A stretch of 32,208 nt of DNA from Fimbriimonadia bacterium (GCA_039961735.1 JABRVX010000024.1:1-32208); one strand, 5' to 3'; shown: positions 1 through 32,208, counted from the first letter of the stretch. The notes: generated from the sequence alone by a model not told the origin. A program made the numbers and translations.

Positions 1-1
1 G

Positions 2-694
2 GTGCTGAAGCCGAACATTGGCTGGCAGCGCCTTCCCGACCAAGCCGCAAACACGAACCCCGAAGTAGTGGCCGCCGTCGTGCGCATGTGCAAGAAGGCC
101 GGTGCGTCGCGGGTGCTCATCGTGGAGCACACGTGCGACCAGCCCTCCGACATCTGCTTCGAGATGAGCGGCATTCAACAGGCGGTGCGCGAGGTGGGGG
201 GCGAAATCATCGCCGCCAACCGCGAGTCGCAGTACGAGCCGCTGGACCTACCCTATGCGCGCGAGATGATGGCAGCAACCGTGGCGAAGGAGGTGCGCCG
301 CGCCGACTGCTTCATCAACATCCCCATCGCGAAGGACCACAGCCAAGCGCGCCTGAGCATCGGCATGAAGAACCTGATGGGGGTGGTCTGGGACCGGCAG
401 GAATGGCACCGCTCGCGCTCGCTGGACCAGTGCATCGCCGACTACCTAACAGGCGTGCGGCCGCACCTGACCATCGTGGACGCGGTGCGCATCTTGGTCG
501 GCATGGGCCCGAAGGGGCCGGGACCTACCAAGGACACGCAGCAGATCATCGCATCGGTGGACGCAGTCGCAGCGGATGCCTACGCGGCTACACTATTCGG
601 GCTAGGTGCAGCCGACGTGGAGTATCTGCGTATTGCAGGAGAGATGGGCCTGGGCGAGACGGATACTAACAAGATGAAGGTCCTGCGGGCGTAG
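2..694 (+). CDS. DUF362 family protein, 5' end cut by the window
   Basis: The frame is open from the first bases of the window, and the protein begins at a motif (LKPNIGW) that normally lies inside DUF362 domains, so the true start is probably upstream even though a GTG stands at position 2. The visible 230 residues carry family hallmarks: a stretch on a gene-product segment like SRVLIVEHTCD, a central KDHSQARLSIGMKNLMG block, and a C-terminal VDAVAADAYAA region. No signal peptide is visible in the part seen. DUF362 proteins are poorly characterised and often sit with ferredoxins. The next gene starts 9 nt after the stop codon and encodes a multi-cluster ferredoxin, so a shared operon and a redox role are likely but inferred. 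Function of the domain itself is unknown. Confidence 0.82.
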   Translation: MLKPNIGWQRLPDQAANTNPEVVAAVVRMCKKAGASRVLIVEHTCDQPSDICFEMSGIQQAVREVGGEIIAANRESQYEPLDLPYAREMMAATVAKEVRRADCFINIPIAKDHSQARLSIGMKNLMGVVWDRQEWHRSRSLDQCIADYLTGVRPHLTIVDAVRILVGMGPKGPGPTKDTQQIIASVDAVAADAYAATLFGLGAADVEYLRIAGEMGLGETDTNKMKVLRA

Positions 695-703
695 GGGCAT
701 CGG

Positions 704-2353
704 GTGCCGACCACCGAAGCGACCACGAGAACGAAACGCAAGCGCTGGACAATGCGCGCCTCGCGTCGCTGGGTGCAGGTCGCATTCTTATTGCTGTTTC
801 TGTGGCTCATCGTGGTAACAGTCTTCCCGTTGCGCTCGGTCATCCCCCCCGATCTCTTCCTGCGAGCCGACCCGCTGGTCGCGCTGACCGCGATGCTCGC
901 CTCTCGTGCCTGGTTGTCGGAAGCAGCGACGTACTCAGGAGTGATAGTTGTAGGCACGGTGTTGTTCGGGCGCTTCTTCTGCGGGTGGGTGTGCCCGATG
1001 GGCACGGTGATCGACCTCTCGGACCGCTATCTCATCCACAAAAAGCGCGAGCAGGGCGAGAGCCGCGCACGCAACTTGAAGTACTACCTGTTAGGTGGTC
1101 TCGCAGTTGCTGCGCTGTTCTCTTCGCAGGTCACCTACTTCTTCGATCCGATCAGCCTCGTCACGCGCACCGTGATATGGGTGTTGGTGCCTGCGTTCAC
1201 CATGGTCGGGCATTGGGTGCAGGCGCAACCCATCGTGTACGATATTGCGCCGGCGCTGGCTCAGTCGAGGCTGATCACCGAGATCGTGCCGCACTTTCGC
1301 TTGGGTTGGGTGGCGGTGCTGCTGTTTGCTGGCATCCTGGCATTGGGGCTGATTTCCCAGCGTTTTTGGTGCCGTAACCTCTGTCCTCTAGGGGCCTTGT
1401 TAGCACTGCTCTCGCGATGGGGGCTCGTGCGTCGCACCGTGAGCGATGACGCATGCACTGGCTGCTCTGCTTGTGACCGCTTCTGCAAGATGGGTGCTAT
1501 CAAGGCCGATCCAAAACATTACCAAGCAACCGAGTGCATCTACTGCTTCAACTGCGTGGAGGTTTGCGCGCCGCGCGGCACGTCATTCCCGATCCGGTTA
1601 GGGACGCAGCAGTTTCACACCGAGCTCGACCTGTCTAGGCGCAGGCTCCTCGGTGCTGCTGCGGGCGGACTGCTTTTCGCGGCGCTGGCCAAGAGCGACC
1701 CCGGCTCGAAGCGCAGCGGCAATACGCAGATTCGGGTCTCCAGCCCCGGCCTGATCCGCCCGCCTGGCAGCGCGCCGGAAGACGAGTTCCTCGACCTGTG
1801 CACGCGTTGCGGGCTCTGCATGAAGGCCTGTCCGACGAATGGCCTGCAGCCCGCTCTCGGCGAAGCCGGCCTGGAGGGCCTTTGGACGCCGGTGCTCGTT
1901 CCGCGAATCGGCTACTGCTCCCAGCACTGTACGCTCTGCGGTCAAACCTGTCCTACGGACGCCATCCGGGAGTTCTCGGCGGCCGAAAAGAAGTATCTGT
2001 ACATCGGGACCGCGTTCATAGACCGCAGCACCTGCCTGGTGTGGGCCAACGACAAGCACTGCTTGGTTTGCGATGAGGTGTGCTCTTACCGCGCCCTGCA
2101 CTGGAAGGTAGTGGACGGACGTCGAAGGCCCTTCGTGGACGAGGGAAAGTGTACGGGCTGCGGCGAATGTGAGACCAAGTGTCCGATCCAACCGGTGGCG
2201 GCCATCCGAGTGACGTCCATCGGCGACAAGAGGCATCTGCCGCGCGAACGGCAACGGGCGAATTTCGAGGCGGCGGAGCGCGCCGCCAAGTCGCGCCCTC
2301 CCTCCGAGGGCGCGCCGACCCCCGACCGACCTTCACCCTATGGAGGGAAGTAG
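704..2353 (+). CDS. Membrane polyferredoxin, NapH-NapG-like fusion (549 aa)
   Basis: The first half (about residues 20-240) resembles NapH/NosR-type membrane ferredoxins: several hydrophobic helices with two cytoplasmic CxxxCP loops (FFCGWVCP at 91-98, CRNLCP at 223-228), followed by two 4Fe-4S motifs beginning at C251 and C278. Residues 311-330 then contain SRRRLLG followed by a hydrophobic run, which looks like a twin-arginine signal in the middle of the chain. The second half resembles NapG: CTRCGLCMKACP (366-377), CSQHCTLCGQTCP (405-417), a cluster at 444-460 and CTGCGECETKCP (483-494). In other bacteria NapH and NapG are separate proteins that pass quinol electrons to periplasmic enzymes. 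Here no Nap reductase is visible, so the electron acceptor is unknown. The start is a GTG preceded by a GGGG run. The spacer to the next start is 4 nt. Confidence 0.85.
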   Translation: MPTTEATTRTKRKRWTMRASRRWVQVAFLLLFLWLIVVTVFPLRSVIPPDLFLRADPLVALTAMLASRAWLSEAATYSGVIVVGTVLFGRFFCGWVCPMGTVIDLSDRYLIHKKREQGESRARNLKYYLLGGLAVAALFSSQVTYFFDPISLVTRTVIWVLVPAFTMVGHWVQAQPIVYDIAPALAQSRLITEIVPHFRLGWVAVLLFAGILALGLISQRFWCRNLCPLGALLALLSRWGLVRRTVSDDACTGCSACDRFCKMGAIKADPKHYQATECIYCFNCVEVCAPRGTSFPIRLGTQQFHTELDLSRRRLLGAAAGGLLFAALAKSDPGSKRSGNTQIRVSSPGLIRPPGSAPEDEFLDLCTRCGLCMKACPTNGLQPALGEAGLEGLWTPVLVPRIGYCSQHCTLCGQTCPTDAIREFSAAEKKYLYIGTAFIDRSTCLVWANDKHCLVCDEVCSYRALHWKVVDGRRRPFVDEGKCTGCGECETKCPIQPVAAIRVTSIGDKRHLPRERQRANFEAAERAAKSRPPSEGAPTPDRPSPYGGK

Positions 2354-2357
2354 CGAA

Positions 2358-3347
2358 ATGGACACAGGGCAATCCAGAAGAGAGTTTCTGAAGAGTGCTG
2401 CGGCCGCCGGGCTAGGCCTGGCTATCGGAGGTAGGGCGACCGGGGTGCTACAGGAGAAGGCACAGGCCAAGGCGACCGTCGTTGTAGTTCGCAACGCGGA
2501 CGCGCAGGACTCCGAGCATCGCTATCGGGCGGATGTCGTGAAAAAGATGGTGTTCGAGGCGGTGCGTAGGCTGAGTGGAGAGAGTACCGACAAGGCGGCG
2601 TGGAGTCGCTACTTCAAGCCTAGCGACGTGGTAGGTATCAAGCTCAACTGCCTCTTCGGCATGAACGCCTCTACGCATCCCGAGGTGGCATACGCCGTCG
2701 CGGAGGGCATTCAGCTAGCTGGCGTGAAGCCGGAGAACATCATCTTGTGGGATCGCAGCGACGGCGACCTGGCGAAGTCGGGCTACGAGATCAACCGCGA
2801 CGGGCCCGGCATCCGTTGCTATGGGACCAACGGAGAGTACGAGGAGAACAATACGCAGCAAGGGTCGTTCAACGGGAAGCTGACGAGAATCCTAACAGAG
2901 CGCATCACTGCACTGGCAAACGTCCCGATCCTGAAGGATCATGGCACCGCGGGTGTTACCATCGCGTTCAAGAACCACTATGGCACGTGTAACAATCCGG
3001 GCGCGCACCACGGCAACAACTGCGATCCCTACCTCGCCGATCTGAACAACGTGCCCGCGATCAAAGACAAGACCCGACTCGTCATCTGTGATGCCATCCG
3101 AGCATTGTGCAATGGCGGACCGGGCCTCAATCCTAAGTATCTGTGGGATCAGAACTGCATCCTGGCTGCAACCGACCCTGTAGCGCTCGACTACGTCGGA
3201 TGGCGGATGATCGAGGACCGCCGCAAGGAAGTGGGCCTTCCTTCTCTAGCCGATGCTGGTAGGCCCGTTAGGCACCTGGCAACCGCCGAGAAACTCGGCT
3301 TAGGCATTGCAGACCCCGCACGGATCTCCATGGTGACGATCGGATGA
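2358..3347 (+). CDS. Tat-exported DUF362 protein
   Basis: I chose the ATG at 2358 because GGAGGG at 2342-2347 is well placed for it; a frame-compatible ATG at 2340 lies inside the upstream gene. The 329-residue protein opens with a clear twin-arginine signal (SRREFLK at residues 6-12, then an Ala/Gly-rich hydrophobic stretch), so it is probably folded with a cofactor and exported. The remainder matches the DUF362 pattern, including VVGIKLNCLFG, a VPILKDHGTAG block, an internal FKNHYGTC segment and the ATDPVALDYVGW region near the end. Several Cys and His residues lie in the FKNHYGTC to HHGNNCDPY stretch and may bind metal, which is inference. It is the second DUF362 gene of the operon, paired with the fused polyferredoxin. 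Its end overlaps the next start in ATGA. Confidence 0.85.
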   Translation: MDTGQSRREFLKSAAAAGLGLAIGGRATGVLQEKAQAKATVVVVRNADAQDSEHRYRADVVKKMVFEAVRRLSGESTDKAAWSRYFKPSDVVGIKLNCLFGMNASTHPEVAYAVAEGIQLAGVKPENIILWDRSDGDLAKSGYEINRDGPGIRCYGTNGEYEENNTQQGSFNGKLTRILTERITALANVPILKDHGTAGVTIAFKNHYGTCNNPGAHHGNNCDPYLADLNNVPAIKDKTRLVICDAIRALCNGGPGLNPKYLWDQNCILAATDPVALDYVGWRMIEDRRKEVGLPSLADAGRPVRHLATAEKLGLGIADPARISMVTIG

Positions 3348-3871
3348 TGGCGCGAACACTGTTAGTATTCCTCTGCCTCGCAGTCGTCGCCGCTGCATAT
3401 GGCCAGGGAGAGAGCTCGAAGGCTGCACGCGCACTTCCCGCCGCCTCGGAGCTGACAGGTTGGCAGGAGGTGAAGGGGTCCTATCAGTACGGCACGGGCG
3501 ACGGGTTGACCGCTATTTACAACGGCGGTTACATGATGTATGTGAATGCCGGAGTGGTGGAGGCGGCGCAGAGACTGTACCGGAAGGACAAGCTGTACCT
3601 GACGATTACCACTCACACGATGCGCACCGCCAACGCGGCGTCGGCATTTCTGCAGCACTGGGAGAAGGCCAACGCGAAGGAGAAGCGCGAGAGCACCCCC
3701 GGGCGAGGAAAGGGCTTCGTCGTGATGGTAGGTGGCGCGACGAACGTGTACTGGGTGCAAGGTGGATACTTCGTGACCATTATGGTCACGGGATCGGATG
3801 CTGCCGCAAAGAAGGAAGCCCTTGCCGCACTGGCAGTCGTGGCCAAAAAGACTGCCGCCCCGGCGAAGTAG
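3344..3871 (+). CDS. Secreted DUF6599-like protein
   Basis: The ATG at 3344 overlaps the upstream TGA (ATGATG), so translation is probably coupled; the second ATG at 3347 is equally possible. The 175-residue product starts with a signal peptide (hydrophobic to about residue 20, ending near AAAYGQ). The mature part has the pattern I associate with DUF6599: a LPAASELTGW opening, a YNGG(Y)MMYVN segment and a YLTITTHTMRTANAASAF block. DUF6599-type proteins are found beside DUF362 and polyferredoxin genes in other phyla, which matches this context, but I cannot confirm the family by search. No cysteines or heme motifs occur in the mature part, so it is not itself an obvious electron carrier. A hairpin terminator follows 37 nt later. 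Confidence 0.7.
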   Translation: MMARTLLVFLCLAVVAAAYGQGESSKAARALPAASELTGWQEVKGSYQYGTGDGLTAIYNGGYMMYVNAGVVEAAQRLYRKDKLYLTITTHTMRTANAASAFLQHWEKANAKEKRESTPGRGKGFVVMVGGATNVYWVQGGYFVTIMVTGSDAAAKKEALAALAVVAKKTAAPAK

Positions 3872-3907
3872 GTGCCATACCTCCCTCTCCCTTGCCCATA
3901 TGGCGAA

Positions 3908-3933
3908 GGCCGCTCGGCAAGTGCCGAGCGGCC
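3908..3933 (+). terminator. Hairpin terminator of the redox operon
   Basis: A perfect 12-bp inverted repeat (3908-3919 with 3922-3933, arms GGCCGCTCGGCA / TGCCGAGCGGCC) lies between two convergent genes and is followed by TATTCTGCTT. The short loop means the innermost pairs would open. The T-rich side faces the + strand, so it most likely ends the operon at 2-3871, and it may also slow transcripts coming from the opposite strand. Confidence 0.65.
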
Positions 3934-3967
3934 TATTCTGCTTGCGAGCCTCCGTACAAACCGCTAG

Positions 3968-4348
3968 CTACATGCCGCGGCAGCCTCCGCAACCGCCGCC
4001 CGCGGCACCTTCGCCTTCTTCCGTCGCGAACGAGCTCCCGCAACCGCAAGATGCCGCCGCGTTCGGGTTCTCGATCTTGAACCCGCCGCCTAGAACGTCC
4101 TCCACGTAATCGACCTCCGAACCTGCCATGTAGCTCAGGCTCAAAGAGTCGATCAACACCCGAACGCCCTGGCTGTCGAACGTCTGGTCGTTCTCGTCGG
4201 GCTGGCCATCGTCAATGGCCATGCCGTACTGCAGGCCCGAGCAGCCGCCTCCCGCAACCCACACGCGCAGGAACGCCTCCGGCTTGTTCTGCTCGTTTAG
4301 AAGGTTCTTGATCTCGGTCGCTGCGCGCTCCGTCAAGGTTATGGACAT
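3968..4348 (-). CDS. A-type iron-sulfur carrier (IscA/SufA/ErpA family) with Cys-bearing tail
   Basis: The ATG at 4348 is preceded by GGAGGAG with a 6-nt spacer, so the longer open frame reaching 4384 is not needed. The 126-residue protein has the complete A-type carrier signature: GGGCSGLQYG with C36, and SCGCGSSF with C101 and C103, the three cysteines that bind the cluster passed to client apoproteins. Normal family members end at or just after the CGCGxSF motif. This one continues for about 19 residues, rich in Glu and Gly, with a further CGGC pair (C120, C123). The gene lies just beyond an operon encoding a protein with at least six Fe-S sites, on the opposite strand. Which family branch it belongs to cannot be told from sequence alone. 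Confidence 0.92.
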   Translation of the reverse strand: MSITLTERAATEIKNLLNEQNKPEAFLRVWVAGGGCSGLQYGMAIDDGQPDENDQTFDSQGVRVLIDSLSLSYMAGSEVDYVEDVLGGGFKIENPNAAASCGCGSSFATEEGEGAAGGGCGGCRGM

Positions 4349-4453
4349 CTCACACTCCTCCAAAATCCGCCGATACCTTACCACATACTACGGATTTTAG
4401 CTAGCCTAAGTAATCGGGCGGCCCGTTCGGCCCACCGATTCCGGCAAAGAGAA

Positions 4454-4486
4454 CGGCCCCGGCTGCCGGATGAGGCGACGGGGCCG
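4454..4486 (-). terminator. Intrinsic terminator after the STN-zinc ribbon gene
   Basis: On the minus strand, arms CGGCCCCG and CGGGGCCG (4479-4486 and 4454-4461, 17-nt loop) are followed by TTCTCTTTG. It begins 20 nt past the stop codon at 4506, the expected place for an intrinsic terminator of that gene. Confidence 0.6.
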
Positions 4487-4505
4487 CGAGCGGGGCGGGA
4501 CGAGT

Positions 4506-5285
4506 TCAGCTCTTCGTTGTAATCGGCTTCACCCAGTAACCACACGAGGGGCAGTACTTCCAGAGCTCTTTGAGTTCGTGCTTGCAGTTGGGACACTTCA
4601 TCGAGACTGCCGGCTGTGGCGCAGGCGCCACATTTGCCTTGCCCGCCGTTTCGATCACGACCGAAGGCTTTTCGGCTGCCGGCGTGGTCGTCGTCGCCTT
4701 CCCGATTCGAATCGAGCCGTCCAGCATCGGCTCCCATGAGAGCTGAGCGGCCTTCGTCAGGGTGTCCAGCGCATACCGTAGCGTGACGTTGGAGAAGGAA
4801 ACATTGACGAGGTAGTTGGGCACGGTGGGCTCGACGCGGATCTGCATCCCTGCGAGCTTCCCGAGCGAAGAGAAGGCGTTGGTCAGGGCGATCTTCTGGT
4901 CTTTCAGCGTGACGATGCGACTGAGAATGGCCTGCCAGTCGAAGTCGGAGCCAAGGCGTCCGCTCGGGGCGACCACCACCGGCTGAGGACCTATGTAGTA
5001 CACGCCGTCACGGATCTCGTAGTGCAGCTTCGCCTGCTGCAGCAACAGGTTGAACGCGGCGTCGAACTCGACATCGTACACGGACATATAGAGCTGGTGG
5101 CGCACCGAGCTGTCCAGTATGTAGTTCTTGCGGGCCTGGGTGAAAAGGCTATGAATGGCATCACGCACATCGCGGCCAGAGGACTCGATGCTGTACTTGG
5201 GCGCGGAATCGGAAGTTGCGGCCGCATCCTGCGCGGGTGCAGTCATCACGAGGAAGGCGGCAATCGCGAGCACTACCCATCTCAT
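4506..5285 (-). CDS. Exported protein with two STN-like domains and a C-terminal zinc ribbon
   Basis: The 259-residue product begins with a signal peptide (MRWVVLAIAAFLVMTAPAQ). Residues about 30-99 and 128-196 look like two copies of the short secretin/TonB N-terminal fold: in each, a stretch such as VRDAIHSLFTQARKNYILD is followed by a predicted strand and then an amphipathic segment (FDAAFNLLLQQAKLHYE; LRYALDTLTKAAQLSWE), ending in a Y/I-x-I-G. After a Pro/Ala/Thr-rich linker comes a four-cysteine ribbon (C231, C234, C245, C248). Zinc ribbons are usually cytoplasmic, so one behind a signal peptide is odd. It lacks the secretin channel domain. GGAG precedes the ATG, and the gene follows the putative anti-sigma gene by 15 nt, so they are probably cotranscribed. 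Function unknown; the domain reading is mine. Confidence 0.68.
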   Translation of the reverse strand: MRWVVLAIAAFLVMTAPAQDAAATSDSAPKYSIESSGRDVRDAIHSLFTQARKNYILDSSVRHQLYMSVYDVEFDAAFNLLLQQAKLHYEIRDGVYYIGPQPVVVAPSGRLGSDFDWQAILSRIVTLKDQKIALTNAFSSLGKLAGMQIRVEPTVPNYLVNVSFSNVTLRYALDTLTKAAQLSWEPMLDGSIRIGKATTTTPAAEKPSVVIETAGKANVAPAPQPAVSMKCPNCKHELKELWKYCPSCGYWVKPITTKS

Positions 5286-5300
5286 ATCGCGTTCTACTCC

Positions 5301-5960
5301 TTATTGCGGGATGTTCGACCCGGCACGGCGCACGACCGAGCCGGACGGGTCCAGGATTTCCACTTCGGATCGGGGTTGCGGTTTGCTGGGCACGGCGCTT
5401 GGTGCAGGTCGCCGGACTGCGGGCTGAGCCGTCTTCCGTGGTAGTTTCGGTTGGGGCTTGGTGGACGGCTTCGGCGGCTCCGGGGTGGCTTTCACGGCTT
5501 CCGCGGGCGGCGCCTTCGTGTCGGCCACGCGTCCACCGCTCGCAGGCGGAGGCGCCTGCCTGTTCGAAACCGGCTCGCTCATCGGTGGCTTCGCCTCTCC
5601 AACACCCATAGTGGTGGCCTTCGGGCCCAGGAGGTTGTCCGTGGGATTCGCCAACCGCCACAGGTAGGCAGAGGCGAAGAGAGCAGCAACCAGAACCACG
5701 GACAAGGCCACGCCGAGGGGCCGGTTGACTCGAGGCACGAGACCCAGCGCAGCGAGCGCCTCCTGCAGGTCCTCCTCCGAGGCGTTACGGGCCAGCAGCT
5801 CGTTCAAAAGCCCCCGCTTCTCCGCAACCGCCTGCTTGCACTTATCGCAAGAAGCGATGTGTCGTTCGAACTGCTGGACTCGAGCTTCTGGGTCCAGGTC
5901 CCCGGTGAGATACCGGGTGATCCAGCCCTGATACTTCCGGCACTGCAGACGTTTCAGCAT
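5301..5960 (-). CDS. Putative membrane anti-sigma factor with zinc-binding N-terminus
   Basis: With the ATG at 5960 the protein has 219 residues; an in-frame TTG at 5972 would add four. The N-terminus has C7 and the HIASCDKC motif (H34, C38, C41), the pattern of zinc-binding anti-sigma domains that hold an ECF sigma factor in the cytoplasm. A single hydrophobic helix lies at about residues 82-100. The remainder, predicted to be outside the membrane, is a long low-complexity region rich in Pro, Ala and Lys, ending in a short SEVEILDPSGSVVRRAG segment. ECF sigma genes normally sit directly upstream of such genes, but none is seen here: the upstream neighbour is divergent and encodes a beta-helix protein. 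The partner may lie elsewhere, or the protein may have another role. It is followed by the STN-zinc ribbon gene. Confidence 0.7.
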   Translation of the reverse strand: MLKRLQCRKYQGWITRYLTGDLDPEARVQQFERHIASCDKCKQAVAEKRGLLNELLARNASEEDLQEALAALGLVPRVNRPLGVALSVVLVAALFASAYLWRLANPTDNLLGPKATTMGVGEAKPPMSEPVSNRQAPPPASGGRVADTKAPPAEAVKATPEPPKPSTKPQPKLPRKTAQPAVRRPAPSAVPSKPQPRSEVEILDPSGSVVRRAGSNIPQ

Positions 5961-6110
5961 CAGCCTTGACAAACCGCTCTAAGTTTCGCGGCGACACGCG
6001 TGCGCGCGCCGCGTAGTGTGATTGTCGGCACAAACGCCGCACCTCTTCAGCAGGTGTGAGCAGGTTGAAAGAGAACCGAATGGATAGCGCAACGTGCAGG
6101 TGTCCAGACT

Positions 6111-8153
6111 ATGATCCTCTCTCTCGCTCTCTCGGTGGTCACGATGACGGTTCCCACGACCGTGAGCGGCGGTGCCATCACGTACTATGTGTCCCCGAAG
6201 GGCAATGACGCGTGGACCGGGAAGCTCCCTGAGCCGAATCGTGACCGCACCGACGGGCCCTTCGCGCGGCTCGAGCGTGCCCGTGACGCGATCCGTGCGA
6301 TGCGACGGAGAGAGGGCGGGCTGATGCAGCCGGTGCGCGTCCAACTGCGCGCTGGCACGTACTACTTGACACGCACATTCGAACTCGGTCCCTCGGACTC
6401 GGGCACCGCAGCCTGCCCGATCAGCTACGAAGCGTATCCCGGCGAGCGGCCCGTGCTGAGTGGCGGCCTTCGGCTGAGCGGACTGCGGGAAACGCGTGTC
6501 AACGACAGGCTGGCCTGGACCGTCGAGGTGCCTACCAAGGCCATGCTGCCTCTGCCCTTTCGTCAGCTCTTCGTCAACGGCGAGCGGCGATTCCGATCCC
6601 GTCTGCCCAAGGATGGGTACTACCGAATCGAGTCACTCCCGGATCTGAAGGATGGCCAGCCCTGGAACGAAGGTCAGAACCGGTTCGTTTTCGCACCCGG
6701 TGACGTACGTGCCTGGAGCCACGCTGCCGACGTGGACGTAGTAGCGTTGCACTTCTGGATCGAGTCGCGAATGCGAATCGCCTCCGTGGACGAGGGAACG
6801 AGGATCGTCACACTAGACCGTAAGAGTACGTTCCGCATGTCCGACGATTTCGCTGCGGACCGTGGGGCGCGGTACTACCTGGAGAACGTGTACGAAGCTC
6901 TGACAGAACCAGGCACGTGGCACCTCGCAAGCCGGGACGGCGTGCTGACGTACCTACCCATCCCCGGCGAATCACCCAGCAGAACACTGATGGTAGTGCC
7001 GAGGCTGACGACGCTACTTCGCCTGGCGGGTGATACGGGTACAGACCAGAGCGTCGAGCATGTGTCGTTGCGAGGTCTGACGTTCCAACACACCGAGTTC
7101 TCCTATCCCGACGGCGATGCCGGCTCGGTCCAGGCGGCATTCGAGGTCCCCGGCGCGATCGTATTGAAAGGAGCGCGCCGATGCGCGATGGTGAACTGCG
7201 AGGTGTCGCAGATAGGTACCTATGCCATCGAAGTAGGTCCCGGCTGCGAGGACGTGTCCGTACGAGCATGCCGCATCACCGACATGGGAGCGGGAGGCAT
7301 CAAGGTGCAGCCGGGCAGCATCCGGACCACCATATGCGACTGTGACATCGGTGATGGCGGTAAGCTGTTTCACAGCGCAGTCGGAGTGTGGATCGGGAAC
7401 AGCGGTCATAACAACGTGCTGCACAATCACATCCACCACCTCGACTACACGGGCGTATCGGTCGGCTGGGTATGGGGCTACGGAGAGAGCAAAGCGGTGC
7501 GCAACATAGTAGAGAAGAACCACATTCACGACGTCGGCCGCGGGGTATTGAGCGACCTAGCCGGCGTGTACACGCTGGGGGTCTCCCCCGGTACGCGAGT
7601 GGTCGGCAATCTCATTCACGACTGCATCTCTTACAGCTACGGAGGGTGGGGGCTGTACACCGATGAAGGGAGCTCTCACATCCTCCTAGAAAACAACCTC
7701 GTGTACCGCACCAAAACGGGCGGATTCCACCAGCACTATGGACGCGAGAACGTGATACGTAACAACATCTTCGCCTTCTCGCAGGAGTGGCAGCTGCAGC
7801 GCAGTCGAGTGGAGGAGCACATCTCGTTTCGCTTCCTGCGCAACATAGTCTACTACGAGCAGGGTGACCTGCTCGGGGGAAACTGGGCGGATGACCGATT
7901 CGAGATGGAGAGTAACCTATACTTCGACCGCTCGGGACGAGAGGTGAGATTCGGGCAGGTCGGATGGAGCGAATGGCAGTCGCGAGGGCATGATCTTGCA
8001 AGCAAGGTCGCCGACCCCCTGTTCGTGGACCCGGATCGAGGGGACTTCCGCCTGAAAGACGGGTCCCCCGCGTTGGTATTGGGCTTCCGACCTATAGACC
8101 TAACTGACATCGGGCCGCGCGTGGCGGTCGGACCGGAAGGAGTAAGCAAGTGA
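6111..8153 (+). CDS. Secreted right-handed beta-helix protein, GH141-like
   Basis: The 680-residue product starts with a short signal peptide ([12 protein letters not shown]...), then the opening [15 protein letters not shown] typical of large parallel beta-helix carbohydrate-active proteins. Repeating N-x-I/V-H-x-I turns (for example [32 protein letters not shown]) mark the rungs of the helix at about residues 350-600. The block [19 protein letters not shown] followed by [16 protein letters not shown] is what I recall from family GH141 members, which include an alpha-L-fucosidase and xylanases; the exact substrate cannot be called. The start has an AGGTG upstream with a spacing of about 8 nt. 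The end overlaps the next gene by 4 nt (GTGA), so the two are translationally coupled. Likely acts on a plant or algal polysaccharide outside the cytoplasm (inference). Confidence 0.8.
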
Positions 8154-9211
8154 CTAGCAAGGAACGATTCCAGCGCATGTTCGAGCACAGGGAGGCTGAC
8201 CGAATACCTGTCATAGACAGCCCGTGGGCCGCGACTATCGAGCGTTGGCATGCCGAGGGTATGCCCGAGGACGTAGACTACGTGGAGTTCTTCGACCTCG
8301 ACCGCACCGCGCACATCGGCGTGGACATCAGCCCACGCTATGAGCAGAAGGTGATCGAAGAGACGGACGAGTATGTGATACGCACCTCCTCGTATGGGGT
8401 CACTATGAAGGATTGGAAGCACGCTGCGTCCGTGCCCGAATTCCTCGACTTCACCATCCGAGACCCCGACACGTGGCAAGAGGCCAAACGCAGAATGACC
8501 ACCGAGCCCGACCGAGTGGACTGGGCATACCTGGCAGAGAACTACCCGAAGTGGAAGGCAGAAGGTAGGTGGATCATAGCGGGATTGTGGTTCGGATTCG
8601 ACGTGACTCACTCCTGGACGGTGGGAACCGAACGCGTGCTGATGGCGCTGGTCGATCAGCCGGAGTGGCTCTTCGACATGTTCAACACTTTCCTGGATGT
8701 GAACCTCGCGCTCTTGGAACAGGTGTGGGATGCGGGGTACCACTTCGATGCTGTGACGTGGCCGGACGACGTGGGCTACAAAGGCCACACTTTTTTCTCG
8801 CCGAAGACCTACCGCGAGCTACTCAAACCCGTACAGAAGCGCGCATGTGACTGGGCGCATGAACGTGGTGTGCACACCCATCTACATTCATGCGGTTACG
8901 TAGAGCCATTTCTCCCCGACTTCCTGGAAATCGGTATCGAGGCTCTGAACCCGCTGGAGGTGAAGGCAGGCATGGACCCCATACGCATCAAGCAGCTCTA
9001 TGGCGACCGCTTGGTGCTACATGGGGGTATCAACGCTGTGTTGTGGGATGATCGGGATGCGATCCAAGCCGAGATGGAACGCGTGATTCCGGTGGTGAAG
9101 GAAAATGGCGGATACATCTTCTCGTCCGATCACTCGGTGCCGTCCAGTGTCAGCTTGGAAAACTTCCGAGCCATCACCTCACTCGCCAAGAAGCTTGGCA
9201 GCTACTCCTAG
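8150..9211 (+). CDS. Uroporphyrinogen decarboxylase (URO-D) family protein, probably a methyltransferase
   Basis: The GTG start at 8150 is preceded by GGAAGGAG (8135-8142), a strong ribosome site inside the upstream gene. The 353-residue protein opens with the [19 protein letters not shown] motif common to URO-D-fold proteins, and has the HSCG motif (H246, C248), the KAGMD segment and the C-terminal DHSVP block. HxCx residues of this kind bind zinc in the corrinoid-dependent MtaA/MtbA branch, and these features differ from true HemE. No other heme biosynthesis gene is near, so I read it as a methyltransferase-like member rather than heme synthesis. Its coupling to a glycosidase-like gene may mean it acts on a methylated sugar or released aglycone, but that is speculative. 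Confidence 0.83.
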
Positions 9212-9261
9212 ATGCCATACCCCCTGTCTGCTCTTTCGTTGCAGACTGCTTGTTCATGCCT

Positions 9262-9279
9262 CCATCCGCCCACGGATGG
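9262..9279 (+). terminator. Weak hairpin after the URO-D gene
   Basis: A 7-bp inverted repeat (CCATCCG, loop CCCA, CGGATGG) lies 50 nt after the stop codon. There is no T tract behind it, so it is at best a weak or factor-assisted terminator. Confidence 0.3.
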
Positions 9280-9364
9280 GAGCACTCGGACCTTGTTACT
9301 GCAAGCAACTTCGCGGGGCTTATGCTAACATCAACCGTCATGCCGAGCAAGGATCACTCTACCC

Positions 9365-9469
9365 GTCATGCTGAGCCTGTCGAAGCATGCAGCCAAGTGC
9401 CCCGATGGTAGTAGCTCGGGTGAACAGCACGCGACAAGTGGGGTCATGCTTCGACAGGCTCAGCATGAC
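9365..9469. repeat. Inverted repeat with 25-bp arms, common dispersed repeat type
   Basis: Positions 9365-9389 and 9445-9469 are perfect inverted copies (core GCTGAGCCTGTCGAAGCATG), separated by 55 nt. A related fragment (GTCATGCCGAGC) lies just upstream near 9339. This exact core is familiar to me as an intergenic repeat in many bacterial genomes, where it gives spurious translations such as MLSLSKH and MLRQAQHD; both appear here. It fills most of the 324-nt gene-free stretch at 9212-9535, in which I see no coding sequence. Confidence 0.8.
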
Positions 9470-9535
9470 AGCTTGCTTCCGTTACTCGAGAGGGCGATCC
9501 AAAGGGCACATAGTTACTCCCTAAGTAGCCACCTC

Positions 9536-11215
9536 TTACGGGTCTCCCTCCTGGCCGAAAGCGAGTAGCACGATGTTCAGGTCTGACAGCCCCACCTGGC
9601 CGGACTCGTCCAAGTCCGAGGGACCGGACCCGCCGAAAGACGCCAGCACCGCGTTCAAATCCAGCAGGTCTACGCGATTATCCGGAACCGCATCGCCGTT
9701 GCTCAGCACAAACATCACACCGGACCTATCACCATCGGTCGTATCCACGACGATGCTCCGTCGCAGCCAGTGCGAGGGCTTCGCCGACACCACCAGCAAT
9801 CCACGCGGCGCTTGCAGCGAGTAGACGGCATTCTCTCCTAGCAGCACCGTCGCTTCACTGTATGGGTGCGACCAGCCAGCATAGCCCAGTCGGAACACCA
9901 CCTCGGACGGGCCCACGCTGCCCGTCGGCAAGCCGAAGTCCACCGCGCCGCTGATCGTCGCACGGCCTGCCGGCACTCTCGCGAACACGTCACTGACACC
10001 ATTCGTGTCACCTTCGACCAGGTTGGAAGCGGTGCTCTGGAACGCCACCACCGAGCCATCGGCCGAGCAGGAGGGACCCAGAGATGGTCCGTTGCCCTCA
10101 TCGCCCGCGCTCGATACGCTCACACGATGCGTCCGCCCCGCGAGCCGGTCCCGAGCGAACAAATCCGTCTCGCCGTTCGTATCACCAGTCACCGCATCCG
10201 CCGCATTCGACCAGAACGCTACGATTCTTCCGTCGGCACTCACAGAAGGCACTGCGGACGGCCCGGTCAGCTCGGTCCCCCAATCCGAAACACTAACACG
10301 CTCGATCTGCCCGCTCGCTGCATCCCACACGAAAATGTCCGATCTACCGTTGGTGTCCCCGGGCACGAGATCACTGGCATCGCTCTCGAAGGCCACGACC
10401 AGTCCCGCCAAGCTCACGTCCACGTCGCGTGTCCACCCATTGCCCGCACCCACGCGTAACGTCACACCTGTCAACCGGTCGTGCAGGAAGGCATCGGAGT
10501 AGCCGTTCGTGTCTCCTGGCACCAGGTTGCTGGCATAGCTGATCATAGCCACGTAGCGGCCGTCCGGACTGATCACGCCTATGGTCGTCTGCCCGTTCGC
10601 CTGCGCCCCCTGCGAGGAGATGGACACACGGTCGGTCACACCCGAAAGCCTGTCGTGCACGAAGATGTCCTTCACCCCGTTCGTATCATCCGGCACCAGG
10701 TCGTTCGCGAGCGACATGAAGCACACGTAACGGCCGTCGTGCGAGAGCGACGGCCCCATCGAGAAGCCATTGCCCTGCGCGCCGGCGCTCGAAACGCTGA
10801 CTCTCTCCGTCACGCCGGTGGTTCGATCATGGACGAACACGTCCCACGTCCCGTTCGTGTCATTCGGCACGAGGTTCGATGCGCGGCTCGTGAAGGCCGC
10901 ATGGCGGCCATCACCACTTATCGCGGGCTCGCCGCTCTCGTCGTTCGCCTCCTCTCCGAGCGACGACACGTTCACCCTGGCGGTGACACCTGTGTCGCGA
11001 TCACGCACGAATACGTCGCGGATACCGTTCGTGTCGTCCGGCACCAGGTCGCTCGCTAGGCTGAGAAACGTGACGAGGCGCCCGTCCGCGCTGACCGAAG
11101 GCGAGAAGGACGCGCCGCCGCCCTGGTGGCCCGTCGAGGACACCGACACTCGCTCGGTGCTCACGCCGTGTGCAACGGCGGCAAGCACCACGAAGAACCA
11201 CCAACTCCCCCGCAT
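9536..11215 (-). CDS. Secreted PD40 beta-propeller protein with dockerin-like C-terminus
   Basis: I start at the ATG at 11215, which gives a signal peptide (MRGSWWFFVVLAAVAHG); a TTG at 11233 is an alternative. About 559 residues. The body holds seven repeats of roughly 50-55 residues, each with the pattern SxDGRxVxF, then LVPxDTNG, xDxFxxDR and RVSVSS, the TolB-like WD40/PD40 blades of one propeller. The C-terminal 55 residues have two short EF-hand-like helices (DNRVDLLDLNAVLASFG; DLDESGQVGLSDLNIVLLAFG), as in dockerin-type or calcium-binding C-terminal modules often found on exported proteins of Armatimonadota and Planctomycetota. A linker of about 90 residues (from about 415) separates the two. 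No cohesin is visible, and the partner or target is unknown. No adjacent gene is on the same strand at close spacing. Confidence 0.85.
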   Translation of the reverse strand: MRGSWWFFVVLAAVAHGVSTERVSVSSTGHQGGGASFSPSVSADGRLVTFLSLASDLVPDDTNGIRDVFVRDRDTGVTARVNVSSLGEEANDESGEPAISGDGRHAAFTSRASNLVPNDTNGTWDVFVHDRTTGVTERVSVSSAGAQGNGFSMGPSLSHDGRYVCFMSLANDLVPDDTNGVKDIFVHDRLSGVTDRVSISSQGAQANGQTTIGVISPDGRYVAMISYASNLVPGDTNGYSDAFLHDRLTGVTLRVGAGNGWTRDVDVSLAGLVVAFESDASDLVPGDTNGRSDIFVWDAASGQIERVSVSDWGTELTGPSAVPSVSADGRIVAFWSNAADAVTGDTNGETDLFARDRLAGRTHRVSVSSAGDEGNGPSLGPSCSADGSVVAFQSTASNLVEGDTNGVSDVFARVPAGRATISGAVDFGLPTGSVGPSEVVFRLGYAGWSHPYSEATVLLGENAVYSLQAPRGLLVVSAKPSHWLRRSIVVDTTDGDRSGVMFVLSNGDAVPDNRVDLLDLNAVLASFGGSGPSDLDESGQVGLSDLNIVLLAFGQEGDP

Positions 11216-11359
11216 CCCGATATGATACAGCAAGTTCGGCCGTGTGTAGAGGTAAGTCGAATCAAAGCGATCGCTTCGCTTCGACTTCAGCGTCCTTTGC
11301 GCTGGTGCCGAAATGCTGAAACGCAGCGAACGCTCCGATCTGCGACGTGGAACACCGCC

Positions 11360-13021
11360 TTAGACCCTGACTTGCGAAAGGCGAAGAGGCCCGGCGGCCC
11401 GCACGTCCTCGGCACAGTCCTCCGAGAAAAGTTTGAAGTTCTCGATGAATCGTGCAGCCAGTGCGTCGTACCTTTTCCAGTACTCGTCCTTGTTGCCCCA
11501 GCTATTGGACGGGTCCAGCACGTCCTCCGGCACTTCCGGGCAGCTCAACGGCACCTCGAACCCGAACAGCCGGTCCTTCCGATACTCGACGCTCAGCAGG
11601 CTGCCATCCAACGCAGCGTTCAGCAAGTTGCGCGTGTGCCGGATGCTGATGCGGCGGCCCACACCAAACGGCCCGCCGACCCATCCAGTGTTCACTAGCC
11701 ACACGTTCACACCGAACTTCTCGATTTTGCGTCGCAGCAGCTCGGCATACTCCGACGGTCTGCGCACCATGAACGGCGCACCGAAGCAGGTGCTGAAGGT
11801 GATCTCCGGCTCGATGCCGAGCCCTATCTCCGTCCCGGCTATCTTCGATGTGTACCCACTAACAAAGTGGTACATCGCTTGTGAGGTGCTCAATCGGGCG
11901 ATGGGAGGCATGACACCGGAGGCGTCGCACGTTAGGAAGATGATGTTCTTCGGGTGCGTCCGTGTCATCTTCTCGGGCAGCGCGTTCTCTATGTACTCCA
12001 GGGGATAGGATGCTCGCGTGTTCTCCGTGATGGCATCATCGTCCAAGTCTAACCGCCTACTCACGGGATCGTACACTACATTCTCGATGATCGTGCCGAA
12101 CCGGCGGGTGCATGCATAGATCTGCGGCTCGTGCTCTGCCGAAAGACGTATCACCTTCGCATAACAGCCGGCCTCGAAGTTGAACACCCCTTCGTCGCTC
12201 CAACCGTGCTCGTCGTCCCCTATCAGACCACGCTTCGGATCGGCGGAGAGGGTGGTCTTTCCCGTTCCACTCAGGCCGAAGAAAAGCGCGACGTCGCCTT
12301 CCGATCCCACGTTGGCGGAGCAGTGCATGGGCATCACGCCGCTATCGGGCAGCAGGAAGTTCAGCACGGTGAAGATCGTCTTCTTGATCTCCCCACCATA
12401 TGCACTACCACAGATGAGTGCCAGCCGCTGCGAGAAGTCTATAATGATCGCTGTTTCGCTTCGAGTCCCATCTAGCCGCGGGTCGGTCTTGAAAGATGGA
12501 ATCGCTAGGACGGTGAATTCCGGAGCGTGCTTCTTCAGCTCGTCTCGGTTCTCCGTGGTGATGAACATGTTACGCGCAAAGAGGCTATGCCATGCTTTGG
12601 TTGTGATGATTCGGATAGGCATGCGATATTCAGGGTCCGCACCGGCATAGCAGTCTTGGACGAACACCTCCTCTCCCTGCAGGTATGCCTGCACGCGCCC
12701 GAGCAGCGAGTTGAACTTCTCTTGGCTGAATGGACGGTTGTACTCCCCCCACCAGACCTTGTCCGTGGTGGAATACTCCTGGACTACGAACTTGTCTGCA
12801 GCAGCCCTGGCCGTGTGTTTCCCAGTGTTCACGATCATCGGGCCCATGTATGCCAGCTTGCACTCGCCGCGGAAGACCGCCTCCTCATACAGCGCTGGAG
12901 TCGGCAGATTCCAGTACACGCGATCGAGGTCCACCAGTCCTATGTTAGCCAACTTGAAGTCGGCAGCCAGCTCACCGGCCTGCTTCGACGCGGGGGTGTC
13001 GAACTCCAGATACTTCTTCAT
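11360..13021 (-). CDS. pckA: Phosphoenolpyruvate carboxykinase (ATP)
   Basis: The protein has 553 residues from the ATG at 13021, preceded by GAGGG; this start overlaps the TGA of the aminotransferase gene in ATGA. A longer frame to 13090 exists but is not needed. It has the ATP-type PEPCK signature: the P-loop GLSGTGKTTLSADP at 249-262, IGDDEHGWSDEGVFNFEGC-like block just after it, the YGGEIKKTIFTVLNF segment and MPMHCSAN. The enzyme converts oxaloacetate and ATP to phosphoenolpyruvate, CO2 and ADP, the entry to gluconeogenesis. Length and motif order are normal for the family. Its position directly downstream of an aspartate-type aminotransferase suggests a pathway from amino acids through oxaloacetate to PEP. 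Confidence 0.97.
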   Translation of the reverse strand: MKKYLEFDTPASKQAGELAADFKLANIGLVDLDRVYWNLPTPALYEEAVFRGECKLAYMGPMIVNTGKHTARAAADKFVVQEYSTTDKVWWGEYNRPFSQEKFNSLLGRVQAYLQGEEVFVQDCYAGADPEYRMPIRIITTKAWHSLFARNMFITTENRDELKKHAPEFTVLAIPSFKTDPRLDGTRSETAIIIDFSQRLALICGSAYGGEIKKTIFTVLNFLLPDSGVMPMHCSANVGSEGDVALFFGLSGTGKTTLSADPKRGLIGDDEHGWSDEGVFNFEAGCYAKVIRLSAEHEPQIYACTRRFGTIIENVVYDPVSRRLDLDDDAITENTRASYPLEYIENALPEKMTRTHPKNIIFLTCDASGVMPPIARLSTSQAMYHFVSGYTSKIAGTEIGLGIEPEITFSTCFGAPFMVRRPSEYAELLRRKIEKFGVNVWLVNTGWVGGPFGVGRRISIRHTRNLLNAALDGSLLSVEYRKDRLFGFEVPLSCPEVPEDVLDPSNSWGNKDEYWKRYDALAARFIENFKLFSEDCAEDVRAAGPLRLSQVRV

Positions 13022-14235
13022 GCCCAGTCCCTCACCAACTTGCGATCGCCGATGTAAAGCTCGTTCGGCGAGTTCGGATCGAGCGCCCACTTCATACGCT
13101 CGATGCCCTCGCGAATCTCCTTGATGGTGCCGCAGTAGCTAAGACGCAGATGCCCGTCCATACCGAACTCGGATCCCGGTACCGTAACGACTTGCACCTT
13201 CTTCAGCAGCGTCTCCGCGAGGCGCGTCGAGTTCTTGTCGTATACGCTGAAGTCGGCGAAGCAGTAGAACGTACCATCCGGCTTGGTCACCTTCACTCCC
13301 TCGAAGGACTTCAGCCGGTCTACCATCACGTTGCGGTTGTTCTCGAGCGTCATACGCAAACTTTCCACGCTGGTCTGCACGCCGTTCAGTGCCGCTGCCG
13401 CAGCTAACTGCAGCACCACCGAAGGCCCGGAAGTCTGATGACCCTGGATGTTGGCCATCACTTCTACTAACCGCTTGTTAGCGATGGCCCATCCTATGCG
13501 GAAGCCTGTCATCGCATACATCTTCGAGACCCCGTTCACTACTACCAACTTAGAGTTCTCGCCGAGGTCTTTCGCGAACTCGTAGCAGTTGATCGGTTTT
13601 TTCCCATCGAAGATCAGCCGGTGGTAGATGTCGTCCATGATCAGGTAGAAGCCACGATCCTCGCAGAACTGCACGATCTCTGCGATGAACTCCTTCGGAT
13701 ACATCGCACCCGTGGGGTTGTTCGGGCTATTGATGATCACGGCCTTCGTGTACGGCCCCACCTTCGCCTCGATGTCCTTCAATCGCGGGTAGAATGACCC
13801 GTCTTCGGCATATACCGGAACCGGAATCCCACCGCATAGCTTAACCATCTCGGGATAGCTGACCCAGTACGGTGCAGGGAAGATCACCTCGTACTGCGGG
13901 TCCAGAATGGCTTGCAGGCACACCATGATCGCCTGCTTCGCGCCGCTCGAAGCAATCACGTTCTCCGGCTCCACATGCCTGCCGTAGAACTCCTCGGTGT
14001 AGCGAATAATCGCTTTCTTCAGCGCCGGAACGCCGTCCGGTGGCGTGTAGCGGACCTCGCCCGTGTTGACGAGCCCCGTAGCTCCGAGGATGGCGTCGAT
14101 GGGCGACTTGCTCTTCGGCTCGCCGCCGCCGAGGTGGATGACGGGATCGCCCTTTTCGCGCATAAGGGCGGCGATGACGTTCAGTCGAAGCGTTGGCGAT
14201 GCGGAGATAGATTTCCCGATTTGGCTAATGCTCAT
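13018..14235 (-). CDS. Pyridoxal-phosphate aminotransferase, class I/II (AspC-like)
   Basis: The ATG at 14235 gives a normal 405-residue aminotransferase beginning MSISQIGKSISASPTLRLN; a TTG at 14286 would add a non-homologous 17-residue extension. Family motifs: GEP and YTPPDG near the substrate site, NSPNNPTG at 169-176, DDIY at 201-204, and the lysine that binds PLP at K238 in GVSKMYAMTGFRIGW. The C-terminus ends LRLSYCGTIKEIREGIERM. It would transfer the amino group between aspartate (or another amino acid) and 2-oxoglutarate. The last 4 nt overlap the pckA start, so the two are coupled, which favours aspartate and oxaloacetate as the substrate pair, but aromatic or alanine-type activity cannot be ruled out. 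Confidence 0.92.
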   Translation of the reverse strand: MSISQIGKSISASPTLRLNVIAALMREKGDPVIHLGGGEPKSKSPIDAILGATGLVNTGEVRYTPPDGVPALKKAIIRYTEEFYGRHVEPENVIASSGAKQAIMVCLQAILDPQYEVIFPAPYWVSYPEMVKLCGGIPVPVYAEDGSFYPRLKDIEAKVGPYTKAVIINSPNNPTGAMYPKEFIAEIVQFCEDRGFYLIMDDIYHRLIFDGKKPINCYEFAKDLGENSKLVVVNGVSKMYAMTGFRIGWAIANKRLVEVMANIQGHQTSGPSVVLQLAAAAALNGVQTSVESLRMTLENNRNVMVDRLKSFEGVKVTKPDGTFYCFADFSVYDKNSTRLAETLLKKVQVVTVPGSEFGMDGHLRLSYCGTIKEIREGIERMKWALDPNSPNELYIGDRKLVRDWA

Positions 14236-14523
14236 GTCGCATGTTTTGCCCTGCGCGGCAGCCACGCCCGTTCGACAACGATCCAATGCCGTGGCATCCG
14301 CGCCCGGACTGACTTGCGACGCCGTTGTCGGAAGTGGCCTGGCTGCGCTCGCCCCTGCGGCCTAAGGCCGGAGGGGGGCCTCCTTGGTCCGGTATTATTC
14401 CTCAAAAGGAGCGACCGCCGATAGCCTCCGGAGCCCTTCTTTGAGCACAATGTCACGAATCGCCCCAAGCCGCGCCCCGGACGCCTCCGCCGCAAGCAGC
14501 GCCGGAATGGACGGAGACGCCGG

Positions 14524-15276
14524 ATGCGCCTGAAGCTGATCGCCTGCGAGGTGTTGCGGCGGGAGTTCGAGCACCTGATCGCCCACTCGCCCAACGAGGT
14601 GGAACCCCTCTTCCTGGAAAAGGGCTTGCACGACCTCGGCTCCCAACCCATGCGCCAGCGGCTACAGGCGGCGATTGATGCGGTCGTGCCGGGCTTCGAC
14701 GCAGTCCTGCTCGGATATGGGCTATGTAACAACGGAACGGCGGGGCTGGTCGCACGGGATACGACACTCGTGATCCCCCGTGCACACGACTGCATCACGC
14801 TGCTGATGGGCTCGCGCGAGCGCTACGACTGGTACTTCGCGGAAAACCCCGGAACCTACTTCCTGAGCACCGGATGGATCGAGCACGAAGGCGTGAGCGA
14901 GGATCTCCGGTCGCAGACGATCCCCGCGCGAATGGGAATGGAGTGCTCGCTCGAGGACCTCATCGAGAAGTACGGCGAGGAAGAGGGTCGCTACGTATGG
15001 GAGGCGCTGTCGCCCACCCGCAACTACCGGCAGATCACCTTCATCGAGACGGGCGTCGAGCCAGACGGCACTTACGAGGCCGCGGCACGTGACCGAGCGG
15101 CAGACCATGGCTGGTCGTTCGAGAAGCTCCGGGGAGACCTATCCCTCTTCCGCCGCCTCCTCGATGGTCCGTGGGACGACGCCGACTTCCTCACCGTCCC
15201 CCCGGGCTGCACGGTCGAGCCGGACTATGGCGGCAAGATCGTGCGCCTCGCCTCTACCGAAACACGCTATAGGTGA
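14524..15276 (+). CDS. DUF1638 family protein
   Basis: The ATG at 14524 follows GGAGA by a short spacer. The 250-residue cytoplasmic protein has the conserved core of DUF1638: YGLCNNGTAGL with C68, and PRAHDCITLLMGSRERY with C90, followed by a YFAENPGTYFLSTGW segment. DUF1638 proteins are of unknown function; they are found beside corrinoid-dependent methyltransferase genes in methanogens and other prokaryotes. The URO-D-like methyltransferase at 8150 is in the same region but not the same operon. The 3' end overlaps the symporter gene on the other strand by 23 nt (15254-15276), so there is no room for a terminator between them. Role unknown. Confidence 0.82.
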   Translation: MRLKLIACEVLRREFEHLIAHSPNEVEPLFLEKGLHDLGSQPMRQRLQAAIDAVVPGFDAVLLGYGLCNNGTAGLVARDTTLVIPRAHDCITLLMGSRERYDWYFAENPGTYFLSTGWIEHEGVSEDLRSQTIPARMGMECSLEDLIEKYGEEEGRYVWEALSPTRNYRQITFIETGVEPDGTYEAAARDRAADHGWSFEKLRGDLSLFRRLLDGPWDDADFLTVPPGCTVEPDYGGKIVRLASTETRYR

Positions 15277-16804
15277 CCACCAACAGCACAATGCACACGA
15301 AGGCCCAGATCGGCCAGCGCTTGAGCAGCGGGTAGGTCGAGAGGGGCTCCTCGCGGAACTCGACCAGCGGCTCCTCCGCAATCCCGGGCCTCGGCGTCAG
15401 CAGCGAGAACACCCACCAAGCGACCAGCGCGGCCAGTGCCGCCCACGCCACTTGATAGAACGGGTTGACAGGCACCCACGGCGGCTTGCACAACTGGTTG
15501 TACACCTCGATTCCAGCCATGCAGCCCACTCCACCCACATAGGCCGCAAGCGCACCCCACAGGTTGGCCCTCTTCCAGAAAATGCCGCCGAGAAAGAGCA
15601 CCACCGCGGGAGCCGCGGCGTACGAGTAGCCCTGCTGCAGGAACACGTACACCGAAGCCACATGCAACTGGTGCGCAATGAGCAGCGCGCCCGCGATCAG
15701 AATGAACCCCACGATCTTTCCCAGCCGGATTGCGTGAGCATCGGTCAGCTTCGAGTTGATCAGTCGCAGGTGGATGTCCTGCACGTACAGCGTGCTCGCC
15801 GAGTTGAGTGCGCCCTCCACGTGCGACATCATAGCTGCGACGAACGCTGCGATCACGAGCCCCTTGAAACCCACCGGAACCATGTGCTGAATCAGCGTTG
15901 GATACGCTAGGTCCGGCGACTCCAGCCCTGGGTACAGCACGGCTGCGCACATGCCGGGCAGTACTAACATGGGCGGCAGCGTGAACTTGAGAATGCCACC
16001 GCCTAGAGCGCCCAAGCGCCCCTCGTTCACCGTCCTCGCTCCTAGCACTCGCTGCAGTATCATCTGGTTGGTGCCCCAATACCACAGGCCGAGTACCGGG
16101 AGGCCCGTGAGCAGCGTGGGCCAAGGCAAGGCCGACTCAGATCCCTGGATTGCCGAGAAGTAGGTGTGCGGCAGCTTCGCATTCAGTTCCGCCCATCCAC
16201 CAACCGCATGTAGGCTGGCGAAACCGAGATACAACCCACCCACGAGAATGAACCCCGCTTGCATGAAGTCCGCATACACCACGGCCCGCAACCCGCCGGC
16301 GATGGTGTAGGCTCCGGTCAGCAATCCTAACACCACGAAGATGGCAATCGGGTGCAGGTTAGTCACTTCGCCCAGCAGCAGCGAACCCACATATAGCACC
16401 GCCGGGATTTCCACCAACGCATAGATGAAAATGCAGATTACGCTGTAGACCGTGCGTGCGGACTTGCCGTAACGTCTGTCGAGATACTCCGGCAGTGTCA
16501 CGATACGGTTGTGCAGATAGATCGGCAGCAGCCAGACGACCAGCACCAGGATGCATACCACTGCGATCCATTGGAAGTTAGCGAAGACGATCCCGTGCGC
16601 ATACCCCGTGCCCGCCGCTCCGATGAACGCAGTCGAAGACATATCCGTGGCAAAGAGCGAGGTCATGACGAGCAGCCACGGGATGGAACGGCCGGCAAGG
16701 AAGTACTCCTCGGAGGTTTTTTGTTTCCTGCGTATGACGTGAATCGCGATGCCGAACAGCAGAACGAAGTACAGAATGATGACGATGACGTCGGCTGCGG
16801 CCAT
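15254..16804 (-). CDS. Sodium:solute symporter (SSS family)
   Basis: The ATG at 16804 is preceded by AGGAGG with a 6-nt spacer; an out-of-frame ATG lies 4 nt before it. The 516-residue product has about 13 to 14 hydrophobic helices. Family features: a short linker after helix 1 (RRKQKTSEEYFLAGRSIPW), the TDMSSTAFIGAAGTGYAHG segment, RYGKSARTVYSV, and the AAFVAAMMSHVEGALNSAST motif (helix VIII/IX region) that carries Na+-binding residues. It imports an organic solute, driven by the sodium gradient; the sequence resembles the SGLT/sugar branch more than proline permease, in line with a ROK kinase and carbohydrate proteins nearby, but the substrate is inferred. The DUF1080 gene is divergent from it across about 140 nt. 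Confidence 0.93.
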   Translation of the reverse strand: MAAADVIVIILYFVLLFGIAIHVIRRKQKTSEEYFLAGRSIPWLLVMTSLFATDMSSTAFIGAAGTGYAHGIVFANFQWIAVVCILVLVVWLLPIYLHNRIVTLPEYLDRRYGKSARTVYSVICIFIYALVEIPAVLYVGSLLLGEVTNLHPIAIFVVLGLLTGAYTIAGGLRAVVYADFMQAGFILVGGLYLGFASLHAVGGWAELNAKLPHTYFSAIQGSESALPWPTLLTGLPVLGLWYWGTNQMILQRVLGARTVNEGRLGALGGGILKFTLPPMLVLPGMCAAVLYPGLESPDLAYPTLIQHMVPVGFKGLVIAAFVAAMMSHVEGALNSASTLYVQDIHLRLINSKLTDAHAIRLGKIVGFILIAGALLIAHQLHVASVYVFLQQGYSYAAAPAVVLFLGGIFWKRANLWGALAAYVGGVGCMAGIEVYNQLCKPPWVPVNPFYQVAWAALAALVAWWVFSLLTPRPGIAEEPLVEFREEPLSTYPLLKRWPIWAFVCIVLLVVTYSVFR

Positions 16805-16946
16805 CCATTGCCTCCTGCGCCCACGCGCGGGCCGCGTCTAACCTTCGCCGCTGCGCGGCGCAAACCCTTCCTCTGTGGTCCGTATCGACACACGGAAGCA
16901 CTGCTCAGCCGGCCACCGAGATTGCGCAGGAAAGGTGGCGCGCATC

Positions 16947-17666
16947 GTGAATGCCCTTCATGCTATGACCCACCTCTTGCTCTTCACACTGGCGCTAGGG
17001 GCCCAGACCGCCATCCTTCAAGACCAGGCGCCAAGTATGCCGACGCTCACCAGGCTGGAGAAGGCGCTGGGCTTCGAGATGATCTTCGACGGCAAATCGC
17101 TCAATGGCTGGACGGGATACCGCATGGACCGCCCTCCTAAGAACTGGAGTGCCAAAGACGGGATCCTCACCTGTAGCCCCGGCCCCGATGGCGGCGATCT
17201 GCGAACCGCCCAGATGTATGGCGACTTCGAGTTGATACTCGAATACCGCATGTCTACCAGAGGCAACAGCGGAATCATGTACCGCTCTACCGAGGACCAC
17301 GAAGCCTCGTGGCAGAGCGGGCCCGAGTTCCAGCTACTCGACGACCAGGGGCACGGCATCGCGCCGGACAGCGTCAACGCCAGCGGTGCGGCCTACGACT
17401 TCTACGGCCCGAAAGGCAAGGTGCTGAAGCCGGCAGGCGAGTGGAACGAGGTTCGCATCGTGGCCTGCGGCAACCACATCGAGCACTGGATGAACGGCGT
17501 GAAGATAGTGGAGTACGAGATCGGCAGCCCGGAGTGGACCGAGATCTATCAGAAGACCAAATTCGCCGAATTCCCCGACTTCGCGCGACACCCGAAAGGC
17601 TACATCGTGCTTCAGGACCACGGGCACGAGGTCTCCTTCCGCAACATCCGCATCCGGAAGCTGTAG
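16947..17666 (+). CDS. Secreted DUF1080 (3-keto-disaccharide hydrolase-like) protein
   Basis: The start is uncertain: GTG at 16947 follows AGGAAAGG, while the ATG at 16965 begins the signal peptide (MTHLLLFTLALGAQT). Either gives about 230-240 residues. The mature domain has the concanavalin-like DUF1080 pattern: FDGKSLNGWTGYRMD, GDFELILEYRM followed by RGNSGIMYRS, QLLDDQGH, GEWNEVRIVACGNHIEHWMNG and the closing QDHGHEVSFRNIRIRKL. Members act on 3-keto sugars or other glycosides in the periplasm, or serve as carbohydrate-binding units; the specificity is not visible here. It is divergent from the symporter gene and shares a 33-nt hairpin (17707-17739) with the convergent ROK gene. No partner oxidoreductase of the usual keto-sugar pathway lies in the window. 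Confidence 0.82.
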   Translation: MNALHAMTHLLLFTLALGAQTAILQDQAPSMPTLTRLEKALGFEMIFDGKSLNGWTGYRMDRPPKNWSAKDGILTCSPGPDGGDLRTAQMYGDFELILEYRMSTRGNSGIMYRSTEDHEASWQSGPEFQLLDDQGHGIAPDSVNASGAAYDFYGPKGKVLKPAGEWNEVRIVACGNHIEHWMNGVKIVEYEIGSPEWTEIYQKTKFAEFPDFARHPKGYIVLQDHGHEVSFRNIRIRKL

Positions 17667-17706
17667 CGGTTTTTGGGCCAGCCGGCGATTCGGCGGCCGG
17701 AGTACG

Positions 17707-17739
17707 CTATCCCTCACCACTCGCAGTGGTGAGGGATAG
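17707..17739. terminator. Long palindrome between convergent genes
   Basis: A perfect 15-bp inverted repeat (17707-17721 and 17725-17739, loop CGC) lies between the stop codons of the DUF1080 and ROK genes, so it can act as a terminator on both strands although no T tract follows. Its right half (GGTGAGGGATAG) recurs at 26077-26088, so it may be a dispersed repeat used as a terminator. Confidence 0.6.
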
Positions 17740-17760
17740 GTGATTGGGAGTAAGCGGGGG

Positions 17761-18807
17761 TTAGCGGCTTAGGCGCTGAAGTGCCAGGGCGGCGCCGCCG
17801 AGGGCGCCGGCGCGCTCCGGCTCCGTTGCGGGTTCGATACGTGTGGCGGCAAAGAGCGTCGGGATGGCCGTATTACGGGCGCTCCGGATCGTCGGCTCCC
17901 AAAGAGGCGGACCCGCCTGTGATATCTGGCCCCCCAGGACCACCAGCTCCGGCACGAAGGTGTTGATGACATTGCCGATCAGCACGCCGAGGTAGTGCCC
18001 CGTCTCACGCCACACTTCCAGGGCGCTCTCGTCCCCCTGCGCCGCCGCGTCCGCCAACAGCTTCGGCGTGATGCGCGAGGGATCGCCCCCCGAGAGCTGC
18101 GCCAGGAGGCCGGTCGGGTCGTGCTCCAGTTTCGCCCTGCCTCGCTGCACGATCGCGTTCGCGTTCACCAGCGCCTCGGCACATCCGTAAGCTCCGCAAC
18201 CGCACTGTGGTCCATCGGCAAACACCACGGTATGCCCCAGCTCCGCCCCTCCGCCGTTGCTACCCACCAGAAGCAGCGGCGCGGACGGCGGCTCGCCCCC
18301 CGACATCTGGTCCGGGGTGAGAACGATACCGCTACCGATGCCCGTCCCTAAAGTGATCATGACCAGTCCGTTAGGCCGTTCCTCGCGCTTGCCGAACATG
18401 AACTCGCCCAGCGCGGCCAAGTTGGCGTCGTTGCCGCTATGCACCGGCACACCGAGCCGTTCGCGCACCATCGCGGTCAGCGGCACGTCCGCAAAGTGCC
18501 GAAAGATGCCTCCCACATACTCACCGAAGTTGGGAGCCCAGCGCACGGAGCCGTCCTTGGGATCTATGTGGCCGGGCACGGCCATCCCTACCGCCTTGCA
18601 CGGCCTCCCGGCGGACCTCTCCGCAGAGCGGACCACGTCCGCGCACGCGTCGGCCACGGCAGCCGCTCCCTCCTTCGCTCGCGATGGCTGCGAAGCGAAC
18701 TCCCCCACTGGGTTCCCGCTAGGCTCCACTGCCAGCGCACGGACGTTCGTTCCTCCCAGGTCAACCCCGATAACGCAAAAATCGTCCACGACGTATGTAT
18801 CTTGCAT
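17761..18807 (-). CDS. ROK family sugar kinase (glucokinase-like)
   Basis: The 348-residue protein has the ROK layout: ATP-binding DLGGTN at 16-21, the catalytic HSGNDAN with D127, a second phosphate loop (ITLGTGIGSG, 151-160), the EXGH motif E189-H192 and the zinc-binding CGCGAYGC (C202, C204, C209). It would phosphorylate a hexose or amino sugar in the cytoplasm. An insertion of about 20 residues (163-182, PDQMSGGEPPSAPLLLVGSN) lies just before the zinc region and is longer than in typical glucokinases. There is no DNA-binding domain at the N-terminus, so it is a kinase and not a ROK repressor. Glucose is the likeliest substrate but this is not certain. It is divergent from the moxR gene. 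Confidence 0.9.
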   Translation of the reverse strand: MQDTYVVDDFCVIGVDLGGTNVRALAVEPSGNPVGEFASQPSRAKEGAAAVADACADVVRSAERSAGRPCKAVGMAVPGHIDPKDGSVRWAPNFGEYVGGIFRHFADVPLTAMVRERLGVPVHSGNDANLAALGEFMFGKREERPNGLVMITLGTGIGSGIVLTPDQMSGGEPPSAPLLLVGSNGGGAELGHTVVFADGPQCGCGAYGCAEALVNANAIVQRGRAKLEHDPTGLLAQLSGGDPSRITPKLLADAAAQGDESALEVWRETGHYLGVLIGNVINTFVPELVVLGGQISQAGPPLWEPTIRSARNTAIPTLFAATRIEPATEPERAGALGGAALALQRLSR

Positions 18808-18897
18808 CCGGCGCTCTGATTCCTGCCCATGGGTTCGACTGCATGGGTCGTCCGAGGGGCCTGTCGGATCGGCTACACTCGAAACCGAGGAGTGCGC

Positions 18898-19848
<951 letters not shown>

Positions 19849-19854
19849 CGAGCG

Positions 19855-21018
19855 GTGCGCACGTACGTCGTCTCCGCGCTTACGGTGGCTGCCACCTGTC
19901 TACTGTTGGTCGCCATGGTAGTCCAGCAGCCGGTGTTGTTCTACATGGCCACCACGTTCATCCTGCTGCTCTTCGCAGGTCGAGTGCAGGCGTCGTTGGC
20001 ATTGCGAGGGCTTAGCGTCCGGAGATGGTGCCCGGCCGAGGCGACCGTGGGCGATACCGTGGCGGTGCGCTTCGAGGTAACGAACCGTTCCCGGCTCGGT
20101 GCCCCGTGGCTGCTGTTAGAAGAGAGGTTTGGCTCCACGGATTGGATGCGCGACGTGATCTTTCCTCCGCCGTTCTGTCCCCCCGCGCAGGGCTCTACGG
20201 AGATCGAGTACAGCTTTGTGCCTATCCGCAGAGGGCGCTACTCCCCGAAAGACATCTGCGTGTATGCAGGAGACTCGCTCGGCATCTCCTGGCGCGAGCG
20301 CACCTTCGAGCCGTCGAAGGACAGCCTTCTGGTGCTCCCCAGGCCCGAGCCCGTGCCGCTCGATCTCCGTGCGGTCGCTGGGTGGAGTTCAGAGGACAGC
20401 GAATCGGGGCTGGCCGAAGGCGGTGGGATTGAGCCGCGAGGTGTGCGTGAATACCGGTCCGGGGACAGCTTGCGGCACGTGCACTGGCGGTCGAGCGCTC
20501 GGCATCGCACGCTGTTGGTGAAGCAATTCGAACCCGGTGGGCTCTCGGACATGACGATCCTGTGCGACACGCACGTTCCTCCCGGATCGCGAGGACCCGA
20601 CGCGGCGTTAGAGCATGCAATCCGCAACGCCGCGTTCGTTGCACGTGAGCTACTCGCGGTGGGTGCTGCAGTTCGCCTGACCGGCCAGGGAATCACAGGG
20701 CCTTGCACCGAGATGCGCCGAGGCAAGCGGCACTATCGTCGCATCCTGGAAGGCCTTGGAGGGATTGAGGCCGACTACACCGATCTTACGAGCTATGTCC
20801 AACAGGTGCAACCCAACCTCGGTCCCGACAGCGCCGTGTATCTGTTCACCGCAGATTCAGACGGAGCCGCGGCATGCGTGAGACGGTTCGGTGGTGCACG
20901 AATGATCGTGTACCTTTACAGGCATCCCGGTGACCGAGCGGATCGGGCTGACGCCCTGAGACGGTTGGGAGCGGTGGTGATCGAGGTACCACCGACCAGC
21001 GGCGAGGCAGCAACATGA
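19855..21018 (+). CDS. DUF58 domain membrane protein
   Basis: The GTG at 19855 starts 6 nt after moxR. The 387-residue product has two hydrophobic helices within the first 50 residues and then a large soluble part. The DUF58 signature lies at about 195-214 (RGVREYRSGDSLRHVHW), followed by a TLLVKQFE segment; the last third resembles a von Willebrand A-like fold (MTILCDTHVPPG), but the typical metal site DxSxS is replaced by CDTHV. Members are found with MoxR ATPases and transglutaminases, where they are thought to help assemble or regulate envelope complexes. The TGA overlaps the next start in ATGA, so translation is probably coupled. Confidence 0.9.
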   Translation: MRTYVVSALTVAATCLLLVAMVVQQPVLFYMATTFILLLFAGRVQASLALRGLSVRRWCPAEATVGDTVAVRFEVTNRSRLGAPWLLLEERFGSTDWMRDVIFPPPFCPPAQGSTEIEYSFVPIRRGRYSPKDICVYAGDSLGISWRERTFEPSKDSLLVLPRPEPVPLDLRAVAGWSSEDSESGLAEGGGIEPRGVREYRSGDSLRHVHWRSSARHRTLLVKQFEPGGLSDMTILCDTHVPPGSRGPDAALEHAIRNAAFVARELLAVGAAVRLTGQGITGPCTEMRRGKRHYRRILEGLGGIEADYTDLTSYVQQVQPNLGPDSAVYLFTADSDGAAACVRRFGGARMIVYLYRHPGDRADRADALRRLGAVVIEVPPTSGEAAT

Positions 21019-23015
21019 GAAGCGAAGCTTTGAGAAGCACGCTGTCGCGCCTGCCGGACTACCTAGCCACCTGGGTCTTCATGGCGGCTGCGATCGTCGC
21101 GCTTCATGCAGCACTCGAGGCTCCGGGAGAAGGGCTCCGTGTCGCTGGCTTGCTCGGGGTCGGGTGCTTGGTCAGCCTGGTTCTACGGCTGGCAGGCTCG
21201 GCGGCAGGCGTCCTGTTCCTCGGCCCATACGTGTGCGGTGTGCTCGGAGCCATCGGTTGGATTGCACCCTATCCCATCGGGGCCGAAATGTCGGACTTTG
21301 CCGCCGTGCACCTAGCCGTCGGCGCTCGCGTCGTGTGGCTGCTGGTGCTGCGTAGCTTCGTAATGGTAACGGACGGCGACATGCTGTTTCAGGCGGTTCC
21401 GTCCATGGCGCTGCTCGGTATCGCCGCAACCTACTCCGATGCTGCTTGGCTTCCCTTGTTGTTCCTCGTCTTCCTCGCGGGCGCAGTCTTCGCGCTTTCG
21501 CGTTCACACATTCGCGCCATCGGAGCGGGCAGGGTGCATCGCTCGGTTGCGGCGGGCCCTGTGTACGCCCTGACGGGTGCCGCGGTGGTGGCGGGCGTCG
21601 CCTTCGTGCTAGCCCCCCTGGTCGGTCTCGGCGTCGAGAAGCTGGTGCCTGCGAGGGTGTTCATCGGGCCAGGACCGAGGCAGGCCGTGACCCTGCCCAC
21701 CGCAGGCGACGCCGCCGAGTTGGAGATTGGGGTCGGTGGCCATTCGAGCACGGACCTGCAGGTCCTTCGGGTGCGGGCAGATAGGCCGCTTTATCTGCGC
21801 GAGAGGGCCTTCCACGACTACAACGGTATGGGCTGGCGATCCGGCGTGATAGGGCCTCAGACTGTCTTTCCATCCACCCCCGGGGTGTTCGATCTGAACC
21901 TCGGGTTTCGCCTGGACGACACTCTCGCCCGAGAAGAGGTCTCCTACGAGGTCGAGGTGACACGTGGAAGTCACCAGATGCTGTACTTGGCAGGGGAACC
22001 GACCGAAGTCGAGATCGACTCCCCCGTGCTGTTCTTCGCATTCCGAGACTTCGTACGACCGAATCGAGACATGCTTGCCGGTGAGAGGTATCGAGCGCAC
22101 TCAGCGGTGCCGCTGCATAGGCGACTGGGCAACGCCGGCGCCGAGCGACGGCGCTTTGCACTTCGGTATATGCAGCTTCCCGAGACCCGCTCGCCCGAAC
22201 TTCGGGCACTCGCCACTCGCGTCACGGCTCGCGCTCGAAACGACTATCAGCGAGTTCAGATGCTGCGGGATTACATCTCGCGCACCTGTGGCTATACACT
22301 TCAGGACGCGCCGCTGAACTCGCGCACCGACCGCGTGAGCGAGTTCCTTTTCGAGCGAAAGAAGGGCTACTGCGACTCCTTCGCCTCTGCCCTCGCGGTG
22401 CTGTGCCGCGAACTCCGCCTTCCCGCTCGCGTGGTTAGGGGCTACGCACCGGGCGACTTCGACCGCAACTCGGGCACCTATGTCATCCGCGAGAAGCACC
22501 TGCACCTGTGGACCGAGGTGCTGTTCGAGGGAGTTGGGTGGGTCATCTTCGATGCCACGGAGGGTGCGCGCAACTTGGACGAAGAGGCAGGGCCGGCCGC
22601 TGCGCTTGCCGCAGATCAGGAGTTCTGGCGATCGCCTTGGTGGTCGCTCGTTCTGGATGTCGCCATCGGGCTGATCGCAGCCTACATTCTGTTGTCGCTC
22701 TGGATAGCCAGGCTACGTGCTACACGAGTGCAGGACGCGAGGAGCGCAGTCGGAAGGCAATACGCCCGGTTCCTGAGAAGCCTGCGTCGGGTCGGCCTTC
22801 CCAGCCGCGAGCCGCATCTGACACCCATCGAACACCTCCGCTTTATCGAGCCACACCTGCCCCCATCGCTCGCACCTCTGGCTGCTGCCGTGGTGGAGGG
22901 CGTGGACGCAGGCCTGTTCGGACGGGGCGGGCCGGAAAGCGTTCTTCCCGATCTGAGGCTTCGCGTGGAGGAATGGTTACGGCAGATACGCTCGCTGCCG
23001 AAGGGGAGGATCTAG
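21015..23015 (+). CDS. TgpA-like membrane transglutaminase
   Basis: The 666-residue protein begins with about six hydrophobic helices (residues 20-210), the DUF3488/TgpA N-terminal part, followed by a large extracytoplasmic domain. The transglutaminase triad is intact: C453 in KGYCDSFASALAVLCRELRLP, H497 in HLHLWTEV, and D513 in VIFDATEG. A further membrane helix lies at about 545-570, with a DUF4129-like cytoplasmic tail ending in the gene. Start ATG overlaps the DUF58 stop by 4 nt. Such proteins may crosslink or cleave envelope peptides, but no substrate is known. The moxR-DUF58-tgpA order is common in many phyla. Confidence 0.92.
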   Translation: MRSEALRSTLSRLPDYLATWVFMAAAIVALHAALEAPGEGLRVAGLLGVGCLVSLVLRLAGSAAGVLFLGPYVCGVLGAIGWIAPYPIGAEMSDFAAVHLAVGARVVWLLVLRSFVMVTDGDMLFQAVPSMALLGIAATYSDAAWLPLLFLVFLAGAVFALSRSHIRAIGAGRVHRSVAAGPVYALTGAAVVAGVAFVLAPLVGLGVEKLVPARVFIGPGPRQAVTLPTAGDAAELEIGVGGHSSTDLQVLRVRADRPLYLRERAFHDYNGMGWRSGVIGPQTVFPSTPGVFDLNLGFRLDDTLAREEVSYEVEVTRGSHQMLYLAGEPTEVEIDSPVLFFAFRDFVRPNRDMLAGERYRAHSAVPLHRRLGNAGAERRRFALRYMQLPETRSPELRALATRVTARARNDYQRVQMLRDYISRTCGYTLQDAPLNSRTDRVSEFLFERKKGYCDSFASALAVLCRELRLPARVVRGYAPGDFDRNSGTYVIREKHLHLWTEVLFEGVGWVIFDATEGARNLDEEAGPAAALAADQEFWRSPWWSLVLDVAIGLIAAYILLSLWIARLRATRVQDARSAVGRQYARFLRSLRRVGLPSREPHLTPIEHLRFIEPHLPPSLAPLAAAVVEGVDAGLFGRGGPESVLPDLRLRVEEWLRQIRSLPKGRI

Positions 23016-24146
23016 ATGCCCAAAGTCGCGGCCAGTCGTTTTCACCCCGAGCCTGACGCGCTGAAGCCCTCCTACCTGCTCCTCGGTTCGGACAGCGTGG
23101 CGGTGCTGCGGGTCTTGCGTGACCTACTCCGCGTCGCGGCGGGAGCGGAAGATGCAGCCGATATCGAGCGGCTGGATGCGGAGCCAGGCGTTGCAGCCCG
23201 CGTGGCCGAGTGCGCCGCGACCCCCGCTTTCTTCTCGTCGGCTCGCACCATCGTCCTCCGAAGGGCCTCGCGCCTGACGAGCGACGAGGCGGGCAAGCTG
23301 GCCAAGGTGCTGGCTGACATCCCAACACACGCCTGCGTGGTCGTGTGCATGGATCCAGACCCCGCGACGGATGCCCGCACTAGCGAGCGATCCTCTGCGG
23401 CAGAGAAAGCCCTCGTCGGCGCAGTCGAGAAGAAGGGTGTGGTGGTGGACTGCTCGCCGCCCGAAGCCTCCCAAGGTCGGCAGCGGCTGATCGAACTCGC
23501 CGCCGAACGTTCCGTCATGCTGCCTGGACGCGTCGCCGACCTGCTGTGGAGGATGTGCAACCAAGACTTCGCCGAAGCCAGGGCACAGCTGGACAAGCTG
23601 ATCGAGTATGCATCCGAGGGCGCCGACATCTCGGACGAGGACGTTCGGGCACTGGTAACCGAGAAGCGCCAGGCGCAGATCTTCGCCTTTACGGACAGTG
23701 TGACGGACGGGGACCTGGGCGCGGCGCTCGGCCACCTGGACGTACTGCTCGCCTCGCGGTCCAGGCCGGAAGAAGCCGCGATGCAGAGCGTGCTGCCGCA
23801 TCTCAGCCGCCAGTTCCGCCTTCTGTGGCAAGCCCGGGCGCTGCTGGATCGAAAAGTACCGGTGGAGCGGTGGGGCGATCACGCGAGCGACCCGCTTCTC
23901 CCACGAGAACAGAACCTCGGGGCGCTCGCCGTTCGCAGCCGGAGCGTGGCGGCGAAGTACGCGCGCTTGGCCAAAGGGCTCACCTATGAGCGTATCGGCT
24001 GGGCTTTGGGCCGCATCGCCGAAGCCGACGCCGCGCTAAAGGGCATGGGGAGCGGAACCTCCACCCCGGAGATCCTGGGACGCCTGGTCGCCGACCTTTG
24101 CACCCTTTCTTCACGGCCAAGCGGAAAAACTTTGGCCGCCCGTTGA
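23016..24146 (+). CDS. holA: DNA polymerase III subunit delta
   Basis: The ATG follows the tgpA stop with no spacer, and GGGGAGGA lies just inside the upstream gene. The 376-residue protein has the HolA layout: an N-terminal YLLLGSD motif, an AAA-like first domain with PFFSSARTIVLRRAS, a lid domain with the RVADLLWRMCNQDFAEARAQ-type helix, and the C-terminal domain with QIFAFTDSVTDGD and YERIGWALGRIAEADAAL. The delta subunit opens the sliding clamp as part of the clamp loader. It is divergent in sequence from the E. coli protein, which is normal for this subunit. Being last in an envelope operon, it probably uses read-through from moxR; it need not be functionally linked. Confidence 0.88.
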   Translation: MPKVAASRFHPEPDALKPSYLLLGSDSVAVLRVLRDLLRVAAGAEDAADIERLDAEPGVAARVAECAATPAFFSSARTIVLRRASRLTSDEAGKLAKVLADIPTHACVVVCMDPDPATDARTSERSSAAEKALVGAVEKKGVVVDCSPPEASQGRQRLIELAAERSVMLPGRVADLLWRMCNQDFAEARAQLDKLIEYASEGADISDEDVRALVTEKRQAQIFAFTDSVTDGDLGAALGHLDVLLASRSRPEEAAMQSVLPHLSRQFRLLWQARALLDRKVPVERWGDHASDPLLPREQNLGALAVRSRSVAAKYARLAKGLTYERIGWALGRIAEADAALKGMGSGTSTPEILGRLVADLCTLSSRPSGKTLAAR

Positions 24147-24188
24147 ACCTGGTGCAGGCTGATTGCTGCTGATGCGCGAGAGCGCTTG

Positions 24189-24217
24189 TTGACAATCCCT
24201 GAGTTTTGGACTATCAT
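24189..24217 (+). promoter_or_regulatory. Sigma70-type promoter for the HTH-ABC exporter operon
   Basis: A perfect -35 box TTGACA (24189-24194) and a TATCAT -10 box (24212-24217) are separated by 17 nt. They lie about 40 nt before the start of the HTH gene and 40 nt after holA, so this operon is likely to be transcribed independently of the moxR operon. Confidence 0.75.
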
Positions 24218-24258
24218 ACTGATGCTTTTTCGGTGCTTTTTTGGGAGTGGTCCACAAA

Positions 24259-24465
24259 ATGGAACAGGACGAGTTTCTGACGGTCGCACAGGCCGCTCAG
24301 TTCTTGCAGTTGAGTCAGTCGAGCATCCGATCCTACATCCGGCAAGGCGCTCTGTCCGCCTATCGCGTGGCGGGCAGAAGGCGGGTTCTGATCCCCAGAA
24401 GGGAGTTGCTCGGGCTGCTGATCCCAGCACGCTCCGACCGCAGACTCCGCCAAGATGTGGGCTGA
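24259..24465 (+). CDS. Small MerR-like helix-turn-helix protein (excisionase family)
   Basis: The ATG at 24259 (GGGAG 11 nt upstream) gives 68 residues. They form one HTH_17-type domain: FLTVAQAAQFLQLSQSSIR, then SYIRQGALSAYRVAGRRRV and the RRELLGLL helix. Such domains occur as excisionases, DNA-binding subunits and small regulators. No integrase, recombinase or attachment site is visible, so a phage or transposon role is not supported. The gene overlaps the ABC permease start by 11 nt and sits behind a sigma70-like promoter, so a regulator of the exporter operon is the simplest reading. Confidence 0.85.
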   Translation: MEQDEFLTVAQAAQFLQLSQSSIRSYIRQGALSAYRVAGRRRVLIPRRELLGLLIPARSDRRLRQDVG

Positions 24466-25327
24466 ACTAAAGGAACTCTGGCGATACCGAGAGTTACTTC
24501 TGACCTTCGTTCTTAGGGACCTCAGGGTCCGGTATAAGAACTCGGCGCTGGGCTTCTTCTGGTCGCTGCTGAATCCCCTTGCCACCGTTCTGGTGATGAC
24601 GGTGGTGTTCAAACACATCATGGGGTTTTCCAACCCCAACTATTCTGCTTACCTGCTGGCGGCCTACCTGCCATGGGTGTTCTTTCAAATGACGCTCATG
24701 GACTCGTCGCAGTGCATCCTGCTGAACATGCCGGTTATCCGCAAGGTGTACTTCCCACGCGAGATACTGCCGCTGACCGCCGTGTGCGCGAACCTAGTGC
24801 ACTTCCTGCTCGCGCTTCTCGTGTTCTTCTGCTACCTGCTGGTGGTTTGGCTGCTCAACCCGCAGATTAGTCCCTTCACTTGGAAGGCGCTCTGGGTATT
24901 CCCACTGATCCTAGGACATGGGGCACTCGCGGCAGGCCTGGCGCTGTTCGTCTCGGCCCTGAACACCTTCTATGAGGACGTGAAGTACATTCTCGGGGTG
25001 CTCCTGTACCTGCTGTTCTTCTTGTGCCCGGTGATCTACTTTAGCGAGAACGTGGCGAACTCGCAGCTCATCGCACCGGAACATCGGCGGGCCGTGTACG
25101 TCGCGTATCACCTCAACCCGGTGGCGATGTACCTGACCGCGTATCGTAAGGTGCTACTGCCGGAGCAGGGCGTTCAGATGCGAACGGTGCGCGGCACGGA
25201 CAGCTTCCAGGCGTTACCACTGGAGGGCGGGTTGCTGGCGAGTGCGGCGGGCGTCTCGGTGGTCGCACTGGTGGGAGGATACGCTTACTTCAATCGGCGC
25301 AAGTGGGAGTTCGTGGAGCGCCCATGA
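24455..25327 (+). CDS. ABC-2 type polysaccharide export permease (Wzm/TagG-like)
   Basis: The 290-residue permease starts at an ATG that lies inside the HTH gene; the ribosome site is weak. The N-terminus LVLRDLRVRYKNSALG is replaced here by FVLRDLRVRYKNSALGFFW, the signature of O-antigen/teichoic acid export permeases, followed by six hydrophobic helices and a typical NPVAMYLTAYRKVLL segment after helix five. It would form the membrane part of an exporter for a lipid-linked polysaccharide. Its TGA overlaps the next start in ATGA. No glycosyltransferase, flippase or nucleotide-sugar gene is next to it, so the exported glycan is made elsewhere. Confidence 0.92.
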   Translation: MWAELKELWRYRELLLTFVLRDLRVRYKNSALGFFWSLLNPLATVLVMTVVFKHIMGFSNPNYSAYLLAAYLPWVFFQMTLMDSSQCILLNMPVIRKVYFPREILPLTAVCANLVHFLLALLVFFCYLLVVWLLNPQISPFTWKALWVFPLILGHGALAAGLALFVSALNTFYEDVKYILGVLLYLLFFLCPVIYFSENVANSQLIAPEHRRAVYVAYHLNPVAMYLTAYRKVLLPEQGVQMRTVRGTDSFQALPLEGGLLASAAGVSVVALVGGYAYFNRRKWEFVERP

Positions 25328-26088
25328 GCCTGGCCATTCACGCCGAAGGGCTGTGCAAGGACTTCGTGGTCACCCACCAGGCTTACGGCTCGCTGAAGGG
25401 CCTGCTACTGTCCTTCCTGCCCCGGCGGCGGGAGAAGGTGAGGGCCCTGGATACCCTTGACCTGTGTATCCAATCCGGCGAAACGGTGGCCGTGGTCGGA
25501 AAGAACGGCGCGGGCAAGAGTACGCTTTTGGGCGTCATCGCCAGGGTGTATCGGCCAAGCTCCGGACGGATCACGGTGAGCGGACGCGTCGCGCCGCTGC
25601 TGGAGCTGGGTGCAGGCTTTCACCCGGACCTGACCGGCGTGGAGAACGTGTTCTTCAACGGCGTGATCCTGGGCCTTACCCGGCGTGAGGTGGCGGCGCG
25701 GCTGGACGAGATCGTGGCCTTCGCAGACCTGCGCGAGTACATAGACGCTCCCATACGCACCTACTCCTCCGGAATGCTGATGCGGCTTGGCTTTGCTGTG
25801 GCGACGCACGTGGACGCCGACATCCTGCTAGTAGACGAGGTGCTGGCGGTCGGGGACCTGGAGTTCCAGGCAAAGTGCTACGCCAAAATCGCGGAGTTCC
25901 AGCGCGAGGGAAAGACGATCCTCTTCGTCTCCCATGACCTCGACGCTGTCTCCAAAACCGCCCCTCGCACCGTCTGGCTCGACTCCGGCCACCTCCGCCT
26001 GGACGGCCCGACGGGAGATGTCTTGTCTGCGTACGCCGCAGCCAGGTCGCAACCTCCGCCCCTCACCACCGCAAGAGGTGAGGGATAG
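25324..26088 (+). CDS. ABC exporter ATP-binding protein (Wzt/TagH-like)
   Basis: ATG at 25324 overlaps the permease stop; a longer frame exists but is not needed. The 254-residue ATPase has Walker A GKNGAGKST (59-67), the signature YSSGMLMRLGF (147-157) and Walker B with D171-E172 in ILLVDEVLAVGD. It ends right after the nucleotide-binding domain, so it lacks the carbohydrate-recognition C-terminal domain present in Wzt proteins that use a capping signal. The last 11 residues (PPPLTTARGEG) and the stop codon are encoded by a palindromic repeat that also occurs at 17707-17739, so the native C-terminus may have been changed by its insertion. Confidence 0.93.
   Translation: MSLAIHAEGLCKDFVVTHQAYGSLKGLLLSFLPRRREKVRALDTLDLCIQSGETVAVVGKNGAGKSTLLGVIARVYRPSSGRITVSGRVAPLLELGAGFHPDLTGVENVFFNGVILGLTRREVAARLDEIVAFADLREYIDAPIRTYSSGMLMRLGFAVATHVDADILLVDEVLAVGDLEFQAKCYAKIAEFQREGKTILFVSHDLDAVSKTAPRTVWLDSGHLRLDGPTGDVLSAYAAARSQPPPLTTARGEG
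26060..26088. repeat. Second copy of a dispersed palindrome, overlapping a stop codon
   Basis: Arms CCCTCACC (26060-26067) and GGTGAGGG (26077-26084) enclose a 9-nt loop and continue into ATAG, where the TAG is the stop codon of the ABC ATPase gene. The right half GGTGAGGGATAG is identical to that of the 17707-17739 palindrome. It can also act as a terminator hairpin facing the convergent gene. Confidence 0.6.
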
Positions 26089-26136
26089 AAAGATACGGTG
26101 GCACTCAGGCACTGTCCAAGCTTGGACGGGGTCTCT

Positions 26137-26673
26137 CTACTCCTGCCGTTCTGCACCCCGCTGCCTGCGAAACCGGGCCCGGCGGACGAGCGGCACCGTG
26201 AAGATACACACCCCGGACACCCCAAGTCCGAACAGGAGCACGGCGACCAAGGGAAGCCAGTAGCGCCTGATCGCCGTTCCGACGATGCTGAGGTCGTGAA
26301 TGTCCTCGGTGAACTGGTCCAGCCGAAAGGCGCGCTGCACCACCCGGCCCGTTGCCCCGTCCACCTGCACCTCGTGGTAGCCGCGCTTGCTCAGGACCTT
26401 GAATATGTTGCTCTTGGGTCGGTAGTCAATGCGATCGATGTCTTCCCTGCGCTGTAGCTCGGGAATGCCCAGCGCAAAGGCGGCTCTTGCTGCCTGTTCC
26501 ACGCTGATCACCTCGTTCAGACCCTCCACATTCGAGGCCTTTGCCTCGGACGGACGAATCCAAGGGAAGACGTCCTTCGTGGCCAAGAGGAACCCGGTCG
26601 CAGCGATGACGACGAGAAACAAGGATGCGACGACCCCTGCCCAACGGTGAAGAGCGCGCAGGCGGTGATACAT
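26137..26673 (-). CDS. PepSY-like membrane protein
   Basis: The 178-residue product has a hydrophobic helix at about 13-32 (VVASLFLVVIAATGFLLA), a periplasmic part with a PepSY-like segment (ISVEQAARAAFALG; RGYHEVQVDGATGRVVQR), and a second helix at about 136-160, then a basic tail. The two-helix layout is a short form of the PepSY-associated transmembrane family, which includes ferric reductase-like and iron-uptake proteins with four helices. Its conserved H at HRWAG and HDLS could bind heme, but that is inference. The ATG has a weak G-rich site upstream. No cognate iron gene is adjacent. Confidence 0.75.
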   Translation of the reverse strand: MYHRLRALHRWAGVVASLFLVVIAATGFLLATKDVFPWIRPSEAKASNVEGLNEVISVEQAARAAFALGIPELQRREDIDRIDYRPKSNIFKVLSKRGYHEVQVDGATGRVVQRAFRLDQFTEDIHDLSIVGTAIRRYWLPLVAVLLFGLGVSGVCIFTVPLVRRARFRRQRGAERQE

Positions 26674-26779
26674 GACTAGATGTGCTTCCCCCCGACGCGA
26701 CAGTTCTGCATCGAGGGATTATCCCCCAAGAACGCTTCTCGGAACCCGTGGCCCCTGGCCACAGCGCGACGATTACACT

Positions 26780-26803
26780 GCCATAGGCTCGGCCATAGGC
26801 TCG
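26780..26803. repeat. Tandem 12-bp duplication
   Basis: GCCATAGGCTCG is present twice in direct tandem at 26780-26791 and 26792-26803, about 107 nt upstream of the PepSY-like gene and within the gap after the methyltransferase gene. It may be a binding-site pair or a slip duplication; nothing in the sequence decides between them. Confidence 0.6.
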
Positions 26804-26863
26804 AGCAGCCAGAAAGCTGAACCGCACTCCCCTCGTCTGTCCACTCCGCATCGTGGCTCTGGG

Positions 26864-27961
26864 CTATACCCCACACGGTCTCGCTCCATCGGTAGCAGCA
26901 AGCAACCTTTGTCGCAGGACGTCTATTCCTACCAGGTCGCCATCGTCGTCCTCGAAGTACCAGTGCTCCCAGCCGTTGCAGGGACTACCATTCGAGAGCT
27001 CGCGCCCGACCTGATGAATGGACCCCACCGAGCCGTTCATCATTAGCTTGCCGTCGGCACGAACGGTAGCAGCCAGCTTCCGGTCTCTCCGGAAGAACAG
27101 CTGTTGTCCTGGCGACAGCAAACCGGCCTCTATCAACGAGCCGAACGCGACCCGAGGTGCAAGGCGTTTCCGGTCGGAAACGTCGAACACCTTGGGAATG
27201 GACAACCCGACCGGTGTGGTTTCCAGGCGCTCCTTCGCGATCATCACATATCCCGCATCGCGCTCGATCCCAAGGTAGTGCCTGTGTAGCTTCTTCGCCA
27301 CCACGCCGGTCGTTCCAGAACCGAAGAAGGGGTCCAGCACGAGGTCTCCGGGATTGGTGCTTGCCAGAATCACACGATAGAGCAGGGCCTCGGGCTTTTG
27401 TGTCGAGTGCGCCTTGCTACCCCCTACCTTGATCCGCTCTCGTCCACTGCAAATAGGCAGGACCCAGTCACTGCGCATCTGCAGGTCGTCGTTCAGCCCA
27501 CGCATGGCATGATGGTTGAACGTGTACTTAGCACCGTTCTGACGGCACGCCCATATCAGTGTCTCGTGTGCGTTGGTGAAGCGGACACCACGGAAGTTAG
27601 GCATTGGGTTGGTCTTGATCCAGATCACGTCGTTCAAGATCCAGTAGCCGAGGTCTTGCATGATGGTTCCTATCCGGAAGATGTTATGATAGGTGCCGAT
27701 CACCCAGATGGTCCCCGTCGGCTTTAGTAGACGTCTGCACTCGCCCAGCCACGCCTTCGAGAATTCGTCGTACTCGGCGAAGCTGCCGAAGCGGTCCCAT
27801 GCATCGTCTACTGCGTCCACCTTGGTCATGTTGGGGCGCCAAAGCTCTTGCCTCAGTTGCAAGTTGTACGGCGGGTCAGCGAAGATGCAGTCAGCGCATG
27901 CGTCCGGCAGACGTGCCATCTCCTCGACGCAATCGCCCTGAATCACTGCATCTAGAGTCAT
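26864..27961 (-). CDS. CcrM/HinfI-like DNA adenine-N6 methyltransferase with RAMA domain
   Basis: The ATG at 27961 has GGAGAG about 9 nt upstream. The 365-residue enzyme is of the beta class: the catalytic DPPY (D29-Y32) comes first and the S-adenosylmethionine motif [10 protein letters not shown] (210-219) later. The C-terminal part (about 273-355) is a RAMA-type domain, with the [12 protein letters not shown] and [11 protein letters not shown] segments seen in CcrM, where the tail helps read the target site. Such enzymes methylate GANTC in alphaproteobacteria; the target here is not determined. There is no restriction endonuclease gene beside it, so it is an orphan methyltransferase, probably regulatory or repair-related. 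Confidence 0.92.
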
Positions 27962-28011
27962 CGGGTCTTGCTCTCCGCCCATGCATCGAGTGTTAGGTCT
28001 TGCGCGCTCAC

Positions 28012-28028
28012 CCTCGGTGTCTCCGAGG
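28012..28028 (-). terminator. Possible weak terminator after the small membrane protein gene
   Basis: A 6-bp hairpin (CCTCGG, loop, CCGAGG) sits 48 nt past the stop codon of the minus-strand gene at 28076. It has no T tract, so this is a tentative call. Confidence 0.3.
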
Positions 28029-28075
28029 ATGCATCTCTCGCACCCGTGCTGCTCGATTGTACCGATTGGCCGGGA

Positions 28076-28501
28076 CTACCGATAGCGTGGAACCATCTCT
28101 CGCATCCAGAAGCGCGCAGTGAAGTAAGCGGCAAACACCGCCGGAGGAGCTAACGCCGGCCACCAAACAGGGTCGTGAGCCACCGAATGCAGGATTGCCA
28201 GCACCTGCAAAATCGCACACAACGCAACTATCGCCATCGGCCGGCGCTTCTCCAGCCACACCCCGATCATGCTGATCGCGCCGACCACTGCACCGACCAG
28301 GGTCCACACCTTCGTCACCGGCGTAAGCGCGCCGAGATGCGCTGCTAGTGCATCGCTGAGGTCCAGCAGCCAGGGCGACGTCGGGCTCGTGACTACCGCT
28401 ATCGTGACCACCAAGCACCAAAGCATGAAAGCCACTGAGACTACCTTGTCCAGCAGCTTCCACTTGCTCAGCGGCTTCGAATCCTGCGCAGGTTGCGACA
28501 C
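28076..28501 (-). CDS. Small four-helix membrane protein of unknown function
   Basis: The frame starts at a GTG (28501) shortly after an in-frame TAA at about 28523, with GGGAG some 11 nt upstream, which limits the start. The 141-residue protein has about four hydrophobic helices (starting near residues 19, 62, 88 and 113) and short charged loops. I do not recognise a family. It lies 66 nt downstream of the M28 peptidase gene on the same strand, so it may be the last gene of that transcription unit. The absence of overlapping alternatives and the four regular helices support a real gene, but function is unknown. Confidence 0.6.
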   Translation of the reverse strand: MSQPAQDSKPLSKWKLLDKVVSVAFMLWCLVVTIAVVTSPTSPWLLDLSDALAAHLGALTPVTKVWTLVGAVVGAISMIGVWLEKRRPMAIVALCAILQVLAILHSVAHDPVWWPALAPPAVFAAYFTARFWMREMVPRYR

Positions 28502-28567
28502 CTTCCTCGTTGCTCCCGCTTACACGATGGCGCGCCGCGACGTTATGCCTGACTCCGCTCGAGCCGA

Positions 28568-30358
28568 CTAAGGCGCGGAGCGCGCTTCGGGCACTATGCT
28601 GATCTCGATCCGTTCGCTGCCGCGCTGCACCACTAGCTTCACCGCCACGCCGGCTTTGGCCGCAGCGAAGCCTTTCATCAGCGACTCCATGTCCGTGATC
28701 GGAATGTCGTCCCATTGCACGATGATGTCCCCTTCGCGCAGGCCCGCCTTCTCCGCAGGCGTCCCCGGCGTGGTGCCGGAAAGCATCACGCCCGTGCCCT
28801 CGAACGAGTAATCAGGAACGAGGCCGATGCGTACGTTCACTCTGGGCCCGTCTCCGCGGGGGCCTTCGGGGCGCTGCTGGTCATCGGCAGGCGGGCGTCG
28901 CTCGCCTCGGACGCGGCTCGGCTGTTGCCACGGCACCTTCTCTCCGCGCGCGTCAATCGCGTCAATCACCCGGCGCGCGTATTGCAGAACTCGGACTTGG
29001 CCGTCGTAGTTGATGGCCTCCCAGTCGTCGGTCGGACGGTGGTAATCGGGGTGGATATTGGTGAAGAAGAACACGACGGGAATCTGCTTGGACGCGAAGG
29101 ATGCATGGTCGCTGCCGCCACCGGTGCCCGGCGAGTACCGCGTGGTCAATCCCTGCTTGTCCACGCTGTCGAGCAGCTCCGGCCAGATGGGCGACGAGCC
29201 GGTGCCCTCCACGACGAGCCTGTCGTCCTTCAGCCGCCCCACCATGTCGAAGTTGACCATCGCCGTGACCTTGCTCAGGTCGATCGTCGGGTTGTTTACG
29301 AAGTAACGGGAACCGATCAGCCCGACCTCTTCGCCCGAGAAGAGCATGAAGAGCATCGAGCGCCGGTTCGTCTTGTAGTGCGCGTAGTACTCGGCCATCT
29401 CCAGCACCGATGCGCTGCCCGAAGCGTTGTCGTCAGCACCGTTGTGAATCTCGCGACTGCGGCCCATCGTTCCCACCTGGCCGAAACCGAGGTGGTCGAG
29501 GTGTGCGCCGAGCACGATGATCTCGTCCCGAAGCTGGGGATCGTTGCCGGGGAGAAAAGCCACTACGTTTCGCGTCATTCCCGTGTTGCGTTCCACCTGG
29601 CTAATGAACCGTGCGCGCGAGTTGGCGATCTCGAAGGCAGGGGCCATACCAGGAGATCCTTCGTCCTGTGCCAAGGCCGCTGCCAACGCCGGATCGAGTT
29701 GCTCCAGCGCTTCCACCGACACTTCGACCACCGGAATCCCTTCGCCCGGCTCCGACGCGCCGCCTGCGACGATCGGCACTGGCATCCGCTTTTCTGCGGA
29801 GACGAGCAGCACCCCCTTTGCCCCCAATTCCTCAGCAGTCTTCACTCGGCCACGGATATTGGCCGGGTTGCCCAACGGGCCGGTCCCGTGACGCATCACC
29901 ACGATCTTGCCCGTGAGGTCTGCCCCAGCGAAGTCGTCGCGTTCCTCGTTCCGAATGCCGGTGCCCACAAACACTAGCGGCCCTTCCGCCCAGTGGTTGA
30001 ACCTGCCCGTGGACACCGGCATGAAGTCCTTACCCAGCTCGAAGTCGTAGCGCTCGCCTGCGATGGTGATGGTCAGAAAGTTGTTCTTTCCCGGTCGGAA
30101 GCCCGCGGTCATCTGGAATGGCTGAAAGTAGCCTTCCGTACCTTTTGGTTCCAGTCCGTACTTCTTGAACTCGGCGGCCGCATAGGCCGCGGCAAGCTCG
30201 AACCCCCTGCTCACCGACAGCCTGCCCTCCAGCTCGTCGGACGCGAGGTAGCTGATGTGCGCCCGGATATCGTCCTGCGTGATCTCGGGTACTGCAACCG
30301 CGGACGCAACGAGCGCTAGCGGAAGCACATAGACCCAGGCCATTCGCAAACGGTTCAC
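28568..30358 (-). CDS. Secreted M28-family aminopeptidase with PA-like and PDZ domains
   Basis: The GTG start at 30358 follows GGAGGT closely. The 596-residue protein has a signal peptide (to about residue 22), an N-terminal helical segment, a PA-like insertion (about 125-260), then the zinc peptidase domain with all metal ligands and the acid catalyst visible: H286 and D288 in GAHLDHLG, D310 in GADDNASG, E343/E344 in SGEEVG, D371 in NFDMVG and H440 in HRPTDDW. After a Pro/Arg-rich linker comes a PDZ domain (about 507-592, with AEKAGLREGDIIVQWDD). It removes N-terminal residues or acts on short peptides outside the cytoplasm. It follows the propeller gene by 23 nt, so the two are probably cotranscribed. 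Confidence 0.94.
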   Translation of the reverse strand: MNRLRMAWVYVLPLALVASAVAVPEITQDDIRAHISYLASDELEGRLSVSRGFELAAAYAAAEFKKYGLEPKGTEGYFQPFQMTAGFRPGKNNFLTITIAGERYDFELGKDFMPVSTGRFNHWAEGPLVFVGTGIRNEERDDFAGADLTGKIVVMRHGTGPLGNPANIRGRVKTAEELGAKGVLLVSAEKRMPVPIVAGGASEPGEGIPVVEVSVEALEQLDPALAAALAQDEGSPGMAPAFEIANSRARFISQVERNTGMTRNVVAFLPGNDPQLRDEIIVLGAHLDHLGFGQVGTMGRSREIHNGADDNASGSASVLEMAEYYAHYKTNRRSMLFMLFSGEEVGLIGSRYFVNNPTIDLSKVTAMVNFDMVGRLKDDRLVVEGTGSSPIWPELLDSVDKQGLTTRYSPGTGGGSDHASFASKQIPVVFFFTNIHPDYHRPTDDWEAINYDGQVRVLQYARRVIDAIDARGEKVPWQQPSRVRGERRPPADDQQRPEGPRGDGPRVNVRIGLVPDYSFEGTGVMLSGTTPGTPAEKAGLREGDIIVQWDDIPITDMESLMKGFAAAKAGVAVKLVVQRGSERIEISIVPEARSAP

Positions 30359-30381
30359 TTCGACCTCCGTAATATCCCCCC

Positions 30382-31404
30382 CTAGGGGACCCAGTCCGCC
30401 ACGAAGACGTTGGTGTCCCCCGGCCTCTTAGCGTTTCGATTGCTGCAGAATACCAACTTCTTCCCGTCGAACGAGAACATCGGGAATCCGTCGAACTCCT
30501 TGGTATACGTGATCCGCTTCAGCCCTGTGCCGTCCACGCCGATCAGATACAGGTCGAACTCCCGTCCGCGAGGCTCGGGGTAGTTGGTGCAGAAGATGAT
30601 GTGCTTCCCATCCGGATGCATGTACGGTGCAAAGGATGCGCAGCCCAGATTGGTCACCTGGCGCTTGTTGGAGCCATCGGCATCCATGACCCAGATCTCC
30701 AGCGGCGCGGGGCGGTAGACGTTCTGCCTGAGGTTCTCAAGATACGCTTCGTGCAAGGGACCGCTGGTCTCGATGGCGCGACGGTACACGATCTTAGTTC
30801 CGTCCGGTGACCAGAACGGCCCGCCGTCGTAGCCCGGCTCGTTGGTGAGCTGCTTCAAGTCGGAGCCGTCCGGCTCGCACGAATAGATGTTCATGTCGCC
30901 GCCTTTGCCGCTGCAGAACAGCAGCCTTCCCTGGCGGCTGACCGACCCCTCTGCCGTGTACTTCTCGAAGTTCGTGATCTGCTTCAACTCCGACCCATCG
31001 GCGTTCGCAGTGAATATCTGCATGGACGGGTAGAGCGGCCATACGTAGCCCAGCGACTTATCTGGAAGAGGCGGGTTCTCGTCCTTCCAGTGCGTGCTGG
31101 AGAAGAGGATGCGCTTCCCGTCCGGGAAGAAGAAGCCACACGTGGTTACCCCGGTTCCGGTGGAGACCATTCGCCGGTCGGAGCCGTCCGGGTTCATGAT
31201 GTAGATCTGGTCCCTGCCGTTGGGGCTGTCGTCCGATTGGAAGATGAGCTTTTTGTCGTCGAAGCTCCAGTATGCCTCGGCGTTGTTCCCCTTGAAGGTG
31301 AGCTGTCGGATGTTGCGCAGGTGGGATTCGGATGGATGCCGGAGCGGGTCTTCTGCCGCTGCTTGGGCGAGGAGCAGAATCCCGGCTAGGATAGGGCTGA
31401 CCAT
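30382..31404 (-). CDS. Secreted TolB-like PD40 propeller protein
   Basis: The 340-residue protein has a signal peptide (MVSPILAGILLLAQAAA) and six or so PD40 blades with the repeated patterns WSFDDKKLIFQSD, IYIMNPDGSDRR, SPDGTKIVYRR and MDADGSNKRQVTN. The domain matches the beta-propeller of TolB and of many exported peptidase partners, but there is no TolB N-terminal domain and no Pal gene nearby. It is the first gene before the M28 peptidase, with the peptidase ribosome site in the 23-nt gap. A role in peptide or cell-wall binding is possible but not shown. It is unrelated in sequence to the larger propeller at 9536-11215. Confidence 0.88.
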   Translation of the reverse strand: MVSPILAGILLLAQAAAEDPLRHPSESHLRNIRQLTFKGNNAEAYWSFDDKKLIFQSDDSPNGRDQIYIMNPDGSDRRMVSTGTGVTTCGFFFPDGKRILFSSTHWKDENPPLPDKSLGYVWPLYPSMQIFTANADGSELKQITNFEKYTAEGSVSRQGRLLFCSGKGGDMNIYSCEPDGSDLKQLTNEPGYDGGPFWSPDGTKIVYRRAIETSGPLHEAYLENLRQNVYRPAPLEIWVMDADGSNKRQVTNLGCASFAPYMHPDGKHIIFCTNYPEPRGREFDLYLIGVDGTGLKRITYTKEFDGFPMFSFDGKKLVFCSNRNAKRPGDTNVFVADWVP

Positions 31405-32003
31405 GCGGGCATTCTACCTTCGGACGGCCCCTTCCACTGTCCCGACGACGCCCGTAACCACCAGCGGTGGCCTCGACTAGGCCCTCTCTCCCGTCCCGAT
31501 CCATATACTTCCGGGGTGAGGGGGAGCACCCCTTCGTTCGGCCGACGTCGCCGATCGAGCACCTCGTACTCCTACGAGGTTGCCAGGTTCTTCGGTTCGG
31601 CGGTGAGCGATTCGGCTCGAACAAGGAGCCCTGATTGAGAACCTGTCCGTGTCGGGTATCCATACAGGTGCCTATCCTGAAAGGTCGGGATAGGATGAGA
31701 GAGGTTCCGGGTGTGCTCATAATCTGTCTGGATAGTTCTGCTTGAGTGGGTCGCAAGGTCGGAGGTCAGGCCCCTGCGAATGTCGGCGGCGCCTGGTGGT
31801 ACACGCTGTTTTCCCGGCAACTGCCCACCAACCTGTTATCTCCCCTGTCGTTCCCTCTGGTGTCACATATCGGACTGTGCTTTGGAAGGGAGAGGGGTCT
31901 GGCACGATGAGACACCCGCGTTCTTCGATCAGTCACGGCCCGACGACACTGCCTTCCCCCTGCGACAGAAAGAACCCAACGACATCGTGGCGATGGGCTT
32001 CTA
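31405..32003. other. Gene-poor stretch with several hairpins
   Basis: No gene in this 599-nt stretch has support. It holds a perfect 8-bp hairpin at 31561-31580 (ACCTCGTA, loop CTCC, TACGAGGT), a 7-bp inverted repeat at 31671-31694 (CCTATCC / GGATAGG) and a 6-bp one at 31513-31532 (GGGGTG / CACCCC). A Cys-rich open frame starts at the ATG at 31780 with GGAGG about 14 nt upstream and runs past the window end; the later part is repeat sequence, so I do not call it a gene. Confidence 0.5.
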
Positions 32004-32208
32004 CCACGGGCGGGACGCCCGGGCCACGGCAGGCACTGCCCCGGCGATGGTTTCGATGTTCTTGGGGCTTGCGTGGCGTCGTGGCGTCGCCGTCCCGGCG
32101 ATGGTCTCCACCACGGGCGAGACGCCCGTGCCACGGCAGGCACTGCCCCGGCGATGGTTTCGATGTTCTTGGGGCTTGCGTGGCGTCGTGGCATCGCCGT
32201 CCCGGCGA
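32004..32208. repeat. Tandem 107-bp repeat, second copy cut by the window end
   Basis: Copy 1 is 32004-32110 and copy 2 starts at 32111; over the 98 nt that can be compared they differ at only about three positions. Each unit starts with an 8-bp hairpin (CACGGGCG AGA CGCCCGTG in copy 2; copy 1 has a one-base mismatch) followed by GGCAGGCACTGCC and a TTTCGATGTTCTTGG core. The unit gives long spurious reading frames on both strands. More copies may follow beyond the window. Confidence 0.85.

Follow-up and report, generated by a model that had tools for sequence, protein, structure and literature searches.

What does a membrane polyferredoxin do in one operon with two DUF362 proteins? The question is raised by a Fimbriimonadia bacterium, the 3.2 Mb genome of which (98.9% complete) includes contig C24; its stretch of 32,208 nt from contig base 1 is here called the window. 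Four genes follow one another on the + strand: D1, a DUF362 protein with its 5' end missing (2..694); NapHG, a fused membrane polyferredoxin (704..2353); D2, a Tat-DUF362 protein (2358..3347); and a small secreted DUF6599-like protein of 175 residues (3344..3871). An earlier note on this DNA had described them as an envelope electron-transfer operon with gaps of 9 nt or less. All four open reading frames are indeed present, and together they make up an operon. D1 and NapHG are 9 nt apart. The D2 frame is open from an ATG at 2340, which would overlap NapHG by 14 nt, but the alternative ATG at 2358, leaving a gap of 4 nt, is the more likely start because GGAGG precedes it. The ATG of the DUF6599-like gene overlaps the D2 stop by 4 nt, and the tight spacing is thereby borne out as well. 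The closing element is a terminator-like hairpin (3907..3934, + strand; 12 pairs, loop of 4) about 35 nt past the last stop, which has the longest stem among the five terminator-like sites found, where 2.7 were expected by shuffling. On the 3' side of the hairpin, an A-type Fe-S carrier gene (PF01521; 3968-4384, - strand) converges on the operon, and beyond it an STN/zinc-ribbon protein is encoded on the other strand at 4506-5285.

Neither a heme or flavin partner nor any known reductase is encoded in the operon, in agreement with the earlier claim that reductase and cytochrome genes are absent from it. A terminal reductase just 5' of D1 was considered and rejected: the contig ends inside D1, and the genes found 5' of D1 in orthologous loci (encoding a T2SSE-like ATPase, pyruvate:ferredoxin oxidoreductase subunits, a DNA methylase and an L,D-transpeptidase) are mutually unrelated. 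They differ from one orthologous locus to the next and thus give no hint that a terminal reductase has been missed.

NapHG, of 549 residues, has the motif set of NapH and NapG in a single chain. Its 28 cysteines make up two CX3CP motifs, at residues 93-97 and 223-227 (CGWVCP and CRNLCP), and exactly six four-cysteine (4Fe-4S) motifs, of which the NapH-like half holds two and the NapG-like half four, where at least six ferredoxin-like clusters had been claimed before; 27 of the 28 cysteines are invariant among 23 homologs from Armatimonadota and beyond. The set is completed by a twin-arginine motif, an internal RRR at residues 312-314, the second Arg of which is invariant in the 23 homologs and which, judged by its sequence, resembles a retained NapG Tat signal. 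Domain searches returned Fer4_5 and several Fer4 models, with sub-cut-off matches to NapH/MauN and MauM/NapG. Because both curated NCBIfam cut-offs were missed (TIGR02163, 107.4 against 213; TIGR00397, 73.6 against 178.9), NapHG is regarded as a relative of NapH/NapG and not as an equivalog. Its topology was estimated from hydropathy alone. In one divergent relative (locus L070), a TPR and FMN-binding-domain (FMN_bind) protein (1685-2791), NosR-like in parts, is encoded directly 5' of NapHG (2804-4590).

The two flanking proteins belong to DUF362 (PF04015; cut-off 24), D1 with 171 bits (E 4e-50) and D2 with 79.6 bits (E 4e-22) plus a TAT_signal match. Because the window starts at contig base 1, the contig end truncates D1; its visible part comprises 230 residues and, judged by alignment with orthologs, some 80 are missing, the Tat signal among them. 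Nearly all full-length D1 orthologs start with twin-arginine signals, in many cases followed by a lipobox Cys, e.g. MNRREMLQWLGLAGLAVVAGCS. A scan of named genomes gave 80 D2 loci in many phyla, and nearly all of these homologs carry RR signals, the clearest exceptions being two from Zixibacteria (L145 and L157). The genome of the window encodes TatC. Sequence features of this kind indicate that both DUF362 proteins are probably exported, an assignment that for D1 is drawn from the orthologs because its N-terminus is missing; D1 is probably membrane-attached and D2 probably soluble. The earlier description of the pair, one member cut and one with a Tat signal, holds for the window, but export is not a property of D2 alone, since the D1 orthologs are of the Tat type too. 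At seven loci (L123, L124, L125, L129, L130, L132 and L134), a TatA gene, confirmed as TatA_B_E in one of the seven, separates D2 from the DUF6599-like gene, as though an export component came with the operon. A third DUF362 gene of the same genome, lacking a Tat signal or ferredoxin domain, lies directly 3' of a glmS-like gene (G000:C59:69686-70303; L004:1132-2232, - strand).

The fourth protein of the window scores below the cut-off for DUF6599 (PF20244; E 0.01, 15.9 bits against 27). It is called DUF6599-like because proteins in the same slot of relatives, next to D1, score far above the cut-off as full-length DUF6599 (E 5e-39 to 8e-56), which supports its description as a DUF6599-like secreted partner. 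In the literature searched, DUF6599 is not mentioned and no function assigned to DUF362 could be found.

Structure prediction gives the DUF362 proteins a recognizable fold. The earlier note had proposed modeling them together with the ferredoxin; modeled singly with AlphaFold2, D2 of the window (pLDDT 92.8) and a D1 ortholog from locus L088 (pLDDT 89.2) both gave confident models, the top PDB matches of which are LarA-family racemases. A second aligner scored the D2 model against LarA at Z 16.8 over 205 residues (2.9 Å; best unrelated fold 5.1) and the D1-ortholog model at Z 19.1 over 208 residues (2.6 Å; best unrelated fold 5.3). D1 and D2 are thus predicted to share the fold of LarA, the nickel lactate racemase, and the result agrees with the grouping of DUF362 and DUF2088 (LarA) in one Pfam clan, CL0471 (PMC11770544). 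The similarity is significant in the fold comparison alone, the DUF362-LarA profile-profile comparison being insignificant. Sequence searches of solved structures found no relative, two of them returning chance-level matches (one and three) and two others nothing, and Lar_N (PF09861) has no match anywhere in the genome of the window.

The residues kept in each group can be compared with those of the LarA active site. Invariant among 54 D2-type sequences (numbered from ATG 2358) are K95xN97, H195, K205, N206, H218, GP254-255, D273 and D278; the 18 D1-type sequences share KPN86-88, H196, K206, H219, D242 and D274. In the visible 230 residues of the window's D1, the family's invariant residues are a KPN close to the visible N-terminus, His113-x9-Lys123, a His 13 residues on, and Asp187/Asp192. 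Common to both groups is His-x9-Lys-x12-His, whereas the LarA sequences compared have His-x9-Lys-x15-His, with 15 residues instead of 12 between Lys and His. In LarA, the lysine (Lys184; PMC11796402) tethers the nickel-pincer nucleotide (NPN) and a histidine ligates nickel (PMC12611868). Profile alignments with a probability of just 2.2% and 0.5% place the DUF362 His and Lys on those of LarA, and the second His of D1 on the nickel ligand. As a lead, the DUF362 His-Lys-His may tentatively be equated with the catalytic His of LarA, the Lys that tethers its cofactor and the His that ligates nickel.

That such clusters recur had been claimed earlier, and a search for the gene order in other phyla bears this out. 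A NapHG homolog (E <= 1e-20) is present in 92 of 291 Armatimonadota genomes, and many genomes have orthologs with 40-64% identity in an identical or similar gene order; within the window's own taxonomic order, an ortholog was found in just two of 61 near relatives. At the 40 Armatimonadota loci inspected, D1 lies upstream of NapHG in 28 (once with an intervening gene), D2 is clustered with NapHG in 13, and a DUF6599-like gene is present in 18. Farther afield, the order D2-DUF6599-D1-NapHG occurs in Desulfobacula and Desulfobacteraceae of the Desulfobacterota (L135, L136 and L142), and D1-NapHG-(one ORF)-D2 in a Chloroflexi MAG (L154). The two-gene core D1-NapHG is carried by a cultured gut bacterium, Parabacteroides distasonis, with a spacing of 6 nt, a twin-arginine D1 (WP_005857469.1) and a NapHG of 532 residues with the same motifs. 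The pairing of NapHG and DUF362 is not obligatory, because D2-DUF6599-D1 exists without NapHG in Poribacteria (L119, L167) and Bacteroidales (L162), and some Armatimonadota NapHG genes have no DUF362 gene nearby; in another MAG (L160), DUF6599-D1 is separated by about 4 kb and a large gene from D2.

Several other genes were observed around the cluster. At three loci where NapHG has no DUF362 neighbors (L063, L081 and L082), it is preceded by a TlpA/redoxin-type lipoprotein, which suggests that the same electron wire serves thiol redox elsewhere. Where NapHG is absent, D1 can be followed by a very large secreted protein of 1,130-1,402 residues (L160:2810-6931, L162:5484-9692 and L167:2881-6273), for which weak propeller matches (Reg_prop, PorZ-N) were obtained at L160. 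An AmrS-like radical SAM gene stands directly 3' of D2 at seven loci (L121, L122, L127, L133, L137, L139 and L143) from Calditrichota, Latescibacterota, Chitinivibrionia, Zipacnadia and others, and directly after NapHG at L069:7997-9184; in at least L122 and L139 the AmrS-like protein has a twin-arginine-like N-terminus, odd for a SAM enzyme. As a required partner it was rejected, since the genome of the window has no AmrS above cut-off. Only one other genome of the window's taxonomic order, G003, was found to bear the cluster, and there a glycerate kinase gene (PF02595, E 1e-125; L044:6788-7939, - strand) is inserted between NapHG and D2, overlapping the D2 start.

How these parts could work together is suggested by DUF362 proteins elsewhere. 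In database records from Subdoligranulum variabile and Acetoanaerobium noterae, a ferredoxin with two 4Fe-4S motifs forms the C-terminal part of a DUF362 fusion protein, and Fer4 has been described as nested in DUF362 (PMC7955657); such fusions support electron exchange with DUF362. We consider it somewhat more probable than otherwise that the four genes specify an extracytoplasmic redox module, with NapHG connecting exported DUF362 metalloproteins of the LarA fold to the quinone pool. The NapH-like half of NapHG would exchange electrons with membrane quinone, and the six Fe-S clusters would carry them across the membrane to an outside-facing NapG-like half. There, the NapG-like half would meet D1 and D2, both presumed to be exported through Tat, each of which, as the conserved residues and the predicted fold suggest, probably uses the invariant His-Lys-His site to bind a metal or a metal cofactor. 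NapHG would then reduce D1 and D2, for catalysis or for activation, with the DUF6599-like protein as a secreted partner. The general claim of electron transfer in the envelope is well supported by the NapH/NapG homology, the conserved Fe-S and CX3CP cysteines, the Tat signals and TatC. Several points weigh against the specific module: the operon has no heme or flavin partner or known reductase, NapHG falls below the curated cut-offs, NapHG and the DUF362 genes also occur without each other, and the residues were matched to LarA by profile alignments whose probability is very low. Outward electron flow is favored because the characterized NapGH and NosR proteins work outward. The earlier suggestion that the exported DUF362 protein is the terminal acceptor captures one of two possible electron directions, and D1 is probably exported as well as D2.

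The main rival has the electrons flowing the opposite way. The first step of LarA chemistry is hydride removal, and the substrate of glycerate kinase is a 2-hydroxy acid; the LarA fold predicted for both D1 and D2 and the glycerate kinase gene between NapHG and D2 in a genome of the same taxonomic order would both suit dehydrogenases acting outside the cytoplasm, on a 2-hydroxy acid for instance, from which NapHG returned electrons to quinone. NapH-like proteins are modular and can serve 'to reductases or from oxidases' (PMC8238504), so the wire itself would allow this. We nevertheless think it unlikely, if a serious contender: the kinase gene occurs at one locus only, neither a transporter nor a sugar-acid gene set is conserved nearby, and, judged by LarC and LarE, the LarA cofactor pathway is missing from the genome of the window. 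A role in maturation or metal handling would make D1 and D2 exported metal chaperones or assembly factors, their metal kept reduced by NapHG and their client located elsewhere. NosR, implicated in the activation of the copper enzyme NosZ (PMC5928378), offers a proposed precedent, the cluster has no catalytic client of its own, and the AmrS-like radical SAM gene beside D2 at seven loci is a candidate maturation enzyme; this role seems distinctly unlikely given that no client gene recurs beside the cluster, that D1 and D2 keep an enzyme-like invariant set of His, Lys and Asp, and that the window's genome has no AmrS above cut-off. The rarity of orthologs in the window's own taxonomic order (two of 61 genomes) might suggest that unrelated Fe-S and DUF362 genes came together by chance, but this is hardly credible, being already contradicted by a gene order conserved across several phyla and by the existence of DUF362-ferredoxin fusions.

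D1 and D2 could also be NPN proteins, non-LarA users of the LarBCE pathway, as their LarA fold and His-x9-Lys-x12-His would allow. About 15% of genomes are reported to have larB, larE and larC without larA (PMC11796402). Within Armatimonadota, LarC is found in 84 of the 92 genomes that have NapHG and in 75 of the 199 that lack it (Fisher p 3e-19, a test that ignores descent, by which the association is confounded), and in seven of the eight NapHG-bearing genomes known to be without LarA. This co-occurrence, to which the window's genome is an exception, is a possible lead on orphan nickel-pincer biosynthesis. LarA and LarC are absent from that genome, as judged at 98.9% completeness, and LarE has weak, sub-cut-off matches only, which makes it unlikely that this organism uses the standard nickel-pincer cofactor. 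NPN dependence was accordingly ruled out as the main explanation for the window's genome, a counter-example from which it follows that the cluster as a whole does not need NPN. Among 42 D2-bearing named genomes, mostly of other phyla, LarC is found in 28 and missing from 14, and the Lys-to-His spacing of 12 residues departs from the 15 of LarA; we regard D1 and D2 as very improbable NPN proteins. A broader proposal, that DUF362 proteins are non-LarA users of NPN or a related tethered metal cofactor and that D1 and D2 perform net redox chemistry with electrons that NapHG supplies or removes, is a long shot. If true, it would contrast with the redox-neutral racemases known so far, and genomes without LarC or LarE would need a different cofactor route or a different metal centre.

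For the favored redox module, electron transfer by a NapH-like protein to or from the outside is of a known kind, and it is the set of DUF362 and DUF6599 partners that appears undescribed within the literature searched. The combination of a membrane electron wire with probably exported proteins of predicted LarA fold points to a redox reaction in the cell envelope. A widespread family, DUF362, is here linked to a ferredoxin and probably exported, with the predicted fold of LarA and, tentatively, part of its active-site pattern; this bears on the question of who the users of the nickel-pincer cofactor are in genomes that have the pathway without LarA.

Four known systems resemble parts of the operon. 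In the NapGH menaquinol dehydrogenase of periplasmic nitrate reduction in E. coli and Wolinella succinogenes, as in NapHG, the NapH part has two motifs each of the CX3CP and 4Fe-4S types, and the NapG part has four of the 4Fe-4S type besides a twin-arginine motif; NapHG differs in being fused in one protein and in scoring below the curated NapH/NapG cut-offs, and its operon, without a gene for NapA, NapC or methylamine dehydrogenase, supplies DUF362 and DUF6599 partners instead. NosR, PceC and flavinylated NapH-like systems (PMC8238504, PMC5928378) share the modular NapH-type membrane unit for extracytoplasmic redox enzymes, whereas here there is no FMN-binding domain, and Tat-DUF362 proteins take the place of NosZ or the dehalogenase. 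With the LarA superfamily (Lar_N/DUF2088), D1 and D2 have in common the predicted fold over ~205 residues and a His-x9-Lys followed by a later His, but they are shorter (about 310-335 residues), probably exported and linked to a ferredoxin, with no recognizable Lar_N sequence match and, among the standard cofactor genes, neither LarC nor a LarE above cut-off found in this genome. The cytoplasmic DUF362-ferredoxin fusions, finally, pair DUF362 with a physically joined 2[4Fe-4S] ferredoxin in one soluble protein without a Tat signal, and beside them the operon looks like an exported, split version of the same arrangement, with NapHG as the ferredoxin.
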